NCBI GenBank assembly: GCA_902797185.1
Contig: CADBRV010000032.1
Coordinates: 1-64,000, forward strand
Direction: 5' to 3'
From: an uncultured Lachnospiraceae bacterium
GTDB lineage: Bacteria > Bacillota > Clostridia > Lachnospirales > Lachnospiraceae
Length of the DNA: 64,000 nt
Shown here: piece by piece, positions 1-64,000 of the stretch
Position numbering within the stretch: the first letter of the stretch is position 1
Layout of the letters: every line of letters begins with the position of its first letter
Notes under the pieces: generated by a model
What the model was told of the DNA's origin: nothing
Database searches by the model: none
Seen by the model: the letters and a program-made list of their open reading frames with translations, nothing else
Program-made: the position numbers and the translations under genes

Positions 1-291
1 CCTGGTCATCAGCTGCTTCTTGAGCAGGTCGTCGACGGACTGGTTGATGTGGCAGCACCTGTTGTGCACGCCGTCTTTGTCATCAATAACGCAGACATCT
101 GCGTATTTCGGGTCATTTGCAGCTTCATAACACTGCTTCATTACGTAAGCGCCGCCTTTAACCCAGTCAGCCAGGTCCCTTTCAGCGCCCTGTTTGCCGT
201 TGGAACGGTCTACTTTTTTACCGTTCAGGTAAACATTCGGTTTGAGTTTGAGCATTCTCTCTTTGTACTGCTCATAGGTTCCGATTGCCAT
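1..291 (-). CDS. 4-hydroxybutyryl-CoA dehydratase-like protein (4-HPA 3-hydroxylase N family), N-terminal part
   Basis: Only the first 97 residues are in the window; the gene continues past base 1. The start ATG (291-289) follows AAGGAGG (301-307) by nine bases. The opening (TYEQYKERMLKLKPNVYLNG) and the later HINQSVDDLLKKQLMTR stretch resemble the N-terminal domain shared by 4-hydroxybutyryl-CoA dehydratase/vinylacetyl-CoA isomerase (AbfD) and 4-hydroxyphenylacetate 3-monooxygenase. The AbfD cluster cysteines (about 99 and 103) would lie beyond the edge, so they cannot be checked. The neighbouring hbd and crt, which also act at the crotonyl-CoA node, favour the AbfD role: conversion of 4-hydroxybutyryl-CoA to crotonyl-CoA with a 4Fe-4S cluster and FAD. 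The family is fairly secure. The exact substrate is inferred from context. Confidence 0.7.
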   Translation of the reverse strand, partial: MAIGTYEQYKERMLKLKPNVYLNGKKVDRSNGKQGAERDLADWVKGGAYVMKQCYEAANDPKYADVCVIDDKDGVHNRCCHINQSVDDLLKKQLMTR

Positions 292-330
292 AGTAATTGA
301 CCTCCTTAATAAAAACCCTGTAGTGCTCTG

Positions 331-349
331 CAGGCTGTCTTTCAGCCTG
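331..349 (-). promoter_or_regulatory. Hairpin in the 5' leader of the dehydratase-like gene
   Basis: CAGGCTG and CAGCCTG form a perfect 7-bp stem around a 5-base loop. It lies between the predicted promoter (360-388) and the ribosome site (301-307), so it would sit near the 5' end of the mRNA. There is no T tract after it. It could stabilise the transcript or bind a regulator; the role is unknown. Confidence 0.4.
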
Positions 350-359
350 AGATGATTTT

Positions 360-388
360 ATTATATCGAGTCATGCAAGGGTTTTCAA
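360..388 (-). promoter_or_regulatory. Sigma-A type promoter for the dehydratase-like gene
   Basis: Read on the minus strand, TTGAAA (388-383) and TATAAT (365-360) are separated by 17 bases. It lies downstream of the hbd hairpin terminator, so this gene appears to have its own transcript rather than relying on read-through from crt-hbd. Confidence 0.75.
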
Positions 389-641
389 CAAATTTTGCGT
401 TAAATCAAGGTTTCTGGCAATACGCATTGACAAATGTGTAACAAGCAGGTTCCTGTCAACCGCTTACAATATCTGCCGCTTTCGTTTAAAATAGATATAG
501 CTGTGGGCTCTAAACCCTCTATATTGCACATCTTGCAGCACCATCTTCCAGATACCACATGGCCTGCACCGCAGGTCTTCTGTTCCGCAGTCTTCTTTCA
601 CTCTCATGATCCATGCCGGGGACGTCTTCCATTGCAAAACA

Positions 642-681
642 AGGCCATGAAAAAACGTTTTCGCAATTTTTTCATGGCCTC
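642..681 (-). terminator. Terminator downstream of hbd, possibly bidirectional
   Basis: AGGCCATGAAAAAA and TTTTTTCATGGCCT form a 14-bp stem around an internal A/T-rich loop. The minus-strand product is followed by TTGTTTT. It lies between hbd and the next gene in the same direction, with a new promoter beyond it. Confidence 0.7.
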
Positions 682-716
682 TTTTCCAGCTATAAAATTA
701 TCGATTGATCTATTAT

Positions 717-807
717 TTCGATCTGTTTTTAAGGCCAGGTCATTCACTTCGATCTGCTTTCAAACCAGGTCCTTCTCTTTGATTGCTTTAAGACCAGGTC
801 ATTTTGC
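717..807. repeat. Three degenerate tandem repeats of about 30 bp
   Basis: Three copies begin at 717, 748 and 778. Each has the pattern TTCGATCTG-(C/T)TTT-AA-(G)(A/G)CCAGGTC, with a period of 31 then 30 bases. They occupy the space between the hbd stop codon and its hairpin terminator, so they would be in the 3' end of the hbd mRNA. No function is recognised. Confidence 0.65.
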
Positions 808-833
808 ATTTACCTCTAATTCCGACCCGCTTT

Positions 834-1709
834 TCAGATCAAATCATTCGGCACTTTCCCGCCATCGGTGTACTTATAGAACCCGATACCGGTCTTCCTG
901 CCAAGCATGTTGGCACGTACCATCTTGCGAAGGAGCGGTGCCGGACGGTATTTGCTGTCGCCAAAGTCATGGTAGAGCACTTCCATGATAGCCAGGACAA
1001 CATCCAGCCCGACTACATCGCCCAGTTCCAAGGGTCCCATGGGATGGTTGCAGCCCAGTTTCATGGCATTGTCAATGCCTTCGATATCGGCAACCCCTTC
1101 TGTATAAGCGAAAATGCCCTCATTAATCATCGGCATCAGCAGCCTGTTTACAACAAAGCCTGCGCATTCATTTACCTGTACCGGGGTCTTCCCGATCGCT
1201 TTGGAAATCTCGATGACCTTTTCCACATTTTCCTTCGGGGTGGTAGCGCCCGCAATAACCTCGATCAGCTTCATGACCGGGGCAGGGTTAAAGAAATGCA
1301 TGCCGATTACCGGTTTTTTCAGCCCTTTGCTGATTGCGGTAATGGAAAGGGAAGAGGTATTGGTAGCAAAAATACAGTCCGGATTTGTAACGATTTCTTC
1401 CTGGAGCTTTTTAAAGCAGTCCTGCTTTACCTTCAAGTCTTCCAGGGCTGCTTCCACTACCAGGTCCGCGTCCGTGCAGATGATATCCAGGCCGGTGTGG
1501 ATCTTTGCCAGGTAAGCATCCTCATCTTCCTGGCTGATTTTCCCTTTCTTTACGCTGCGGTCCAGGTTCTTTTTCACCTTTACAAGGCCGCCGTCAGCAA
1601 ATTCCTGCTTGATATCACACAAATATACTGTATCAAATTCGCTGCACTGTGCAAAAGCCTGTGCGATGCCGGAGCCCATGGTTCCTGCGCCAATTACGCC
1701 AACTTTCAT
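834..1709 (-). CDS. hbd: 3-hydroxybutyryl-CoA dehydrogenase
   Basis: A protein of 291 residues that interconverts acetoacetyl-CoA and 3-hydroxybutyryl-CoA with NAD(P)H in cytosolic butyrate formation. The Rossmann loop GAGTMG is at residues 7-12, the catalytic His138 sits in HFFNP, and a typical C-terminal dimerisation domain follows (NRLLMPMINEG). Its length is close to the clostridial enzyme, about 282 residues. The start at 1709 is chosen because AGAAGGAGG lies four bases upstream; an in-frame ATG at 1730 would add seven residues without support. It lies 139 bases downstream of crt in the same direction, and the two probably share a transcript that ends at the 642-681 hairpin. Confidence 0.95.
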   Translation of the reverse strand: MKVGVIGAGTMGSGIAQAFAQCSEFDTVYLCDIKQEFADGGLVKVKKNLDRSVKKGKISQEDEDAYLAKIHTGLDIICTDADLVVEAALEDLKVKQDCFKKLQEEIVTNPDCIFATNTSSLSITAISKGLKKPVIGMHFFNPAPVMKLIEVIAGATTPKENVEKVIEISKAIGKTPVQVNECAGFVVNRLLMPMINEGIFAYTEGVADIEGIDNAMKLGCNHPMGPLELGDVVGLDVVLAIMEVLYHDFGDSKYRPAPLLRKMVRANMLGRKTGIGFYKYTDGGKVPNDLI

Positions 1710-1848
1710 ATTTTCCTCCTTCTGCGGCATAGTTTACGCCCAGCTGTCCTTTTTTCAGGAAAACAACAGCCTGCCGCATCCTGCATGATGGGATTTCCAA
1801 GCCGCCCGTACTGCATCTTCCTCCGCAGCCTCCTGGCCGGTCCCGGAT

Positions 1849-2625
1849 TTACTGGTTAATAAAATTCTTCTCTTTGCGTTTCTCCAAAAATGCGCCCATG
1901 CCTTCCTTCTGGTCATGGGTCTGGAAGCAGTCGCCGAAGAGCTCCTCTTCCACTTCCACGGCTTCATCAATGGGAAGGCTGTATCCTTCATTCATGGACT
2001 TTTTAGCATGCCTTACAGCGATCGGTGCATTGGATGCGATTTTTCCTGCCAGTTTCAAGGCAGCATCCATAAGCTCTGCCTGGGGATATACATGGTTGAC
2101 CAGGCCGATCCTGTAAGCTTCGTCCGCTTTGATATTGGTTGCGGCCAGTACCATTTCTTTTGCCCTGCCGGCGCCTACAATACGCTCCAGCCTCTGGGTC
2201 CCGCCGAATCCCGGGGTAATGCCAAGCCCTGTCTCCGGCTGCCCGAATACGGCATTTTCAGAGCAGATCCTGATATCGCAGCACATGCTCAGCTCGCAGC
2301 CGCCGCCCAGCGCATATCCGTTGACAGCCGCAATAACCGGGATCGGGTAGTTTTCGATCTTAAGGAAGACGTCATTCCCCTTTTTCGAAAACTCAGCCGC
2401 CCTTTTCCTGGGCAGGGTGCTCATCTCCCCGATGTCCGCACCGGCTGCAAATGCCTTGTCCCCTTCCCCCGTAATAATAAGGACGCGGATAATTTCCAGG
2501 TCTATGCTGTCCATAGCAAGGTCAAGCTCCTGAAGCACCTGGGAATTGAGGGCATTCAAAGCTTTTGGACGGTTCAAATAAATGATCCCGACGCTGCCTT
2601 TTGCCTCATAGCGAATGAAATCCAT
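1849..2625 (-). CDS. crt: Crotonase (3-hydroxybutyryl-CoA dehydratase, enoyl-CoA hydratase family)
   Basis: A 258-residue enoyl-CoA hydratase/isomerase that dehydrates 3-hydroxybutyryl-CoA to crotonyl-CoA. The oxyanion-hole regions are AAGADI (60-65) and YALGGGCE (104-111). The two catalytic glutamates are Glu111 and Glu131 (QPETGLGI), and PGFGGTQRL follows, all as expected for an active hydratase. AAAGGAGAG precedes the ATG. It is the first gene of the crt-hbd unit. The other genes of a standard clostridial butyrate cluster (thl, bcd, etfAB) are not in this window. Confidence 0.95.
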   Translation of the reverse strand: MDFIRYEAKGSVGIIYLNRPKALNALNSQVLQELDLAMDSIDLEIIRVLIITGEGDKAFAAGADIGEMSTLPRKRAAEFSKKGNDVFLKIENYPIPVIAAVNGYALGGGCELSMCCDIRICSENAVFGQPETGLGITPGFGGTQRLERIVGAGRAKEMVLAATNIKADEAYRIGLVNHVYPQAELMDAALKLAGKIASNAPIAVRHAKKSMNEGYSLPIDEAVEVEEELFGDCFQTHDQKEGMGAFLEKRKEKNFINQ

Positions 2626-2683
2626 TTTTCTCTCCTTTTATCAACGAACAACTGACATTGATTTACTTTTCTTTATTTTACAC

Positions 2684-2705
2684 GATATTCCCTGAATTGA
2701 ATATC
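2684..2705. promoter_or_regulatory. Inverted repeat in the crt promoter region
   Basis: GATATTC and GAATATC form perfect 7-bp arms around 8 bases in an A/T-rich leader 59-80 bases upstream of the crt start. On the minus strand a TAAAAT-like -10 lies just downstream, without a convincing -35. The position suits an operator. It does not match the Rex or LexA consensus, so the binding protein is not identified. Confidence 0.4.
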
Positions 2706-2850
2706 GGAATTTGCAATATTTATCAAAATATTAGATTATATTAATTTTTTAACATAGCACACTACCCAAACGCGCCTGCCCCATACACAATGCATGGCAG
2801 CCCGAAGCAAACCATACAGGCATGGCAACCGCTCCCATGCGCATAACGCA

Positions 2851-2883
2851 AAAAGGCAGGGCTGTAAAAGCCCTGCCTTTTTT
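2851..2883 (-). terminator. purL terminator
   Basis: AAAAGGCAGGGCT and AGCCCTGCCTTTT form a 13-bp G/C-rich stem with a 5-base loop, and A/T runs on both sides make it potentially bidirectional. It starts about 22 bases past the purL stop codon. Confidence 0.85.
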
Positions 2884-2902
2884 GGGAATGCGGCGTCTGT
2901 CC
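2882..2902 (+). repeat. Lone copy of intergenic module C
   Basis: The stretch ending GGAATGCGGCGTCTGTCC matches the terminal module of the larger mosaic elements at 30700-30722, 42254-42282 and 48595-48620. Here it is squeezed between the purL terminator and the purL stop codon (2905). Confidence 0.65.
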
Positions 2903-2904
2903 TC

Positions 2905-5900
2905 TTATGAGAAGTAGCGGACGCCGGATTCGAAGATCTTCATGTCCTGTTCGCCATAAATGTTAATAGCGACGCCCCTGCCCTGGCGTTCTACATGGGC
3001 CATTTTCCCAAGTACGCGACCGTCCGGGCTGGTAATACCTTCTACTGCCATATAGGAGCCGTTGATGTTCCATTCTTCATCCATGGTAGGCATCCCCGTC
3101 TCCGGATTGACATACTGGGTCGCCACCTGGCCGTTTTCAAACAGCCGGTCCATCCATTCCTTCGGAGCTACAAAACGGCCTTCCCCATGGGAAACCGGGA
3201 TGGCATAGGTGCCGCCTAGCTCCGCTTCCATCAGCCACGGGGAAAGGTTGGAAACCACCCTGGTATAAGCCACTTTGGAAACGTGGCGGCCGATGGTATT
3301 GTAGGTCAGGGTCGGTGAATCCGGCTTCTGGTCCGTAATCGTGCCTTCCGGTACAAGCCCCAGTTTGATCAAAGCCTGGAAGCCGTTGCAGATGCCAAGC
3401 ACCAGGCCGTCCCTTTCATTCAAAAGGCGCAGCATGGCGTCTTTCAGTTTCTCGCTGCGGAAAGCGGAAGCAAAGAATTTTGCGGAACCTTCCGGTTCGT
3501 CGCCGGCGCTGAACCCGCCCGGGAACATGACCATCTGGGCATTATCCACAGCCTTGGAGAAGGCATCGATGGATTCGCTGATCCCGCCCACGGAAAGGTT
3601 ACGGAATACCAGCACGTGGGGGTCTGCCCCGGCCCTTTCAAAAGCCCTTGCGCTGTCGTATTCGCAGTTGGTGCCCGGGAATACCGGGATAAATACGTTC
3701 GGCTTTGCTGTCTTGTTTTTGCAGATATAAATATTCCTGGTATTATATACGGCGCTGTCTACTTCTTCCTTGTCTTCCGTTGCATGGTACGGGAAGATCT
3801 TGTCTAGAGGTTTCTCCCAGGTTTCCAGGGCTTCTCCCAGGGAAACGGCGCTGCAGCCATAAGCAAATTCTGCCCGATCTGTCACTGTACCGATGACTTT
3901 GCCATATCCTGCAATGTCAGGCACCTTTTCCTCCGGCATCTCTGCGATAATGCTGCCAAATGCCGGCTCAAAGAGGCCTTCCGCGGAAATCGCGTCGGTG
4001 TCAAAGGTTACGCCCATATGGTTGCCGAATGCCATCTTGCTGACGGCCGGGGCGATCCCGCCCCGTTCTACTACATAAGCCGCATGGATGGCTTTCTCCT
4101 GTACCAGTTCATGGATCTTTCCATAAAGGGCTTTTGCCTGCTGGAAGTTCGGCATGTCATCTTCATCCCTGTCTACCTGGAAATAAACCAGCTTGTGCCC
4201 GCCGATTTTCAGTTCCGGAGAGATAATGTCGCCGATCTTTGCGGTATCTACTGCAAAGGATACAAGGGTAGGCGGCACGTCGATATCATTGAAGGTACCG
4301 GACATGGAATCCTTGCCGCCGATGGCCGCAAGCCCCAGGGAAACCTGTGCCTTGTAAGCACCCAGGAGGGCTGCAAAAGGCTGGCTCCAGCGTTTCGGGT
4401 CCTCTGTCATCCTGCGGAAATATTCCTGGAAGCTGAAACGGATCTTGGAAATATCCCCGCCTGCCGCTGCGATCTTAGCTACGGAACCAAGTACGGCATA
4501 AGCTGCCCCATGGTACGGGCTCCAGGAAGAAAGGTACGGGTCAAAGCCATAGCTCATCATAATGACGGTATCCGTATTTCCTTTCAGGACCGGGAGCTTG
4601 CATACCATGGACTGGGTCTCGGTGAGCTGGTATTTTCCGCCATAAGGCATCAGCACGGAGCCGGTACCGATGGAAGAATCGAAACGCTCTACCAGGCCTT
4701 TCTGGGAGCATTCGTTTAAGGACCCCAAAACCTCCAGCCATTTTGCACGCACGTCATCTACTTTTTCCTCATGGAAGAACGGCTTCGTCTCATTTGGCAT
4801 TTCCACTTCAACATCCGTCTCCTGATGGGCGCCATTGGTTGCCAGGAAAGCCCTGGAAAGGTCGCAGATAGTCTTGCCCCTCCAGTGCATTACAAGGCGA
4901 GGGCTCTCTGTGACAATGGCAACTACGGTAGCTTCCAGGTTCTCTTCGTCCGCGTATTTCAGGAAGATATCGCGGTCTTTTTCCGCAACTACGACTGCCA
5001 TACGCTCCTGGGATTCGGAAATGGCGATTTCGGTCCCATCCAGGCCGGCATATTTTTTCGGCACCTTGTCCAGGTCAATGTCCAGGCCGTCTGCCAGCTC
5101 GCCGATGGCAACGGACACCCCGCCGGCACCGAAGTCATTGCAGACTTTGATGAGCCTGGTCACTTCTGGCCTTCGGAACATACGCTGGATTTTACGCTCT
5201 GTAGGCGCGTTGCCCTTCTGGACTTCTGCGCCGCAGGTTTCCAGGGATTCATCGGTATGGATCTTGGAAGCGCCAGTTGCGCCGCCAATGCCGTCCCTGC
5301 CGGTACGGCCGCCCAGGAGGATGATGATGTCGCCCGGCTCCGCATGCTCACGGACTACGTCTTCCCTCCTGGCAGCGCCTACAACGGCGCCGATTTCCAT
5401 CCTCTTAGCTACATAATCCGGATGGTAGATTTCTTTTACATAGCCTGTCGCAAGGCCGATCTGATTGCCATAAGAGCTGTAGCCGTTGGCAGCATCCTGG
5501 ACGATCTTCTTCTGCGGAAGCTTGCCATGGAGCGTCTCGCTGACAGGACGGGTCGGGTCAGCGGCACCGGTAATCCTCATAGCCTGGCATACATAGGAAC
5601 GGCCGGAAAGCGGGTCGCGGATGCAGCCGCCCAAGCAGGTGGCAGCGCCGCCGAAGGGCTCGATCTCGGTCGGATGGTTATGGGTTTCGTTTTTGAAGCT
5701 TACCAGCCACTCCTCTGTCTTACCGTCGATCTCCACCGGTACTACCAGGCTGCAGGCGTTGATCTCATCGGAAGGCTCCTGGTCGTTCAAAAGCCCTTCC
5801 TTCTTCAGCCTCTTCGCGGCAATAGTGCCCAAGTCCATAAGGCTTAAGAATTTATCATTCCTGCCCTTGAACAATTCTTTATGGGTCTTTACATAATCCT

Positions 5901-6660
5901 GGAAGGTATTTTCCAGGACGGATTTATAACGCCCCTCGTCAAATTTTACATTTTTCAGTTCCGTGGCAAATGTCGTGTGGCGGCAGTGGTCGGACCAGTA
6001 AGTATCCAGTACACGGATCTCGGTCATAGAGGGGTTTCTCTTTTCCGTATCCTTGAAATATTCCTGGATAAAGCCAAAATCCCGGAAAGTCATGGCTAGG
6101 TCCAGGGAATCATACAGCCTTTTCAGTTCTGTCTCGCCCATGTCCATAAAGCCGTCAAAAACAGGTACATCTTCCGGCTCCTGGTAAACAGTCTTTAATG
6201 TCTTGGGCTTTTCCAAGCCGGTTTCCCTGGAGTCCACCGGGTTGATGGTAAGGGATTTCACCTGTTCCAGCTGGTCATCTGTAATGTCGCCATAAACCAC
6301 ATATGTGGCAGCGCATTTTACCAGCACGTCATCTCCCGCACCAATCAGCTTGAGGCACTGCTCGGCGGAGTCCGCCCTCTGGTCGAACTGTCCCGGAAGG
6401 GCCTCTACGCTGAATACCTTCCCGCCTTCTGCATCAAAGGATTCTTCATAAACCTGGTCTACCGGAGGTTCGGAAAAAATAGTACGCAAGGCTTTTTCGT
6501 AAGTGTCATCCGGCAGGTTCTCCACATCATAGCGGCAGAGGATCCGCACCTTCTGTACACCGCCTATCCCTAAGAAACCGGAAATATCAGATAAAAGCTC
6601 CTGGGCTTTGACGTCAAACCCCGGTTTTTTTTCAACGTAAACTCTTCTGACCTGACTCAT
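2905..6660 (-). CDS. purL: Phosphoribosylformylglycinamidine synthase, single-chain
   Basis: A 1251-residue enzyme of purine synthesis that turns FGAR, glutamine and ATP into FGAM. It is the large fused form, with PurS-like, ATP-binding PurL and C-terminal glutaminase domains in one chain. FKNETHNHPTEIEPFGGAATC marks the synthase core, and the second half-domain has YGFDPYLSSWSPYHGA. The glutaminase has GTNCEYD, the nucleophile Cys1091 in GICNGFQ, and SHGEGRF with the catalytic His. The start at 6660 (MSQVRRVYVEKK) has AAAGGAG seven bases upstream; an upstream in-frame ATG at 6696 lacks one. An extended -10 promoter lies just upstream. The large single-chain form is common in Clostridia and Gammaproteobacteria, unlike the three-gene form of Bacillus. 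Confidence 0.95.
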   Translation of the reverse strand: MSQVRRVYVEKKPGFDVKAQELLSDISGFLGIGGVQKVRILCRYDVENLPDDTYEKALRTIFSEPPVDQVYEESFDAEGGKVFSVEALPGQFDQRADSAEQCLKLIGAGDDVLVKCAATYVVYGDITDDQLEQVKSLTINPVDSRETGLEKPKTLKTVYQEPEDVPVFDGFMDMGETELKRLYDSLDLAMTFRDFGFIQEYFKDTEKRNPSMTEIRVLDTYWSDHCRHTTFATELKNVKFDEGRYKSVLENTFQDYVKTHKELFKGRNDKFLSLMDLGTIAAKRLKKEGLLNDQEPSDEINACSLVVPVEIDGKTEEWLVSFKNETHNHPTEIEPFGGAATCLGGCIRDPLSGRSYVCQAMRITGAADPTRPVSETLHGKLPQKKIVQDAANGYSSYGNQIGLATGYVKEIYHPDYVAKRMEIGAVVGAARREDVVREHAEPGDIIILLGGRTGRDGIGGATGASKIHTDESLETCGAEVQKGNAPTERKIQRMFRRPEVTRLIKVCNDFGAGGVSVAIGELADGLDIDLDKVPKKYAGLDGTEIAISESQERMAVVVAEKDRDIFLKYADEENLEATVVAIVTESPRLVMHWRGKTICDLSRAFLATNGAHQETDVEVEMPNETKPFFHEEKVDDVRAKWLEVLGSLNECSQKGLVERFDSSIGTGSVLMPYGGKYQLTETQSMVCKLPVLKGNTDTVIMMSYGFDPYLSSWSPYHGAAYAVLGSVAKIAAAGGDISKIRFSFQEYFRRMTEDPKRWSQPFAALLGAYKAQVSLGLAAIGGKDSMSGTFNDIDVPPTLVSFAVDTAKIGDIISPELKIGGHKLVYFQVDRDEDDMPNFQQAKALYGKIHELVQEKAIHAAYVVERGGIAPAVSKMAFGNHMGVTFDTDAISAEGLFEPAFGSIIAEMPEEKVPDIAGYGKVIGTVTDRAEFAYGCSAVSLGEALETWEKPLDKIFPYHATEDKEEVDSAVYNTRNIYICKNKTAKPNVFIPVFPGTNCEYDSARAFERAGADPHVLVFRNLSVGGISESIDAFSKAVDNAQMVMFPGGFSAGDEPEGSAKFFASAFRSEKLKDAMLRLLNERDGLVLGICNGFQALIKLGLVPEGTITDQKPDSPTLTYNTIGRHVSKVAYTRVVSNLSPWLMEAELGGTYAIPVSHGEGRFVAPKEWMDRLFENGQVATQYVNPETGMPTMDEEWNINGSYMAVEGITSPDGRVLGKMAHVERQGRGVAINIYGEQDMKIFESGVRYFS

Positions 6661-6708
6661 GAATGTACTCCTTTTCTTCAAACCAACCATAGCCATAGAA
6701 TTTGCTTC

Positions 6709-6717
6709 ATTATATCA
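6709..6717 (-). promoter_or_regulatory. Extended -10 promoter of purL
   Basis: Reading the minus strand, TGATATAAT (6717-6709) is a perfect TGnTATAAT extended -10. The -35 region 17 bases upstream is G/C rich and weak, as often seen with this class. It lies in the 85-base gap between the helicase stop codon and the purL start. Confidence 0.6.
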
Positions 6718-6745
6718 CAGAACCGCCCCTGCGTCCCAGAAACTA

Positions 6746-9316
6746 TCAGGAGGATGTACCATCCTGCCCCTTTCCCCCGGCCCAGAAGTTCCGGATCAGC
6801 CCGGCGGCCGTATCTAACGTACAGGCTTGATAGCCTTCCCATTCCCTGGGGAAGCAGTCCCGGCATTCCCTCTGCAGGAACCTCCTGTCCAGAAGCAGGA
6901 TGACGCCCCGGTCCTTGGATGTCCGGATCACCCGCCCTGCTGCCTGGAACACTTTATTAAGTCCAGGATAAAGGTAAGCATAGCGGAACCCGTCTCCTCC
7001 ATTTTGGTCATAATAGTCCTTTAAAAGGTCCCGTTCCTCGCTGACCTGTGGCAGGCCTGTGCCAAAAATGGCGGTCCCAACCAGCTTGTCCCCGTCCAGG
7101 TTGATCCCTTCCGAGAATACCCCTCCCAGGACGCAGAAAGCCAGGAAGCTTCCCTCCCGAGGTGGATCGGAAAATTTTTCCAGAAACCCCTCCCTCTGGG
7201 ACTGCCCCATGTCCTCTTCCTGCAGGGCTGTGCGGACCAGCATCCCATGGGACGTCCTTCCTGCCCTGTCTCCTGGCAGCCCATCATCTGAGAGGCCGCC
7301 TTTTGAAAAACCATACTTTGAGGAGGCATCTTTTGAAAGTCCATGCTTTGAGAGCCCGTCTTTTGCAAGTCCATCCTCCGGAATATGGCATCTCCTGCAG
7401 AAACTGCCATAAACTTCCCTCAGTACTTTGTAGGATGGGAAAAACGCGATATAATTCCCTTCCCTGCCTTCCACCATAAGCTCCAGATAAGCGGCCGCCT
7501 TTCCATAAGTCTCCGGTCCCCGCTCTTTATACCTGGAGGAAACGTCGGATGCCACCAGCAATGTTTTCTGTCCCTTGGTAAACGGGGTCTGCGCGTAAAC
7601 CGCATAAGGGTCCTCTTCCAGGCACAGCTGCCGCTTATAATAATTAACAGGTATGAGCGTCGCGGAAAAAAGGATCGTGCTGACGCCGCTGTCATAGCAT
7701 TCCTGCAGGTTCCTGGAAGGGTTGGCGCAGAAAAGCTTTAATATAAACCTGCCATCGGGCAGGGTCCTGGTAAAAACCGTATAGTTTTCATCCAGCAGGC
7801 TGCTTGCCTGCAGGAATTCCCGGAGGGAAAAATAAAGCTGCAGCACTTCCTCCCTGCCTTCAAAAGAGGGGAATGTCCGCAGTACTTCGTCCAGCTGGGA
7901 AGAAAGCTGCATCACGTCAAAGACCATCTGGTCGATATCCTTCTGGCATGCAAGCCCATCTGACTCCTTCTTTTTTTCCAGCATCCACTGGTTGCAGCGG
8001 TCCAATGAGCGGCCGGCTTTTTTTGTCAAAGGCTTCAGGATCTTTTTTACAGCAAGGAAATCTTCCTTGCAGAGCTGCGCGCTGTACATCTCCCTTGCCC
8101 GGTCCACCAGGTTGTGGGCCTCGTCGACCAGATACAGGTAGCTTCCCTTTTTCCCTTCGCTGAAAAACCGTTTCAGCTTGGCCTGGGGGTCAAAGACGTA
8201 ATTATAATCGCAGATGGCCGCGTCAGTCCAGTCCGTAAGGTCCAGGGAAAGTTCGAAAGGGCATACGTCAAACTGCTCCGCCGCTTCCAGGACCTGCTGC
8301 CTTCCATAAGACTCTGCCCCCTGTCCTGTCAGCATGAAATACAGCGCGTCATTGACCCTGTCGAAATGCCCCTTCGCCCTGGGGCAGGAGGCAGGATTGC
8401 AGGCCGTCTTTTCCATGGGGCATATTTTTTCCTTCGCTGTAAGGAGCACGTATTTCATTTTCAGTCCGCCGCCATGCAGCAGTGAAAATGCCTCCTGGGC
8501 GGCCTTTGCCGTCACGTTTTTGGCCGCAAGGTAAAAGATCCGGCTGCACAGCCCTTCCCCCATGGCTTTTATGGAAGGGAAAAGGACCGCCAGGGTTTTC
8601 CCTACCCCGGTTGGCGCCTGCAGGAACAGGATCTTTTTCCGCAGGATCGTGCGGTAAACATCTTCCGCCAGGCGCTTCTGCCCTTTCCGGTATGGATAAG
8701 GGAAGGAAAGCTGGCGGATCGAACCATCCCGGGCTTTTGTCCAGGAAAACAGGTAACCGGTCCATTTGGAAAGGGAAGAAATAAGCTCTTCAAACCATTC
8801 CGAAAGTTCCGGAAATGAAAATCCATAGCGGAAATAACGCGGGACAAAAGCCTGGGGCTTTTTCTCTTTTTCTGTAAAAGGGTCTACATGGACATAGGTC
8901 ATCCGCACACGGATTTTTTCCAGCCCATTATCAAGGGCATATATATAGGCATAACATTTTGCCTGGGCCAGGTGGACTTCCTCCGGCGCTTCCATCTCCT
9001 CCACCTTTCCGCTGGTGGTTTTGATTTCGTCAATTGTTACATTTCCATCCTGTTCCATAATCCCGTCTGCCCTGCCTTCCAGGAGGACATTGTAACCATC
9101 CATCTCCACCCGGTGGGAAAGGGGCTGCTCAGACTGGTAATACGGGCCGCCCTTTTTCTGAAGGGCCTTGTGTACCCGGGTGCCTTCCTGCATGGCGGCA
9201 GCCTGTCCCTGGGCCGAGACTGCGTCATCCAAATCTCCATGGCGCAGCAGGAATTCCACCAGCTCCCTGACCGAAATCTTAAACTCTGCTTTTAAATCCC
9301 TTATGTCCAGTTTCAT
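6746..9316 (-). CDS. RecB/Cas4-like nuclease fused to an XPD/DinG-family helicase
   Basis: An 856-residue protein of two parts. Residues 1-125 show a RecB-type PD-(D/E)XK pattern: His49 (GTRVH), Asp84 (EGRADGI), Glu97 and Lys99 (DEIKTT), and a QAKCY motif. From residue 225 there is a superfamily 2 helicase, with Walker A PTGVGKT near 235-241, four cysteines in the iron-sulfur region near 299-312 (CPMEKTACNPASC), a DEAH box near 398, LFSATL, and a C-terminal QAAGRVIRT motif. The likely role is DNA processing in repair, inferred from the domains. The start at 9316 is preferred because GGGGAA lies just upstream; the in-frame ATG at 9370 would overlap the tRNA promoter. A run of pentapeptide repeats is inserted at 7268-7375. 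Confidence 0.85.
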   Translation of the reverse strand: MKLDIRDLKAEFKISVRELVEFLLRHGDLDDAVSAQGQAAAMQEGTRVHKALQKKGGPYYQSEQPLSHRVEMDGYNVLLEGRADGIMEQDGNVTIDEIKTTSGKVEEMEAPEEVHLAQAKCYAYIYALDNGLEKIRVRMTYVHVDPFTEKEKKPQAFVPRYFRYGFSFPELSEWFEELISSLSKWTGYLFSWTKARDGSIRQLSFPYPYRKGQKRLAEDVYRTILRKKILFLQAPTGVGKTLAVLFPSIKAMGEGLCSRIFYLAAKNVTAKAAQEAFSLLHGGGLKMKYVLLTAKEKICPMEKTACNPASCPRAKGHFDRVNDALYFMLTGQGAESYGRQQVLEAAEQFDVCPFELSLDLTDWTDAAICDYNYVFDPQAKLKRFFSEGKKGSYLYLVDEAHNLVDRAREMYSAQLCKEDFLAVKKILKPLTKKAGRSLDRCNQWMLEKKKESDGLACQKDIDQMVFDVMQLSSQLDEVLRTFPSFEGREEVLQLYFSLREFLQASSLLDENYTVFTRTLPDGRFILKLFCANPSRNLQECYDSGVSTILFSATLIPVNYYKRQLCLEEDPYAVYAQTPFTKGQKTLLVASDVSSRYKERGPETYGKAAAYLELMVEGREGNYIAFFPSYKVLREVYGSFCRRCHIPEDGLAKDGLSKHGLSKDASSKYGFSKGGLSDDGLPGDRAGRTSHGMLVRTALQEEDMGQSQREGFLEKFSDPPREGSFLAFCVLGGVFSEGINLDGDKLVGTAIFGTGLPQVSEERDLLKDYYDQNGGDGFRYAYLYPGLNKVFQAAGRVIRTSKDRGVILLLDRRFLQRECRDCFPREWEGYQACTLDTAAGLIRNFWAGGKGQDGTSS
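7268..7375 (-). repeat. Seven degenerate 15-bp coding repeats in the helicase gene
   Basis: The encoded run reads DGLAK, DGLSK, HGLSK, DASSK, YGFSK, GGLSD, DGLPG: seven five-residue units with the pattern xGLSK. It lies between the SPSYK-like helicase segment and the next conserved block, where a loop could tolerate growth. The 15-bp period keeps the reading frame. Confidence 0.85.
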
Positions 9317-9335
9317 ATATTTTCCCCGGCAGTCC

Positions 9336-9364
9336 TTGACAATCTTTCTTCCTTTTCCTATAAT
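9336..9364 (+). promoter_or_regulatory. Consensus promoter of tRNA-Trp
   Basis: TTGACA (9336-9341), 17 bases, then TATAAT (9359-9364): an exact match to the sigma-A consensus. The tRNA begins 30 bases after the -10. The helicase gene diverges from the other side, starting at 9316. Confidence 0.93.
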
Positions 9365-9393
9365 ATACAAGTCGCGTGGAAAAAGCGAGGCAA

Positions 9394-9464
9394 AGGGGAA
9401 TCATACAATGGCAGTATCACGGTCTCCAAAACCGTTCATGGGGGTTCGAATCCCTCTTCCCCTG
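9394..9464 (+). tRNA. trnW: tRNA-Trp (anticodon CCA)
   Basis: A 71-base cloverleaf folds cleanly. The acceptor stem is AGGGGAA/TTCCCCT, the D stem ATAC/GTAT, and the anticodon stem ACGGT/ACCGT around loop CTCCAAA with CCA at its centre. The T arm is GGGGG/CCCTC with loop TTCGAAT. The discriminator base is G, as usual for bacterial tRNA-Trp. The 3' CCA is not encoded. It is a single-gene unit with its own promoter and terminator. Confidence 0.96.
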
Positions 9465-9475
9465 CTGGTTTTAAA

Positions 9476-9506
9476 GCCATCCGCAGTTGTTGCGGATGGC
9501 TTTTTT
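9476..9506 (+). terminator. tRNA-Trp terminator
   Basis: GCCATCCGCA and TGCGGATGGC form a 10-bp stem around a 5-base loop, followed directly by TTTTTT. It begins 12 bases past the tRNA. Confidence 0.93.
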
Positions 9507-9685
9507 GATCAAAATTTCCTGCTTGCTTTTATCTCCTGCCATTTTTCATGCCCTTTTCTGTTTCTGGCCATCCTTTCATCCTTTCTTTCGATCCCGTTTT
9601 CCTGGCATGGAGGATTCAAAAAGATTCCAAATCGGTTCATCCTTAAACAAATGAAGCATTCCAATCTGCCCGGTTATCCTTGTAT
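9507..9685. other. Gap between convergent units, no gene seen
   Basis: This A/T- and pyrimidine-rich stretch lies between the tRNA terminator and the lepB terminator. I see no start with a ribosome site, no conserved protein and no strong repeat in it. The remaining 165 bases up to the lepB stop codon (9744-9907) likewise show nothing recognisable. Confidence 0.6.
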
Positions 9686-9743
9686 ATAAAAATGCCCTGG
9701 ATGCTGTACATGGCTTAATCCATGAACAGTATTCCAAGGCATT
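9686..9743 (-). terminator. lepB operon terminator
   Basis: A long imperfect hairpin runs from AATGCC (9691) to GGCATT (9743), about 20 paired bases with a few bulges. On the minus strand it is followed by TTTTTATA. It lies 165 bases beyond the lepB stop codon and would end the clpC-to-lepB transcript. Confidence 0.75.
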
Positions 9744-9907
9744 CCCTATTAAATGATTCTGAATTCATGATCGATAAAGATTGGCTGCTGAATGGAATCG
9801 TTGCCGATCGTATATCGGATCGATACCTGCCCCAAACTTTAATCATATCAGACGCTATTTTGTCCATGGCCAGCCGTGAACCCACCCATTTCAACAGCTC
9901 CCTGCCG

Positions 9908-10555
9908 CTACTGGTAGCTGTGGTGCTTGATCAGGTGGATCTGGGATGGCGGCCAGTACACCAGTACCGCCTTTGCCACAATTTTGTCCCTCGCTACATA
10001 AGTATAACTTTGGGCCTCCTCCAGGTTGGAAGCAAGCCCTGCATTTACTGCCTCCTGGGCCCAGAAACGGGCGTCTAGGGAGACATTCCGGTTGTCCCCC
10101 AGCACCAGGTAGCTGTCCTCCGGTACCTGGAACGTATACCCGTCGTTGGCATAAACCCATTCCTCCGGCAGGTAATCCTCCTCCAACGGTTCCGTAGAAT
10201 CGTTGATATAGATCTTTCCTTCCCGGATGGATACCGTCTCTCCCGGAAGGCCGATAATCCTCTTGATATAAAGGGACTTTTCATCCACCGGGTAATGGAA
10301 AATGACGATATCCCCCCTCTGGGGGGCGCTGCCTACATAAGCCAGCCGGTTGCCGATGACCCTGCTGTGGCTGAGGATGGTATTCTCCATGGAACCGGTA
10401 GGCACCACCGCGTTCACAATGACAAAATGGCAGATCAGGAAAGCTGCCAGTACTGCCAAAAGGAAGACCTTGATGTAGCCCCACGCCTCCCTCCAGCCGG
10501 AAACGTTCTCCGGTTCCTTTTTCCTTTTAGGAGTTTTTGTCCGTTTCCTGTCCAT
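9908..10555 (-). CDS. lepB: Signal peptidase I
   Basis: A 215-residue membrane protease that removes signal peptides from exported proteins. A basic N-terminus is followed by one membrane segment (about 28-48). The catalytic Ser55 is in PTGSMENT and the general base Lys98 in YIKRIIGLPGE. A GDNR box and a short C-terminal region follow, as in single-span Gram-positive SipS-type enzymes. Its first 29 bases overlap the upstream hexapeptide-repeat gene, which suggests coupled translation. It is the last gene of the unit that starts at the GntR regulator. Confidence 0.95.
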   Translation of the reverse strand: MDRKRTKTPKRKKEPENVSGWREAWGYIKVFLLAVLAAFLICHFVIVNAVVPTGSMENTILSHSRVIGNRLAYVGSAPQRGDIVIFHYPVDEKSLYIKRIIGLPGETVSIREGKIYINDSTEPLEEDYLPEEWVYANDGYTFQVPEDSYLVLGDNRNVSLDARFWAQEAVNAGLASNLEEAQSYTYVARDKIVAKAVLVYWPPSQIHLIKHHSYQ

Positions 10556-11060
10556 GATAGCTTTCGATTTCTCCGTCTTTATAGCGTTTTGCGGTGTCTA
10601 TATAATCCTGGGCGGAATTGGACAAATATTCCAGGTCCTCTTCCGTAAGCTTCCTTGCTACCTTGGCCGGGCTTCCCAGCACCAGGACCCCGTCCGGTAT
10701 GACCTTGTTCTTGGTAATGAGCGCCCCCGCACCTACCAGCACGTTTTTCCCTACTATGGCGCCATCCAGGATGATGGACCCCATGCCGACCAATGTGCCG
10801 GAACCGATTTTGCAGCTGTGCAGGATCGCGCTGTGCCCTACGGTTACATGGTCCCCGATGACGACTTCCGCATCCTCAGAAACATGGACGACGCAGTTGT
10901 CCTGGATATTGGTACAGTCCCCTACACGGATGGGCGCTACGTCTCCTCTGAGCACCGCCTTCGGCCAGATGCTGCAGCCTTTTCCGATTTGCACGTCACC
11001 GATCACTTCCGCGCTCTGCGCGATAAGCGCGGACGGGTCGACCTTTGGTTTTAAACTCAT
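10527..11060 (-). CDS. Gamma-carbonic-anhydrase-like hexapeptide-repeat protein
   Basis: A 177-residue left-handed beta-helix protein of the YrdA/PaaY/gamma-carbonic anhydrase group. Hexapeptide turns (VIGDVQIGKGCSIW, VRVGD-like) fill residues 15-140. The three metal-ligand histidines expected for this group are present as His59, His76 and His81 (VVHV, VGHSAILH). The usual family length is 170-180. Many relatives have no proven carbonic anhydrase activity, so the reaction stays open. The start codon overlaps the radA stop by four bases (ATGA) and the end overlaps lepB. Confidence 0.85.
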   Translation of the reverse strand: MSLKPKVDPSALIAQSAEVIGDVQIGKGCSIWPKAVLRGDVAPIRVGDCTNIQDNCVVHVSEDAEVVIGDHVTVGHSAILHSCKIGSGTLVGMGSIILDGAIVGKNVLVGAGALITKNKVIPDGVLVLGSPAKVARKLTEEDLEYLSNSAQDYIDTAKRYKDGEIESYHGQETDKNS

Positions 11061-12442
11061 GATGGATTCCTTTCAAAAAAATCTGCCAGCTCCCGGATGC
11101 TGCGCATGCCGGACAAGCGGATCCCGTCTTTCTTTTCAATGCCGGAGAGGTTGGAATAAGGCAGGATGCACTGGGCAAATCCCAGGCGGCGGGCTTCCTG
11201 TACCCTGGCATTTGCCATGGAAACTCCCCGGATTTCCCCGCTTAAGCCGATTTCGCCAAAGCATACCGCCTTCTCTGAAATCGCGATATCCTGGTAACTG
11301 GAAATCAGGGCTGCGGCTACGGCGGCATCTAATGCCGGCTCGCTGCTCCGCATCCCTCCGGTGATATTGATATAGGCATCGCAGGCAGAAAATTTCATGC
11401 CCACCCGCTTTTCCAGAACGGCCAATAAGAGGTTCAGGCGGTTGAGATCCATGCCTACGGCAGTCCTCCTGGGAAAGCCGAAGGCAGTCCTGCAGACCAG
11501 GGCCTGGATCTCGATCAGCATAGGGCGTGTCCCTTCCAGGATGCATCCTGTCACAGACCCGCTTTCGCCCACCGGCCGGCCGTCCAACAGGTATTCCGAA
11601 GGGTTTGGCACCTCTGAAAGCCCGTCCTGCCGCATTTCAAAAACGCCTATTTCATTGGTAGAGCCGAAACGGTTTTTCACTGCCCGGAGGATCCGGTAAG
11701 AAGTGTGGGGATCCCCTTCAAAATAAAGCACCGTATCTACCATATGTTCCAGCATCTTGGGACCTGCCACGCTGCCTTCCTTTGTCACATGGCCGACCAG
11801 GAAAACCGCCACCCCGGTGGACTTTGCAAGGCGCATAAAGGAAGCCGTAGCCGACCGGATCTGGGATACAGACCCTGTCCCTCCGGAAACTTCGTCATCT
11901 GAAATCGTCTGAATGGAATCAATCACCGCGACATACGGTTTTTCTTTTTCGATGGCAGCCTCGACTGCCTCAAGACCTGTTTCACAAAAAAGCCTCATGT
12001 TGTCGGAGAATTCACCGATGCGGTCTGCCCGCATGCGGACCTGCTGCATGGATTCTTCTCCCGAAACATAAAGCACTTTCTTCCCCTGCCCGGCCAGATG
12101 CCGCATCATCTGCAGGAGGATGGTAGATTTGCCGATGCCCGGGTCGCCGCCCACCAGGACCAGCGACCCTTGTACGATGCCGCCGCCCAGCACCCTGTCC
12201 AGTTCGCCGGAGCCGGTGGAAAACCGCTCTTCCTGGCGGGATGTGACCTGCGTAATCGGCACCGGTTTGTTCTGCCCGGCTAATATGCTTTTTCTGCCTG
12301 CCCCCCTGCCCTCCTGCGGCCCGATTTTAATCTCCTGGAACGTATTCCAGCTATGGCAGGCCGGGCACTGCCCCATCCATTTTGAGGATTCATAACCGCA
12401 TTCGCTGCAGAAATAGGCAGTCTTCTCTTTTGTTTTTGGCAT
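11057..12442 (-). CDS. radA: DNA repair protein RadA (Sms)
   Basis: A 461-residue RecA-like ATPase that helps branch migration and processing of recombination intermediates. It starts with a four-cysteine zinc finger (Cys12, 15, 26, 29). Walker A GGDPGIGKST lies near residue 100, the RadA signature KNRFGST follows, and a Lon-like C-terminal domain has GLSGEIRGV. Each part is full length. It lies downstream of clpC as in Bacillus, with one small gene between. disA, which follows radA in Bacillus, is absent here. Confidence 0.95.
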   Translation of the reverse strand: MPKTKEKTAYFCSECGYESSKWMGQCPACHSWNTFQEIKIGPQEGRGAGRKSILAGQNKPVPITQVTSRQEERFSTGSGELDRVLGGGIVQGSLVLVGGDPGIGKSTILLQMMRHLAGQGKKVLYVSGEESMQQVRMRADRIGEFSDNMRLFCETGLEAVEAAIEKEKPYVAVIDSIQTISDDEVSGGTGSVSQIRSATASFMRLAKSTGVAVFLVGHVTKEGSVAGPKMLEHMVDTVLYFEGDPHTSYRILRAVKNRFGSTNEIGVFEMRQDGLSEVPNPSEYLLDGRPVGESGSVTGCILEGTRPMLIEIQALVCRTAFGFPRRTAVGMDLNRLNLLLAVLEKRVGMKFSACDAYINITGGMRSSEPALDAAVAAALISSYQDIAISEKAVCFGEIGLSGEIRGVSMANARVQEARRLGFAQCILPYSNLSGIEKKDGIRLSGMRSIRELADFFERNPS

Positions 12443-12445
12443 TCC

Positions 12446-12859
12446 TTACTTTTTCCGAACTACTACATGGACCTGTTTGGAGGGATCCAGCTCTACGGAA
12501 AGGCTGAGCTTGCCGCCCAGGTTGGATTTATCTGAGCCTGCGTCTGCCCCGTCAATCAAGACTTCGTATTCTGTCTCATCTTCCATGCCCAGGGTGATCT
12601 GCGCGTCTTCCGGGCCTTCCACTGTGAACTCGACTCCGTCTGCAGTTTCTTTCAGATTGGTTACCGTCGTGCCCGGTACAGATTCATAAAAGAACTTGCC
12701 GTTCTTTTCCAGCTTGGTGATTTCCTGGAAAGTCTTTACTTTGTAAAGGTCTCCCTTAAATTCGAAATTGTCCAGCTTGGTCTTTTTGTCCAAATCATAA
12801 TTGCCGAAGCTTAACGCGCCGTCCTCTTCCTTGCGGAGAAGTTCTGTAACTACTGACAT
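12446..12859 (-). CDS. Conserved protein of unknown function between clpC and radA
   Basis: 137 residues with no signal peptide or membrane span. The N-terminal part (SFGNYDLDKKTKLDNFEF, then LYKVKTFQEITKLEKNGKF) is followed by a mostly beta, acidic region with VPGTTVTN, VEFTVEGPEDAQITL and GGKLSLSVEL. Similar proteins in related Clostridia are, as I recall, often labelled 'endosialidase'; I see no catalytic motif that supports such an activity. It sits 42 bases after clpC and 3 bases before radA, clearly in the same operon, so a role linked to protein quality control is possible. Confidence 0.75.
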   Translation of the reverse strand: MSVVTELLRKEEDGALSFGNYDLDKKTKLDNFEFKGDLYKVKTFQEITKLEKNGKFFYESVPGTTVTNLKETADGVEFTVEGPEDAQITLGMEDETEYEVLIDGADAGSDKSNLGGKLSLSVELDPSKQVHVVVRKK

Positions 12860-12901
12860 TAGAATGTCCTCCTGAATCCTTTGCTCACTTTCTGGTTTAT
12901 T

Positions 12902-15355
12902 TTATTCCATTACAGGTTCAAATACAATTTCTTTTTTCTTTACACGGATATTGACTTCCTGCCCCTGTTTCACATGGCCAGCCAAAATTTCCTGGGCCAG
13001 CGGGTCTTCTACAAGGGTCTGGATCATCCTCTTTAACGGGCGGGCGCCATATTTCACGTCATACGAACGGTCCACCAGCTCCTTTTTGACGCTGCCTGTC
13101 ACATTCAAGGTGATATGCATCTGCTCTTTGCAGCGTTTCTCCAAATCCTTCATCTGCAGGGTGACGATCTTCTTCATGTCTTCCTTGCTTAAAGGATGGA
13201 ATACCAGGATCTCGTCAATCCGGTTTAAAAATTCCGGCTTAAAGATCCGCTGGACTTCTTCCATGACTGCGCCCTTCATCCTGTCATAATCAGCCGCCTC
13301 GTTCTCCTGCTGGGCGCCAAATCCAAGCTTTTTCGGGTCCACGATATGCTTTGCACCTGCATTGGAGGTCATGATGATGATGGTATTTTTGAAATCCACC
13401 TTCCGCCCCTGGGAGTCCGTGATATGCCCGTCATCGAGCACCTGCAGCAGGATGTTGAAAACGTCCGGATGGGCTTTTTCGATTTCATCAAACAGCACTA
13501 CCGAGTATGGGTTCCGCCGTACTTTCTCGCTGAGCTGGCCGCTTTCCTCGTATCCTACATAGCCTGGAGGGGAGCCGATCATTTTGGAAACGCTGTGCTT
13601 TTCCATATATTCGGACATGTCCACCCGGATCATGGCGGATTCATCCCCGAACATGGCCTGGGCCAGGGCTTTGGAAAGCTCTGTCTTTCCTACGCCGGTG
13701 GGTCCTAAGAAAAGGAAGGAGCCAATCGGCCTGTTGGGGTCTTTTAAGCCTATACGGCCTCTCTTTACCGCTTTTGCTACAGCGGATACTGCCTCATCCT
13801 GGCCGATGACCCTCTGGTGCAGCACTTTTTCCAGGTTCAGGAGCCTCTTGGATTCTGCCTGGGAAACCTGGTTGGCGGGGATCCCGGTCCACTGGGAAAT
13901 GACCTTGGAAATCTCCTTTTCGGTAACTTCCGCTTTCCTTCTCTCCTGCTTCCTCTGGTCCTTTTTTTTCTGGGTATCCAGCTCTTCCTGCAGGGCATCC
14001 TTTTCTTTTTTCAGCCTGGACGCTTTCTCCAGCTGCCCGTTCGAAAGTGCTTCTTCCAGCTGCCCCATGATGTTTTTGATCTGTTTTTCCTTTTCCTTGG
14101 TCTCGGAAACGGAAAATCCTCCCAGGCGGACCAAAGCGGCAGCCTCGTCCATGACGTCTAATGCCTTGTCCGGAAGGAAACGGTCATTGATATACCGTTC
14201 GGACAGCTGGACCGCGGCATGGACTGCCTCATCGGTGATTTTTACGCGATGGTGTGCCTCATAGCCCGGACGGAGCCCTTTCAGGATCTCCTCCGTCTCT
14301 TCCTTGGAAGGCTCTTCCACCATGACCGGCTGGAAACGGCGCTCCAGGGCGGCATCTTTTTCAATATATTTCCGGTACTCCGCTATGGTGGTGGCGCCGA
14401 TCAGCTGGATTTCCCCTCTGGAAAGGGAAGGCTTTAAGATATTGGATGCGTCCAAAGAGCCTTCCGCAGAGCCCGCGCCAACCATGGTATGGATCTCGTC
14501 GATAAAAAGCAGGATGTTGCCGGAGCGGGACACCTCGGAAACGACATTTTTAATCCTTTCCTCGAATTCGCCCCTGTATTTCGAGCCTGCCACCATGGCA
14601 GATAAATCCAGCGACATAAGCCTTTTCCCCCGGATCGGGGCGGGCACTTCATCCCTGGCAATCCTCTGCGCCAGCCCTTCCGTAATGGCAGTCTTGCCTA
14701 CCCCCGGCTCGCCGATGAGGCAGGGGTTGTTCTTGGTCTTCCGGCAGAGGATCTGGATGACACGGTCGATTTCCTTTTCCCTCCCGATGATAGGGTCCAT
14801 CTTCCCTTCCCTGGCCAGTTTCGTCATATCACGGGAATACTGGTCCAAAGTAGGGGTAGATGATTTCTCTTCTGAAGCGCCCTTTTTCAAATCATCTTTA
14901 TGGTCAGCAGGGCGCTCCCCTTTCTGAAGCAGGAATTTGGTATAGATTTCCTGGACATTGACCCCCATCGTAGCCAAAAGGCGGTGGGCGGCGCAGTCTG
15001 GCCGCAGGATCAGGGCGGCCAAAAGATGCTCTGTGCCTGCCTGGGAATCCTGGTACCGTTCTGCCAGTTCCTGTGCCTTCTCTTTTACTTCTTCCAGGCG
15101 CGGGGAATATTCCAGAGGATGCGTACTATCCTCAAAAGGCAGGTTTTTATCCAACGCGATCAGGTCTTCAATCAGGTCCAGGATCTTCGCGCTGTCTACC
15201 TTCTGCTCCTTTAAAAGGATGGATGCAATCCCTCCTTCCTCCTTGGACAGCCCATAAAGAAGGTGTTCCGTACCCACATAGGTATGGCCGGCACTTTTAG
15301 CGGTATGCACGGCAATGGAAAACGCCTTCTGCGCATTCTTTGTAAATTCTTTCAT
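12902..15355 (-). CDS. clpC: ATP-dependent Clp protease ATP-binding subunit ClpC
   Basis: An 817-residue Hsp100 unfoldase that feeds ClpP and acts in protein turnover. Two N-terminal Clp repeats (1-145) precede the first AAA+ domain with GEPGVGKTA. A ClpC-type middle coiled segment rich in Glu/Lys follows (about 410-475), then the second AAA+ domain with GPTGVGKTE and MSEYMEKHSVS. The length is typical. GGAGGATTAG precedes the ATG. It is preceded by a GntR regulator gene 35 bases away rather than by ctsR-mcsA-mcsB. Confidence 0.95.
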   Translation of the reverse strand: MKEFTKNAQKAFSIAVHTAKSAGHTYVGTEHLLYGLSKEEGGIASILLKEQKVDSAKILDLIEDLIALDKNLPFEDSTHPLEYSPRLEEVKEKAQELAERYQDSQAGTEHLLAALILRPDCAAHRLLATMGVNVQEIYTKFLLQKGERPADHKDDLKKGASEEKSSTPTLDQYSRDMTKLAREGKMDPIIGREKEIDRVIQILCRKTKNNPCLIGEPGVGKTAITEGLAQRIARDEVPAPIRGKRLMSLDLSAMVAGSKYRGEFEERIKNVVSEVSRSGNILLFIDEIHTMVGAGSAEGSLDASNILKPSLSRGEIQLIGATTIAEYRKYIEKDAALERRFQPVMVEEPSKEETEEILKGLRPGYEAHHRVKITDEAVHAAVQLSERYINDRFLPDKALDVMDEAAALVRLGGFSVSETKEKEKQIKNIMGQLEEALSNGQLEKASRLKKEKDALQEELDTQKKKDQRKQERRKAEVTEKEISKVISQWTGIPANQVSQAESKRLLNLEKVLHQRVIGQDEAVSAVAKAVKRGRIGLKDPNRPIGSFLFLGPTGVGKTELSKALAQAMFGDESAMIRVDMSEYMEKHSVSKMIGSPPGYVGYEESGQLSEKVRRNPYSVVLFDEIEKAHPDVFNILLQVLDDGHITDSQGRKVDFKNTIIIMTSNAGAKHIVDPKKLGFGAQQENEAADYDRMKGAVMEEVQRIFKPEFLNRIDEILVFHPLSKEDMKKIVTLQMKDLEKRCKEQMHITLNVTGSVKKELVDRSYDVKYGARPLKRMIQTLVEDPLAQEILAGHVKQGQEVNIRVKKKEIVFEPVME

Positions 15356-15390
15356 ATATAGCTAATCCTCCAGATAAATGCAGGCGCGAG

Positions 15391-15786
15391 TCAGTCTTCC
15401 TGCCCGCCGCATTCCGAGTCATCATACTGGCTGTAAGCCTGGTCCACAAGGCCGTGGATTTCATCCGCGGTAATCCCCCTGCAGCGGGCCTCGGCCAAAA
15501 TAATGTCCAGTTCCTGCTGTACTTCCTCCAGGGCTTTCAGATGGTCCACGTCCACATCCACCACGGCGCCCTTCCTACGGTCCAGTTTAATAAAACCTTC
15601 CTGTTTCAGCAAGGAGTATGTCTTATTCACCGTATGCATGTTGATGCCGATCTCTTCCGCCAGGGAACGGACGGAAGGGAGCGGGTCGCCATCCTGCAGC
15701 TGCTGCGTGGCAATCCCCATGATAATCTGGTTCCGAAGCTGGATATAAAAGGCTTCATCACTGTTAAAATCAATTTCAATATACAT
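15391..15786 (-). CDS. GntR-family transcriptional regulator, YtrA type
   Basis: 131 residues. The N-terminal winged helix-turn-helix (about 10-75) has the GntR pattern YIQLRNQI, GDPLPSVRSLAEE and NMHTVNKTYSLL. Only a short helical C-terminal tail follows, with no ligand domain, as in the YtrA subfamily. The start at 15786 has AGGAGG seven bases upstream; an in-frame start at 15984 would run through the intergenic repeat and is rejected. It leads the clpC operon and could control it. YtrA-type regulators often govern ABC transporters, but none is adjacent here. Confidence 0.88.
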   Translation of the reverse strand: MYIEIDFNSDEAFYIQLRNQIIMGIATQQLQDGDPLPSVRSLAEEIGINMHTVNKTYSLLKQEGFIKLDRRKGAVVDVDVDHLKALEEVQQELDIILAEARCRGITADEIHGLVDQAYSQYDDSECGGQED

Positions 15787-15817
15787 AAAGAAGCCTCCTT
15801 TCTCATCTGTTCTACAT

Positions 15818-15823
15818 ATTATA
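15818..15823 (-). promoter_or_regulatory. Likely -10 box of the GntR-clpC operon
   Basis: TATAAT read on the minus strand, 32 bases upstream of the regulator start. The hexamer 17 bases upstream (TGGAAG) is a poor -35, so the promoter may need an activator or use another start point. Confidence 0.45.
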
Positions 15824-15886
15824 ACACAGAAGAAGGGGCTCTTCCAGTACGGAGCCGTCCCTGGCCGCAGGAAAATGTGCCCATCA

Positions 15887-16001
15887 GGAGGGCCTGCGTC
15901 ATCACCCTGCGAAGCGATGACATCGCGGGAGAGCCACGCCATGCAGATTCGCACTTCGTGCGAAGGCGCGCCCTGCGTCATCACCCTGCGGGTGATGACA
16001 T
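15887..16001 (-). repeat. Intergenic module B, one full and one partial copy
   Basis: The full copy (15927-16001, minus orientation) has the typical two hairpins: GCCACGCC paired with GGCGCGCC around GCACTTCGTGC, then TCATCACC/GGTGATGA. A partial copy of the second hairpin lies at 15887-15925. The element fills the divergent region between the GntR gene and the small membrane protein gene. Confidence 0.8.
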
Positions 16002-16023
16002 TATAATCCCATTGCGCTATAAT
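15995..16023 (+). promoter_or_regulatory. Promoter of the 79-residue protein, with -35 inside a repeat
   Basis: ATGACA (15995-16000), 17 bases, TATAAT (16018-16023). The -35 hexamer is the closing arm of the module B hairpin (GGTGATGACA), so the repeat seems to have supplied half the promoter. The start codon is 33 bases downstream. Confidence 0.7.
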
Positions 16024-16056
16024 CGTCCTAGATTATTTTCACAGGAGGCCTGAAAA

Positions 16057-16296
16057 ATGAAACTGGTGAAACGGATCCTTGCCATCTGCGGCATCATCTT
16101 CCTTGTGGCAATGTATGCATCCACCCTGGTTTTTGCCATTATCGGCAACCCGAAAACCATGGGCATGTTCAAAGCCTCCATCTTTGCTACTTTCATCATC
16201 CCTGTCCTGATCTGGGCTTATACTTTTATCTACAAACTGATCAAAGACCGCTTCCAGGATGACGGGGCGCAGGACGAGGACGAATCCTCCCGCTGA
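16057..16296 (+). CDS. Small membrane protein, unknown function
   Basis: 79 residues with two predicted membrane segments (about 7-28 and 40-61), a GNPKTMGMFKA link between them, and a charged acidic tail (DDGAQDEDESS). ACAGGAGG lies eight bases before the ATG and a good promoter lies upstream. A plus-strand terminator at 16449-16479 would end its transcript, so it is a stand-alone gene. I do not recognise a named family. Confidence 0.75.
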   Translation: MKLVKRILAICGIIFLVAMYASTLVFAIIGNPKTMGMFKASIFATFIIPVLIWAYTFIYKLIKDRFQDDGAQDEDESSR

Positions 16297-16321
16297 AGCG
16301 GGCCTCTCCTTACGATAAAAG

Positions 16322-16399
16322 GCGGGAAAGCCGCGCCATGAAAGATCACGCTTTGCGTGAGGGCGCGGCCTGCGTCACCGCCTTGCCAGGCGATGACAG
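16322..16399 (-). repeat. Intergenic module B copy
   Basis: Minus-orientation copy with stem GCCGCGCC/GGCGCGGC around ATCACGCTTTGCGTGA and a second hairpin CACCGCC/GGCGATG. It lies between the small membrane protein gene and the purA terminator. Confidence 0.8.
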
Positions 16400-16406
16400 A
16401 TAGACG

Positions 16407-16443
16407 AAAAGCCGCTATACACTTTACCTGTATAACGGCTTTC
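16407..16443 (-). terminator. purA terminator
   Basis: AAAAGCCG(C/T)TATACA pairs with TGTATA(A)CGGCTTT in a stem of about 15 bp, with a TTTT run on the minus strand. It lies 58 bases past the purA stop codon. Confidence 0.75.
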
Positions 16444-16448
16444 CTTTT

Positions 16449-16479
16449 CAGGCCGGTCCTTCCGGCCTGTTTCTTTTTT
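16449..16479 (+). terminator. Terminator of the 79-residue protein gene
   Basis: CAGGCCGG and CCGGCCTG form a perfect 8-bp stem around a 5-base loop, followed by TTTCTTTTTT on the plus strand. It is back-to-back with the purA terminator. Confidence 0.8.
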
Positions 16480-16500
16480 CTACCAGCGCAGCATCATTAT

Positions 16501-17784
16501 TTATTTGTTACGGTAAATGATGTCGCTCCTGCCCGGCCCATTGGAAATCATGGTAATCGGGTATCCAATCTGGGATTCGATAAATTCGATGTAATCACGG
16601 CATTTCTGAGGCAGGTCTTCATATTTCTTAATCCCGCGGATATCACATTTCCAGCCCGGGAATACCTTGTATACCGGCTTGCACCTCTTCAGGTCCTTCG
16701 TAACCGGGAATTCGGTAATTTCTTTCCCGTCCAGTTCATATGCAACGCAGACAGGGATTTCATCCAGATATCCCAACGCATCTACTACGGTAAATGCCAC
16801 ATCGGTAGCGCCCTGGAGACGGCATCCGTATTTGGATGCAACGCAGTCATACCAGCCAACCCTCCTGGGCCTTCCGGTGGTAGCGCCGTATTCGCCGCCG
16901 TCACCGCCGTGGTTCCTGAGGGATTCTGCCTCATCGCCAAAGATCTCGGATACAAATTCCCCTGCACCTACAGCGGAAGAATATGCCTTGGAAACAACCA
17001 CGATCTTCTGGATCTCATAGGGCGGGATGCCTGCGCCGATGGCGCCATAAGCAGCCAGTGGGGAGGACGATGTAACCATCGGGTAAATACCATGGTCCGG
17101 ATCCTTCATGGTGCCCAGCTGCCCTTCCAGAAGGGCAGTCTTGCCTTCCTTGAGGGCCTTGTCCAGATACAGGGAAACGTTGCCCAGATACGGTTCTACT
17201 TTTTCACGTTCTTCCTTGATCCACTTAAGGAGCCCCTGCCTGTCAATGGGGTCTGTATGGTAAAGGTTCTTCAGGAGCACGTCCTTCTGGTCCGCGATCC
17301 GGTTGATCTTTTCCATCAGCACGTCATCATCCTGGAAGAATTCGTTTACCTGCCAGCCGATCTTTGCGTATTTATCGGAATAAAACGGCGCGATGCCGGA
17401 CTTGGTGGAACCGAAGGACTTGCCTGCCAGCCTTGCCTCTTCAAGGGAATCAAACAAAACATGGTAAGGCATCATCACCTGTACCCTGTCGGAAACCATG
17501 AGCTGTGGCTTTGGCACCCCTTTGGAAACAATGTCCTGGATTTCCTTGCCGAATTTTTCTATATCAAATGCCATCCCGTTTCCTACGATGTTCATGATGT
17601 TTTCATGGAAAACACCGGAAGGGAGGGTATGGAGTGCGAACTTTCCATATTTATTGACAATGGTATGGCCGGCGTTTGCACCGCCCTGGAAACGGATTAC
17701 GATATCCGCGTCTTCCGCCAGCATATCGGTAATCTTACCCTTGCCTTCATCTCCCCAATTGGCACCAACAACTGCTTTTACCAT
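16501..17784 (-). CDS. purA: Adenylosuccinate synthetase
   Basis: A 427-residue enzyme that joins IMP and aspartate with GTP on the route to AMP. The P-loop GDEGKGK is at residues 11-17 with Asp12 as the expected base. FQGGANAGHT follows, and RRVGWYD and the C-terminal NGPGRSD guanine-recognition region are present. GGAGGAACAATTT precedes the ATG. It lies 71 bases after the thioesterase gene in the same direction. purL in this window belongs to the same pathway but is transcribed separately. Confidence 0.96.
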   Translation of the reverse strand: MVKAVVGANWGDEGKGKITDMLAEDADIVIRFQGGANAGHTIVNKYGKFALHTLPSGVFHENIMNIVGNGMAFDIEKFGKEIQDIVSKGVPKPQLMVSDRVQVMMPYHVLFDSLEEARLAGKSFGSTKSGIAPFYSDKYAKIGWQVNEFFQDDDVLMEKINRIADQKDVLLKNLYHTDPIDRQGLLKWIKEEREKVEPYLGNVSLYLDKALKEGKTALLEGQLGTMKDPDHGIYPMVTSSSPLAAYGAIGAGIPPYEIQKIVVVSKAYSSAVGAGEFVSEIFGDEAESLRNHGGDGGEYGATTGRPRRVGWYDCVASKYGCRLQGATDVAFTVVDALGYLDEIPVCVAYELDGKEITEFPVTKDLKRCKPVYKVFPGWKCDIRGIKKYEDLPQKCRDYIEFIESQIGYPITMISNGPGRSDIIYRNK

Positions 17785-17855
17785 AAATTGTTCCTCCTGC
17801 CCCCGCCGAGGGCTCTTTTATTCCTGCCGCATGAACCTTTCATCCTGCCTGCGCG

Positions 17856-18311
17856 TCAGTCAGCGCCCGGAAAATGGATCTCTCCGTGCAGGTAAAAATA
17901 TGTCATAATCGACGTTACCAATAGTACTCCGCTATCATTAAATATGTCAACCTGGTAGACGCAGGTCTTCTTTCCGGCTTTTACTTCATGCGCTTCCGCC
18001 ACCAGCTTCTTTGTATCCATGGCGGCATTCAGGTAACTGATCTCGCTGTTCAAAGTGCACACCGGGCGGCGCCTGGTGCAGGCCGCGGAACCTCCTACCG
18101 AATCAGCCAATGCGAAAAGCAGCCCGCCATGTACAGAGCCGATGGGGTTGAAATGGTGGTCCTGAAGCACTACTTCCCCCTTGGACCATCCAAGGCCGGC
18201 GTCTGTAATCTCTATATCCACGTAGCTGGCAAAGTGGTTCACGCCGCTGTTACGGTATTTGACCAGCTCTTTAAAATAGGTTTCATCATCCATTTCCTGG
18301 TAGGAAGCCAT
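17856..18311 (-). CDS. PaaI-family hotdog thioesterase
   Basis: A 151-residue protein with a single hotdog domain. The substrate-binding NPIGSVHGGLLFALADSVGG segment (about 55-74) has the HGG turn and the acidic residue of PaaI/YbgC-like acyl-CoA thioesterases. LNSEISYLNAA and the C-terminal strands complete the fold. The substrate cannot be told from sequence. It precedes purA and follows an intergenic repeat. Confidence 0.85.
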   Translation of the reverse strand: MASYQEMDDETYFKELVKYRNSGVNHFASYVDIEITDAGLGWSKGEVVLQDHHFNPIGSVHGGLLFALADSVGGSAACTRRRPVCTLNSEISYLNAAMDTKKLVAEAHEVKAGKKTCVYQVDIFNDSGVLLVTSIMTYFYLHGEIHFPGAD

Positions 18312-18333
18312 AAACCATCCTCCTTCACCTGCA

Positions 18334-18436
18334 CATCACGCTACGGGTGATGATGTTTTTATCCGTAGGGCCATGCCGTTTCAATGCGCCTGCGGCGCGG
18401 GCATGGCCTGCATCATCCCCTTCCAAGCGATGACAT
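18334..18436 (-). repeat. Intergenic module B copy, diverged
   Basis: Minus-orientation copy: GGCCATGCC pairs with GGCATGGCC around a GCGCCTGCGGCGC hairpin, followed by CATCATCCCC...GCGATGACAT. A short extra hairpin CATCACG...GGTGATG (18334-18354) precedes it. It fills the gap between the ABC-F gene end and the thioesterase start. Confidence 0.75.
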
Positions 18437-18444
18437 AAATTAAA

Positions 18445-20088
18445 TTAATTGTCCTCCGCATCTTCCTCCTGCAGGACGGTAACGCCCTGCCTCTTCCTTG
18501 CGGAAGCATCTGCTTCCAGGTAATCATCATAGGTAGAGATCTTGTCAATCATGCCGCCATCCGGCAGGATCTCGATGATGCGGTTTGCCGTGGTCTGTAC
18601 CACCTGGTGGTCTCTTGAGGCAAACAGGATGACGCCCGGGAATTTCATCATGCCATTATTGAGGGCCGTGATGGACTCCATGTCCAAATGGTCTGTCGGC
18701 TCATCGAAGATCAGCACGTTGGAGCCTTCAATCATCATCTTGGAAAGAAGGACCCTGACCTTTTCCCCACCGGAAAGCACCCGCATCTTCTTGATGCCCG
18801 CATCGCCCGGGAAAAGCATCCTGCCCAGAAAGCCCCTGACATAGCTGGCGTCCTTGTTTTCGGAAAACTGGGTCAGCCAGTCCGCGATGGCAAGGTCCGT
18901 ATCAAAGATCTTGGTGTTGTCCTTCGGAAAATAAGACTGGCTGGTGGTAACACCCCATTTGTAATCGCCCTCGTCCGGCTCCATCTCCCCTGCAAGGATC
19001 TGGAACAGCACGGTCTTGGCACGTTCATTTGCGCCTACAAAAGCGATCTTGTCATCATGCCCCACGGTAAAGGAGACATGGTCCAGGATCTTTTCACCAT
19101 CGATGGACTTGGAAATGTTTTCTACCGTAAGCACTTCATTGCCGATCTCACGGTTTGGGCGGAAATCAATATAAGGATATTTCCTGCTGGAAGGACGGAT
19201 GTCATCCAGCTCGATCTTCTCCAATGCCCTTTTCCTGGAAGTTGCCTGCTTGGATTTGGAAGCGTTAGCGGAGAAACGGGAAATAAAGTCCTTTAATTCC
19301 TTGATCTTCTCTTCCTTCTTGCGGTTTGCTTCCTTCCTCTGCTTTAAAATCAGCTGGCTGGATTCATACCAGAAATCATAGTTGCCGGCATAAAGCTGTA
19401 TCTTGCCATAATCAATGTCCGCGATATTCGTGCAGACCTTGTTCAGGAAATACCGGTCGTGGGATACGACGATGACGGTATTTTCAAAATTGATCAGGAA
19501 TTCTTCCAGCCATTCGATGGCATCCAGGTCCAGGTTGTTGGTCGGCTCGTCCAGAAGCAGGATGTCCGGGTTTCCGAACAAGGCTTTTGCCAGAAGCACT
19601 TTGACCTTGATTTCACCGGTCATATCCCCCATCTTCTCGTGATGGAGCTCGCTGGTGACGCCCAGCCCGTTCAGAAGGGTCTCCGCGTCGGATTCGGCGT
19701 TCCAGCCATCCATTTCAGCAAATTCGGCTTCCAGCTCGCTGGCACGGATCCCGTCTTCGTCTGAAAAATTTTCCTTCATATATAATGCGTCTTTTTCCTG
19801 GCGGATGTCATAGAGCCTTTTGTTGCCCATGATGACGGTATCCAGTACAGGATATTCATCATATTTAAAGTGGTCCTGCTCCAGAAAAGAAAGACGCTGC
19901 CCCGGAGTAATCACCACTTCGCCGCTGGTAGGCTCCAACTGCCCGCTCAAAATCCGCAGGAAAGTGGACTTTCCGGCACCATTTGCACCGATAATCCCAT
20001 AACAGTTTCCTTCTGTAAACTTGATGTTGACGTCTTCGAACAGGGCACTTTTCCCGATCCGGAGGCTGATGTTATTTGCACTGATCAT
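18445..20088 (-). CDS. ABC-F family ATPase (YkpA/YbiT type)
   Basis: 547 residues with two ABC domains and no membrane segment, the pattern of ribosome-associated ABC-F proteins. The first domain has a good Walker A (GANGAGKS, about 34-41), a reduced signature (MTGEIKVKVLLAKAL) and LLLDEPTNNLD. The linker (about 235-310) is Lys/Glu rich. The second domain has a degenerate Walker A (GANERAKT, Ala for the last Gly) with an intact LSGGEKVR signature. From memory, this degeneracy recurs in the YkpA group, so it is probably normal for the family. A promoter lies 160-190 bases upstream, leaving a long leader. Confidence 0.9.
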   Translation of the reverse strand: MISANNISLRIGKSALFEDVNIKFTEGNCYGIIGANGAGKSTFLRILSGQLEPTSGEVVITPGQRLSFLEQDHFKYDEYPVLDTVIMGNKRLYDIRQEKDALYMKENFSDEDGIRASELEAEFAEMDGWNAESDAETLLNGLGVTSELHHEKMGDMTGEIKVKVLLAKALFGNPDILLLDEPTNNLDLDAIEWLEEFLINFENTVIVVSHDRYFLNKVCTNIADIDYGKIQLYAGNYDFWYESSQLILKQRKEANRKKEEKIKELKDFISRFSANASKSKQATSRKRALEKIELDDIRPSSRKYPYIDFRPNREIGNEVLTVENISKSIDGEKILDHVSFTVGHDDKIAFVGANERAKTVLFQILAGEMEPDEGDYKWGVTTSQSYFPKDNTKIFDTDLAIADWLTQFSENKDASYVRGFLGRMLFPGDAGIKKMRVLSGGEKVRVLLSKMMIEGSNVLIFDEPTDHLDMESITALNNGMMKFPGVILFASRDHQVVQTTANRIIEILPDGGMIDKISTYDDYLEADASARKRQGVTVLQEEDAEDN

Positions 20089-20249
20089 CTGTGGGATGGA
20101 TTCCTTTCTGCATTACCCTTTCATCAACCAAAAGCCCATGCTGTCAAAACAGGTTATGCTTGTGTGGAAACAGCCTGCCCGGCCGTCCTCGATATGATGA
20201 AATATACATAGAAGCTGTCCGTGTCCATTACAAAACACATACAGAGCAT

Positions 20250-20278
20250 ATTTTACCCTTTACGCAGCGCTAATGCAA
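20250..20278 (-). promoter_or_regulatory. Promoter of the ABC-F gene
   Basis: On the minus strand TTGCAT (20278-20273), 17 bases, TAAAAT (20255-20250). The transcript would have a leader of about 155 bases before the ATG at 20088, which leaves room for attenuation control as known for some antibiotic-resistance ABC-F genes; I did not identify a leader peptide. Confidence 0.65.
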
Positions 20279-20426
20279 GCTGAAACACGTAAAAAATGGG
20301 ACTGCGTGCCCAAATATACAGACGCGGAGGAAGATGCTTGACAACAGTGTGCTTTTATCCTATATTTTACGTCATTTTAACAGAAAATTCGTTCAAAACA
20401 GTTTTGGATTTTTGACGAATCCCAAA

Positions 20427-20455
20427 TTGACACCCCGAATAGCGAATGCTACTAT
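20427..20455 (+). promoter_or_regulatory. Promoter of nifJ
   Basis: TTGACA (20427-20432), 17 bases, TACTAT (20450-20455), 41 bases before the start codon. Just upstream, TTTTGGATT and AATCCCAAA (20402-20426) form an imperfect inverted repeat that touches the -35 and could be an operator. Confidence 0.8.
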
Positions 20456-20495
20456 AAAATTGGTTTTTAAATTATCGCTATTGGAGGTAATAGTA

Positions 20496-23400
20496 ATGAA
20501 GCGTCACATGAAAACAATGGACGGCAACAACGCAGCTGCACATGTTGCATATGCGTATACCGAAGTTGCCGCTATTTACCCGATTACCCCTTCTTCCGTA
20601 ATGGCCGAAGTCTCTGACGAATGGGCTGTTGCCGGAAGGAAAAACCTGTTTGGGGAAACCGTCCAGATTACAGAAATGCAGTCGGAAGCAGGTGCCGCTG
20701 GCACCGTGCATGGATCCCTGGCATCCGGGGCATTGACGACGACTTATACCGCATCACAGGGACTTCTCCTGATGATCCCGAACATGTATAAGATTGCCGC
20801 AGAACGGCTTCCGGGCGTCTTCCATGTTTCTGCCCGTGCCGTATCCAGCCACGCGCTGAATATTTTCGGTGACCATTCCGATGTATACGCCTGCCGCCAG
20901 ACCGGTGTCTGCATGCTCTGTGAAAGCAGCGTCCAGGAAGTCATGGACCTGGCACCGGTAGCACACCTTGCTGCCATCAAGGGCCGCCTGCCGTTCATCA
21001 ACTTCTTCGATGGTTTCCGTACTTCCCACGAAATCCAGAAGATTGAAGTATGGGATTACAAAGACCTGGCTGACATGCTGGACTGGGATGCCGTTGCCAA
21101 ATTCAAAGACGACGTCTTCAGCCCGGAAAACCCATACCAGATGGGCTCTTCCCAGAACCCGGACATCTTCTTCCAGAACAGGGAAGCCATCAATACGGCA
21201 TATGATGAAATGCCGGCCATTGTCCAGGCACAGATGGACAAAGTAAATGCCAAGATCGGCACGAACTACAAGCTGTTCAACTATTACGGCGCAGAGGACG
21301 CAGAAACCGTCATCATCGCCATGGGTTCTGTAAACGAAACCATTGAAGAGACCGTTGACTACCTGAACGCAAAAGGCGGAAAGGTCGGCATGGTCCGCGT
21401 ACGCCTCTATCGTCCGTTCTGCGCACAGGCACTGATCGATGCCCTGCCGGATACCGTAAAAACCATCAACGTATTAGACCGTACCAAAGAAGCAGGTTCC
21501 GAAGGCGAGCCTTTGTTCCTGGATGTCGTTGCAGCCCTCAAGGGCAGCAAGTTTGACAGCGTTACCATCAATGGCGGCCGTTACGGGCTTGGTTCCAAGA
21601 ACACCACTCCGGGACAGATCCTTTCCGTATTTAATAACAAAGACAAGAGGGAATTCACCATCGGCATCACGGACGATGTGACCGGCCTTTCCCTTCCTGT
21701 TACGGAAGACCCAGATACGACTCCGGAAGGCACCATCAGCTGCAAATTCTGGGGCCTTGGTTCCGATGGTACCGTAGGTGCAAACAAGAACTCCATCAAG
21801 ATCATCGGCGACAATACAGATATGTATGCCCAGGCATACTTTGATTATGATTCCAAGAAGTCAGGCGGCGTCACAGTATCCCACCTGCGTTTCGGGAAGA
21901 ATCCGATCCACTCCATTTACCTGATTGAAAAGGCAAACTTCGTTGCCTGCCATAATGCTTCTTATATCCGCAATTATGACATTGTGCAGGACCTGGTAGA
22001 TGGCGGCACTTTCCTTCTGAACTGCCCTTGGGATGTAGAGGAGCTGGATAAAATCCTTCCGCCCCAGACAAAACGCTATATCGCGCAGCACCATATCAAA
22101 TTCTATATCATTAATGGTATCAGGATCGGCCAGGAAATCGGCCTTGGACAGAGGATTAACACCGTCCTGCAGTCCGCTTTCTTCAAGCTTGCAGATATCA
22201 TTCCGGAAGAAAAAGCCATCACTTTGATGAAGGCAGCCGCAAAAGCTTCCTATGCAAAGAAGGGTGACAACATCGTAAAGATGAACTACGATGCCATCGA
22301 TGCAGGTGCCGCACAGGTAGTCAAAGTTGACGTACCGGCAGAATGGGCACAGTGCGAAGGCACTACTGTACCGGCAGATGCTACCGAAGGACGCAAAGCT
22401 GCACTGGATTTCGTAAACCGCATCCAGAAAAAGATCAACCACCAGCAGGGCAACTCCCTCCCGGTATCCGAATTCGTCAAATACCAGGACGGCTCCTGCC
22501 CCAGCGGTACTTCCGCTTACGAAAAACGAGGCATTGCGACTAATGTGCCTGTTTGGAATGCTGCAAATTGTATCGAATGCAACCGCTGCTCCTATGTATG
22601 TCCGCACGCTGCAATCCGCCCGTTTGCCATGACGGAAGAAGAAGCCGCCGGTATTCCGGAAGGCATGGGAGTAAAGGCTATGAACGGCATGCCGCAGTAC
22701 AAATACGCCATCGCTATTTCCGTATTTGACTGCACCGGATGCGGTTCCTGCGCGGAGATCTGCCCGGCTAAGGAAAAAGCCCTCGTGATGCATCCTTTCG
22801 ACGAAGAACGCCAGGATACACAGAAATATTTCGACTATGCCGTCAAGCTTCCGAACAAGGAAGATGTGGTAGAAAAATTCAAACCGGGCACTGTAAAGGG
22901 AAGCCAGTTCCGCCAGCCGCTGCTTGAGTTCTCCGGAGCCTGCGCAGGATGCGGCGAGACGCCTTATGTCAAGCTCCTGACACAGCTGTTCGGCGACAAG
23001 CTTTATATTGGAAACGCAACCGGATGCTCCAGCATCTGGGGCAACTCCTCACCTTCTACCCCGTTCACGGTGAACCAGCAGGGCAAGGGTCCGGCATGGT
23101 CCAACTCCTTGTTCGAGGATGCGGCTGAGTTCGGTTTCGGTATGAAGCTGGGACAGAAAGCCATCCGCAGGGAACTGAAAGACCAGGTTAACGCGCTGGC
23201 TGCACAGACAGGCAATGACGCAGTAAAAGAAGCTGCCGCTAAATACCTGGATACTTACACCAACGGTGCTCAGAACGGGAAGGCAACCGATGAACTGGTA
23301 GCCGCCCTCCAGGGAGAATCTTCCGACCTTGCAAGGAACATCCTGTTGCAGAAGAAATTCCTGGCAAAGAAATCCCACTGGGTAATCGGCGGTGATGGCT

Positions 23401-24032
23401 GGGCTTACGATATCGGCTTCGGCGGCCTTGACCATGTCATTGCCAGCGGCGAAGACGTGAACCTCCTGGTACTGGATACCGAGGTATATTCCAATACAGG
23501 CGGACAGTCCTCCAAAGCTACCCCGACCGGCGCTGTTGCACAGTTTGCCGCAGGCGGCAAGCCGATCCGCAAGAAAGACCTGGCAGGCATCGCCATGAGC
23601 TACGGCTATGTATATGTTGCATCTGTTGCCATGGGCGCAGATTACAACCAGTGCGTAAAAGCCTTTGAAGAGGCAGAATCCTATGAAGGACCGTCTGTCA
23701 TCATCGCTTACGCTCCTTGTATCAACCATGGCATCAAGAAGGGCATGTCCAAGGCGATGATCGAGGAGGACCTGGCAGTAAAGGCCGGCTATTGGCACAA
23801 CTTCCGCTTCGACCCACGCAAGATCGATTCCGGAAAGAGCGCTTTCACCCTGGATTCGAAGGAGCCGACAGGCGACTACATCCAGTTCCTGGATGGGGAA
23901 GTTCGTTACAACTCCCTGCGTAAAGTAGATGCCAAGAAGGCAGAAGTCCTCTTTGACAAGTCCAAGAGGGATGCACAGGAACGTTACCAGCACCTGAAGA
24001 AGCTTGTAAGCTTCTATGAGCAGGGAGACTGA
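20496..24032 (+). CDS. nifJ: Pyruvate:ferredoxin (flavodoxin) oxidoreductase
   Basis: 1178 residues, the one-chain homodimeric form. It oxidises pyruvate to acetyl-CoA and CO2 and reduces ferredoxin, feeding fermentation and hydrogen or butyrate formation. The N-terminal half carries AYTEVAAIYPITPSS. Two 4Fe-4S ferredoxin motifs start at Cys692 (CIECNRCSYVCP) and Cys746 (CTGCGSCAEICP). The proximal cluster has GACAGCGETPY, and the TPP site GDGWAYDIGFGG lies near 965 with NTGGQSSK after it. The start at 20496 has TTGGAGGT seven bases upstream; the longer frame back to 20334 crosses the promoter and is rejected. Confidence 0.97.
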   Translation: MKRHMKTMDGNNAAAHVAYAYTEVAAIYPITPSSVMAEVSDEWAVAGRKNLFGETVQITEMQSEAGAAGTVHGSLASGALTTTYTASQGLLLMIPNMYKIAAERLPGVFHVSARAVSSHALNIFGDHSDVYACRQTGVCMLCESSVQEVMDLAPVAHLAAIKGRLPFINFFDGFRTSHEIQKIEVWDYKDLADMLDWDAVAKFKDDVFSPENPYQMGSSQNPDIFFQNREAINTAYDEMPAIVQAQMDKVNAKIGTNYKLFNYYGAEDAETVIIAMGSVNETIEETVDYLNAKGGKVGMVRVRLYRPFCAQALIDALPDTVKTINVLDRTKEAGSEGEPLFLDVVAALKGSKFDSVTINGGRYGLGSKNTTPGQILSVFNNKDKREFTIGITDDVTGLSLPVTEDPDTTPEGTISCKFWGLGSDGTVGANKNSIKIIGDNTDMYAQAYFDYDSKKSGGVTVSHLRFGKNPIHSIYLIEKANFVACHNASYIRNYDIVQDLVDGGTFLLNCPWDVEELDKILPPQTKRYIAQHHIKFYIINGIRIGQEIGLGQRINTVLQSAFFKLADIIPEEKAITLMKAAAKASYAKKGDNIVKMNYDAIDAGAAQVVKVDVPAEWAQCEGTTVPADATEGRKAALDFVNRIQKKINHQQGNSLPVSEFVKYQDGSCPSGTSAYEKRGIATNVPVWNAANCIECNRCSYVCPHAAIRPFAMTEEEAAGIPEGMGVKAMNGMPQYKYAIAISVFDCTGCGSCAEICPAKEKALVMHPFDEERQDTQKYFDYAVKLPNKEDVVEKFKPGTVKGSQFRQPLLEFSGACAGCGETPYVKLLTQLFGDKLYIGNATGCSSIWGNSSPSTPFTVNQQGKGPAWSNSLFEDAAEFGFGMKLGQKAIRRELKDQVNALAAQTGNDAVKEAAAKYLDTYTNGAQNGKATDELVAALQGESSDLARNILLQKKFLAKKSHWVIGGDGWAYDIGFGGLDHVIASGEDVNLLVLDTEVYSNTGGQSSKATPTGAVAQFAAGGKPIRKKDLAGIAMSYGYVYVASVAMGADYNQCVKAFEEAESYEGPSVIIAYAPCINHGIKKGMSKAMIEEDLAVKAGYWHNFRFDPRKIDSGKSAFTLDSKEPTGDYIQFLDGEVRYNSLRKVDAKKAEVLFDKSKRDAQERYQHLKKLVSFYEQGD

Positions 24033-24182
24033 CCACCCGGTCCTCGCACAAGGCCGGCAGTCTCAGATCCATCTGGTTATCCTGCCGCTTTCCCTTCGTT
24101 GAAAGGGGACAGGGCACATTCAAAGAAGGGGCAAGGGAGGATCTAAGGCAGCCTGGGCTTACAACAGTAAAATAAATTTTAT

Positions 24183-24257
24183 AAAACAGGGTTTTCCAAT
24201 GAACCCCTCTCCTGCCGCACATGGCAGGAAGGCTTCAACGGAAAATCCTGTTTTTTG
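24183..24257 (+). terminator. nifJ terminator
   Basis: AAACAGGGTTTTCC pairs with GGAAAATCCTGTTTTTT, closing a larger loop that contains a second hairpin (CCTGCC...GGCAGG). It ends in TTTTTT, about 150 bases past the nifJ stop codon. The stretch between (24033-24182) holds no recognisable gene. Confidence 0.75.
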
Positions 24258-24371
24258 TATGAAAAAAAGCTACAGGACCTTCTGGATCCTATAGCATTTC
24301 GTTTTCTAAATGTATGTACTTTTTACTGAGGAAGAGCCTGTTACGAACTGCAAATGTACAATGTACCTTGT

Positions 24372-25229
24372 TTACAGTTTCAGCAGGTACTTCCCATAAT
24401 TTGTCTTCTTCAAAAGCTCTCCCTGGCAGTGTGCCTGTTCCTTCGTAATAAATCCCTGGTGCAGCGCGCATTCTTCCAGGCAACCGATATTGACCCCGGT
24501 CCGTTTCTGCAGCGTTTTAATCCTGTTTGCGGCTTCCAGGAGGCTGTCACAGTTTCCGGCATCCATCCACTCTACGCTGGAATCCATAGGCACGACCCTA
24601 AGCTGTCCTCTCCTCATATACTCGATATTGACATCGGTAATCTCCAACTCACCCCTGGCGGAAGGCTTCAGGTTAGAAGCAATCTCCACCACCTGGTTAT
24701 CATAAAAATATAATCCCGGGATAATATAGTTGGACTTTGGATGCTCCGGTTTTTCTTCGATGGAGACCGCGTTTCCATCCTTGTCAAATTCCACAACGCC
24801 AAAAGGCCTTGGGTCGTCCACATAATATCCGAAAACGGATGCGCCTTTCTCCCCATCCCGGGCTTCCCGGAGCATCTTCCCGATATGGTCGGAATAGAAG
24901 ATATTGTCGCCCAAAGCGAGGCAAACCGTGTCATTCCCGATGAACCTTTTGGCTACCAGGAAGGCATCTGCAATGCCCCTCTGTACTTTCTGTTCTTTGT
25001 AATAAATATTGATCCCCAATTCTTCCCCGTCATCTAAAAGACGGATAAAGGGCTCCATGTCCCCTGGCGGGACAATGATCATGACGTCTTTTATTCCAGC
25101 CATAATCAGGAGGGAAAGGGGATAGTAGATCAGCGGCTTGTCATATACCGTTATCAGCGGTTTACATACCGGGATTGTGGCAGGATAAAGCCTGGTGCCC
25201 TTCCCTGCAGCAAGAATAATACCCTTCAT
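24372..25229 (-). CDS. rfbA: Glucose-1-phosphate thymidylyltransferase (RmlA family)
   Basis: A 285-residue nucleotidyltransferase expected to make dTDP-glucose for surface polysaccharide. It has the LAAGKGTRLYPAT nucleotide loop (6-18), KPLITVYDKPLIYYPLS, the metal-binding LGDNIFY segment, and VEWMDAGNCDSLLEAA near the C-terminus. The length fits RmlA (about 290). The other dTDP-rhamnose genes are not nearby, so the final sugar is unknown. It lies 58 bases after the recombinase gene, probably on the same transcript. Confidence 0.88.
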   Translation of the reverse strand: MKGIILAAGKGTRLYPATIPVCKPLITVYDKPLIYYPLSLLIMAGIKDVMIIVPPGDMEPFIRLLDDGEELGINIYYKEQKVQRGIADAFLVAKRFIGNDTVCLALGDNIFYSDHIGKMLREARDGEKGASVFGYYVDDPRPFGVVEFDKDGNAVSIEEKPEHPKSNYIIPGLYFYDNQVVEIASNLKPSARGELEITDVNIEYMRRGQLRVVPMDSSVEWMDAGNCDSLLEAANRIKTLQKRTGVNIGCLEECALHQGFITKEQAHCQGELLKKTNYGKYLLKL

Positions 25230-25287
25230 TTTCTATTTTTCCTTTCCAAGGACGATTATGTGATTTAAATACAGGTTGAAAATGCCT

Positions 25288-26184
25288 TTATCCTTCCGCA
25301 CGAGGGTGGGCTTTTTCATATTCCTTTTTCACACTTTCCAGTTTGGTATAACGCTGGGTGGAAGAGAAATCAGAATGCCCCATCATTTCCTGCACTGCGC
25401 GGAGGTTTGCGCCGCTTTTTACCAGATGGGCGGCAAATGTATGCCGCAGGCTGTTCGGCGTAATATCCGCCTCAATCCCGGCCAGGGAGGCATAGTGCTT
25501 TACCAGCTTCCAGAATCCCTGCCGGCTCATGGGCTTGCCGGAGCAGTTTACAAAAAGGATATCGCTTTTCCGGTCTTCCAGCATACGCGGCCTTGCTGTA
25601 TCCAGATAGCGGGTGACATATTTTTTTGCCTGGTCCGTGATCGGCACAACCCGCTCTTTACCCGAAGAGGAGGGCACCGTGATAAACCTGTTTTTTAAAT
25701 TCAGGTTCGTCAACCTGAGAGCGAGAAGTTCTGAAACCCGGATACCCGTGGCATACAAAAGCTCCAGCATGGCCTTGTCCCGGATTTCTTTGTCCGAACG
25801 GTTTCCCGGCTGTGCCAGCAGACGGTCCACATCTTCCAGTTTTAAAACGGAAGGCAGCTTTTTTTCCACCTTCGGTGCCTTTAAAGGCATGGAAGGATCC
25901 TCTCCTATTATTTTTTCCTGCAGCAGGTATTGGAAAAACGCTTTCAAAGAAGCGATGCTCCTGGATATAGAAGAAGGCTTCCTGCCCTGCCCCTTCAAAG
26001 CTTCCAGATATTCTTCCAAGACAGCGGTATTCAATTGGGAAACGTACAATATCCCTTTTTCTTCAAAATAATCAGCCATCTTGCGCAGGTCCCGTTCATA
26101 GGAAAGCTGGGTGTTCCTGGCCATGTGCCTCGTATTCTGGAGATACTCAGAAAAAGCTTCAATCTCTTTTCTCATCCCGGTCAT
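25288..26184 (-). CDS. xerD: Tyrosine recombinase, XerC/XerD type
   Basis: 298 residues: a SAM-like core-binding domain (about 1-85, with HMARNTQLSYERDLRKMADY) and a catalytic domain. The catalytic pattern is present: Arg in ATGIRVSELLAL, a Lys in SGKERVVP, LRHTFAAHL, the GHSDFSSTQRY box, and its Tyr nucleophile. The likely role is resolving chromosome dimers, as in Gram-positive XerD. The start is taken at 26184 because AGGA lies five bases upstream; 26205 or 26175 are alternatives. No inverted repeats or cargo genes suggest a mobile element. Confidence 0.88.
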   Translation of the reverse strand: MTGMRKEIEAFSEYLQNTRHMARNTQLSYERDLRKMADYFEEKGILYVSQLNTAVLEEYLEALKGQGRKPSSISRSIASLKAFFQYLLQEKIIGEDPSMPLKAPKVEKKLPSVLKLEDVDRLLAQPGNRSDKEIRDKAMLELLYATGIRVSELLALRLTNLNLKNRFITVPSSSGKERVVPITDQAKKYVTRYLDTARPRMLEDRKSDILFVNCSGKPMSRQGFWKLVKHYASLAGIEADITPNSLRHTFAAHLVKSGANLRAVQEMMGHSDFSSTQRYTKLESVKKEYEKAHPRAEG

Positions 26185-26322
26185 CCATATCCTAAATTGG
26201 CGCATTATGTGCCCAGAGCATAAGCAGGCATTTTAAGAAAGAAAAAGCCCGGGCTCGGAGAAAGCCTCCGCGCACGGCCTTCCGCTTTACATAAAACTAT
26301 TAACATAATGCAATCTTATTTT

Positions 26323-26351
26323 ATTATAAAAGCCTTTGATATAGAAATCAA
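26323..26351 (-). promoter_or_regulatory. Promoter of xerD-rfbA
   Basis: On the minus strand TTGATT (26351-26346), 17 bases, TATAAT (26328-26323), giving a leader of about 130 bases. The rest of the 470-base gap (26352-26651) contains no gene that I can recognise. Confidence 0.7.
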
Positions 26352-26651
26352 TGATCAGTTTTACCGCGAATTGGAGGCTCTCTTTTTTCTTCTATTTTCT
26401 TACTAACTCACACAACGTTTACTCCATCTTTGCCGCACAGCCTGCAGCCAGGGCAGCCCTCCGTGTCCTGCCGCTTCCTTGTCCAGCCGTCATAACCTGC
26501 TGTCCCGCCTTATTTTCTATCCTGCAAATCGCTGCTGTCCGGTTTCAAAGGGACTTGTTCCTGTCTGCCCGCTTCAGGCTCAAAAGAATGCCTAAAAACC
26601 AGTATGGGGCGGTTTCCCGGAGGAACCCACCCCAGCACTTGGCTTAGAGTC

Positions 26652-26693
26652 AAAAAGGGCTGTGGAAAGACTTCCAGCCTTTCCACAGCCCTT
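26652..26693 (-). terminator. rny terminator
   Basis: AAGGGCTGTGGAAAG and CTTTCCACAGCCCTT form a perfect 15-bp stem with a 9-base loop, followed on the minus strand by TTTTTG. It starts nine bases after the rny stop codon. Confidence 0.92.
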
Positions 26694-26701
26694 AAACTTG
26701 T

Positions 26702-28255
26702 TTACTTTGCGTACTCTGTCACTCTCGACTCACGAATCACATTCACTTTGATCTGCCCAGGATAATCCAGCTCATTTTCAATCTGTTTTGTAATATCCCT
26801 GGCAAGCAGTACCATGTCTGCATCTGAAATCTGCTCCGGTACTACCATTACGCGAACTTCTCTGCCTGCCTGAATGGCGTAAGACTTCTCTACTCCCTTA
26901 AATCCGTTTGTAATATCCTCCAGGTCTTTAAGCCTGTTGGTATATGTTTCGACGGTTTCCCGCCTAGCGCCCGGACGCGCTGCAGATATTGCATCTGCTG
27001 CCTGTACAAGTACGGCATACAGGCTTTCCGGTTCGCAGTCGCCATGATGTGCAGCTACTGCGTTTACTACAATTGGTGATTCTTTATATTTGCGGCAAAG
27101 ATCCGTACCGATCTGGATATGGGACCCTTCTACCTCATGGTCGATGGATTTCCCGATATCATGTAATAGGCCGCACCTCTTTGCGAGGCGGATGTCAAGC
27201 CCTACTTCCCCTGCAAGCAGGCCGCACAGCTGCGCTACTTCGATGGAATGCTTTAAGGCATTCTGCCCGTAGCTGGTCCTGTATTTCAAACGGCCAAGGT
27301 ATTTCACCAGCTCATGGTGGAGCCCACGGACTCCCACTTCAAGACAGGCTGCTTCCCCTTCTTCACGGATGGTATTCTCGACTTCTTTTTTTGCTTTCTC
27401 GACTGCTTCTTCAATCCTGGCCGGATGGATCCTTCCATCTACGATCAGCTTCTCCAAAGCAATCCTTGCCACTTCCCTCCTGACAGGGTCAAAAGCAGAA
27501 AGTACCACTGCTTCCGGCGTATCATCCACAATCAGGTCTACACCGGTCAAGGTCTCCAGGGCACGGATATTACGTCCTTCCCTTCCGATAATCCTGCCTT
27601 TCATCTCGTCATTCGGAAGCTGCACTACGGAAATAGTGGATTCGGCCACATGGTCCACGGCACATCTTTGAATGGCGGTAACCACATACTCCTTTGCCTT
27701 CTTATCCGCTTCCTCTTTTGCCTCGTTCTCCAGCTCTTTCACCATTTTAGCTGTTTCGAGACGTACATCACTTTCAACGGTTTTTAAAAGATATTCTTTT
27801 GCCTCTTCTGAGGTCAAACCAGAGATTCGCTCCAGTTCCTGTGTTCGCTGCTGACTGAGTTTTTCGACTTCGGCCGTCTTTTTGTTCAGAGCCTCTTCCT
27901 TAGCCGCAAAACCCGCTTCTCTTTTTTCGACTGCAGCCGTCTTACGATCCAGGTTTTCTTCCTTACGGGTCACCCTCTGTTCGTAACGCTGTACTTCAGC
28001 CCTCCGGGTTTTGATCTCCTCATCCAGTTCGTTCTTTCTTTTGATCGCCTCTTCTTTGGCTTCCAGGATCGATTCCCGCTTCTTCTCTTCTGCTGTCTTT
28101 ACAGCATCATCAATGATGGAACGGGCCTTGTCTGTGGCATTGCCAATCTTCTCTTCTATCTGCATCTGGCGTCTTTTAGCAGAAACGAACCAGGAGACTG
28201 CGGCCGCAAGGATCGCACAAACTGCAATAGCTAAAATCGCAATCCCTATCGGCAA
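26702..28255 (-). CDS. rny: Ribonuclease Y
   Basis: A 517-residue membrane-anchored endoribonuclease that starts mRNA decay in many Firmicutes. It has an N-terminal membrane helix (about 4-25) and a long charged coiled coil (30-180). A KH domain ([17 protein letters not shown]) follows, then an HD domain with HSIEVAQL and [10 protein letters not shown]. The start is TTG at 28255: AGGAGG overlaps the codons of any longer frame and lies eight bases before this TTG. An ATG at 28291 would place the ribosome site inside the gene. It is separated from recX by a promoter but keeps the common recA-rny neighbourhood. Confidence 0.95.
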
Positions 28256-28325
28256 CAGGAACACCTCCTTTATAAAATTTTCATTGTACAATATAGAGGA
28301 ATTTTCATATATTCACAACATAATT

Positions 28326-28354
28326 ATCTTAAAGGCTTTTCATTTTGATGTCAA
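28326..28354 (-). promoter_or_regulatory. Promoter of rny
   Basis: On the minus strand TTGACA (28354-28349), 17 bases, TAAGAT (28331-28326), about 70 bases upstream of the TTG start. Confidence 0.78.
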
Positions 28355-28693
28355 GCAATTCAGACGACAGTTGCATTTGGTAATAGGGCCGGCATCCAGG
28401 AGGTACCTGTCGTACTAACACGCTTTCAGAGACTCTGTCCTCTTTCCTCGTTTAAGCCCTTTTCAGCCGTTTTTTACAGTCCCCTTACAAATTTCCTTAC
28501 AAATTATATGTCCGTTATAGAATTCCCTACATGACTGTAAAAGCCTGTCCGATACAGGCAGCCAGGGTCAAACGGAACTGCCCGGCAAATGCCCTCTCTT
28601 CGTATTTATCCTGTATTGGCAGCAATGCATTCTATGCATCATCACATCAGGGGGTCCTGTTTTTATAGGAATGCCCTGCCCTGAATAAAAAAG
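28355..28693. other. Gap between recX and the rny promoter
   Basis: No gene is seen. A small hairpin GCCTGT/ACAGGC lies near 28550 and the near-palindrome TGCATTCTATGCA near 28627. No clear T-rich terminator follows recX. Confidence 0.5.
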
Positions 28694-29296
28694 TCAAAGC
28701 ACCAGGTGCCGGATGATGTCAAAGGAATACCCCTTTCCCATGAGATAGCGGGCCATTTTCTGCTTTTCCTTTTCATCCGCGCCCTCCCGGTCAAAATGCC
28801 GCTTTTCCAGGAGCTTTCGGGCCAGCTCCTCTTCGGAAGGCCCTTCCAGCCCTTCCAGGGCTTCTTCTGCTGCATCGGCTTTTATTCCTTTTTCCATCAG
28901 CTTCTGCTTCAGCTGCCGCTTGTTCCACTCTGTACTATGGTACTGGACATAATGGGAAGCATAGCGCCTGTCATCCAGGTAATGCATCTCCTGAAGGAAG
29001 GAAAGGACCTTCTCTACGATGTCCTCAGGGTAGAAGGAATCCATTAATTTTCTCCGCATCTGGAACGTGGTATAATCCTTTTTTTCCAAAAGGTACATGG
29101 CGCGGGATTTCCCCCTGCGCTCTAACAGCTTCCGGATCTCTTCATAATCTTCTGAAGAGACAGGACTGCCTTCCTTTATCCCATAATGCGCCACTTCCCC
29201 CTTGTATAAAACAAAGGGGGAAGCAGATTCCGGTATGATTTTGTATTTTGATTTTCCGTAAGGGACTACCTCACGGATCCAGACATTATCCTGCAT
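28694..29296 (-). CDS. recX: Regulatory protein RecX
   Basis: A 200-residue, mostly helical protein of the RecX family, which binds RecA filaments and limits recombinase activity. The three-helix repeats are visible (AMYLLEKKDYTTFQMRRKL, EMHYLDDRRYASHYV, ELARKLLEKRHFD, ARYLMGKGYSFDIIRHLV). It starts 13 bases after recA, in the same operon, and so shares the LexA-controlled promoter. Confidence 0.93.
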   Translation of the reverse strand: MQDNVWIREVVPYGKSKYKIIPESASPFVLYKGEVAHYGIKEGSPVSSEDYEEIRKLLERRGKSRAMYLLEKKDYTTFQMRRKLMDSFYPEDIVEKVLSFLQEMHYLDDRRYASHYVQYHSTEWNKRQLKQKLMEKGIKADAAEEALEGLEGPSEEELARKLLEKRHFDREGADEKEKQKMARYLMGKGYSFDIIRHLVL

Positions 29297-29309
29297 ATGC
29301 CATTACCTG

Positions 29310-30398
29310 TCAGGTTTCATCCGTTTCAGTGGAAGTTTCTCCTTCTTCGCCTTCCTCTTCTTCATCGGACGGGATAATGCCATAAGCCACCCTGACTTTA
29401 TGGTCTACTTCTTCCATGATGTCCGGATGCTCGGATAAATATTTCTTCGCGTTTTCACGACCCTGGCCGATCTTGTCGCCCTGGTAGGAATACCATGCGC
29501 CGCTCTTTAAGATAATATCCTTGTCCGCTGCCAGGTCCAGGATATCCCCTTCCCTGGAAATCCCCTTGCCGAACATAATGTCGAACTGGGCTTCCTTGAA
29601 AGGAGGTGCCACTTTGTTCTTTACAACTTTGACCCTGGTATGGTTGCCGATGACTTCCCCGGCCTGCTTCAACGTCTCCATGCGGCGGACATCCAGCCTT
29701 ACGGAGGCGTAGAATTTCAGGGCACGGCCGCCGGTAGTGGTCTCCGGGTTGCCGAATGTGACGCCCAGTTTCTCACGCAGCTGGTTGATAAAGATCACCA
29801 CGCACTTGGATTTGTTGACGATGCCGGTGAGCTTCCGGAGAGCCTGGGACATCAGCCTGGCCTGGAGGCCCATATGGGAATCCCCCATCTCGCCGTCAAT
29901 CTCGGCCTTGGGAACCAAAGCAGCTACGGAATCGACTACTACGATGTCAATTGCCCCGGAACGGACCATGGTCTCGCAGATCTCCAATGCCTGCTCGCCG
30001 CTGTCCGGCTGGGAAATGTATAAATTTTCGGTATCGACGCCGATATTTTTTGCGTAAACCGGGTCCAAGGCGTGCTCCGCATCGATAAATCCGGCAATCC
30101 CGCCCCTTTTCTGGGATTCCGCGATCATATGGAGGGCTACCGTGGTCTTGCCGCTGGATTCCGGGCCATAGATCTCGATGATCCTGCCCTTGGGGATCCC
30201 GCCGACGCCCAGCGCGATATCCAGGCTCAGCGACCCTGTGGGGATCACTTCCACATTCATATCCGGACCGGCATCGCCCAGCTTCATGACGGAGCCTTTC
30301 CCATATTCCTTTTCAATCCTGGAAATAGCAGCTTCCAGGGCTTTTTCTTTCTCCTGCCTGCTGGCAGGGTTTGTCCCGCTCTCTGTATTTGTAGCCAT
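29310..30398 (-). CDS. recA: Recombinase RecA
   Basis: A 362-residue strand-exchange protein and LexA co-protease. Walker A GPESSGKT lies near residues 77-84. [20 protein letters not shown], the loop-2 region with [20 protein letters not shown], and the acidic C-terminal tail ([10 protein letters not shown]) are all typical. AAAGGAGAC precedes the ATG. The promoter is consensus-like with a LexA box downstream of the -10, so SOS control is expected. Confidence 0.98.
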
Positions 30399-30415
30399 AG
30401 CGTCTCCTTTGAGTT

Positions 30416-30429
30416 CGAACGTTTGTTCG
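30416..30429. promoter_or_regulatory. LexA (SOS) box of recA
   Basis: CGAACGTTTGTTCG is a perfect match to the Gram-positive LexA/DinR pattern GAAC-N4-GTTC. It lies between the -10 box (30441-30446) and the recA start codon, where repressor would block early transcription. Confidence 0.93.
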
Positions 30430-30440
30430 CTTGTAAAATT

Positions 30441-30469
30441 ATTTTAATACGCACTCCCATCCTTGTCAA
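30441..30469 (-). promoter_or_regulatory. recA promoter
   Basis: On the minus strand TTGACA (30469-30464), 17 bases, TAAAAT (30446-30441). Confidence 0.92.
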
Positions 30470-30504
30470 ATGGATTATGCAAAGATCATGCCGTAAAATG
30501 CATA

Positions 30505-30722
30505 CGGATCCCTTACGATGCATCAGCCGCATTGTCCGCCGTCTTGCCTGTAAGGCGATGACGCAGGCCACGCCTCCGCACAAAGTGCGGCTTATGATGG
30601 CGTGGCCCTCCTCTTTTATATATCTCGCCTGTAAGGCAGTGACATAGGCCACGCCCTCGCGCAAAGCGTGGCTTTTCATGGCGCGGCTCCCCTGAAAGAA
30701 GATTTGGAATGCGGCGTCTGTC
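30505..30722 (+). repeat. Mosaic intergenic element, partial A plus two B plus C
   Basis: Order on the plus strand: end of module A (GGATCCCTTACGATGCATC near 30507), two B copies (30537-30612 and 30622-30692) and module C (GATTTGGAATGCGGCGTCTG, 30701-30720). Both B copies have GCCACGCC paired with GGCGTGGC or GGCGCGGC. It lies upstream of the recA promoter. Confidence 0.8.
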
Positions 30723-30852
30723 TTATTATCAACAACTGGAAATACCTGCAGGAACACAGGAAAAGATATTTCATAAGATAGAGACATTATAAAAATACCT
30801 TTCCCGCCCTGTCAACCGGAAAACAATATCTCTTTCCCGAAAGCGATAGAAC

Positions 30853-30984
30853 GCCCGCCTTCCGAAAAGGCGTCTGTATGGCAGCTGCCAGGCTGCCCCT
30901 CCCGCAGGGGGAGTTTTATAAGTGCCTGAAAGCCGCATCGCTGGAATGGCTGTCCCCTCCCGCAGGGGTTTGAAAGGCGGGAAC
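30853..30984. repeat. Second repeat type with CCCCTCCCGCAGGGG units
   Basis: GGCTGCCCCTCCCGCAGGGG (30892-30911) recurs as GGCTGTCCCCTCCCGCAGGGG (30948-30968). The stretch is flanked by inverted CCCGCCTT (30854) and AAGGCGGG (30973). No protein-coding capacity is seen. It could be part of another small hairpin element or tandem terminators. Confidence 0.5.
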
Positions 30985-31024
30985 CCTGCAGCTGTGTGGC
31001 AAAACGCTTCTCTTCCCCCAGGAC

Positions 31025-31828
31025 TTATTTTTCCAGTTCGCCTAAAATCTCGTAGAGCTTCCCTAAAACGCCATTTTCATTATAGGAAGGGATGATGCCG
31101 TCTGCTGCTGCTTTGACTTCATTCCTGGCCGTAGCCACAGCATAACTGGTGCCGGCCATCTGCATCATCTCCAGGTCATTCCCGTTGTCCCCGAACGCAA
31201 CAGTCTCCTCCGGAGTGATGCCCAAATCTTCCTGGATCCGTTTAAGCGCGTTGCCTTTGTTTACGCCCGGCATCACGCAGTCCAGCCACATGTTTCCCGC
31301 AAAGCACAAGTGCAGCTTTCCCTGCCATTTCTTCCGGAAGCTTACTGTGGCTTCGTCAATCTTTTCCGGGTAATAAAGGGCGATCTTGGTATATTTCCCG
31401 TCCTTTGGGAAATTGCCGTCCGGGCACCCTGTAATATCCATATGGTAATCATCTATGATCCACCTTCCAAGACCGGTGGAAATATCCCTCATATAGGCCT
31501 TTTCCGGGGTCGTCAGCATATACTCCACCCCATCCATGCCTTCAATATCCTGTACCGCCTCCTGGACATAAGAAAAGGGGATGCTTCCTAAAACATCCAC
31601 TTTCCCTTCCTTCCAGACGGCAGCCCCACTTTCGGAAATGCTGCCGATTATTTTTTCTACCGGGGCAAAAAGACGCCTGATGCTGATTTCCTGCCTGCCG
31701 CTGGCAGCCACAAACAGGACCCCGCAACGGCGCAGCCTTTTGATAGCGTCATAATAACGGGGGTCGATGGTACCGGAGCCATCCTTTACCAAAGTGCCGT
31801 CTACATCTGAAGCGATCAGCTTTACCAT
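31025..31828 (-). CDS. HAD-superfamily phosphatase, Cof/YidA type
   Basis: 267 residues. The nucleophile motif is ASDVDGTL (Asp8, Asp10), motif II is ASGR, a Lys lies in the cap-proximal region, and motif IV is AFGDNGNDLEMM. The large type IIB cap domain places it with Cof-like sugar-phosphate or FMN phosphatases; the substrate is unknown. Its ATG overlaps the prfC stop codon (TGATG), so the two are translated together. Confidence 0.88.
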   Translation of the reverse strand: MVKLIASDVDGTLVKDGSGTIDPRYYDAIKRLRRCGVLFVAASGRQEISIRRLFAPVEKIIGSISESGAAVWKEGKVDVLGSIPFSYVQEAVQDIEGMDGVEYMLTTPEKAYMRDISTGLGRWIIDDYHMDITGCPDGNFPKDGKYTKIALYYPEKIDEATVSFRKKWQGKLHLCFAGNMWLDCVMPGVNKGNALKRIQEDLGITPEETVAFGDNGNDLEMMQMAGTSYAVATARNEVKAAADGIIPSYNENGVLGKLYEILGELEK

Positions 31829-33420
31829 CACGTATTCCTTCCAAATTCAGAGAGCTTAAGGCCTTTATTCCGCTCCAGGGTCATGCCGACGGACCATTCA
31901 TTGACAAACAAAAGCAATGGACGTCCCTTCAGGTCCTGGATCTTCTTCATGTCGCTGGTGCCGGTGAGGCTGTCCAGGTCGATCTCTTCGTTCTCGATCC
32001 AGCGGATGTATTCGTACGGCAGCTGCTCCAGGCGGATGTCCACATTGTATTCATGTTTCAGCCGGTATTCCAGCACGTCAAACTGCAGGACGCCGACTAC
32101 GCCCACGATGACTTCTTCCATGCCGCCGCCGATTTCCTGGAAAATCTGGATGGCGCCTTCCTGGGCAATCTGCTCGATGCCTTTTACAAACTGTTTCCGT
32201 TTCATGGTATCCAGCTGGCTGACCCTGGCAAAATGCTCCGGTGCAAAAGTGGGGATGCCTTCAAATTCAAACTTCTGGCTGGAGGTAGTTAAAGTATCTC
32301 CAATGGAATAAATGCCCGGGTCGAAAATCCCGATGATGTCGCCGGCATATGCCTCTTCCACCATGCTGCGGTTTTCCGCCATCATCTGCTGTGGCTGGGA
32401 AAGGCGTACGTTCTTTTTACCCTGCACATGGTACACCTCCATGCCTGCCGTAAACTTTCCGGAACAGATCCGCATAAACGCGATCCTGTCCCTGTGTGCT
32501 TTGTTCATATTGGCCTGGATTTTAAAGACAAAAGCGGAGAAATCTTCCGAAACCGGATCGATTTCGCCGATATCCGCCTTCCTGGGCAGCGGCGGAGTGG
32601 TCATCTTAAGGAAATGCTCCAAAAATGTCTGCACGCCGAAATTGGTCAGGGCGGATCCGAAAAACAGGGGGGAAAGCTGCCCGTTATGGACCTTTTCCAT
32701 ATCCATTTCAGATCCGGCGCCGTCCAGAAGCTCGATTTCTTCTGTCAAGGTTTCATACTGGTCTTCGCCCAAAATATCTTTTACGGAAGGGTCTGTAATC
32801 AGGATCTCTTCTTCCTTTCCTTCCCTGGAGCCCTTCATGGTGTCGGAAAACAGCATGACTTTCTTCGTTTTCCTGTCATAGACCCCTTTGAAGTCTTTTC
32901 CGGAACCGATGGGCCAATTAACTGCGCAGCAGGGGATGCCAAGCTCCCGCTCAATCTCATCCGCAAGGTCAAAAGTATCCTTGGCGTCACGGTCCATTTT
33001 ATTAATAAAGGTAAAAATCGGGATATGGCGCATGGCGCATACTTTGAACAATTTCCGGGTCTGCGCCTCCACGCCCTTGGAACCGTCGATTACCATGACC
33101 GCGGAATCCGCCGCCATCAGCGTACGGTATGTATCCTCCGAGAAGTCCTGGTGCCCCGGTGTATCCAGGATATTGACGCATTTCCCTTCGTATTGGAACT
33201 GCAGCACGGAGCTGGTGACAGAAATACCCCTTTGTTTTTCGATTTCCATCCAGTCCGATACCGCGTGCCTTGCCGTTGCCTTTCCCTTGACAGAGCCTGC
33301 CTGGTTAATGGCTCCCCCGTATAAGAGGAATTTTTCCGTCAGCGTGGTCTTTCCGGCATCCGGGTGGGAAATAATTGCAAATGTCCTTCTTTTTTCAATT
33401 TCTGTGCGAAGGTCCGCCAT
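31828..33420 (-). CDS. prfC: Peptide chain release factor 3
   Basis: A 530-residue translational GTPase that recycles RF1/RF2 after termination. G1 is SHPDAGKTT (about 18-26), the switch region has RGISVTSS, G3 is DTPGHQDF and G4 is NKMD. Domains II and III and the RF3-specific C-terminal region (VLEYRLKHEYNVD, YEYIRWIE) follow. The length is normal. It is divergent from the metallo-beta-lactamase gene and has its own promoter. Confidence 0.95.
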   Translation of the reverse strand: MADLRTEIEKRRTFAIISHPDAGKTTLTEKFLLYGGAINQAGSVKGKATARHAVSDWMEIEKQRGISVTSSVLQFQYEGKCVNILDTPGHQDFSEDTYRTLMAADSAVMVIDGSKGVEAQTRKLFKVCAMRHIPIFTFINKMDRDAKDTFDLADEIERELGIPCCAVNWPIGSGKDFKGVYDRKTKKVMLFSDTMKGSREGKEEEILITDPSVKDILGEDQYETLTEEIELLDGAGSEMDMEKVHNGQLSPLFFGSALTNFGVQTFLEHFLKMTTPPLPRKADIGEIDPVSEDFSAFVFKIQANMNKAHRDRIAFMRICSGKFTAGMEVYHVQGKKNVRLSQPQQMMAENRSMVEEAYAGDIIGIFDPGIYSIGDTLTTSSQKFEFEGIPTFAPEHFARVSQLDTMKRKQFVKGIEQIAQEGAIQIFQEIGGGMEEVIVGVVGVLQFDVLEYRLKHEYNVDIRLEQLPYEYIRWIENEEIDLDSLTGTSDMKKIQDLKGRPLLLFVNEWSVGMTLERNKGLKLSEFGRNT

Positions 33421-33480
33421 GGTTTTCCGGTCTTCCTTTCCTGTATTTTATCTATCTCCTGACTGATTCCTAACCTTAGT

Positions 33481-33510
33481 ATTATAGCAAAATGGCTGCA
33501 TGGAATGCAA
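33481..33510 (-). promoter_or_regulatory. Promoter of prfC
   Basis: On the minus strand TTGCAT (33510-33505), 18 bases, TATAAT (33486-33481). Confidence 0.7.
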
Positions 33511-33522
33511 TCGAAAGCATTC

Positions 33523-33551
33523 TTGCAGTTCCACCACCCTTCGATTATACT
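33523..33551 (+). promoter_or_regulatory. Promoter of the beta-CASP gene
   Basis: TTGCAG (33523-33528), 17 bases, TATACT (33546-33551). It lies back-to-back with the prfC promoter. Confidence 0.72.
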
Positions 33552-33620
33552 CGAATTACAAGATCGTTTCTTCTTATCGCTCATACACCGCATCCTGCGG
33601 CGGCAGAAGGGGGGATTTTT

Positions 33621-35219
33621 ATGAAACTGTATTTTATCGGTGCGGACCATGAAGTGACGGGCAGCTGCCATTTTGTCCAGGCATGCGGCAAAAATTTCCT
33701 GGTGGATTACGGGATGGAGCAGGGAGGCTCCACCTATGACAACGTGGAGTTTCCGGTAAGCCCCGGGGAAATCGATTTCATGCTGCTTACCCACGCTCAT
33801 ATCGACCATTCCGGGCTGATCCCCCTGCTTTGCGCCAGAGGGTTCCACGGGCCCATTTACACTTCCATCGCCACCAAAGACCTGTGCGACATCATGCTTT
33901 TGGACAGCGCCCACATCCAGGAATTCGAAGCGGAATGGAGGAACCGCAAGGCAAAGCGGAGCGGCGAACCGGAATACAAGCCGCTTTATACGGTGAAAGA
34001 CGCCATGGCCTGCCAGAGCCAGTTCGTAGGGGTGGATTATGGAAAAACCATCACCCCGGCGGATGGCATCCAGGCCACGTTTACAGACGTAGGGCACCTT
34101 TTAGGGTCAGCCGCCATCACGGTCAAAATCCATGAGGAAGGCGTCGAAAAAACCATCGTCTTTTCCGGAGATGTGGGGAATACAGGCCAGCCCATCATCC
34201 GGGACCCCCAGCCGGTACATGGCGGGGATTACCTGGTCATCGAATCCACTTATGGCGACCGGCTGCATGATAAAAGGACCGCTTTTGTCCCGGCCCTGGT
34301 CAGGATCTTCCGGGATACCTTCACCCGGGGCGGGAACGTGGTCATCCCTTCTTTTGCCGTAGGAAGGACACAGGAACTTTTGTATTTTATCCGGGAGATC
34401 AAAGAAAAAAACCTGCTGCCGGAATTTCCTTCCTTCCCGGTCTATGTGGACTCGCCACTGGCAGTAAGCGCTACTTCTATTTTTGAGAAAAACACCTACT
34501 CCTGCTTTGACGAAGAGGCAATGGCACTGGTGAAGCAGGGGATAAACCCGCTGGCATTCCCGGGGCTTAAGCTCTCCATTACCAGTGAGGATTCGAAAGC
34601 CATCAATTTTGTCCAGGGGCCCAAGGTCATTATCTCTGCTTCCGGCATGTGCGACGCGGGCCGGATCAAGCACCATTTAAAGCACAACCTTTGGAAACCC
34701 CAGTGCACGGTCCTGTTTGTGGGATACCAGGCAAACGGCACCCTGGGACGCGCCATCGTAGAAGGCGCCCAGAAGGTAAAAATCTTCGGTGAAGACATCA
34801 TGGTTGGCGCAAAGATTGAACAGCTCACCGGCATCAGCGGGCACGCAGACCAGAAAGGCCTTCTGGACTGGGTGTCCCGGATGGACCAGAAGCCGTCAAA
34901 GATCTATGTGGTGCATGGCGAAGACCAGGTAACGGAATCTTTTGCCGCCCTTTTGGAAAAGACCTTCGGGATCTCTTCCTACGCACCATACAGCGGGGAT
35001 TCCTTCGACCTTGCCAGCGGCGGGATGCTGACAGCGGGCAGCCACGAAAAACATGACGCGTCCAGGAAGAAAGCCAGGAATAACAGCATCTACCAGAAGC
35101 TCCTGGAAGCCGGAGAGCGGCTTATGGGCATCATCCGCAAGAACCAGGGCCTGTCCAACAAGGAACTGGCCAAATTTACAAGCCAGATCCTCCAGCTGTG
35201 CAACAGGTGGGACCGCTGA
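33621..35219 (+). CDS. Metallo-beta-lactamase/beta-CASP ribonuclease-like protein
   Basis: 532 residues. The metallo-beta-lactamase core has the metal motif THAHIDHSG (His58, His60, Asp62, His63), GHLLGSAAI and FSGDVGN. A beta-CASP domain follows (SFAVGRTQELLYF, ASGMCDAGRIKHHL), and the RMMBL end carries GISGHADQKGL. This is the architecture of CPSF73/YSH1-type proteins, which cut or trim RNA; bacterial members of this length are poorly studied. The start at 33621 follows AGAAGGGGGG; the longer frame from 33492 crosses the promoter. The tail (DASRKKARNNSIYQKLLEAGERL) is helical. Confidence 0.88.
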   Translation: MKLYFIGADHEVTGSCHFVQACGKNFLVDYGMEQGGSTYDNVEFPVSPGEIDFMLLTHAHIDHSGLIPLLCARGFHGPIYTSIATKDLCDIMLLDSAHIQEFEAEWRNRKAKRSGEPEYKPLYTVKDAMACQSQFVGVDYGKTITPADGIQATFTDVGHLLGSAAITVKIHEEGVEKTIVFSGDVGNTGQPIIRDPQPVHGGDYLVIESTYGDRLHDKRTAFVPALVRIFRDTFTRGGNVVIPSFAVGRTQELLYFIREIKEKNLLPEFPSFPVYVDSPLAVSATSIFEKNTYSCFDEEAMALVKQGINPLAFPGLKLSITSEDSKAINFVQGPKVIISASGMCDAGRIKHHLKHNLWKPQCTVLFVGYQANGTLGRAIVEGAQKVKIFGEDIMVGAKIEQLTGISGHADQKGLLDWVSRMDQKPSKIYVVHGEDQVTESFAALLEKTFGISSYAPYSGDSFDLASGGMLTAGSHEKHDASRKKARNNSIYQKLLEAGERLMGIIRKNQGLSNKELAKFTSQILQLCNRWDR

Positions 35220-35230
35220 AAGCATTTTAT

Positions 35231-35317
35231 ATCGTACGGAGGAGCCCGCTTCAGTGGGAGGGTCCCTTGCGATACACTGGCCGCATCCTCCGGAGGACGA
35301 TTTGGAATACGGTCCGG
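35231..35317 (+). repeat. Intergenic element with modules A and C but no B
   Basis: Module A (ATCGTACGGAGGAGCCCGCT...GGGTCCCTTGCGATAC) runs straight through GCCGCATCCTCC into module C (GGAGGACGATTTGGAATACGG). In other copies module B sits exactly at this junction. It lies between the beta-CASP gene and aroC. Confidence 0.78.
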
Positions 35318-35394
35318 GAATATTGCTTTCGCATTACAGACGTAATATATGCATTTGAAAATATAACCGAAAATAGATTGGAAAGGAAACAAGA

Positions 35395-36492
35395 ATGGCA
35401 GGATCAACCTTTGGAAAATTATTCCGTATCACCACCTGGGGGGAATCCCACGGGAAAGGGATCGGTGTCGTAGTGGACGGGGTCCCTTCCGGGCTTCCTC
35501 TGGAAGAAGCGGATATCCAGGCTTATCTGGACCGCAGGAAACCGGGCCAGTCCAAATACACCACCGCAAGGAAAGAGGCGGACAAAGTCCAGATCCTGTC
35601 CGGCATCTTTGAAGGGAAAACCACAGGTACGCCTGTCTCCATGATGGTCTCCAATACGGACCAGCATTCCAAGGACTATTCTGCCCTGGCAGGGCTTTAC
35701 CGCCCGGGGCATGCGGATTTTTCCTTTGACCAGAAATACGGGTTCCGGGATTACCGGGGCGGCGGCCGCTCTTCCGGCAGGGAAACCATCGGCAGGGTAG
35801 CCGGCGGCGCCCTGGCAGCCATGGTATTAAAGAAACTGGGGATTACTTTTACGACTTATACCAAATCCATCGGCCCTGTCTGCAGCAGCGAAGAAAATTT
35901 TGACCCGGCATTTATCATGGAAAACGATCTGTATATGGCGGACCGGGATGCCTATGAGAAAGCCAGCGCTTACCTGGACCAGTGCAGGCAGGAAAAGGAT
36001 TCCTCCGGAGGCATTGCCGAATGCCGGATCTACGGCGTCCCTGCCGGGCTTGGGGATCCGGTTTTTGACAAGCTGGACGCGGAGCTGGCAAAAGCCATTT
36101 TTTCCATCGGTGCCGTAAAAGGGTTTGAAATCGGGGACGGGTTTGAAGCTTCCAGGAAAAAAGGGAGCCAGAACAACGACCCTTTCGTGCCGGCAGGAAG
36201 CACTATCGCCACCAAGACCAACCACTGCGGGGGCATCTTAGGAGGCATCAGCAGCGGCGGCCCCATCGTCTTCCGGGCCGCTTTTAAGCCAACCCCATCC
36301 ATCGCCCGCCCCCAGCAGACGGTGGCCCAGGATGGAAATCCTACAGAGATTGAAATCAAAGGCCGCCACGACCCCATCATCGTCCCGCGTGCCATTGTAG
36401 TGGTAGAATGCATGGCCGCAGTGGTGCTGTTAAACGCGCTTATGGAAAACATGCCCGCACGGATGGATCATATTGAAAAATTCTACTTCTAA
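35395..36492 (+). CDS. aroC: Chorismate synthase
   Basis: A 365-residue, FMN-dependent last enzyme of the shikimate pathway. TTWGESHGKGIG (about 13-24), RRKPGQSKYTTAR, GRSSGRETIGRVAGGA and the C-terminal RHDPIIVPRA signature are all present. GGAAAGGAAACAAGA precedes the ATG. It follows the beta-CASP gene after an intergenic repeat and has its own terminator. Confidence 0.97.
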   Translation: MAGSTFGKLFRITTWGESHGKGIGVVVDGVPSGLPLEEADIQAYLDRRKPGQSKYTTARKEADKVQILSGIFEGKTTGTPVSMMVSNTDQHSKDYSALAGLYRPGHADFSFDQKYGFRDYRGGGRSSGRETIGRVAGGALAAMVLKKLGITFTTYTKSIGPVCSSEENFDPAFIMENDLYMADRDAYEKASAYLDQCRQEKDSSGGIAECRIYGVPAGLGDPVFDKLDAELAKAIFSIGAVKGFEIGDGFEASRKKGSQNNDPFVPAGSTIATKTNHCGGILGGISSGGPIVFRAAFKPTPSIARPQQTVAQDGNPTEIEIKGRHDPIIVPRAIVVVECMAAVVLLNALMENMPARMDHIEKFYF

Positions 36493-36540
36493 AGAGGCAT
36501 ATCCGTTCAAGACAATTACGGAAATACAAGACATATTATA

Positions 36541-36587
36541 AACGGCAGGATAGAAGCATCTTTAACAGCTTCTATCCTGCCGTTTTT
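36541..36587 (+). terminator. aroC terminator
   Basis: AACGGCAGGATAGAAGC and GCTTCTATCCTGCCGTT form a perfect 17-bp stem, ending in TTTTTCTG. Confidence 0.93.
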
Positions 36588-36699
36588 CTGTTGCATTTCG
36601 CAACCCGAAGGGGAATCAAACAGCCATGCCTGCGTTTGCAATACGCATTGCAGCTGCATATCTGTTATAAAAACCATGTATAGACTTCTTTTTTACAGT

Positions 36700-37518
36700 C
36701 TAATAACGTACCAGCCCCCTGCGCAGCAGGATGCCCAGCACCCCGTTGGCAAAATCCAGCGGCACGTCAAAAGGCGCGTTGTGGCATCCCGGCACATGCA
36801 CCTGTTCCGCCCCTACTTCCTTTTCCATGGTGTCCATGGAACTATGGAAATAATGTCCCTGGTTCCGGTCCCCGGACATCAGGGTGATATACCTGGCGTT
36901 TGCCTTTAAGAATTCAAAATCCGGCTTATAATATGTGAATTCATGGAACTCATAATTGATGAACTGCGCGAAATTCATGCGGTCCTTCTTCTTCTCATAT
37001 GGTTCCTTTTCCCGGGCCCTGGGATCCAATTCTCCCACAGAAATGCCGAATTCCCGGGCTGTTTCTTTATGGAGCCCCCTGCGGTTCATATCTTCCAGCC
37101 GTACATTCCACTGGTAAAGCTTATCCCTGCGTTCCGGCGCAAGCATGGAGATAAGGGGCGTTTCATACAGTACCACATGGGCAATCCTTCCCGGTATCAT
37201 CTGAAAAGCCTCCATCGCCATAATGCCTCCCGCGCTATGCCCTACCAGGACCACGCCATGGAGGTCCAGCCCTTCTATCAGGTTCACCAGGTCCTTGGCA
37301 TGGTCCTGGATGGAATAGGATGCATGTTCCTGGTCCTTGCAGACGCTCCTGGAATAGCCCCTGCGGTCATAGGTAATGACATCGAAATAATCCTTTAAAT
37401 ATTCCCTTGTCTCATCAAAATAACTGGCATCTGCTACTGCTCCATGGATCAGGACCAGGGGGCGTCCTTTGCCCAGCCTTTCATAATAAATATCTACATC
37501 TTTCGTCTTTAAATACAT
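36700..37518 (-). CDS. Alpha/beta hydrolase
   Basis: 272 residues of the alpha/beta-hydrolase fold. The oxyanion region is LIHGAVAD, the nucleophile Ser95 is in VGHSAGG, and a late His lies in GCHNAPFD. No signal peptide is seen. The start at 37518 follows AGAAGGAAT; longer frames run into the repeat. The substrate is unknown. It is a single gene flanked by a repeat copy upstream, with no clear terminator. Confidence 0.85.
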   Translation of the reverse strand: MYLKTKDVDIYYERLGKGRPLVLIHGAVADASYFDETREYLKDYFDVITYDRRGYSRSVCKDQEHASYSIQDHAKDLVNLIEGLDLHGVVLVGHSAGGIMAMEAFQMIPGRIAHVVLYETPLISMLAPERRDKLYQWNVRLEDMNRRGLHKETAREFGISVGELDPRAREKEPYEKKKDRMNFAQFINYEFHEFTYYKPDFEFLKANARYITLMSGDRNQGHYFHSSMDTMEKEVGAEQVHVPGCHNAPFDVPLDFANGVLGILLRRGLVRY

Positions 37519-37534
37519 TTTATTCCTTCTTTTA

Positions 37535-37690
37535 TATGTCATCACCCAAAGGATGATGACGCAGGCCACGCCCACGCACGAAGTGCACCTTTCCATGGCG
37601 TGGCTCTCCGTTTTTACATGCCATCACCCCAAAGGCAATGACTCCGATCACGCCCGCTTACGCAGCGCGCTTTATAATCGCACGTCTCTC
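37535..37690 (+). repeat. Two tandem copies of intergenic module B
   Basis: First copy 37535-37608 (TGTCATCACC/GGATGATGAC, then GCCACGCC/GGCGTGGC around CGCACGAAGTGC). Second copy 37617-37690 (CCATCACCCC/GGCAATGAC, CACGCCCGC...GCGCGC). The second copy ends directly at the hemW stop codon. Confidence 0.8.
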
Positions 37691-38875
37691 CTAAACTGAA
37701 TCAATCAAAAATTCGGAAAAAACATAATTGCTGACATCTATGCCTTTTCCGGTAAGGAAGATCCTGCCCTCTTTCTTTTCCAGCAGCCCTTCTTCCCGCA
37801 GGCGCGCCATCACATCGCCGTATATTACTTCCGAATCCCTGCCAAAATTCTCAGTAAAATCTGAAATATAGACTCCTTCCATCCGCCGAAGGCCTAGGAA
37901 CATAAATTCCTCCATCTGCTCTTTGACGGACAGGGCACGTTTTTCCACATCGGGCAGATGCCCCTCTGAAAGAGGAGTGATATAATCCTCCATCTCCCGG
38001 GGATTGTCCCATCTTTCTTCCCCTACAAGGGAAGAAGCGCCCAGGCCGCAGCCTATGTAAGGGTACCTTTGCCAGTACCCGTTATTATGGACGCTTTCAA
38101 ATCCCTCTTTTGCGTAATTGGATATTTCATAATGATGGTAGCCGGCTTCCCGGAGCATCTGGCCGGTCATGGCATACATGGACCGTTCCAGTTCCTCGGA
38201 GGGCAGATGCAGCGGCTCTTCGCCCCGCTCCCTGCGCTCCTCGTCTTCCCCGTAAAGCTCGTAGAATGGCGTGCCTTCTTCAATAATAAGCCCATAGCAG
38301 GACAAATGGGGCGTCCGCAGGCGCAGCACCCTTGTGAGGGTCTCTTCCCACATCTCCAGGCTCTGTCCCGGGATCCCGCACATCAGGTCAATATTGATAT
38401 TGTCGAATCCCGCTTTCCTGCAGAGGGTATAAGATTCCAGGAACTTATGATAGGTATGGATCCTGCCAAGATGCGCAAGAAGCTCGTCATGGGTCTCCTG
38501 CAGCCCCATGCTGATGCGGTTTATGCCGCATCTGGCATAGGCCTTTGCTTTTGCCTCGTTCACCATGCCGGGATTCACCTCGATGGTAACCTCCGTATTG
38601 GGCTGCACCGGGTATTCCTGCTGTACCAGGTCCATGGTCCTTTCGATCTGTTCGGAAAGGAGGTAGGAAGGGGTGCCGCCCCCGATATAAACGGAACGGA
38701 GCCTTTTCCCTGCCGCCTCCCCTTTCCGCAGGGAAATCTCCTTCCTGAGGGCATCCATGTAGGATTCCATCTGGGAAAAGGTGGCGGGGGCGGAGAGAAA
38801 GTCGCAGTATGCGCATTTGCGTTTGCAGAATGGGATATGGATATAAAGCTGGATTTCACTGTCTGTCGTTTTCAT
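37691..38875 (-). CDS. hemW: Radical SAM heme chaperone HemW
   Basis: 394 residues. The radical SAM cysteines are Cys17, Cys21 and Cys24 (CKRKCAYC). GGGTPSYL follows, then INRISMGLQE and an HemN-like C-terminal domain. The short length, and the lack of the extra N-terminal region of true oxygen-independent coproporphyrinogen oxidase, point to HemW, a heme carrier. Its ATG directly follows the lepA stop codon (TAAATG). The lepA-hemW pair is common in Firmicutes; hrcA, which often follows, is absent. Confidence 0.92.
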   Translation of the reverse strand: MKTTDSEIQLYIHIPFCKRKCAYCDFLSAPATFSQMESYMDALRKEISLRKGEAAGKRLRSVYIGGGTPSYLLSEQIERTMDLVQQEYPVQPNTEVTIEVNPGMVNEAKAKAYARCGINRISMGLQETHDELLAHLGRIHTYHKFLESYTLCRKAGFDNINIDLMCGIPGQSLEMWEETLTRVLRLRTPHLSCYGLIIEEGTPFYELYGEDEERRERGEEPLHLPSEELERSMYAMTGQMLREAGYHHYEISNYAKEGFESVHNNGYWQRYPYIGCGLGASSLVGEERWDNPREMEDYITPLSEGHLPDVEKRALSVKEQMEEFMFLGLRRMEGVYISDFTENFGRDSEVIYGDVMARLREEGLLEKKEGRIFLTGKGIDVSNYVFSEFLIDSV

Positions 38876-40684
38876 TTACTTGTCCGTATCCAGCTTCAGC
38901 ACAGCCATAAACGCCTCCTGGGGGATCGACACATTTCCCACCTGGCGCATCTTCTTCTTGCCTTCCTTCTGCTTCTCCAGAAGCTTCCTCTTCCTGGAAA
39001 TATCGCCGCCATAGCATTTTGCCAGGACATCCTTGCGCATGGCTTTTACGGTCTCCCTGGCGATGATTTTGCCACCTACGGCAGCCTGGATGGGGATTTC
39101 GAACAGGTGCCTGGGGATTTCCTCCTTCAGGCGCTCGCAGAGCTTCCTGCCCCTGTCATAGGCGGTGGAAGCAGGCACGATAAAGGACAAAGCATCTACA
39201 ATCTCGTGGTTTACCAGGATATCCAGCCTGACAAGGTCCTGCCGCACATAGCCCTTCATTTCGTAATCCAGTGACGCATAACCCCTGGACCTGGACTTTA
39301 ACGCGTCGAAGAAATCATAAATAATTTCGTTCAATGGCATCACATATTTCAGTACTGCCCTGTTTTCCTCGATATAGTCCATGCTGACGTAAGTCCCCCG
39401 CCGCTCCTGGCAAAGGTCCATGATGGCACCGATAAACTCGCTGTTTACCATGATCTCTGCGTCCACAACGGGTTCTTCCATGTAATCGATCTCGGAGGGG
39501 TCCGGCATGTTGGACGGGTTGGTCAGCTCCATCACGGTGCCGTCGGTCTTATAGATCCGGTAAACGACGCCGGGGGCAGTCGTAACAAGGTCAAGGCCAT
39601 ATTCCCGCTCCAGGCGTTCCTGTACCACGTCCAGATGCAGAAGGCCAAGGAAGCCGCACCGAAAACCAAAGCCCAAAGCGGCGGAAGTTTCCGGCTCGAA
39701 GGTAAGGGCCGCGTCATTGAGCTGCAGCTTTTCCAAAGCATCCCGAAGCTCCGGGTATTTGGCGGAATCAGCCGGATAAATGCCGCAGAAGACCATGGAC
39801 CGGGCCTTTTTATAGCCCGGCAGCGCCTCGTCGCAGGGATTGTCCGCCAAGGTCACAGTGTCGCCCACCCGGGTATCGGACACATTTTTCAGGCTGGCAG
39901 TCAGGTAGCCTACCATGCCCGCCGGCAGCTCGTCGCAGGGGATAAAGCGCCCGGCGCCGAAATACCCTACTTCTACTACATCAGCTTCTGTGCCGGTGGC
40001 CATCATGCGGATCCGGTCACCAGCTTTCACGGTGCCTTCCATGATCCGCATGAAGACGATGACGCCCCTATAGGAATCGTATAAGGAATCGAAAATCAAT
40101 GCCTTTAAAGGCTTATTCGGGTCGCCGGTGGGTGCCGGAAGAGCATTTACAATAGCCTCCAGCACCTGGTCCATATTTTCCCCTGTCTTGGCGGAAACCC
40201 TTGGGGCATTGGAAGCATCAATCCCGATGACGTCTTCAATCTCTTCCGCCACCCTGTCCGGGTCCGCGCTGGGCAGGTCGATTTTGTTAATGACCGGCAG
40301 GATCTCCAGGTCATGTTCCATGGCAAGATAGACATTGGCCAGGGTCTGGGCTTCCACGCCCTGGGCAGCGTCCACCACAAGGATGGCGCCGTCGCAGGCT
40401 GCCAGGGCCCTGGAAACTTCATAATTAAAATCCACATGGCCCGGGGTGTCGATCAGGTTGAAGATATACTCTTCCCCGTTTTTATCTGTATAAATGATAC
40501 GCACTGCCTGGGATTTGATGGTAATGCCCCTCTCCCGTTCCAGGTCCATATTGTCCAGGACCTGGTCCTGCATCTCCCTGTGGGTCAGCGTTCCGGTCAT
40601 TTCAATGATCCGGTCCGCCAGGGTGGATTTGCCGTGGTCAATATGCGCTATAATACAAAAATTCCTGATATGGGACTGGTCCAT
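38876..40684 (-). CDS. lepA: Elongation factor 4 (LepA)
   Basis: A 602-residue ribosome-binding GTPase thought to help initiation or back-translocation. G1 is AHIDHGKST (13-21), the switch region has [11 protein letters not shown]3 is DTPGHVDF and G4 is NKIDLP. The LepA-only C-terminal domain ends in [13 protein letters not shown]. Length and domains are typical. Confidence 0.97.
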
Positions 40685-40738
40685 ATTCTTTCTTTTCTCC
40701 TATATATTAAACTTTGGTCTAACAAATTTGAGCCGAAT

Positions 40739-40773
40739 GGACAAACGCCGCATTCCAAATCGTCCTTCGGGCC
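40739..40773 (-). repeat. Lone copy of intergenic module C
   Basis: On the minus strand GAAGGACGATTTGGAATGCGG followed by CGTTTGTCC, nearly identical to the C end of the full elements. It lies between lepA and the YlmH-like gene and has no A or B beside it. Confidence 0.75.
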
Positions 40774-40799
40774 ATCTGGCTTTTGCCGGTGTTTATCCG

Positions 40800-41552
40800 T
40801 CAGCCTGCTGTCCATATTTCCACCAGCAGGTTTTTCTTTCCTTTCCGGGATAGGCCGCTGACGCCTAAAAAGTGGAACCTGCCATAACCTCTGACTGAAA
40901 CCATTTCCCCCTCCTGGAGGAGGCGGCTGCTTTTTTCGCACAATATGCCGTCAATATAAACCTTTCCCTGCCGGAAAAGCTCCCCGCTGTCCCCCCGGGA
41001 CAAATGGCATGCTTTCGCCACCACCGCGTCAACCCGCTCCGATTCCGCCTGGAGGGACACCTCCCTGCTTTCCCCTGCGAAATGCTCAGGGATGCCTTCC
41101 GCCCTGGAGCATGCCACCATGGTATGGCGGATCCGCACCAGTTCCTGGCTGAAAAAATTTTCCAGCCGGCTTACGCAGAAAAAGTAAGCGATGCCATCTT
41201 TGACGCAGATATCTCCCAGAACGCTGCGATCTATGCCCAGGTGCATCAGCGACCCCAGCACATCCCTATGGGTAAATCCCTCCGCATTTTTATGGGAAAG
41301 GGGGACCGCTTGCATGCAGGTGATAGGGAAAGGCTCTTCATACCCGAAAAGCTCCGGGGAGCCGAACCGCACCATCTGCCTTTCCGCGTCCTTACAGCCG
41401 CCGGACAAATCCGAAGGGAACAAGCCCTTTTTCATTTTCTGGTAGGCACTGATTTCCGGAAGGCCTAAAAAATCCGTAAACTGGTAGACGGACTGCCTCC
41501 TAGCCCGTTCGGACAATTCCAGGAGCCGTTTTTCAAAACCATCTTCCTGCAT
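40800..41552 (-). CDS. ylmH: YlmH-like S4-domain RNA-binding protein
   Basis: 250 residues with the three-part layout of YlmH: an N-terminal region, a middle domain (FTHRDVLGSLMHLGIDRSVLGDI is its most typical part) and a C-terminal S4 domain (about 175-240, with RVDAVVAKACHLSRGDS and GKVYIDG). Family members in Bacillus bind ribosomes and are implicated in ribosome-associated quality control; usually they lie in the cell-division ylm cluster. Here the gene is instead coupled to cobO, whose TGA overlaps its ATG (TGATG). The start at 41552 fits that coupling. Confidence 0.85.
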   Translation of the reverse strand: MQEDGFEKRLLELSERARRQSVYQFTDFLGLPEISAYQKMKKGLFPSDLSGGCKDAERQMVRFGSPELFGYEEPFPITCMQAVPLSHKNAEGFTHRDVLGSLMHLGIDRSVLGDICVKDGIAYFFCVSRLENFFSQELVRIRHTMVACSRAEGIPEHFAGESREVSLQAESERVDAVVAKACHLSRGDSGELFRQGKVYIDGILCEKSSRLLQEGEMVSVRGYGRFHFLGVSGLSRKGKKNLLVEIWTAG

Positions 41553-42073
41553 CAGAACTCCACCCCTTTTCTGGCTTTGATTCCCTTGTCGAAGGGATGG
41601 CGGATTTTTTTCATTTCCGTAATATAATCTGCCATCTCCCACATTTCCCGGGGCGGGTCCTGCCCGGTCAGCACCAGCTCAATTCCCTGCTCCTGGCAGG
41701 CAGAAAATACCTCATCCAGAAGCCCCTGGTCCAAATGGCCGCCTTTTGCGGCATAGGTAACCTCATCTAAAACCACTAGCCCTGTATTTTCCTCTTTTTC
41801 GATAAAGGAAAGGAGGGCACGGAGGGTCTGGTTATGCCATTTGCAAATGAGCCTTTTATCCTCATCAGACATCTGGAAAAGGAAGCCCAGGTCTTCCGGG
41901 TTCCGGAAAACATGGATATTGGGGATGAGGCGCAGGGTTTCCAGCTCGCTGGTCCTGGAGCCCTTTAAAAACTGCGCAAAAAGGACCGCTTTCCCAGTGC
42001 CGGCCATCCGCATGGAAAGGCCGATGGCCGCCGTGGTTTTCCCCTTTCCGTCCCCTGTATACAAATGAACCAT
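41552..42073 (-). CDS. cobO: Cob(I)yrinic acid a,c-diamide adenosyltransferase
   Basis: A 173-residue ATP:corrinoid adenosyltransferase of the CobO/BtuR family, which attaches the adenosyl group to cobalamin. The P-loop TGDGKGKTTAA is at 6-16, FAQFLKG follows, then VVLDEVTYAA and LTGQDPP. The length is slightly short of CobA (about 196) because the N-terminal extension is missing, as in many Firmicutes. No cobalamin riboswitch is visible upstream; an intergenic repeat lies there instead. Confidence 0.92.
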   Translation of the reverse strand: MVHLYTGDGKGKTTAAIGLSMRMAGTGKAVLFAQFLKGSRTSELETLRLIPNIHVFRNPEDLGFLFQMSDEDKRLICKWHNQTLRALLSFIEKEENTGLVVLDEVTYAAKGGHLDQGLLDEVFSACQEQGIELVLTGQDPPREMWEMADYITEMKKIRHPFDKGIKARKGVEF

Positions 42074-42113
42074 ATCTGACCCCTTCTTTATCTGGACACA
42101 AAATATCCTTTTC

Positions 42114-42282
42114 GATCGTAAGGAGGGACCCGCGCCAGCGGAAGGATCCCTTGCGATGCACTAGCCGCATCATCTCATGTCACCGTCTGTTAAGGCGGTG
42201 ACGCAGGCCGCGCCTCCGCACGAAGTGCGGTTTATAATGGCGCGGCTCTCCTTGAGGACGATTGGGAATGCGGCGTCTGTCC
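42114..42282 (+). repeat. Full mosaic intergenic element A-B-C
   Basis: Module A (ATCGTAAGGAGGGACCCGCG...GATCCCTTGCGATG, 42115-42159), linker GCCGCATCATC, module B (42177-42250; stems CACCG/CGGTG and GCCGCGCC/GGCGCGGC around CGCACGAAGTGCG), then module C (GAGGACGATTGGGAATGCGG, to 42282). It separates the cobO start from the rpsT promoter. Confidence 0.85.
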
Positions 42283-42345
42283 ATTTAATTATAATATGGC
42301 GGCACGTTCCATGCAAACAGCCCTTATAAAAATCCTAAAATATTC

Positions 42346-42374
42346 TTGACAGATCCCTCCGGAATGCATAAGAT
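42346..42374 (+). promoter_or_regulatory. Promoter of rpsT
   Basis: TTGACA (42346-42351), 17 bases, TAAGAT (42369-42374). The leader is about 80 bases, long enough for the structure-based control known for S20 genes. Confidence 0.72.
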
Positions 42375-42460
42375 AATATAGTATGTTTCCATTCATTCGT
42401 CCGTGTCCGATGAGAAATGGAAATTCAAATCCACTTTCGACGAGATAGGAGGTGTCCGAA

Positions 42461-42724
42461 TTGGCTAACATCAAATCTGCAAAAAAGAGAATCTTAGTTG
42501 CACAGAGGAACGAGGAAAGAAATAAATCCGTAAAGTCCCGCGTAAAAACTTACGTAAAGAGGGCTGAAGCTGCAATCGAGTCCGGCGACAAGGCTGCTGC
42601 TGAAGAAGCAGTAAAGACCGCAAGCAGGGAACTCGCAAAGGCCGCATCCAAAGGCGTGCTCCACAAGAACACCAGCGCAAGGAAAACTTCCCGTTTGACC
42701 GCCGCTTTAAACAAGATGGCTTAA
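42461..42724 (+). CDS. rpsT: Ribosomal protein S20
   Basis: An 87-residue, lysine-rich helical protein that binds 16S rRNA (ANIKSAKKRI start, GVLHKNTSARKTSRL near the end). The start is TTG at 42461, eight bases after AGGAGG (42447-42452). The in-frame GTG at 42452 overlaps the ribosome site and is rejected. E. coli rpsT also starts with UUG, which is linked there to its control. The gene has its own promoter and terminator and faces the holA operon. Confidence 0.96.
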   Translation: MANIKSAKKRILVAQRNEERNKSVKSRVKTYVKRAEAAIESGDKAAAEEAVKTASRELAKAASKGVLHKNTSARKTSRLTAALNKMA

Positions 42725-42769
42725 GCAGCTATTCAAACAAAATACTATGCCCTTTCACAGGGTATAGAA

Positions 42770-42806
42770 AAGGAATCGGAAACACCCTCTCCGATTCCTT
42801 TTTTTA
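42770..42806 (+). terminator. rpsT terminator
   Basis: AAGGAATCGGA and TCCGATTCCTT form a perfect 11-bp stem followed by seven T residues on the plus strand. Confidence 0.93.
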
Positions 42807-42832
42807 TTCCAGTTTATCCGCAATATGCAGGC

Positions 42833-42892
42833 CATGAAACAAGGCGCCCAGGAAAAGCTGGCCATCGCTTTTCCTGGGTGCCTTGTTTCATG
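42833..42892 (-). terminator. Long hairpin at the end of holA
   Basis: Two 25-base arms (CATGAAACAAGG... and ...CCTTGTTTCATG) pair with a single G-T mismatch around a 10-base loop. The hairpin abuts the holA stop codon (42894). There is no proper T tract after it on the minus strand, so it may terminate through its own strength or protect the 3' end of the mRNA. Confidence 0.7.
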
Positions 42893-42893
42893 A

Positions 42894-43895
42894 TTATCTG
42901 CCCGCCTTTTCCTGCTCTTTGGCGGAAAGCTGGATCATAAGGGACTCCAAAGCCAGGTGGTCGCCCATCTGGCCGCTCTTAAAAGCCTCTTCCGCCTCCA
43001 CGCATTTTTTCATCCCTTCCCTTAAATCCTTCAAGTTCAAAAAGGAAACGGATTTTGATTTGGCATAAGCCGCTTTCGGGGAAATTTCCAGCAGGCTTGC
43101 AATTTTCTCCGTATCGTAGCCATTCAGGCGCATCTCTTTTGTCTTCAGCAGGGAAGAATACTGGTTCCCGATCTTATAGATCATCCTCCCGACAGGCTCC
43201 TTGAGCGCCACCAGGTCCTCGTAATATTGGAAAGCCCTCTTCCGGTCCTTCTTCAGCAGGGCATCCACCATCTGGAAAATACGGTTTTCCAAAGTCGGGC
43301 TGGTTACCAGCTCCACCATGTCCGCCGTAATGCCCTCTCCGCTCCCGCAGTAACAGACCAGCTTTTCCAGCTCCAGGCTGATCTTATACATGTCATTGCC
43401 GCATTTTTCGAAAAACAGGTCCAGGGCATCCGGGGTGATCTTCTTTTTCTCCCGTTTCAGCCTTCCCAGCACCCATTTAGACAAGTCGGAATCATTCTGC
43501 TTCTTCATTTCCGCGGCATGGCCGTTTTTGGCAACCGCCTTGTACATCTTCCCTCTCTTGTCCACGTCCTTTTCCTGGAAAATAAAAACCGTGGTCTCAG
43601 GGACGGAAGAAAGGTATTCCGGCAGCTTTTCCGGGGCAGACTTAAAAAAGCCTGAGTTCACCAAAAGGATCAGCCGGTGCCCGGCAAAAAACGGCATCGT
43701 TTCCGCCAGGTCCACCAGCTCGTTCTCATTGATGCCGCTGCCTTCATACCTGCGGAAATTCATGGTATCGTCCTTCGACGAAATGGCATCCACCAGCATA
43801 TCTGTGTACTGGTTCACCAGGTAAGGCTCGTCGCCGAAGATCAAATAGCTGGAATGGAAATGGGCAGATTTTATATCTTCCCTTATGGTTTTCAT
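42894..43895 (-). CDS. holA: DNA polymerase III subunit delta
   Basis: A 333-residue clamp-loader subunit. The N-terminal region has YLIFGDEPYLVNQYTDML, the middle has VFIFQEKDVDKRGKMYKA, and the C-terminal collar domain has GRMIYKIGNQYSSLL and LEISPKAAYAKSK. The length is normal. Its ATG overlaps the rpiB stop codon by four bases (ATGA). Confidence 0.92.
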   Translation of the reverse strand: MKTIREDIKSAHFHSSYLIFGDEPYLVNQYTDMLVDAISSKDDTMNFRRYEGSGINENELVDLAETMPFFAGHRLILLVNSGFFKSAPEKLPEYLSSVPETTVFIFQEKDVDKRGKMYKAVAKNGHAAEMKKQNDSDLSKWVLGRLKREKKKITPDALDLFFEKCGNDMYKISLELEKLVCYCGSGEGITADMVELVTSPTLENRIFQMVDALLKKDRKRAFQYYEDLVALKEPVGRMIYKIGNQYSSLLKTKEMRLNGYDTEKIASLLEISPKAAYAKSKSVSFLNLKDLREGMKKCVEAEEAFKSGQMGDHLALESLMIQLSAKEQEKAGR

Positions 43896-44341
43896 ATGGA
43901 ACCTTTTTCTTCCAACGCGGTAATCTGGTCAATCCTCATCTGGTGCCTGCCGCCTAAAAAATGTGCGTTAAGCCATGCGTCCACGATGGCCTTTGCCATT
44001 TCCACGCCCACGATCCTGGCGCCGAAGCACAGGATGTTGGCATTGTTATGCTCTTTGGAAAGCCTTGCGCTGACCGGTTCGGAAACTGCCGCTGCCCGGA
44101 TGCCTTTGACTTTGTTGGCAGCCATACTCATGCCAAGGCCGGTGCCGCAGATCAGGATTCCCGCATCTGCTTTCCCGCCGGCAACGCTTTTTGCTACCTT
44201 TTCCGCATATTCCGCATAATTGCATCGGTCCGCGGTATCGGTCCCGAAGTTTTCTACTTCGATCCCTTTTTCTTCCAGATATGCCTGGATCTCTTTTTTC
44301 AGCTCCGGTGCTGCGTGGTCATTCCCGATTGCGATTTTCAT
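43892..44341 (-). CDS. rpiB: Ribose-5-phosphate isomerase B
   Basis: A 149-residue RpiB/LacAB-family isomerase interconverting ribose-5-phosphate and ribulose-5-phosphate. NDHAAPELK (7-15) and the active-site Cys65 in ILICGTGLGMSMAANK are present, followed by HNNANILCFGAR. It is linked by ATGA overlaps to both neighbours, the lipid kinase gene before it and holA after it. Confidence 0.93.
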   Translation of the reverse strand: MKIAIGNDHAAPELKKEIQAYLEEKGIEVENFGTDTADRCNYAEYAEKVAKSVAGGKADAGILICGTGLGMSMAANKVKGIRAAAVSEPVSARLSKEHNNANILCFGARIVGVEMAKAIVDAWLNAHFLGGRHQMRIDQITALEEKGSI

Positions 44342-45351
44342 TCGTTTTCCTCCTTAAACCTGTCTGCTTCATCTATCTCGTCTTCTTCCCCTAAAGCGGG
44401 ATCCAATTGGTCTATATTTTCATCCGGCGCAAAAATCCGGAACGCGTTGTGCAGGTTGGACAGCTTCACCCTCTTGTGGACGCCTCCGTCCTCCCCGTCA
44501 ATAGTCCAGAGGATGGGCTCTTCGGAGATGACCTTGAGCCCGCTGACCTGCGCCCTGTATATCATCCTGCTGGTTGAGGTATTTTTCTGCCCCAGGTCCA
44601 CCAGGATCTGGGTAAGGTCCGCAGGGTTTTTGGGATTGCGGATCATAGTGATTTCAAACTGGCCGTCGCTTAAGGAAATCCTCCTGCTGTCCAGCTGGAT
44701 GACCCCTCCTACAAAATGGGAGTTGGTCACCATCCCGCTGATAAAATCATCTTCAATGACTTCCCCGTTAAATTCCAGCCTGGCACGGATGGGCTTGAGC
44801 TCCGACAAAGTCCGGAAGGCACGCATGAAATAGGCAGAGTGCCCAAACACGTTCTTCAGCTCCTGAGGCGTCTCAAAAGAGACATCTGCAAAAGCCCCGA
44901 ATGCTGCCACATAAACAAAATGGGAAACCCCCAAAGGGTCATGCTCCGGCGCATCCAGGTCTTCAAAACGCCCCGCGTCGCACCAGAATTCCCTGCCGAA
45001 AAGCGCCTGCTTTGCGGCATGGTAGGGGATCTGGGAAATCCCCAGGGACCTGCCGAAATCATTGGTAGAGCCGGCTGGCAGATATGCCAGAGGCACGTCT
45101 ACCTGCCCGGAAAGGATGCCGGATACAGCCTCGTTGAGAGTGCCGTCCCCTCCGCTGACCACCACCAGGTCGAACTCATCCCCATGGGCGGCCACCAGGC
45201 TGCTGGCGGAACGTGCTCCCTGCGTCGTATAAACCACTACTTCGAACCCGCCCCGAACGAACAAATTGATGATTTCCAGCAGGTGGTTTCGGATCAGCCC
45301 TCTCCCGGAATGGGCATTAATAATAAAAAGCAGCTTTTTTTCCGCTTTCAT
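44338..45351 (-). CDS. Diacylglycerol/lipid kinase (DagK catalytic domain, YegS/BmrU type)
   Basis: 337 residues. The catalytic domain (FIINAHSGRG, VVVSGGDGTLNEAVSG, PAGSTNDFGRSLGI) covers about 1-140. The second beta-sandwich domain has YFMRAFRTLSELKPIRA and GGVIQLDSRRISLSDG. Such enzymes recycle diacylglycerol from teichoic acid synthesis or phosphorylate related lipids. The start at 45351 has AAGGAG six bases upstream; longer frames overlap pepP without a ribosome site. The tail is acidic. Confidence 0.9.
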   Translation of the reverse strand: MKAEKKLLFIINAHSGRGLIRNHLLEIINLFVRGGFEVVVYTTQGARSASSLVAAHGDEFDLVVVSGGDGTLNEAVSGILSGQVDVPLAYLPAGSTNDFGRSLGISQIPYHAAKQALFGREFWCDAGRFEDLDAPEHDPLGVSHFVYVAAFGAFADVSFETPQELKNVFGHSAYFMRAFRTLSELKPIRARLEFNGEVIEDDFISGMVTNSHFVGGVIQLDSRRISLSDGQFEITMIRNPKNPADLTQILVDLGQKNTSTSRMIYRAQVSGLKVISEEPILWTIDGEDGGVHKRVKLSNLHNAFRIFAPDENIDQLDPALGEEDEIDEADRFKEENE

Positions 45352-45461
45352 AACCTGCTCCTTTCCGACGCCTGCCGGTCTGTCCCGGCAGGATCCTGCG
45401 TCTATTGCCTTTTCTTTTTCCCAGCATAGCGCTTGGCAGACCTCTATCGAGATCCTGGCTC

Positions 45462-46529
45462 TTAAGCCGGGATCTCGATCAGCTGCTTGGGCGAGATTGC
45501 CAACGGCCTGCAGCCATTTTCCGTAACCAGGCACATGTCTTCGATCCTTACGCCTCCGAAGCCTTCGATATAGATTCCCGGCTCACAGGTTTCAATCATA
45601 TCCGGCTTCAGGACCCGCTTGTCTGTAGGGGACAGTGCCGGGGATTCATGGATATAAAGCCCTACGCTGTGCCCTAATGCATGGCCGAAATACCGGCCAT
45701 AGCCCGCGTCATCAATGACTTTCCTGGCTGCCGCGTCGCACTGCGCACCGGTAAGCCCAGGCTTAATCGTAGCAAGCCCCGTCAGCTGTGCCTTAAGGAC
45801 GGTATTATAAACTTCCTTCTGCTTCTCATTGGCTTTTCCCAGGACTACTGTCCTGGTCATGTCGGAGCAGTAACCATGGAAGATGCATCCGTAATCCATG
45901 GTGATGAAATCGCCTTTCTCCAGTTTCTTCCCATTGGGACGATGGTGGGGCTTGGCGCTGTTTAAGCCGGATGCGACAATGGTATCAAAACTGAAGCCTT
46001 CCGCGCCGTTCTTTTTCATGGCATATTCAATTTCTGCTGCCAGCTCCAGTTCGCTCATGCCGGGTCTGATCTTATACAGGATTTCCCGAAATGCCAGGTC
46101 CCCGATGAGCTCCGCGTATTCCATCGCCTGGATTTCTTCCGTGGTTTTCACCATACGCAGGTTTTCCAGCTCGTCGCCCATGGTATAGAAGGTAATGTCC
46201 GGGAAAAAGCGGCGGTAATTAGAAAGCTCCCTCACCGTCATATGCCCGTCTTCTATTCCGACTTTTTTATAACCCTTTTCCAAGGTCAGTTCCCTGACCC
46301 ATTTCATCAGCGGCTTTTTGCGGCCGAATTCGCAGATTGTAAAGCCTCTTTTGGCAGACGTTTCTTTGGCAGCAACCGTATAACGGGAATCCGTTACCAG
46401 GTATTTCCCTTCCCTGCACAGGACCAGGATCCCTTCGCCCGCAAATCCGGATAAATAATGGAAATTATATGGGTCTGTCACCAAGACCGCGTCAATGCCC
46501 CTTTTTTCCAGAATCTCTGCCATCTCCAT
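45462..46529 (-). CDS. pepP: Xaa-Pro aminopeptidase family protein (M24)
   Basis: 355 residues with a creatinase-type N-domain (about 1-130) and a pita-bread catalytic domain. The five metal ligands are visible: Asp in TMDYGCIFHGY, Asp in CSDMTRT, His in GHALGHSVGL, Glu in CEPGIYI, and Glu in GVRIEDM. It cuts N-terminal residues before proline in peptides. Its start overlaps the end of yqeG by 38 bases; an alternative ATG two codons in lacks ribosome-site spacing. Confidence 0.92.
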   Translation of the reverse strand: MEMAEILEKRGIDAVLVTDPYNFHYLSGFAGEGILVLCREGKYLVTDSRYTVAAKETSAKRGFTICEFGRKKPLMKWVRELTLEKGYKKVGIEDGHMTVRELSNYRRFFPDITFYTMGDELENLRMVKTTEEIQAMEYAELIGDLAFREILYKIRPGMSELELAAEIEYAMKKNGAEGFSFDTIVASGLNSAKPHHRPNGKKLEKGDFITMDYGCIFHGYCSDMTRTVVLGKANEKQKEVYNTVLKAQLTGLATIKPGLTGAQCDAAARKVIDDAGYGRYFGHALGHSVGLYIHESPALSPTDKRVLKPDMIETCEPGIYIEGFGGVRIEDMCLVTENGCRPLAISPKQLIEIPA

Positions 46530-47067
46530 CGTGATCGCCTTTCCCTTCCCGGAATTCTTCCGGATGAAATCTTTTATATGCGCGCAGCACCAGCCTTTCC
46601 GGTGCCCGTTTAAACTTAACCATAAGGACCTCGTTGGGGTCCAGCGGGCTTACCAGGATGTTGTGGACCTTGGCCCTGTTGGCGCCGTAAATATCCGTAA
46701 ACACCTGGTCCCCTATCATAATTGTATTTTCCCGGGTTGTCCCCATGAGCTTCATTGCCTTTTCAAAGCCCTTCCTGGAAGGTTTAAAGGCATTGCATAC
46801 TGCCATAAGGCCGATGTCCCGGTTAAAAAGCTCTACCCTCGCCTTGCTGTTGTTGGACAAAAGGCAGGCCTTGAAGCCAATGCGCCGCAGATGGGCAAAA
46901 AGCTTCTTTGCCTTTTCATTCGCGGGCGCCCCATGCGCAACAAGGGTATTATCAATATCATAGATAATACCCCTGTACCCTTTGTTATATAAAGTTTCGT
47001 AGGAAATCCCATATGCGGAGGACGCATAATGCTCAGGAAAAAATTTTGAATCCTCTCTCACCCGCAT
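46492..47067 (-). CDS. yqeG: HAD-superfamily phosphatase, YqeG family
   Basis: 191 residues. The nucleophile motif is YDIDNTLVAHG (about 36-46), motif II is LLSNNS, a Lys lies in FKPSRKGF, and motif IV is MIGDQVFTDI, all typical of HAD class IIIA (YqeG). The substrate is unknown. It starts seven bases after nrdR and overlaps pepP, so it belongs to the nrdR operon. The Asp/Gly-rich C-terminal tail is variable. Confidence 0.9.
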   Translation of the reverse strand: MRVREDSKFFPEHYASSAYGISYETLYNKGYRGIIYDIDNTLVAHGAPANEKAKKLFAHLRRIGFKACLLSNNSKARVELFNRDIGLMAVCNAFKPSRKGFEKAMKLMGTTRENTIMIGDQVFTDIYGANRAKVHNILVSPLDPNEVLMVKFKRAPERLVLRAYKRFHPEEFREGKGDHDGDGRDSGKKGH

Positions 47068-47073
47068 TGCTCC

Positions 47074-47529
47074 TTACTTGCTGTCAAGCAGATTTCTTAG
47101 TTCTTCCATAAAAGTACCCACGTCTTTAAACTCCCGGTATACGGAAGCAAACCTCACATATGCCACCTGGTCCAAATCCTTCAGGTGCTTCATGACGATC
47201 TCGCCTATGGCCTTGCTGGGCACCTCCCTGGTTTCCAGCGCCATGACCTCGTTCTCCACGTCATCTACCAGCTGCGTGATCTGTTTTGCGCTGATGGGTC
47301 GTTTATGGCATGCACGGAGCACGCCGGCCTCGATTTTGGAACGGCTGAACTGTTCCCGGTTATTGTCCTTCTTTATGACAATAAGAGGGGCAGTTTCCAC
47401 CTTTTCATATGTCGTAAACCTTTTGCCGCATTCATCACAGACCCGGCGGCGCCGGATGCTGCAGTTATCATCGGCAGGCCTTGAATCGATTACCCTCGTG
47501 TCTTCGCACCCGCAGTATGGACATTTCAT
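47074..47529 (-). CDS. nrdR: Transcriptional repressor NrdR
   Basis: A 151-residue repressor of ribonucleotide reductase genes. It has the zinc ribbon (CPYCGCEDTRVIDSR and CDECGKRFTTYE) and an ATP-cone (about 49-139), with RPISAKQITQLVDDVENEV in the middle. Size and order are typical. GAGAGG lies eight bases before the ATG. It is the first gene of a six-gene unit that continues to holA. No NrdR box pair is obvious upstream. Confidence 0.96.
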   Translation of the reverse strand: MKCPYCGCEDTRVIDSRPADDNCSIRRRRVCDECGKRFTTYEKVETAPLIVIKKDNNREQFSRSKIEAGVLRACHKRPISAKQITQLVDDVENEVMALETREVPSKAIGEIVMKHLKDLDQVAYVRFASVYREFKDVGTFMEELRNLLDSK

Positions 47530-47562
47530 ATATTTGGCCTCTCGCTTTGTGGCACTGTGTTT

Positions 47563-47591
47563 ATTCTAAAGACATGCCTGTTTGTCGTCAA
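47563..47591 (-). promoter_or_regulatory. Promoter of the nrdR-holA operon
   Basis: On the minus strand TTGACG (47591-47586), 17 bases, TAGAAT (47568-47563). The -35 box includes the stop codon of the upstream MarR gene. Confidence 0.75.
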
Positions 47592-48031
47592 GCTTCTTCC
47601 TTGACCCCGTCCAGCACTTTGTAAAGCAGCTTGTAAAGCTCTATGCGTTCTTCCTTTGAAATTTTCAGGCAGCAGCTGATTTTCCGCGGGACTTCCAGCG
47701 CCTTTTCCCGAAGCTGCCTGCCCTCTTCTGTAAGGGAAACCATCAGGGAACGCTCGTCGTCTTCACACCTGTGGCGCTCGATATAGCCCTTTGACTCCAG
47801 CTTTTTTAAAAGCGGTGTCAGGGTCCCGCTGTCCAGGTAAAGGGCTTCTCCAAGCTCCTTTACTGTGACATGCTCCCGCTCCCAGAGCACCATCATAGTA
47901 ATATACTGTGTATACGTAAGTCCCAGTTCATTCAAAAGGGGCGTATACCGGCGCACCACTTCCTTCGAACAGGCATAAAGCGGGAAACACAGCTGGTTTT
48001 CCAGCCGAAGCGAAGCATACTTATCCGCCAT
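47588..48031 (-). CDS. MarR-family regulator, OhrR-like
   Basis: 147 residues with a MarR winged helix-turn-helix (TVKELGEALYLDSGTLTPLLKKLESKGYI, wing with RHRCEDDERSLMVSLT). The N-terminal LENQLCFPLYACS places Cys15 where OhrR of Bacillus has its peroxide-sensing Cys15. GLTYTQYITMMVLWE fits too. A redox-sensing repressor is therefore likely. It lies 56 bases after trxA, and an inverted repeat overlaps the promoter of that pair. No ohr gene is nearby. Confidence 0.88.
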   Translation of the reverse strand: MADKYASLRLENQLCFPLYACSKEVVRRYTPLLNELGLTYTQYITMMVLWEREHVTVKELGEALYLDSGTLTPLLKKLESKGYIERHRCEDDERSLMVSLTEEGRQLREKALEVPRKISCCLKISKEERIELYKLLYKVLDGVKEEA

Positions 48032-48087
48032 TTATCTCCCTCCTCTCTGTTCCGGAAATGTCTGGCCAGGTATGCGCCTATCCTGCA

Positions 48088-48396
48088 TTACTTTAAAAGC
48101 GACAGGATTTCCTGCTTTGAAATTGCGCCAACGGACTTCTTTGCCACTTCCCCGTCTTTAAAATAAAGCAGGGTCGGGATCGAAGTAATATTGTATTTCT
48201 GGCACAGCTCCTGGTTACTGTCACAGTCCACCTTGCCAACCTTAAATCCTTCTGCGGTCTTCGCGATTTCCTCTACGATGGGGGAGATCATCCTGCAGGG
48301 GCCGCACCAGGTAGCCCAGAAGTCTACCAGTACCGGTTCCTTGGATTGGATTACTTCCTGTTCAAAATTTTCTGCATTTAATGTAATAGGTTCCAT
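48088..48396 (-). CDS. trxA: Thioredoxin
   Basis: A 102-residue redox protein. The active site FWATWCGPC has Cys31 and Cys34, the cis-proline is in SIPTLLYF, and the length is standard. It lies first in a two-gene unit with the OhrR-like MarR regulator. A leader of nearly 290 bases precedes it, containing a 200-bp repeat element. Confidence 0.96.
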   Translation of the reverse strand: MEPITLNAENFEQEVIQSKEPVLVDFWATWCGPCRMISPIVEEIAKTAEGFKVGKVDCDSNQELCQKYNITSIPTLLYFKDGEVAKKSVGAISKQEILSLLK

Positions 48397-48420
48397 ATTT
48401 CCACGCCCTTTCTTATGTTT

Positions 48421-48620
48421 ATCGTAAGCAGGAACCCGCTTTAGCGGGAGGATTCCTTACGATGTACGAGCCGCATCATCCTATGTCATCACCCCTTCGG
48501 GTGATGACATAGGCCACGCTTCCGCACGAAGTGCGTTCTATAATGGCGTGGCTCTCCTCTTTGCGCCGTCTCGCCTGACAAGGCGGTGGCATAGGACGAT
48601 TTGGAATGCGGCGTCTGTCC
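48421..48620 (+). repeat. Full mosaic intergenic element A-B-B'-C
   Basis: Module A (ATCGTAAGCAGGAACCCGCT...GGATTCCTTACGAT, 48421-48462), linker GCCGCATCATC, full B (48482-48558; TGTCATCACCCC/GGGTGATGACA is a perfect palindrome, then GCCACGC/GCGTGGC), a partial second B (48562-48590), and module C (GGACGATTTGGAATGCGG, ending 48620). It is the longest copy seen and is probably transcribed as part of the trxA leader. Confidence 0.85.
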
Positions 48621-48664
48621 TTTTTTTCAGGCAAGCCTTTGCCTGTAATGAATCACAAAATTTA

Positions 48665-48702
48665 ATTGTGTACAACTACTTTTCAGTTCAATAGTACACA
48701 AT
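48665..48702. promoter_or_regulatory. Inverted repeat at the trxA promoter, likely operator
   Basis: ATTGTGTAC (48665-48673) and GTACACAAT (48694-48702) are perfect 9-bp arms separated by 20 bases. One arm covers the -10 box and the other the early transcribed region. A/T-rich arms with TTGT/ACAA ends suit MarR-type binding, and the operon encodes an OhrR-like MarR protein. Confidence 0.65.
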
Positions 48703-48719
48703 CAAATGCGGCATGTCAA
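48691..48719 (-). promoter_or_regulatory. Promoter of trxA and the MarR gene
   Basis: On the minus strand TTGACA (48719-48714), 17 bases, TACTAT (48696-48691). The predicted transcript begins about 290 bases before the trxA start codon. Confidence 0.8.
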
Positions 48720-48837
48720 GCCCCTTTCGGTCTCCAGCGCTGGGCTTTTCCCGCTTCCTGCCATCCATACGCACAGCCCTCTTCTGTGCCGTGCTCCAAT
48801 ATTTCCGGCACCCTGCTGCCTATGGACATAGCCCTCC

Positions 48838-51204
48838 CTAAAAAATAAGAAGACAGACTCCATGCACGATAAACGAAACCACCCAGGCAATACCGCACTG
48901 GAAAAGGACGCAGCCAAAGGCCCATTTCCTTCCCAGTTCACGCCGGATGGAGGCGATGGCCGCCACGCAGGGCGTATAAAGCAGGCAGAAAACCACCATG
49001 CTGAAAGCCGCTGCCGGGGACATAGCCTGCCGGAAAGCCGCCATAGAGCCATACAGGATATTCAAAGTCGATACGACACTCTCCTTTGCCATAAAGCCGG
49101 AGATCAGTGCCGTGGTATTCTGCCAGTTTCCAAAACCCATGGGGGCAAATATAGGTGCGATCAAACCGGCCAGGGTTGCCAGGATGCTGTACCTGCTGTC
49201 TGTCGTCATCATGAACCTGAAGTTAAAGGTCTGCAGGAACCAGATGACAATGGTAGCGCAGAAAATAATTGTAAACGCCCTCTGCAGGAAATCCTTTGCC
49301 TTCTCCCACAGGAGCTGCAGGACATTTTTTGCGCTGGGCATGCGGTAATTGGGCAGCTCCATGACAAAAGGCACCGCTTCTCCCTTGAACAGGCTGTTTT
49401 TGGAAATCAGCGCAGTCAGGATCCCGACAATAATCCCCAGAAAATACAGGAAGACCATCACGATCCAGGCATAACGCGGGAAAAACGCGGCAGAGAAAAA
49501 GGCATAGATAGGCACTTTCGCGCTGCAGCTCATGAACGGGGTCAGCATGATGGTCATCTTGCGGTCCCGGTAAGAAGGCAGGGTACGGCTTGCCATGACA
49601 CTGGGCACGCTGCACCCGAAACCGATCAAAAGCGGCACGATGCTCCGCCCGGAAAGCCCCAGTTTCCGAAGGGGCTTATCCATAACAAACGCCACCCTGG
49701 CCATGTATCCGGTATCCTCCAAAAGGGAGAGGAAGAAAAACAGCACCACGATGATGGGGAGGAAGCTGAGGACGCTGCCTACGCCATTGAACACGCCATT
49801 TACAACCAGGGAATGTACGGCCTCGTTGATCCCCAGGCTGGTAAGCCCATGGTCCACTGCGTCTGTCAATGCGCCGATCCCCATTTCCATCAGCTGCTGC
49901 AGGGCGTTCCCGATGACGGCAAAGGTCAGGAAAAACACCAGCGCCATGATACAAACGAAAGCCGGAATGCCGGTATACTTTCCTGTCAGGACCTTGTCCA
50001 TCCTGGAGCTCCGTTCAGCCTCCTTGCTCTTCCCGGGTTTTACCACGGTTTGGGCCACCAGTTTCCGGATAAAGGAAAAACGCATATCCGCGATGGCGGC
50101 AGAACGGTCCAGCCCCCGCTCCTCTTCCATCTGGACAATGATATGCTCCAGCATTTCCTTTTCATTCTGCGTCAGTTTCAAAACAGAAAGCACCAGCTGG
50201 TCCCCTTCTGCTATCTTGGTAGCGGCAAACCGGAGCGGGATGCCCGCTGCCTGTGCATGGTCTTCCACCAGGTGCATGATGGCGTGCAAGCACCGGTGCA
50301 CTGCCCCGCCATGGTCAGATTCGCTGCAGAAATCCAGCCTTCCCGGCTTTTCCTGGTATTTCGCGATATGGATGGCATGGCGCACCAGTTCCTCTACGCC
50401 TTCATTTTTCGAGGCGGAAATCGGCACCACCGGGATTCCCAGCAGGGACTCCATCTCATTAATCCGGACTGAGCCGCCATTGCCGGTAAGTTCATCCATC
50501 ATATTTAACGCAAGCACCACCGGCACATCCAGTTCCAGAAGCTGCATGGTCAGGTACAGGTTCCTTTCAATATTCGTCACATCCACGATATTGATAATGC
50601 AGCATGGGTGCTGTTCAATAATGAAGCGCCTGGTGACCAGCTCCTCGCTGCTGTAAGGGGACATGGAATAGATGCCCGGCAGGTCGGTCACCAGCGTATT
50701 TTCATGCCCGCGGATCGCGCCGCTTTTCTGGTCCACCGTAACCCCGGGGAAATTGCCCACATGCTGGTTTGCGCCTGTAAGCTGGTTAAAGAGCGTGGTC
50801 TTGCCGCAGTTCTGGTTGCCGGCCAGCGCAAACGTAAGCACCTGTCCATCCGGCAGCGGATGCTCATCTGCTTTTACATGGTATTTGCCATTTTCACCAA
50901 GCCCGGGATGCTCCACATGGTGGGACGCCCTGGTGGTTTCGTCAACATCCTTCTTTTCCTCTGACGGCCTTTCCTTCTCTTCCTCCGGCGTGACCTGGAT
51001 CTGTGCTGCCTCGCTGAGCCTGAGGGTAAGTTCATACCCGTTGACCCGGATCTGCACCGGATCCCCCATGGGGGCGTATTTTACGATGGATACGGCCTGT
51101 CCCGGGATAATCCCCATGTCCAGGATGTGCTGGCGCAGGGCGCCGCCCCCTCCCACAGAGTCTACCAGTGCGGGAGTGCCGATCTCCAGTTGGTCTAATG
51201 TCAT
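48838..51204 (-). CDS. feoB: FeoA-FeoB fusion, ferrous iron transporter
   Basis: 788 residues. An SH3-like FeoA domain (about 1-75, LRQHILDMGIIPGQ) is joined by a charged linker (75-120, EEEKERPSEEKKD) to FeoB. The G domain has G1 GNQNCGKTT (129-137), NFPGVTVDQ, G3 DLPGIYSM and NMMD. The membrane part has the two Gate segments (ILSFLPIIVVLFFFLSLLED, FLLIGFGCSVPSVMASRTL region) and about ten helices. It imports Fe2+. It starts 18 bases after the alarmone hydrolase gene, in the glycogen-breakdown operon. A short frame just downstream (about 48716-48829) is too weak to call. Confidence 0.95.
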   Translation of the reverse strand: MTLDQLEIGTPALVDSVGGGGALRQHILDMGIIPGQAVSIVKYAPMGDPVQIRVNGYELTLRLSEAAQIQVTPEEEKERPSEEKKDVDETTRASHHVEHPGLGENGKYHVKADEHPLPDGQVLTFALAGNQNCGKTTLFNQLTGANQHVGNFPGVTVDQKSGAIRGHENTLVTDLPGIYSMSPYSSEELVTRRFIIEQHPCCIINIVDVTNIERNLYLTMQLLELDVPVVLALNMMDELTGNGGSVRINEMESLLGIPVVPISASKNEGVEELVRHAIHIAKYQEKPGRLDFCSESDHGGAVHRCLHAIMHLVEDHAQAAGIPLRFAATKIAEGDQLVLSVLKLTQNEKEMLEHIIVQMEEERGLDRSAAIADMRFSFIRKLVAQTVVKPGKSKEAERSSRMDKVLTGKYTGIPAFVCIMALVFFLTFAVIGNALQQLMEMGIGALTDAVDHGLTSLGINEAVHSLVVNGVFNGVGSVLSFLPIIVVLFFFLSLLEDTGYMARVAFVMDKPLRKLGLSGRSIVPLLIGFGCSVPSVMASRTLPSYRDRKMTIMLTPFMSCSAKVPIYAFFSAAFFPRYAWIVMVFLYFLGIIVGILTALISKNSLFKGEAVPFVMELPNYRMPSAKNVLQLLWEKAKDFLQRAFTIIFCATIVIWFLQTFNFRFMMTTDSRYSILATLAGLIAPIFAPMGFGNWQNTTALISGFMAKESVVSTLNILYGSMAAFRQAMSPAAAFSMVVFCLLYTPCVAAIASIRRELGRKWAFGCVLFQCGIAWVVSFIVHGVCLLIF

Positions 51205-51222
51205 GATCCTTGTTTCCCTTCT

Positions 51223-51666
51223 TCAGTCCTGTGTCAGGATCCGGTATGCCGGTTTGTATTTCTTTTCCATGCGTTCATACATATCCTGGGGCACTTCGCC
51301 CTTACACCTGGACAGATCCATATTGTGCTTTAAATCAGCCAGTTTTACTGTTTTTGCAAGAGGGTTGTCTTTCAGGTTCCTTACGTAATCCAGGTAAGGC
51401 ACCCCCTCCTCATGGGTCAGGAGCATCACGGCATCCGTAATCCTCTTCCCGAAAATCGGCCGCAGCTCTTCCTCTGTCACATCGGTATCTTCCACGACAT
51501 CATGCAGGAGGGCCACTGTCTTCTCCTCTTTTGTTCCCACATAAGAAGCCACCGCCTTCGGGTGGCCGATATACGGCTCCCCGTTCCGGTCCATCTGCCC
51601 TTTATGGGCAAGCCTGGCAATAAGGCCGGCCGCGGCCAGCCTAACGTCTTCTAAATTTTCACTCAT
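51223..51666 (-). CDS. Small RelA/SpoT-type HD hydrolase (putative alarmone hydrolase)
   Basis: 147 residues consisting only of an HD hydrolase domain like that of Rel/SpoT; no synthetase or regulatory domains. Residues matching the hydrolase site of Rel enzymes are all present: Arg27, His35, His55-Asp56 with Glu59-Asp60 (LLHDVVEDT), Asp111 and Asn115 (VKLADLKHN). It should hydrolyse (p)ppGpp or a related nucleotide; activity is inferred. The start overlaps the end of the GH13 gene by eight bases, so it is coupled to glycogen breakdown genes. Confidence 0.85.
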   Translation of the reverse strand: MSENLEDVRLAAAGLIARLAHKGQMDRNGEPYIGHPKAVASYVGTKEEKTVALLHDVVEDTDVTEEELRPIFGKRITDAVMLLTHEEGVPYLDYVRNLKDNPLAKTVKLADLKHNMDLSRCKGEVPQDMYERMEKKYKPAYRILTQD

Positions 51667-53776
51667 CCATCCAATCCTCTAAAATATTTTGTATTTCCGC
51701 AAGCTCCCGGCGGGACAAGTCCTGCAGCAGCATGCCATCCCTGCCTGGGATAAAAAGTGAAAGCCCATTTTTGCCTGTAAGGGAAAAATCCTTTTTCCCG
51801 CGGTTCGTACCGCAGAGCAGCGCATCTTCTCCCAGGACCCTTGCAAACAGGAAGACCCCGTCTTCCGCATAAAGCACCTGGCATCCTGCTTTCGCAAAAA
51901 AATGCCTCCTTTGTTTCCGAAGGTGTGCCAGGAGGAAGTAATGGTTTTTCAATCCCTTTTCTTCCCGCCCCCAGGGATAAGCCCCCCGGTTGAAGGGGTC
52001 CGAGAAGCCTTCCATGCCCGCCTCGTCCCCATAGTAAATACATGGTACTCCTGGAAGTATCATCTGCAGCAGGGATGCCATTTTTAACAGGCGTATCCCT
52101 TGGTGCCTCTCCTTTTCCGAAAGGAAAGCACCTGCCATCTCTTCCCTGGAATGAGGTTTTGCCTGTTTCCAGGCCAGTGCCGTAAGCGCCCGCACGCTGT
52201 CATGGGTCCCGAGCGGGTTCATCAGGCATTCCAGCACTTCCGGGGGGTAATTGCAGCAGACTTCGTCCACCGCGTCAGCCAGTTTTCCGGCATCCCGCTT
52301 CCGGATGTAGGAAATGATGGCATCCTTCCAAGGGTAATTCATGACAGAGTCCAGCTCCTGCCCCTGGAAATATTCCCGCCGGACGCCATAGGCAGCCTTG
52401 TTGGAAGCATCTTCCCAAACCTCGCCCAGGACGACGGCATCCTCCCTCTGGCTCTTAGCTGCCTTCACCAGCTTCTTTAAAAAGCCGTCCGGCAGTTCGT
52501 CCACCACGTCCAGGCGCCATCCGGCCGCTCCCAGCCGGATCCATTTGCGGACAATCCCCTCTTCCCCGAAAAGGTATTCCTGGAAAGAAGAGGAATCCTT
52601 ATTGACCGTGGGCAGTGTGTCGATCCCCCACCAGCAGCGGTATTTGCTGCCATCCGGGCTGAAAGAATACCAGTCCCGGTATGGGCTGCCTTCCCCCTGC
52701 CAGGCGCCTTTGGAAGGATAAATCCCATATTTGTTAAAATAGATGGAATCCGCCCCTGTATGGTTAAAGACGCCATCCAGCATGACGCTGATGCCGTTTT
52801 CCCCTGCTTCCTGGCAGAGCTTTTCAAATTCTTCCCGGGTCCCGAAAAGCCGGTCGACCTTCCCATAATCCCCAGTGTCGTATTTATGGTTTGAATAAGC
52901 CTCAAAGATCGGGGAGAGATACAGGCAGGTCACCCCTAATTTCTTAAAATATGGCAGCTTCTCCCGGATGCCGGCAAGGTTCCCTCCGAAAAAGTCATTA
53001 TTTAAGATCTCCCCGTGGGAATCCTGCTGCCAGGCCGGGACTTCGTCCCAATTGTCATGGAAAATAAGGGTCCTCTCCGTCGCATTATCAAAGCCTTCTC
53101 CTACGGGCAGGAAACGGTAGCGGCTCTTCGCCGGCTCATCCTTGCAGGCCTTACGCTCTTCCTGTGCCAGGGTGGCACGTCCGGCATTTCCTCCAGCCTG
53201 CTCCAGGCTTCCATAGCCGCCGTCAGGGCCCTGTCCCTGTACCGTGCCTGCCTGGCAGGAATAGCCTTGTTCCTGGGACCGGCCTGCTAAGCCGGCACTT
53301 TCTTTTTCCTCTGCCAGGCTTGCATCTGCATCTTCCCCGCCCCTGTAGAAGCGGTCCACAAATACATGGTAAAACAGCCCGCCCGGCAGGAATGCCGGCT
53401 CCTTGTATTCCCTCTGGTAAATGGTCAGCTGGAGGTCTTTCTTCTGCTTGAAATTGTCCGTGAAAAAAGCCTTCCTGCCATCCAGGGAAGAAAAATAGGT
53501 TCCGCCGCATCCGTCTATATCAAAATAATACCAGTAAAGCCCTATTGTCACCGCGGGGAATTGGCACACGTAAAGGTCCATCTCCCCCTCCATGCCTTCC
53601 CATTCCATGCCGGAACGGAAATAGGATTTTTCCTGGTCCAGGCGCAGGTTGAGATGCACCTCCATGGCCCCGGTTTCCCGCGGGACATAAAGGCGCATCT
53701 CCACTTCGCTGCCTCTGATGGCAGTACCGGTTTTTTCCCCGTAATGCCTGCCATCCGCGATTATCGTACATCTCAT
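51659..53776 (-). CDS. GH13 alpha-glucosidase/neopullulanase-like enzyme
   Basis: 705 residues, no signal peptide, so cytosolic. An N-terminal beta domain (about 1-125) precedes a GH13 barrel beginning FYHVFVDRFYRGG. The catalytic triad is Asp423 (GWRLDVVDE), Glu452 (VLGEVWED) and Asp526 (GTHDS). LDGVFNHTG is the first conserved region. The likely role is trimming glycogen or maltodextrin branches. About 70 residues (145-215) form a low-complexity Gln/Gly/Ala/Glu insertion after the first barrel strand. It overlaps glgP by four bases and the HD hydrolase by eight. Confidence 0.88.
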   Translation of the reverse strand: MRCTIIADGRHYGEKTGTAIRGSEVEMRLYVPRETGAMEVHLNLRLDQEKSYFRSGMEWEGMEGEMDLYVCQFPAVTIGLYWYYFDIDGCGGTYFSSLDGRKAFFTDNFKQKKDLQLTIYQREYKEPAFLPGGLFYHVFVDRFYRGGEDADASLAEEKESAGLAGRSQEQGYSCQAGTVQGQGPDGGYGSLEQAGGNAGRATLAQEERKACKDEPAKSRYRFLPVGEGFDNATERTLIFHDNWDEVPAWQQDSHGEILNNDFFGGNLAGIREKLPYFKKLGVTCLYLSPIFEAYSNHKYDTGDYGKVDRLFGTREEFEKLCQEAGENGISVMLDGVFNHTGADSIYFNKYGIYPSKGAWQGEGSPYRDWYSFSPDGSKYRCWWGIDTLPTVNKDSSSFQEYLFGEEGIVRKWIRLGAAGWRLDVVDELPDGFLKKLVKAAKSQREDAVVLGEVWEDASNKAAYGVRREYFQGQELDSVMNYPWKDAIISYIRKRDAGKLADAVDEVCCNYPPEVLECLMNPLGTHDSVRALTALAWKQAKPHSREEMAGAFLSEKERHQGIRLLKMASLLQMILPGVPCIYYGDEAGMEGFSDPFNRGAYPWGREEKGLKNHYFLLAHLRKQRRHFFAKAGCQVLYAEDGVFLFARVLGEDALLCGTNRGKKDFSLTGKNGLSLFIPGRDGMLLQDLSRRELAEIQNILEDWMDE

Positions 53777-56184
53777 CTGTATCTCTTAATGCCCCAGATC
53801 TCTTCCGCATAGGTCTTGATGGAGCGGTCAGCGGAAAAGATGCCTGCATGGGCAATGTTGCGCAGGGACTTTTTATACCATTCCTTCGGTTTTGCATAAT
53901 CAGCCCATGCCTTCTTATGGATATCCGCATAACTGTCAAAATCTGCCAGGCACATGTAGGGGTCCCCGCCATTAAGCAGGTACTGGTAAATGTCGGAAAC
54001 GTCCATGCCGCCTACCAGGCTCTTCAGGAAATCCACTGTGTCTTTCAGAAGCGGGTTCCTCTTATAGAAGATAAACGGGTCATACCCTTCCTTGCGAAGA
54101 CCTGTCACCTGGGGCTCGTCCATGCCGAAGATGTAGATATTGTCCCGTCCTACCGCTTCCGCGATCTCCATATTGGCGCCGTCCAGGGTGCCAATGGTCA
54201 AAGCGCCGTTAATCATCAGCTTCATGTTGCCGGTACCGGAAGCTTCCTTCCCGGCCAGGGAAATCTGCTCGGAAATATCGGCAGCAGGCATGATCCTTTC
54301 TGCCATGGTAACACTGTAATTTTCCAGGAAAATAATTTTCAGCTTTCCTTTTGCCACCGGGTCGTTATCAATCTCTTTCCCTAATGCCACGATCAGCTGG
54401 ATGATCTTTTTCGCCATGTCATAGCCCGGTGCGGCCTTGGCGCCAAACAGGTAAACCTGCGGCGGGATCTCCAGGGACGGGTCCGCCTTCAGCTGCAGGT
54501 AAAGGGAAGCGATATGCAGCGCGTTTAAAAGCTGCCTCTTATACTCATGGAGCCGTTTCACCTGTACGTCAAACAGGCTCGAAGGATCTACCGTCTCTCC
54601 TGTGAGTTTCAGGAGCTGTCCGGCAAAACGCTCTTTATTCTGCTTTTTTATTTCGGCAAGGCGTCCCAGCACCGAATCGTCCTCCGCATATTCCAAAAAG
54701 CGTATGAGCTTGGAAGCGTCTGAGCGGTAAGATGTGCCGATCGTATCATCCAGAAGGCCTGCCAGAAGAGGGTTTGCCTGGCACAGCCACCTGCGGTAAG
54801 CGATCCCGTTGGTCACGTTCATGAACTGCTGTGGGTCATCTTCATAAAAGTCTTTGAAAACTTCCTTTTCCAGGATTTCGGTATGCATGGCGGATACACC
54901 GTTCACCTTGTGGGAACCGATAATGGAAAGGTTGGCCATGCGCACCATGCCATGGGAAAGGATGGCCATGCGGTCGCATTTTTCCCAATTTCCTTCATTG
55001 CGCTGCCAGATATGCTCGCAGTACCTGCGGTTCAATTCTTCCATGATCTGGTAAATCCTGGGAAGGAGCCTCTGGATCAGGTCCTGGGGCCATACTTCCA
55101 GCGCTTCTGCCAGCACGGTATGGTTTGTATAAGAAACGGAATTTTTCACCAGGTAAAAAGCATGGTCCCAGGAAAGATGGTATTCATCCATAAAGATGCG
55201 CATGAGTTCCGGGATCACCATGGCCGGATGTGTATCATTAATATGGATGGCATTTTTCTCCGCGAAATTATCCAGGGTATGGTAAAGCTCCATGTGACGG
55301 CGGATGATGTCCTGGGCAGAGGCGGATACCAGGAAATACTGCTGCTCCAGGCGGAGCATTTTCCCATCCGGCGTATTATCAGCAGGATAAAGCACTTTCC
55401 CGATCAGGTCGGCGTTTACACTCTTTTCTACCGCCTGCATGTAATTCCCGTTGGAAAACATTTCCATGTCAAAACTGTCTGACTCCCGGGGGCGCCAGGT
55501 ACGAAGACAGGCTTCCCCTGTATTGCCATTGCCGGAAATGACCATGTCATAAGCGATGGCTTTTACGGAATCATAACCGGTATGCACCACTTCCAGCCCG
55601 TTCTGGGTCCAGTTTTCTTCCAGGCGGCCTCCGAATTTAATTTCAAAAGCCCGGTCTGAGCGGGGCGACAGCCAGACGCTGCCTCCGGGAAGCCATACAT
55701 CCGGCAGTTCCACCTGCCAGCCGTCTACGATCTTCTGGCGGAACAGCCCGAATTCATAACGGATGGTATAGCCCATGGCCGGATATCCCGCGGAAGCCAG
55801 CGCGTCTAAAAAGCAGGCTGCCAGCCTGCCCAGGCCGCCATTGCCAAGGCCCGCGTCGGACTCCTCTTCGAAGATGTCCTCCAGGTCAAAGCCGTATTTC
55901 TTTAAGGCCTTTCCATACGTTTCCAGCTCTCCCAAATTGTAAAGGTTATTTTTCAGCGAACGCCCCAGGAGGAATTCCATACAGAGGTAATAAACCCTCT
56001 TTGCCCCTTTCGCGTCGATTTTCTCACGAAAATCCTTCCGCTTTTCCAGCAGCTGGTCCCGGACGGTAATGACCGCTGCCTGGTACATCTGTTTACGGGT
56101 CGCTTTCTGAGGGGTTATGGAAAACATCCTTGCCAGGGCTTTTTCAATCCGTTCCTGGGCTTCCTTGATCGTCATTTTAGCCAT
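53773..56184 (-). CDS. glgP: Glycogen/maltodextrin phosphorylase
   Basis: An 803-residue GT35 enzyme releasing glucose-1-phosphate from glycogen. EFLLGRSLKNNLYNLG is near the N-terminus, GNGGLGRLAACFLDS-like residues bind substrate, and the PLP-binding Lys655 is in ASGTGNMKLMINGAL followed by GTLDGANMEI. The length is typical. It starts a unit with the GH13 gene, the HD hydrolase and feoB. An element with two module B copies separates it from glgA upstream. Confidence 0.96.
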   Translation of the reverse strand: MAKMTIKEAQERIEKALARMFSITPQKATRKQMYQAAVITVRDQLLEKRKDFREKIDAKGAKRVYYLCMEFLLGRSLKNNLYNLGELETYGKALKKYGFDLEDIFEEESDAGLGNGGLGRLAACFLDALASAGYPAMGYTIRYEFGLFRQKIVDGWQVELPDVWLPGGSVWLSPRSDRAFEIKFGGRLEENWTQNGLEVVHTGYDSVKAIAYDMVISGNGNTGEACLRTWRPRESDSFDMEMFSNGNYMQAVEKSVNADLIGKVLYPADNTPDGKMLRLEQQYFLVSASAQDIIRRHMELYHTLDNFAEKNAIHINDTHPAMVIPELMRIFMDEYHLSWDHAFYLVKNSVSYTNHTVLAEALEVWPQDLIQRLLPRIYQIMEELNRRYCEHIWQRNEGNWEKCDRMAILSHGMVRMANLSIIGSHKVNGVSAMHTEILEKEVFKDFYEDDPQQFMNVTNGIAYRRWLCQANPLLAGLLDDTIGTSYRSDASKLIRFLEYAEDDSVLGRLAEIKKQNKERFAGQLLKLTGETVDPSSLFDVQVKRLHEYKRQLLNALHIASLYLQLKADPSLEIPPQVYLFGAKAAPGYDMAKKIIQLIVALGKEIDNDPVAKGKLKIIFLENYSVTMAERIMPAADISEQISLAGKEASGTGNMKLMINGALTIGTLDGANMEIAEAVGRDNIYIFGMDEPQVTGLRKEGYDPFIFYKRNPLLKDTVDFLKSLVGGMDVSDIYQYLLNGGDPYMCLADFDSYADIHKKAWADYAKPKEWYKKSLRNIAHAGIFSADRSIKTYAEEIWGIKRYR

Positions 56185-56245
56185 GAAATTCCTTCTTTCT
56201 GGTGTAGGCTTTATGGGCTTTTCGGCATCTTATTCTTTTATCAAT

Positions 56246-56397
56246 TTCATCACCCGCAAGGTGGTGACAGAGGCTGCGCCCGCACAAGCAGTGTACTTTT
56301 TCATGGCGCGGCTCTCCCTTTCTATGTCATTGCCCGGAAGGCAATGACATAGGCCGCGCCACCGCACGCAGCGTGCTCTTTCTTGGTGCGGCTCTCT
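56246..56397 (+). repeat. Two tandem copies of intergenic module B
   Basis: First copy 56246-56315, second 56322-56397. The second has TGTCATTGCC/GGCAATGACA, a compensated version of the TGTCATCACC/GGTGATGACA stem seen elsewhere, and GCCGCGCC/GGTGCGGC. It lies between glgA and glgP. Confidence 0.82.
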
Positions 56398-56450
56398 TAC
56401 TATACAATGTGCCACCGCCCGCAAAGGAAGTGGCACACCGTCTTTGGCAT

Positions 56451-56550
56451 ATATTTCCTATCTTATCTTGTGTAAGCCTGCTTTGTACGGTATGTACTGC
56501 AGGGGCTCTACGGATATTTTTCCTATCTTATCCTGTATATCCCTGCTTGT
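56451..56550. repeat. Pair of 36-bp direct repeats past glgA
   Basis: ATATTTCCTATCTTATC-TTGT...CCTGCTTTGT (56451-56486) recurs as ATATTTTTCCTATCTTATC-CTGT...CCTGCTTGT (56514-56550), about 63 bases apart. The second copy ends at the glgA stop codon. A GTGCCAC/GTGGCAC hairpin lies just beyond (56409-56436). No function is recognised. Confidence 0.65.
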
Positions 56551-58658
56551 CAAAAAGAAACCAGCTCCCGGTACATACCCTCATATTCGGCAGCCGACTT
56601 CTTCCAGCTAAAATCGATCCCCATGGCATATTTCTGGAGGTTCGTCCAATCCGGCTTGTCCTGGTAAAGGGCCAGTGCACGCCCAACCGCGTCTTTTAAC
56701 TGGAAGGCGTCCACATCCCGGAACGTAAATCCGTTCCCTTCTCCCAGGCTGCAGTCCTTGATAGAATCGCTAAGGCCGCCGGTTTCCCGTACTACAGGGA
56801 TGGTGCCATAACGGCAGGCAATCATCTGTGCCAGGCCGCAGGGCTCCGAAATGGATGGCATCAGGAAGATGTCGGATCCTGCATAAATCCGATGGGACAA
56901 GCCCTGGTTAAACATGATATTGACCGCGATCTTGTCCGGATAGCGTCCCTGCAGGTAACGGAAATAATCCTCAAAAGCGATTTCCCCGGTCCCAAGCACT
57001 ACAACCTGGACCCTTCCCTGCAGCAGCTGCTCCATGATGTCACGGATGAGGCCGATGCCCTTCTGCCCCACCAGGCGGGATACGATGGCGATGATCGGGA
57101 TATCCGGTTCTTTCGGCAGGTTCATAAGCTCCTGCAGGTTTTCCTTGCAGGCTGCCTTGCCGGAGAGGTCCTCTGCAGAAAAGTTCCTGGCGATCTCCGG
57201 ATCGGTCTGTGGATCATAAACGCCTGTAGCAATGCCATTCAGGATCCCTCTGAGCTTAAAGCTGTTGCGGCGGATGATGTCTTCCATGCCTTCCGCGTTC
57301 TGCCCGTCCAGAAGCTCCTTGGCATAAGTGGGGCTTACCGTGGAAACCAGGTTGCTGGTCTCGATGGCGCCTTTCATCAGGTTGATGCAGCCATGGTATT
57401 CCACATATGAGCCTGCTTCCGGGGGGAGGTCGAAGACATCCCCCAAAATAGCCAGGTCGTACTGTCCCTGATAGGCAATGTTGTGGATCGTAAATACGCT
57501 CTTAAAACCATAGTGATAGGAAACGGTATTATAAATCGGGACCAGGGCCGTCTGCCAGTCATTGGCATGGACGATGTCCGGATAAAAATCCAGCTGCCCG
57601 ATGGAATCCATGACTGCCTTGCAGAAGAAAGCATACCTTTCCCCGTCGTCGTAATAGCCATAAAGCCCTTCCCTGCCGAAATAATATTCATTATCTACAA
57701 AGTAGTAGGTGACATCATTCTTCTTCAGTTCGAACAGACCGCAGTACTGGCTCCTCCAGGCTACCTTTACGTAGAACCATTTCAGGAAGGTGCACTGGTC
57801 CTTCCATTCCCTGGGGATATCCCGGTAATAAGGCAGGATCACTCGGACATCCAGCTTCCTGTCCTTTGCCAGCGCTACCGGGAGGGACCCCGCTACTTCC
57901 CCTAAACCGCCTGTGCCAGCGAAAGGCTGTACCTCAGGAGAAACAAAAAGCAGCTTTACCTTCTTTTCCTCTTGTCCTGCCATGCCTGTCCCTTCTTTCT
58001 GTGTGCCTGTCTCTTTATTCCCAGCCTTCTTTCCAGAACTTTCCATCCCGGATGGCTTTGTTTCCGCTTTCTCTGGAGAAGCTTTTTTCACTGCTTTCTT
58101 CGGGGCTGCCTTCTCCTCTGCCTGCTTTGCGGGAGCTTTCTCCTCTGCCTTTTTTACAGGCGGCTTCTTAGCCGCCGTCTTCCTTGCCCTGGCTTTCGCA
58201 GGGGCTTTCTTTTTCGTGGTTTTGGCAGCAGCTTTCTTTACCGGTTTTTCATCCTCTTTCGCAGCAGCCTTCTTTTCCGGCTCTTCAACGGCATCCTTCT
58301 TCTCGGGCTTTTCAGCAGCAGCTTTCTTTTCCGGCATCTGCGGTACTTCAGCCGGGACTTTCTTCTCCGGCTTCTCCAGCACTTCCTGCCTCCTGCGCAC
58401 TTCACCCGGAACCTTTTTCTCCGGCTTCTCCAGCACTTCCTGCTTCCTGCGCACTTCGCCCGGTACCTTTTTCTCCGGCTTCTCCAGCACTTCCTGCTTC
58501 CTGCGCACTTCGCCCGGTACCTTTTTCTCCGGCTTCTCCAAAATTTCTTTCTTTTTATCTGCTACGATCTGCCTGCTTTCGGTCTTCTCAGCAGCCGTTT
58601 TTGTTCCTGCCTCAGCGGAAGTTTTTCCTTTCGCCGCAGGGCTTTTTCTTTCAGCCAT
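56550..58658 (-). CDS. glgA: Glycogen synthase with a long repeat-rich basic N-terminal tail
   Basis: 702 residues, against about 480 for normal GlgA. Residues 232-702 are a complete GT5 ADP-glucose glycogen synthase: LLFVSPEVQPFAGTGGLGEVAGS, HANDWQTALVP, SRLVGQKGIGL and SEPCGLAQMIACRYG. Residues 1-231 are low complexity. Four 18-residue repeats (37-96; EVLEKPEKKVPGEVRRKQ) are followed by a Lys/Ala/Pro-rich region with KKAPAKARARKTAAKKP, like a histone H1 tail. The start at 58658 has AAGGAGG six bases upstream and is in frame through the tail, so the tail is really part of the protein. It lies between glgD and glgP. Confidence 0.93.
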   Translation of the reverse strand: MAERKSPAAKGKTSAEAGTKTAAEKTESRQIVADKKKEILEKPEKKVPGEVRRKQEVLEKPEKKVPGEVRRKQEVLEKPEKKVPGEVRRRQEVLEKPEKKVPAEVPQMPEKKAAAEKPEKKDAVEEPEKKAAAKEDEKPVKKAAAKTTKKKAPAKARARKTAAKKPPVKKAEEKAPAKQAEEKAAPKKAVKKASPEKAETKPSGMESSGKKAGNKETGTQKEGTGMAGQEEKKVKLLFVSPEVQPFAGTGGLGEVAGSLPVALAKDRKLDVRVILPYYRDIPREWKDQCTFLKWFYVKVAWRSQYCGLFELKKNDVTYYFVDNEYYFGREGLYGYYDDGERYAFFCKAVMDSIGQLDFYPDIVHANDWQTALVPIYNTVSYHYGFKSVFTIHNIAYQGQYDLAILGDVFDLPPEAGSYVEYHGCINLMKGAIETSNLVSTVSPTYAKELLDGQNAEGMEDIIRRNSFKLRGILNGIATGVYDPQTDPEIARNFSAEDLSGKAACKENLQELMNLPKEPDIPIIAIVSRLVGQKGIGLIRDIMEQLLQGRVQVVVLGTGEIAFEDYFRYLQGRYPDKIAVNIMFNQGLSHRIYAGSDIFLMPSISEPCGLAQMIACRYGTIPVVRETGGLSDSIKDCSLGEGNGFTFRDVDAFQLKDAVGRALALYQDKPDWTNLQKYAMGIDFSWKKSAAEYEGMYRELVSF
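58371..58549 (-). repeat. 54-bp tandem repeats in the glgA tail
   Basis: Three near-identical 54-bp units (58371-58424, 58425-58478, 58479-58532) plus a partial fourth. Differences between units are mostly single, often silent bases, pointing to recent duplication. Each unit encodes 18 residues. Confidence 0.95.
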
Positions 58659-58740
58659 CTGCAACCTCCTTATGATGTACTCCCTTAAAAAGCAGAGGCT
58701 GCGTCTTTGTATCCAGCAAAAATACGCAGCCCCATTGGCC

Positions 58741-59859
58741 TTATAATACAGATCCCAGGGAAATGAAGAACGGATATCCTTCACATCCGGAAATCGTCCT
58801 GCCCTTGCGGACAAAGACATTTTTCTCGGTCACAATATAATTCAAATCGGCGCCGCTCTCAATGATGTTGTCCTGCAGGATCACGCTGTTGCGGACAACC
58901 GCCCCTTCATCCACCCGGACGCCACGGAACAGGACGGAGTTTTCCACCACCCCGTCGATGATGCATCCATCGGAAATCAGGGAATTGGTCACTCTGGAAT
59001 GCTCCCCGTAAATTGTGGGTGCCGAGTCCTTGACCGTGGTATAAACCGGCGAGCCTTCCTTTTCGAACAGCTCCTTGCGGACGCTGGACTGCAGCAGGTC
59101 CATGTTGCCCATCCAGTAATCTTCCAGGGAAGCAATCCCCCTCAGGTACCCTTTGAATTCATAAGTCTTGACATCCACCAGGCCCAGGTAATGGGGGAGG
59201 ATCTCCCTGCCGAAGCTCTTATACCCATATACCAGGGAATCGTCAATCATGTCCAGGAGGACCTGCCTCTTGATGACATACAGGTTAAGCCCGTAATTCA
59301 TCGTCCCCTGCAATTCCTCATGGCTCTTTACCCTTTCCAGGGCGCCATCGTCCCCGACCATGAATTCCAGGCTGAACTTCGTCCGTTTTCGAAGGAACGT
59401 GATCCTCTTATATGCCGCCGTAATGTCTGCCCCGGATTTCTCATGGTATCTCAATATCTCATCATAAGGGATATTGGCCAAAAGGTCCGAATCGGAAAGG
59501 AGGATATTGTCCGCCACCGTATTTTCCACATAACGCCTGGAATTTTGAAGCGCTTCCAGCCTGTTGGTGTAAAGCGGCCCGCTTCCTGCTTCCACAAACG
59601 GGGAAATAATCGTGACTCCTCCGTTCTTGCGGTCCAGGTCCCAGCTCTTGCCGGCTCCCACATGTTCCATCAGGCTGTGGTACTTGGTCTTTGTGATGAT
59701 GCCCACCTGCTCAATCCCTGCATTGGTCATGCTGGAAAGGACAAAATCGATCATCCGGTACCTGGCAGCAATCGGTACAGACGCCATGGTGCGCACCTTG
59801 GTCAGTTCCGGAAGCAGCTGGTCATGGACATTTGAAAAAACAATTCCTGCTGTCTTCAT
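58741..59859 (-). CDS. glgD: Glucose-1-phosphate adenylyltransferase, GlgD subunit
   Basis: 372 residues of the regulatory GlgD type. The start TAGIVFSNVHDQLLPELTKVR lacks the GGxGTRL loop of catalytic GlgC, as GlgD proteins do. ARYRMIDFVLSSMTNAGI, SWDLDRKNGGVTI and a C-terminal left-handed beta-helix (VVENSVLFRGVRVDEGAVV) are present. Firmicute GlgD binds GlgC and raises its activity. It starts one base after the glgC stop codon. Confidence 0.94.
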   Translation of the reverse strand: MKTAGIVFSNVHDQLLPELTKVRTMASVPIAARYRMIDFVLSSMTNAGIEQVGIITKTKYHSLMEHVGAGKSWDLDRKNGGVTIISPFVEAGSGPLYTNRLEALQNSRRYVENTVADNILLSDSDLLANIPYDEILRYHEKSGADITAAYKRITFLRKRTKFSLEFMVGDDGALERVKSHEELQGTMNYGLNLYVIKRQVLLDMIDDSLVYGYKSFGREILPHYLGLVDVKTYEFKGYLRGIASLEDYWMGNMDLLQSSVRKELFEKEGSPVYTTVKDSAPTIYGEHSRVTNSLISDGCIIDGVVENSVLFRGVRVDEGAVVRNSVILQDNIIESGADLNYIVTEKNVFVRKGRTISGCEGYPFFISLGSVL

Positions 59860-59860
59860 T

Positions 59861-61072
59861 TCATTCTTTCCTTTCCAAAGAAGGCACGTCCTCTTCCTGG
59901 ATCGTCCCTGCAGCTACCCTGCCGCCTTCTCCTATCAAAACATTTTCCGCAACCACGGTGATCTTCCCGGAGGCTTTTTCCCGTTCCCCTCCGACGAAGG
60001 CACCCTCCTGCACATTTACATTATGGTCCAGGATCGAATAAAATACATTTGCGTTCTCTCCTACCTGGCACTCCGGGAAGATGACGCTGTCTTTCACTAC
60101 CGCTCCTTTTTCTACATGGACGCCGGCAAACAGGACGCTGTTTTCCACGGTCCCGTCGACTTCACAGCCCTCGGCGATGATGGAATGGGTGATCCTGGCA
60201 TTTTTCCCGATATAATGGGGGTGTTTCTCATTATGCCGGTAATAGATCTTCCAGAAGGAGTCATCTAGGTTCAGGCCGTTTCTCCGGTTCAAAAGGTCCA
60301 TATTGGCTTCCCAAAGGGAAGAAAGTGTCCCCACATCCTTCCAATAACCTTCAAATTCATAGGCATACATGCCGCAGCCATCCCTGAGCATGGCCGGGAT
60401 TACGTTCTTGCCGAAATCATTGTCCGAAGACGGGTCCTGCTCGTCCTGCTCCAGGTATTTTTTCATCATGTCATAGCTGAAGACGTAAATCCCCATGGAA
60501 GCCTTCGTGCTGGTCGGATGGGGCGGTTTCTCTTCAAAATCCGTAATGCGTCCTTCCTCATCCGTGGTCATGATGCCAAAGCGGGGTGCCTCTTCCAAGG
60601 GTACATCCATGACGGCGATCGTACAGTCTGCGCCTTTCGCGATATGGGCATCCAGCATCTTGCCGTAATCCATCTTGTAAATATGGTCACCGGAGAGGAT
60701 CAGCACGTATTTTGCCTTGTATTTCTCAATGAAATGCAGGTTCTGGTAAATGGCATTGGCAGTCCCTTTAAACCAGTCGCTTCCGGAATTTTTCTGGTAA
60801 GGGGGAAGCACGTGCGCCCCGCCCTGGTTCCGGTCCAGATCCCAGGGCTGCCCGTTGCCAATGTAATCATTTAATTCCAAAGGCTGGTACTGGGTCAGTA
60901 CCCCTACCGTGTCAATCCCTGAATTGGTACAGTTGGACAGCGGGAAATCTATGATCCTGTATTTCCCTCCAAAATAAAGAGCCGGTTTCGCGATTTTCTT
61001 CGTAAGTGGATACAGCCTGCTTCCCTGCCCGCCGGCCAGAAGCATCGCTACGCATTCCTTTCCTACTGGCAT
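59861..61072 (-). CDS. glgC: Glucose-1-phosphate adenylyltransferase, catalytic GlgC subunit
   Basis: A 403-residue enzyme making ADP-glucose. The nucleotide loop [14 protein letters not shown] is at 11-24, [17 protein letters not shown] follows, then [17 protein letters not shown] and the C-terminal beta-helix ([18 protein letters not shown]). It pairs with glgD directly downstream; the two ADP-glucose subunits are expected to form a mixed tetramer. It starts 26 bases after glgB. Confidence 0.96.
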
Positions 61073-61098
61073 AACTTTTCCCTTTCCTTGGCAAAATG

Positions 61099-62976
61099 CT
61101 ATCTGAGCACAATCCCGCCTAAAGGCGGCAGTGTCAGTTCCACATGCTGGCTGCCCTTTCCATCCGGCACAGGCCTTAGCTCTTCTTCATTAAGCACTCC
61201 ACTGCCCCCGAATTCTGCGGCATCCGTATTAAAAATCTCTTTGTACTTTTTCTTCCTGGGCACCTGCACCTGGTAGCGGTCCCTCTGCACCGGCGCAAAA
61301 TTGATGATGAAGATCAGTTCCCTGCCGCTTTTGGCGATGCGCCGGTAAGAAATAATATTCCTTTCCCGGTCATCCGGATCAATCCATTGGAACCCTTCCC
61401 AGCCCAGGTCCTGCTCCCACATTTCCTTGTGGCGCAGGTAAAAATGGTTGGCCGCTTTTACATATTCCCGGGTCTTCCTGTGCATGTCATAGTCTAAAAG
61501 CAGCCAGTCCAGCTCCTTTTTGTAATCCCATTCTATGAACTGCCCGAACTCGCTCCCCATAAACAGTAGCTTTTTTCCCGGCATGGAAAGCATGTACAAA
61601 AGGAACCCCCTAAGGCCGGCAAACTTCTGCTCATATTCACCCGGCATCTTGTTTAAAAGAGATCCCTTGCCATGGACCACCTCGTCGTGGGAAATCGGCA
61701 GGATAAAGTTTTCCGAAAACGCATACATAAGAGGGAACGTCAGTTTCTCATGCTGGTATTTACGGAAATACGGGTCTGTCTTGATATAGGACAAAGAGTC
61801 ATTCATCCAGCCCATATTCCATTTCAGGTGGAAGCCCAGCCCTCCTACGGAAGGCGGCTGCGTAACCAGCGGCCAGGCCGTGGATTCTTCCGCGATCATC
61901 AGCGCACCCGGCACTTCGACGCCTACCGCATGGTTTAATTTCTGCAGGAACGCCCTCGCTTCCATGTTTTCCCTGCCGCCCTCTTTGTTGGGGCGCCACT
62001 CTCCGTCCTTACGGTCATAATCCAGGTAAAGCATGGCGGCTACCGCGTCCACCCTAAGGCCGTCCACATGGTATTCCTTCAGAAACATCATGGCGCTGGA
62101 AACCAGGAAAGACTGGACCTGCGGCTTCCCAAAATCAAAAGCCATGGTGCCCCATCCCTTATGCTCCCGTCTCAGCGGGTCCGGGTCTTCATAAAGGCAG
62201 GTCCCGTCAAAACGTGCCAGTGCGAAATCATCTTTCGGGAAATGGGCCGGCACCCAGTCCACGATCACGCCCATGCCTGCCCGGTGGGCCGCATTGACGA
62301 AATAGGCGAACCCGTCCGGCGTCCCATAACGGCTGGTCACGGAAAAATACCCGGTGGCCTGGTAACCCCAGGAACCATCAAAGGGGTATTCCGTCACCGG
62401 CATCAGCTCCAAGTGGGTATAACCCATTTTCTTCGCGTAAGGCACCAGTTCCTTTGCCAGCTTATGGTAATCAAAATAATTGCCATCTTCGTAGCGGCGC
62501 CAGGAGCCTAAATGTACCTCGTACATGTTGATCGGGGTTTCCATAAAAGGCTTTTCGCCCCGCTTCTCCATCCATTTCCCGTCCGACCATTTGAATTTCC
62601 CTTCTGGAAAATAGACTTTGGACGCGGTGGCGCCCTCCGTTTCCGAATGGAAGGCATAGGGGTCCGCCTTTAATTTAAAGGTCCCGTCCTTCTGGGTGAT
62701 GCCATATTTGTAATTGGAGAACTCCTCCACACCTGCGATGAACTTTTCAAAGCACCCGTCCTTTGTCTTTTTCATGGGAGCCTGGTCCGGGTCCCAGTTG
62801 TTAAAATCCCCTACGACAGAAACCTTCTCGGCATTAGGCGCCCATACGCGGAAAAGTACTCCTTCTTTTCCGCCCCGTACTTCCTTATGGGAACCGAAAA
62901 TATGGTAAGCGCTGTAATTTTCCCCCGAATGGAACAGCTCTAATTGCTTTTTCAGGCTAAGTTTTGAATCGGCCAT
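61099..62976 (-). CDS. glgB: 1,4-alpha-glucan branching enzyme
   Basis: A 625-residue GH13 enzyme with a CBM48 module (about 40-130, [20 protein letters not shown]). The catalytic Asp310 is in [15 protein letters not shown], Glu363 in [10 protein letters not shown], and the third acid in [12 protein letters not shown]. It adds alpha-1,6 branches to glycogen. It is the first gene of the glycogen synthesis unit and has a promoter directly upstream. Confidence 0.97.
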
Positions 62977-63012
62977 AATTCCCGCTCCTTTTCAGCAAAC
63001 CATTATATATTC

Positions 63013-63041
63013 ATGATACATTTTTTCCATTCTTACCGCAA
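63013..63041 (-). promoter_or_regulatory. Promoter of the glgBCDA operon
   Basis: On the minus strand TTGCGG (63041-63036), 17 bases, TATCAT (63018-63013), 37 bases before the glgB start codon. An additional TTGACA (63057-63052) lies just upstream with a less good -10, so two overlapping promoters are possible. Confidence 0.65.
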
Positions 63042-63124
63042 CGAAATTTTATGTCAATTTACGTTAAAATCAAGTTAGTTTCTTACTTTTTTCTGACAAC
63101 ATTTTGGATATTCCGACAAGCATG

Positions 63125-63739
63125 TCACTTTCCATCTGCATGCTTCCTGAATTTCCGGTCCGCCTTCTTGGAAAAGTAATAAAGGAGGATAAAAGCCACG
63201 GCAAAAAAGACCAGGAACAGCGGGTTTTCCACGGTCTTGACCAGGGACTCCCCCAAAAGGCCCAGGAGCACGATCATGACGCTTTTTGCGCCATAGATGG
63301 TCCTTAGATATTTTCCCGCATGATAATCTGATACGCCAAAGGCAAAATTCAAAAAAGCGGAAGGGGTAAATGGCATCATTGCCAGAAGGAACAGCGCCGG
63401 CGCGCTCATGGTATCTACCCACTCCCTGGCCTTCCTGAGCTTTTCATGCCTGGCCGCTTCTTTTTCCATAAAACGCAGCAGCAGTTTTCTCCAGAAAAAA
63501 AAGACCCCCGTGCAGCCGATACAGGTCCCGATCCAGCTGTAAAGGATGCCTTGGAAGGGGCCATATGCCGCCACATTCAAAGCCACGATCCCCACCAGCG
63601 GGATTGGAGGGATAAAAGATTCCAGTGCGGCAAGGAAAATCGGCATGAAGATCCCGAAAGAACGGAACTTGTCCAGGACTTCCCGCCAGAAATCGATGGA
63701 AGAAAGAAGGTTGTAGAAATGAATAAGCTGCTGTTTCAT
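63125..63739 (-). CDS. VTT/TVP38-type membrane protein
   Basis: 204 residues with about five hydrophobic segments. The FLAALESFIPPIPLVGIVALN stretch (about 36-56) and MPFTPSAFLNFAFG (about 121-134) match the two re-entrant loops of the VTT (DedA/TMEM64) family, which moves lipids across membranes. A basic tail (KKADRKFRKHADGK) ends the protein. The ribosome site before the ATG is weak. No terminator is seen before the glg promoter. Confidence 0.8.
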   Translation of the reverse strand: MKQQLIHFYNLLSSIDFWREVLDKFRSFGIFMPIFLAALESFIPPIPLVGIVALNVAAYGPFQGILYSWIGTCIGCTGVFFFWRKLLLRFMEKEAARHEKLRKAREWVDTMSAPALFLLAMMPFTPSAFLNFAFGVSDYHAGKYLRTIYGAKSVMIVLLGLLGESLVKTVENPLFLVFFAVAFILLYYFSKKADRKFRKHADGK

Positions 63740-63850
63740 TCGTAAAATAATATCTCACAGGCTTTCAAAAGGCTGCATTACGGTTTCCAGGGACTGCTGC
63801 CTGTTTACGGAAAAATGTCCCACGGTTTTGCATAAGGCTATCTTTTTAAA

Positions 63851-64000
63851 TTAATGTCCTGCTCTATCGTTTATTGTAAAGCGGTCTCCTGCCAAAGGCT
63901 TTTCCAGGAACTCTTCCGGAGAGAGACCGGATGAGATTCCAAGCCATAATTTCATATAAGCCGCAACCGGTGCCAGGCGAAGAAGCGGGTGGATGCCATA
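63851..64000 (-). CDS. C-terminal end of an unidentified gene
   Basis: The last 49 codons of a minus-strand gene that enters from beyond base 64000. The visible end reads YGIHPLLRLAPVAAYMKLWL and finishes FTINDRAGH before TAA. The frame is open to the edge. I do not recognise the family. No clear terminator lies between it and the VTT gene, only 111 bases further on. Confidence 0.55.
   Translation of the reverse strand, partial: YGIHPLLRLAPVAAYMKLWLGISSGLSPEEFLEKPLAGDRFTINDRAGH

Follow-up and report, generated by a model that had tools for sequence, protein, structure and literature searches.

The locus

The window, by which we mean the whole 64-kb stretch of DNA that was analysed (contig C32), belongs to a genome of 2.30 Mb in 136 contigs, which is 98.97% complete. 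A gene for a GntR-type regulator and a gene for a membrane protein of 79 amino acids (79-aa gene) are transcribed divergently from the two sides of a repeat array, and another unit of the same repeat lies 3' of the 79-aa gene (Table 1). The named relatives of the 79-aa gene are from Lachnospiraceae, and no Pfam or NCBIfam family matched its product. The DNA directly after the repeat array, before the ATG at 16057, is TATAATCCCATTGCGCTATAAT.

Table 1. Features around the repeat array, with positions in the window
Feature	Position	Strand	Evidence
Divergent GntR-type regulator gene	15391..15786	-	PF00392, 1.5e-11; start codon 15784-15786 by reading
Repeat array	15888..16001	+	Direct repeats, R1 matches, alignment with congener L071; left boundary uncertain by some 15 nt
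Array part 1: truncated unit ending in B hairpin	about 15888-15923	+	Weak R1 match 15874-15924
Array part 2: full A+B unit	15928-16001	+	R1 match 15928-16002, 90.9 bits
Hairpin B, 10 bp, loop TGC	15977..15999	+	Sequence; helix covariation across 52 copies
-35-like hexamer ATGACA (3' arm of hairpin B + next A)	15995..16000	+	Sequence, promoter scan
First TATAAT, at repeat edge, probably ancestral -10	16002..16007	+	Aligned with L071 and L035
Second TATAAT, -10 of proposed hybrid promoter	16018..16023	+	11/12 with ATGACA, 17-nt spacer
Ribosome-binding site AGGAGG	16043..16048	+	Sequence
79-aa membrane protein gene, conserved in family	16057..16296	+	Matches in 83/100 family genomes
Second A+B repeat unit, 3' of 79-aa gene	16325..16400	+	R1 match, 88.3 bits

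We also observed two features at the outer sides of this region. A piece of a different repeat module (GAATCCTCCCGCTGAAGCGGG...CCTTACGAT; 16282-16319) codes for the final residues and the stop of the 79-aa gene (ESSR-stop). It is found again at 48435-48455, 42129-42149 and 35245-35265, and the congener orthologues of the protein have endings that differ from ESSR-stop. Near the GntR gene, TGTTCTACATATTATAACACA (15800-15830) is strongly conserved in the congener L071 and partially in the congener L035, and may be the promoter and self-operator of the GntR regulator.

A high-copy repeat of two hairpins

The repeat unit is about 75 nt long and consists of hairpin A, a linker CTGC, hairpin B and then AT. 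Hairpin A has an outer stem GCCRCGCC/GGCGYGGC, an inner stem-loop and an unpaired CAT-A-rich stretch, and hairpin B has the form GTCAYCRCC.../...GGYGATGAC. A covariance model built from 18 copies (R1) found at least 150 copies in this genome (153 places among the matches listed), which confirms that the module named in the initial annotation is a repeat. R1 had no match in six congeners. When 299 genomes of the family were scanned, weaker matches (E <= 1e-6) were seen under stricter filters in 5 of the 298 others, the best being in G254 (10 among the matches listed) and G241 (3). The clearest matches in other genera keep the frame and linkers, with different stem sequences. Seven loci (L173, L178, L174, L179, L175, L180 and L177) are two-hairpin elements of this kind in other Lachnospiraceae genera, with the same frame and linkers and other stems.

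Pairing of the hairpins is conserved. In a MAFFT alignment of 52 copies (46 from this genome and 6 from other genera), 94.7% of cells pair and two-sided changes occur in 19 of the 24 pairs, against 8.7 in shuffles, with 9 of the 10 pairs of hairpin B among them; the copies were hand-chosen and the model had found most rows, which may have biased these figures somewhat. Because the ATGAC arm covaries with its pairing partner, it is kept as part of a hairpin. The linker is CTGC in 33 and CTAC in 2 of the 46 own copies (GCAG or GTAG on the other strand), and the six copies from other genera have CTAC (3), CTGC (2) and GTAG (1).

A C module (GACGATGCGGCTAGTGCATCGTAAGG...) or an E module (GACAGACGCCGCATTCCAAATCGTCCT) often comes after the A+B unit, and composite arrays lie at 30538-30727, 37535-37704, 42115-42286, 48421-48624 and 56243-56407. 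The family is thus a mosaic in which several hairpin modules are combined. Rfam covariance models had no match in 15000-17000 up to E 1, which ruled out a known RNA family there, and one core pattern of the repeat had no exact match in viral_contigs, on which basis viral carriage was rejected. A literature search for the two-hairpin repeat found no published description.

A candidate promoter with its -35 region in the repeat

The initial annotation proposed ATGACA-17-TATAAT as the promoter of the 79-aa gene and ATGACA as the last arm of the hairpin. The letters and coordinates are exact: the spacer is 16001-16017, and 33 nt separate the -10 from the ATG. Hairpin B is a perfect 10-bp stem, GTCATCACCC-TGC-GGGTGATGAC, of which ATGAC is the 3' end, and the last A of the hexamer is the base that follows. 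The annotation did not contain the other perfect TATAAT, at 16002-16007, which lies at the edge of the element.

We scanned for promoter-like sites with the sigma-A consensus, which was that of the scan tool together with general knowledge, the host's own preferences being assumed. Within 15790-16470, both strands included, ATGACA-17-TATAAT was alone in reaching 9/12 or more (shuffles gave a mean of 0.6 sites). In a wider scan before the 79-aa gene, the other 9/12 sites all paired the 16002 box with a -35 inside hairpin B. Six sites of at least 11/12 at a spacing of 16-18 nt are present on both strands of the 64-kb window. Upstream regions of orthologues were also scored by their best site within 150 nt, and 15 of 32 reached at least 10/12, against 4.2% of shuffles; L035 and L057 were kept in this set though they have no start codon within the search range. 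The -10 of these sites lies 24-74 nt from the start, and the site of the 79-aa gene scores 11/12 at 33 nt.

Since both TATAAT boxes (16002 and 16018) have their -35 region inside the repeat, the -35 region is repeat DNA with either of them. It is well supported, on the DNA sequence, that the promoter of the 79-aa gene takes its -35 region from this copy of the repeat: the site is the only strong one, the upstream neighbour is divergent, the distance from -10 to ATG is typical of orthologues, and the alignment with a congener described below agrees with it. The proposal that a repeat donates a -35 box is supported for this copy and fails for the family as a whole. One point against a hybrid promoter is that ATGACA sits in a strong palindrome, which might extrude or bind protein. 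The array together with the leader of the 79-aa gene folds more stably than shuffles (z -3.8), as palindromes do.

A probable insertion into an older promoter

The congener L071 has a GntR-like gene before, and purA-like sequence after, its orthologue of the 79-aa gene. The distance from the GntR start codon to the ATG of the 79-aa gene is 270 nt in our genome, 156 nt when the 114-nt array is taken out, and 155 nt in L071. When the two flanks were joined without the array and aligned with L071, the score was above 1000 of 1000 shuffles. After removal of the conserved block on the GntR side, 11, 27 and 33 of 2000 shuffles reached the score in three settings, and in all three the TATAAT at 16002 fell on the TATAAT of L071. 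The L071 bases aligned to the 16018 box are TATGAC, and this box may be newer than the insertion. L035 has 13 of 14 nt in common from 16002 on (3 of 2000 shuffles; four congeners tried), with a gap of 244 nt, a length unlike the 155 nt of L071; the remaining three congeners gave no significant match from 16002 on. Without gaps, the 55 nt that precede the ATG showed no significant identity with L071 (17 identities, 28% of shuffles), and the right flank on its own was not significant in a further local alignment with L071 or with L035. With moderate confidence, we place the insertion of the array directly before a native -10.

The following history can be proposed. The high-copy repeat would have arrived as a short array between the native -35 and -10 of the 79-aa gene, at a point directly 5' of the native TATAAT (16002), and the native -35 would have been displaced more than 100 nt upstream. 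A hybrid promoter would then consist of ATGACA, the outer 3' arm of hairpin B, as -35 and the TATAAT at 16018 as -10, with a start near 16030, and we infer that the 16018 box arose or came under selection after the insertion. We consider it fairly probable that the array was inserted into the native promoter and that the hybrid promoter now drives the 79-aa gene.

The nearest alternative keeps the insertion and differs in the -10. The native TATAAT at 16002 would still be the working box, helped by a weak -35 in hairpin B (ATCACC or TCATCA) or by an activator, and the 16018 box would be incidental. It is the 16002 box that aligns with L071 and L035, and its distance of 49 nt to the ATG is equal to that in L071; against this, it reaches at best 9/12 and has no TG before the -10, while the 16018 site reaches 11/12. 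We regard this alternative as rather unlikely.

B ends do not donate -35 boxes in general

The initial annotation also held that every B copy ends in a TGACA-like arm and that insertion could make a promoter at any site with a -10 at a distance of 17 nt. We surveyed the B ends of copies in the retrieved stretches of the genome. Of 250 matches, a filter on length and core motif left 191, an overlap filter 177 and a similarity filter 176. The first part is mostly right, as 137 of the 176 copies differ from ATGACA at no more than one position and 94 match it exactly; TTGACA is absent from the commonest B-end forms listed. These 137 ends run into a C module (47), the next A hairpin (29), an E module (7) or unique DNA (54, of which 53 have enough flank).

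The second part did not survive. An exact TATAAT lies 16-18 nt after only 1 of the 137 B ends, namely that of the 79-aa gene copy, and in the 53 unique flanks 0.24 was expected from an offset control and 0.07 from shuffles. A box matching at 5/6 occurs at this distance in 2 of the 53 (0.80 at other offsets, 1.00 in shuffles) and one matching at 4/6 in 5 of the 53 (3.7 and 4.2 in the controls). Thus, -10 boxes at 16-18 nt from B ends are not enriched among the 53 unique flanks over the offset and shuffle controls. One further copy, L166, reads ATGACA-17-TAAAGT with a TG before the -10 by eye, and it might be a weaker second case of a donated -35.

At least one exact TATAAT was reached in 18 of 300 shuffles, so the single exact box is by itself not far beyond chance. 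This leaves some room for a coincidence, in which the repeat is uninvolved and the 79-aa gene is served by some other, unrecognised promoter, one that lies within the array or is read by a different sigma factor. We find this improbable, because sigma-A-like sites are frequent close to the gene in orthologues, the gene is conserved in the family (Table 1), and no other strong site lies between the divergent genes. The idea that TGACA ends are kept as -35 boxes at many sites has the frequency of ATGACA ends in its favour and is very improbable, given that -10 boxes are not in excess, that the B arm covaries with its partner, that the relatives from other genera have GTGACA, GTCACA or AGGACA at their ends, and that so many B ends run into another module or the next unit; general promoter donation was rejected on the B-end survey. 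The family is not a promoter-donating device. The promoter role at the 79-aa gene looks like a one-off accident and not a general property of the repeat.

Position of the repeats relative to genes

Gene context was taken from a simple longest-ORF caller that includes spurious ORFs (35 of 130 clusters fell 'inside' an ORF), and it was used for directional contrasts only. Where a neighbour could be called, its start was the end nearest the repeat in 92 of 119 clusters for the B side and in 54 of 116 for the A side. Of 130 last copies, 28 have a ribosome-binding site and a start codon with an open frame within 40 nt of the B end; the corresponding figure for the A side is 8 of 164 (Fisher P 2e-5; 6 of these 8 have an identical offset and could be an artefact), and that for random positions is 215 of 6000. 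The offsets from B end to start codon bunch at 13-28 nt (e.g., window 37535-37609). The usual orientation thus puts B on the side of the downstream gene, in many cases immediately 5' of a ribosome-binding site. At 13-28 nt the B end is too close to the start codon to act as a -35 for the adjoining gene, and copies so placed would be within the mRNA or overlap its start.

These positions bear on a broader view, in which the repeat is a branch of an undescribed two-hairpin class across Lachnospiraceae genera, marked by constant linkers and covarying stems, that acts in mRNA. Hairpin B would dock 13-28 nt before start codons and influence how the next cistron is processed, how stable it is or how it is translated. 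The rare insertions into promoters, such as that at the 79-aa gene, would reuse the same arm as a -35, and the landing site would set whether the role is in RNA or in a promoter. We offer this view tentatively and lean against it.

Comparison with known systems

The literature on repeats and hybrid promoters includes insertion-sequence cases. Among small palindromic repeats, GTAG- and CGTC-tagged REP elements, as described in PMC3733652, are also high-copy intergenic palindromes whose degenerate stems are kept by complementary changes. On the other strand, our repeat resembles them in a GYAG-like linker that stands before a stem containing an inner stem-loop; CGTC is also present, at the base of hairpin B. 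It differs in being a fixed two-hairpin unit in which the linker is mostly GCAG and GTC is paired, and REPs lie mostly near gene ends whereas here the B side faces gene starts. A CGTC REP is defined there by an unpaired CGTC tag, a stem of 8-9 bp starting with AT and a CCA tail (PMC3733652). Our element, in which the GTC of CGTC is paired and the end is ACAT, not CCA, was not assigned to this class. A Y1 transposase (PF01797) had no match in this genome, while 5 of 14 control genomes were positive; congener G101 has one, and G254 has two weak or partial matches. A REP mobilised by a RAYT was rejected on the absence of a Y1 match in this genome.

BOX elements of Streptococcus pneumoniae are likewise modular, and in the account of PMC3049150 they are transcribed as extensions of operons and reported to alter expression of neighbours. 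Compared by description, the order of modules differs from ours (PMC3049150). The present family can serve as a test case of how short hairpin repeats with no visible transposase spread to 150 or more sites within a single species, and of how such repeats come to sit tightly before ribosome-binding sites.

The closest likeness in mechanism, not in family, is to Correia repeat enclosed elements (CREE) of Neisseria, and we draw it from the CREE description in PMC2649163. In the 'Black promoter', the -35 and part of the -10 lie within the repeat end, and activity has been shown at several genes; some CREE copies are also transcribed and processed by RNase III (PMC2649163). In both systems a small high-copy palindromic repeat has a -35 in its gene-proximal end and flanking DNA completes the promoter, an arrangement that the sequence displays at 15995-16023. 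Unlike CREE (PMC2649163), only the -35 lies inside the repeat here, in one case known from sequence. If the promoter is real, it would be a clean natural case, from outside Neisseria, in which a small non-coding repeat has taken the place of half a promoter, and a congener seems to keep the empty site for comparison.

Follow-up and report, generated by a model that had tools for sequence, protein, structure and literature searches.

Lysine-rich disordered tails on clostridial glycogen synthases and their possible role in glycogen tethering

The glycogen operon and its tailed synthase

The window, i.e. the whole 64,000-nt stretch of DNA from an uncultured Lachnospiraceae bacterium that was analyzed here, carries, on its minus strand, the genes of a glycogen operon in the order glgB, glgC, glgD, glgA and glgP (Table 1). 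The names of the four neighbours of glgA are those that we presume for the respective ORFs. The glgA gene is a single open frame that starts at the ATG at 58658, with CATAAGGAGGTTGCAG in front of it (duplex energy with the anti-SD -12.3 kcal/mol). Its product matches TIGR02095 with 528.5 bits (cut-off 328.45) over residues 235-699 and PF08323 with 242 bits. The onset of the GT5 domain, placed at about residue 232 by an earlier sequence-only reading of this DNA, agrees with both the Pfam match (residue 235) and the folded core predicted by AlphaFold (from about residues 231-234). Judged by these matches, the protein can be regarded as a clear GlgA of family GT5 with an ordinary enzyme part. It shares with bacterial GlgA the domain order, the motifs HANDWQT, TIHNIAYQG, SRLVGQKG and SEPCGL across the whole core, and the gene order glgB-glgC-glgD-glgA-glgP. 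In contrast to bacterial GlgA in general, it carries a 231-residue disordered cationic tail at its N-terminus and a glycine in place of the lysine of the KTGGL motif, as is the case throughout the tailed clade.

Table 1. Features of the glycogen operon and of glgA in the window (positions refer to the window)
Feature	Position	Strand	Basis
glgP, glycogen phosphorylase (presumed name), next gene downstream of glgA, without tail	53773..56184	minus	ORF list
glgA, glycogen/starch synthase with N-terminal tail	56550..58658	minus	ORF and translation, 702 aa, TIGR02095, PF08323
Catalytic core of family GT5, spanning residues 232-702, with a net charge of about -12	56553..57965	minus	family matches; AlphaFold, most blocks pLDDT >90
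Gly248 codon of the motif GTGGL (KTGGL)	57915..57917	minus	
Cationic tail with predicted disorder, residues 1-231, net charge +25	57966..58658	minus	composition; pLDDT 37-54, no secondary structure
Possible internal start, ATG codon 226 (MAGQEEKKVKLLFVS), SD-like AGAAAGAAGGG 5' of the ATG	57981..57983	minus	-9.9 kcal/mol
Histone-H1-like basic block, residues 141-170, KKAAAKTTKKKAPAKARARKTAAKKPPVKK	58149..58238	minus	net +10 in 20 residues
In-frame tandem array of four 18-residue (54-nt) units, residues 37-108, with the consensus QEVLEKPEKKVPGEVRRK	58335..58550	minus	sequence; synonymous-biased differences
Shine-Dalgarno AAGGAGG, 6 nt 5' of ATG 58658	58665..58671	minus	duplex -12.3 kcal/mol
GC-rich hairpin in the gap between glgD and glgA, with a short run of U after it	58695..58733	minus	
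Antisense open frame over the tail, 277 codons	57913..58746	plus	
glgD (presumed name), upstream of glgA, without tail	58741..59859	minus	ORF list
glgC (presumed name), upstream of glgA, without tail	59861..61072	minus	ORF list
glgB, branching enzyme (presumed name), upstream of glgA, without tail	61099..62976	minus	ORF list

The KTGGL lysine is present in most GlgAs and is not strictly defining. It is replaced by Ala, Gly, Ser, Val or Asn in all N-tailed sequences in which the motif was found and in about one third of the untailed ones. Its absence thus appears to be a clade variant that provides no ground for exclusion from the GlgA family. A functional link between the tail and the loss of this lysine was considered and rejected, since the loss is a feature of the clade and C-tailed GlgAs of the Flavonifractor type retain the lysine. 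Two further features flank or overlap the tail. The hairpin before glgA might act as an attenuator and reduce the expression of this gene, and its stability is no better than that of shuffled sequences (z -1). The antisense open frame is most likely a by-product of codons for Lys, Ala and Glu.

Composition, translation and selection of the tail

The tail comprises 56 Lys, 39 Glu, 36 Ala, 21 Pro, 16 Val, 12 Gly, 11 Arg and 11 Thr, and is devoid of Phe, Trp and Tyr. With 67 basic and 42 acidic residues, it represents a polyampholyte. The sequence-only reading had described four 18-residue repeats and a Lys/Ala/Pro-rich stretch of histone H1 type, and both were recovered. Copy 1 of the repeat deviates at its start and copy 4 at its end, while the K/A/P block near residues 141-170 attains net +10 per 20 residues, with a clustering of positive charge not above that of shuffles (z 0.8). 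The AT-hook core RGRP and the variant RGRK are absent from the window tail. The same reading had considered the tail charged and probably disordered, in line with its net charge and with an AlphaFold model based on a 40-sequence alignment, in which pLDDT values of about 37-54 and an absence of helices and strands over roughly the first 230 residues precede core blocks mostly above 90; such low values fit disorder and by themselves are no proof of it. The tail forms no ordered contact in this model. Searches of the tail against Pfam families and PDB sequences returned no match, and a known domain was rejected on this basis; a whole-genome search matched only the tail itself, and a second copy in the genome was likewise rejected.

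Translation of the tail had been proposed from the open frame and the AAGGAGG site, and this proposal gains support from the position of the site 6 nt upstream of the ATG, from a shuffling test in which none of 5000 randomized versions of the tail DNA stayed free of stops and from the synonymous bias among the repeats. The accompanying claim that no internal start carries a ribosome binding site does not hold: the ATG of Met226 (57983) follows an SD-like AGAAAGAAGGGACAGGC with a duplex energy of -9.9 kcal/mol, versus -12.3 kcal/mol at the main start, and initiation there would yield a GlgA of ordinary length. Purine-rich SD-like sites are common, and expected by chance, in coding DNA rich in Lys, Glu and Gly codons, and they recur within the tail coding DNA, e.g. 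at the GTG of codon 93 (score -10.3). Of 17 GlgAs with long N-tails, 13 lack a methionine near the junction. Both a long and a short form of GlgA may be present in the cell. At the level of sequence and structure model, the tail is a translated, probably intrinsically disordered N-terminal extension of an otherwise normal ADP-glucose glycogen synthase.

The copies of the repeat in the window differ by about 10 synonymous and 8 nonsynonymous changes, against a ratio of about 23:77 expected from the sites (one-sided binomial p 0.003), and those of the sister species G003 differ by 6 synonymous and 2 nonsynonymous changes (p 0.003, assuming the same 0.77); these p-values serve as guides only, as the numbers are small and the compared copies have common history. 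In close pairs of other tailed species, whose cores are 89-98% identical, the pN/pS of the tail is about 0.26-0.69, and its pN exceeds that of the core by a factor of about 3.5-13. Because the repeat differences are biased towards synonymous changes, pN/pS lies below 1 and tail pN lies above core pN, the tail evolves fast but as a protein.

Distribution of GlgA tails among Clostridia

Two assumptions of the sequence-only reading required revision after relatives had been searched. Ordinary GlgA was said to begin directly at the catalytic domain, which applies to most of the listed GlgAs in the sample of the family Lachnospiraceae, with open frames of 475-525 codons and no long tail, but not to the clade to which the window GlgA belongs. 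This other clade (50-65% identity) consists mostly of Oscillospiraceae and other Clostridia, and tails are common there. In addition, the tail is not unique to the window GlgA: many GlgAs of its clostridial clade bear N-terminal K/A/P/E/T tails of 25-228 residues. These include Catonella morbi with 215 residues, RUG067 with 193, a Peptococcaceae bin with 147 and many others with 25-134; as tail starts were chosen by SD strength, single entries may err (e.g. L006, in which the tail frame is open and a later start was picked). The tailed relatives resemble the window protein in enzyme clade, tail position and composition, and differ from it in repeat units, in length (25-215) and in the absence of an evident common tail sequence. 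Therefore, the tail is unusual in comparison to GlgA at large and not unusual within its clade.

Within the genus of the window genome, tails of 228, 87, 41, 14, 2 and about 0 residues were found, and a seventh genome (G006) encodes only a GlgA of another type (45% identity) without a tail. The tail of the sister species G003 contains about six copies of the 10-residue unit KKKEPAKIAS, compared to four 18-residue units in the window. The two sister species thus amplified different repeats, and the tail sequence turns over fast. A quick tree built from 117 GlgAs requires at least 10 changes between the states with and without a tail. As a further sign of convergence, tails also occur at the opposite end of the protein, namely in GlgAs of the Flavonifractor/Pseudoflavonifractor type (56-193 residues) and in the genomes G587 and G188. 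Six of the C-tailed GlgAs (L028, L031, L041, L042, L045 and L195) present an acidic, Pro/Ala-rich stretch and a Lys/Arg-rich tip at the very end. Two further observations concern gene organization. The genomes G007, G035, G041 and G049 contain two GlgA genes of different identity classes, and in G549 (L199) a GlgA is apparently fused behind a GlgB-like C-terminal part via the lysine-rich linker NKRTNKKGIKKNKRVLKGEKK, forming a 1161-codon frame.

Long tails were defined as N-terminal tails of at least 60 or C-terminal tails of at least 50 residues, and all 24 that are listed reach a net charge of +5 to +10 within 20 residues. For comparison, +5 is attained by 14% and +7 by 2% of 100-aa segments taken at random from the loci of these tails. 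The long N-tails are mostly evenly cationic, with a clustering of positive charge that is mostly not above shuffles, while the C-tails combine a proximal acidic/Pro spacer with a basic tip (z 2.4-5.3 in 5/7). The tails of some relatives are net neutral or negative overall. AT-hook-like cores were detected in 3/24 tails (RGRP in L119 and L014, RGRK in L002), and the AT-hook was accordingly rejected as a motif common to the tails. The clostridial GlgA tails form a fast-evolving, lysine-rich and aromatic-poor set that preserves composition and local positive charge, but not sequence.

A census of tails was performed by calling ORFs in the fetched loci and scoring terminal segments rich in K, A, P and E. 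An N-terminal tail was scored in 20/25 GlgA ORFs at tailed loci, a circular figure in that these loci were chosen by their GlgA tail, which does not apply to the zeros obtained for the other genes. No comparable tail was present at either end of GlgB (0/2), GlgC (0/15), GlgD (0/20) or GlgP (0/21) at tailed loci, i.e. in 0/58 in total, nor in any of 84 other neighbours. On these counts, the idea that such tails typify the operon or its neighbourhood as a whole was rejected. It was likewise rejected for the genome, of which 232 kb with 186 ORFs, those of the window among them, were sampled: a few short or mixed-charge ends and none comparable to the tail were found. Tails of like composition recur on GlgA at either end in many Clostridia and are found on none of the neighbouring glycogen enzymes, and the tail is therefore probably under selection.

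Possible functions of the tail

The most obvious interpretation of a tail that resembles histone H1 is a role in binding, as the sequence-only reading had suggested. What recurs on GlgA is a cationic disordered tail, and each step beyond this is one that we infer. The folded core would bind and extend glycogen, whereas the tail would serve for non-specific binding to a polyanion, most likely nucleoid DNA. The nucleoid would thereby tether the growing particles of glycogen along its length and keep them from being displaced to the poles, and each daughter cell would receive a share. This tethering of glycogen by the GlgA tail is the favoured mechanism, held tentatively with a probability of roughly one in three. 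It is placed first because cationic, flexible arms on storage-polymer proteins have parallels in AlgP, PhaF and PhaM and because glycogen is polar in Escherichia coli, for which nucleoid exclusion is the suggested cause (PMC4836754). The KPAA tail of AlgP resembles histone H1 and is required for the even spacing of polyphosphate granules, and the PhaF tail is homologous to it (PMC9239181). PhaM, PhaF and AlgP link granules to the nucleoid, and PhaF and PhaM bind both PHA granules and DNA (PMC13052382; PMC3556143).

The window GlgA shares with these proteins of PHA (PhaF, PhaM) and polyphosphate (AlgP) granules the association of a granule-related protein with a disordered, Lys/Ala/Pro-rich, H1-like tail. 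It differs in that the granule-binding part would be the synthase itself instead of a phasin-like or helical domain, and in that DNA binding has been demonstrated for those proteins and is predicted for the GlgA tail. Furthermore, the tails of PhaF and AlgP are C-terminal and more purely cationic, while that of the window GlgA is N-terminal. The difference in charge counts against a nucleoid tether: the window tail, with net +25, 42 acidic residues and a local block of +10 in 20, is far less cationic than AlgP (net +55 for the protein). The unclustered basic block, the missing AT-hook-like core and the net neutral or negative tails of some relatives point in the same direction, as do several species of the window's genus that manage with tails of 0-14 residues.

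A second possibility is a charged, hydrated arm that spaces or solubilizes the enzyme or the glycogen particles with no specific partner, so that only composition and, loosely, length matter. This possibility, which we hold to be doubtful, is in agreement with a composition that stays while the sequence turns over, lengths between about 0 and 228 residues in a single genus, many charged residues of both signs and the use of either protein end. Yet a pure bristle need not be cationic, and all long tails attain at least +5 in 20 residues, with the basic residues at the tip in most C-tails; the occurrence on GlgA only within the operon would also be left unexplained. Alternatively, the tail could gather GlgA with RNA in a condensate, or with GlgC, GlgB or GlgP as acidic partners, and ADP-glucose would then be made and used in one place. 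The net charges of GlgC (-17), GlgP (-11), GlgB (-6) and GlgD (-5) and the adjacency of the glg genes are compatible with such recruitment, but acidity is common to most cytoplasmic proteins, which renders the charge of these partners unspecific. A precedent for condensation is Rho of a gut bacterium, which is reported to condense through a disordered region (PMC10284900). We consider such a condensate or recruitment unlikely.

A tail of little function is less probable still. It could represent a tolerated, drifting repeat expansion or be largely bypassed by initiation at Met226, as the internal ATG with its SD-like site and the quick change of length within the genus might indicate. This is opposed by the synonymous bias in the repeats of two species and pN/pS below 1 in close pairs, by the like composition in many lineages and the confinement to GlgA, and by the lack of the junction methionine in most relatives. 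The remaining comparison is with plant starch synthase 2 (SS2), likewise a GT5 enzyme whose N-terminal region is long, variable and disordered, albeit from another lineage. In Arabidopsis, this unrelated region is predicted to be disordered, varies between species and is required for dimerization, and its removal results in a 47-fold higher activity (PMC6156364). That the clostridial extension similarly governs oligomerization or access to the active site is improbable, given similar tails at either end and their absence in close relatives, which argue against a conserved active-site contact, and the AlphaFold model, which lacks ordered tail contacts.

The sequence-only reading had also raised the case of a tail that is common and already described for this family. 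It is common in the clostridial GlgA clade, and no publication describing such GlgA tails was found in the open-licence literature. This class of Lys-rich tails on GlgA therefore appears to be undescribed in this literature, while the kind of tail is already known from other granule proteins. If nucleoid tethering applies, Clostridia might have repeatedly made glycogen synthase itself a nucleoid tether by means of H1-like tails at either end, which would add a third class of chromosome-positioned storage granules, with the synthase itself, and not a separate coat protein, as the positioning factor; this wider proposal is a speculative one. The placement and sharing-out of glycogen in bacteria have been little studied, and a 2025 review of organelle positioning treats PHA and polyphosphate tethers, with glycogen absent (PMC13052382). 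Since the tail is confined to one enzyme of the pathway and has been repeatedly gained or lost, at either end, natural pairs with and without it exist in one genus and make the question testable. The GlgA tail also provides a clear case of a metabolic enzyme with a disordered region whose composition, rather than its sequence, is preserved.
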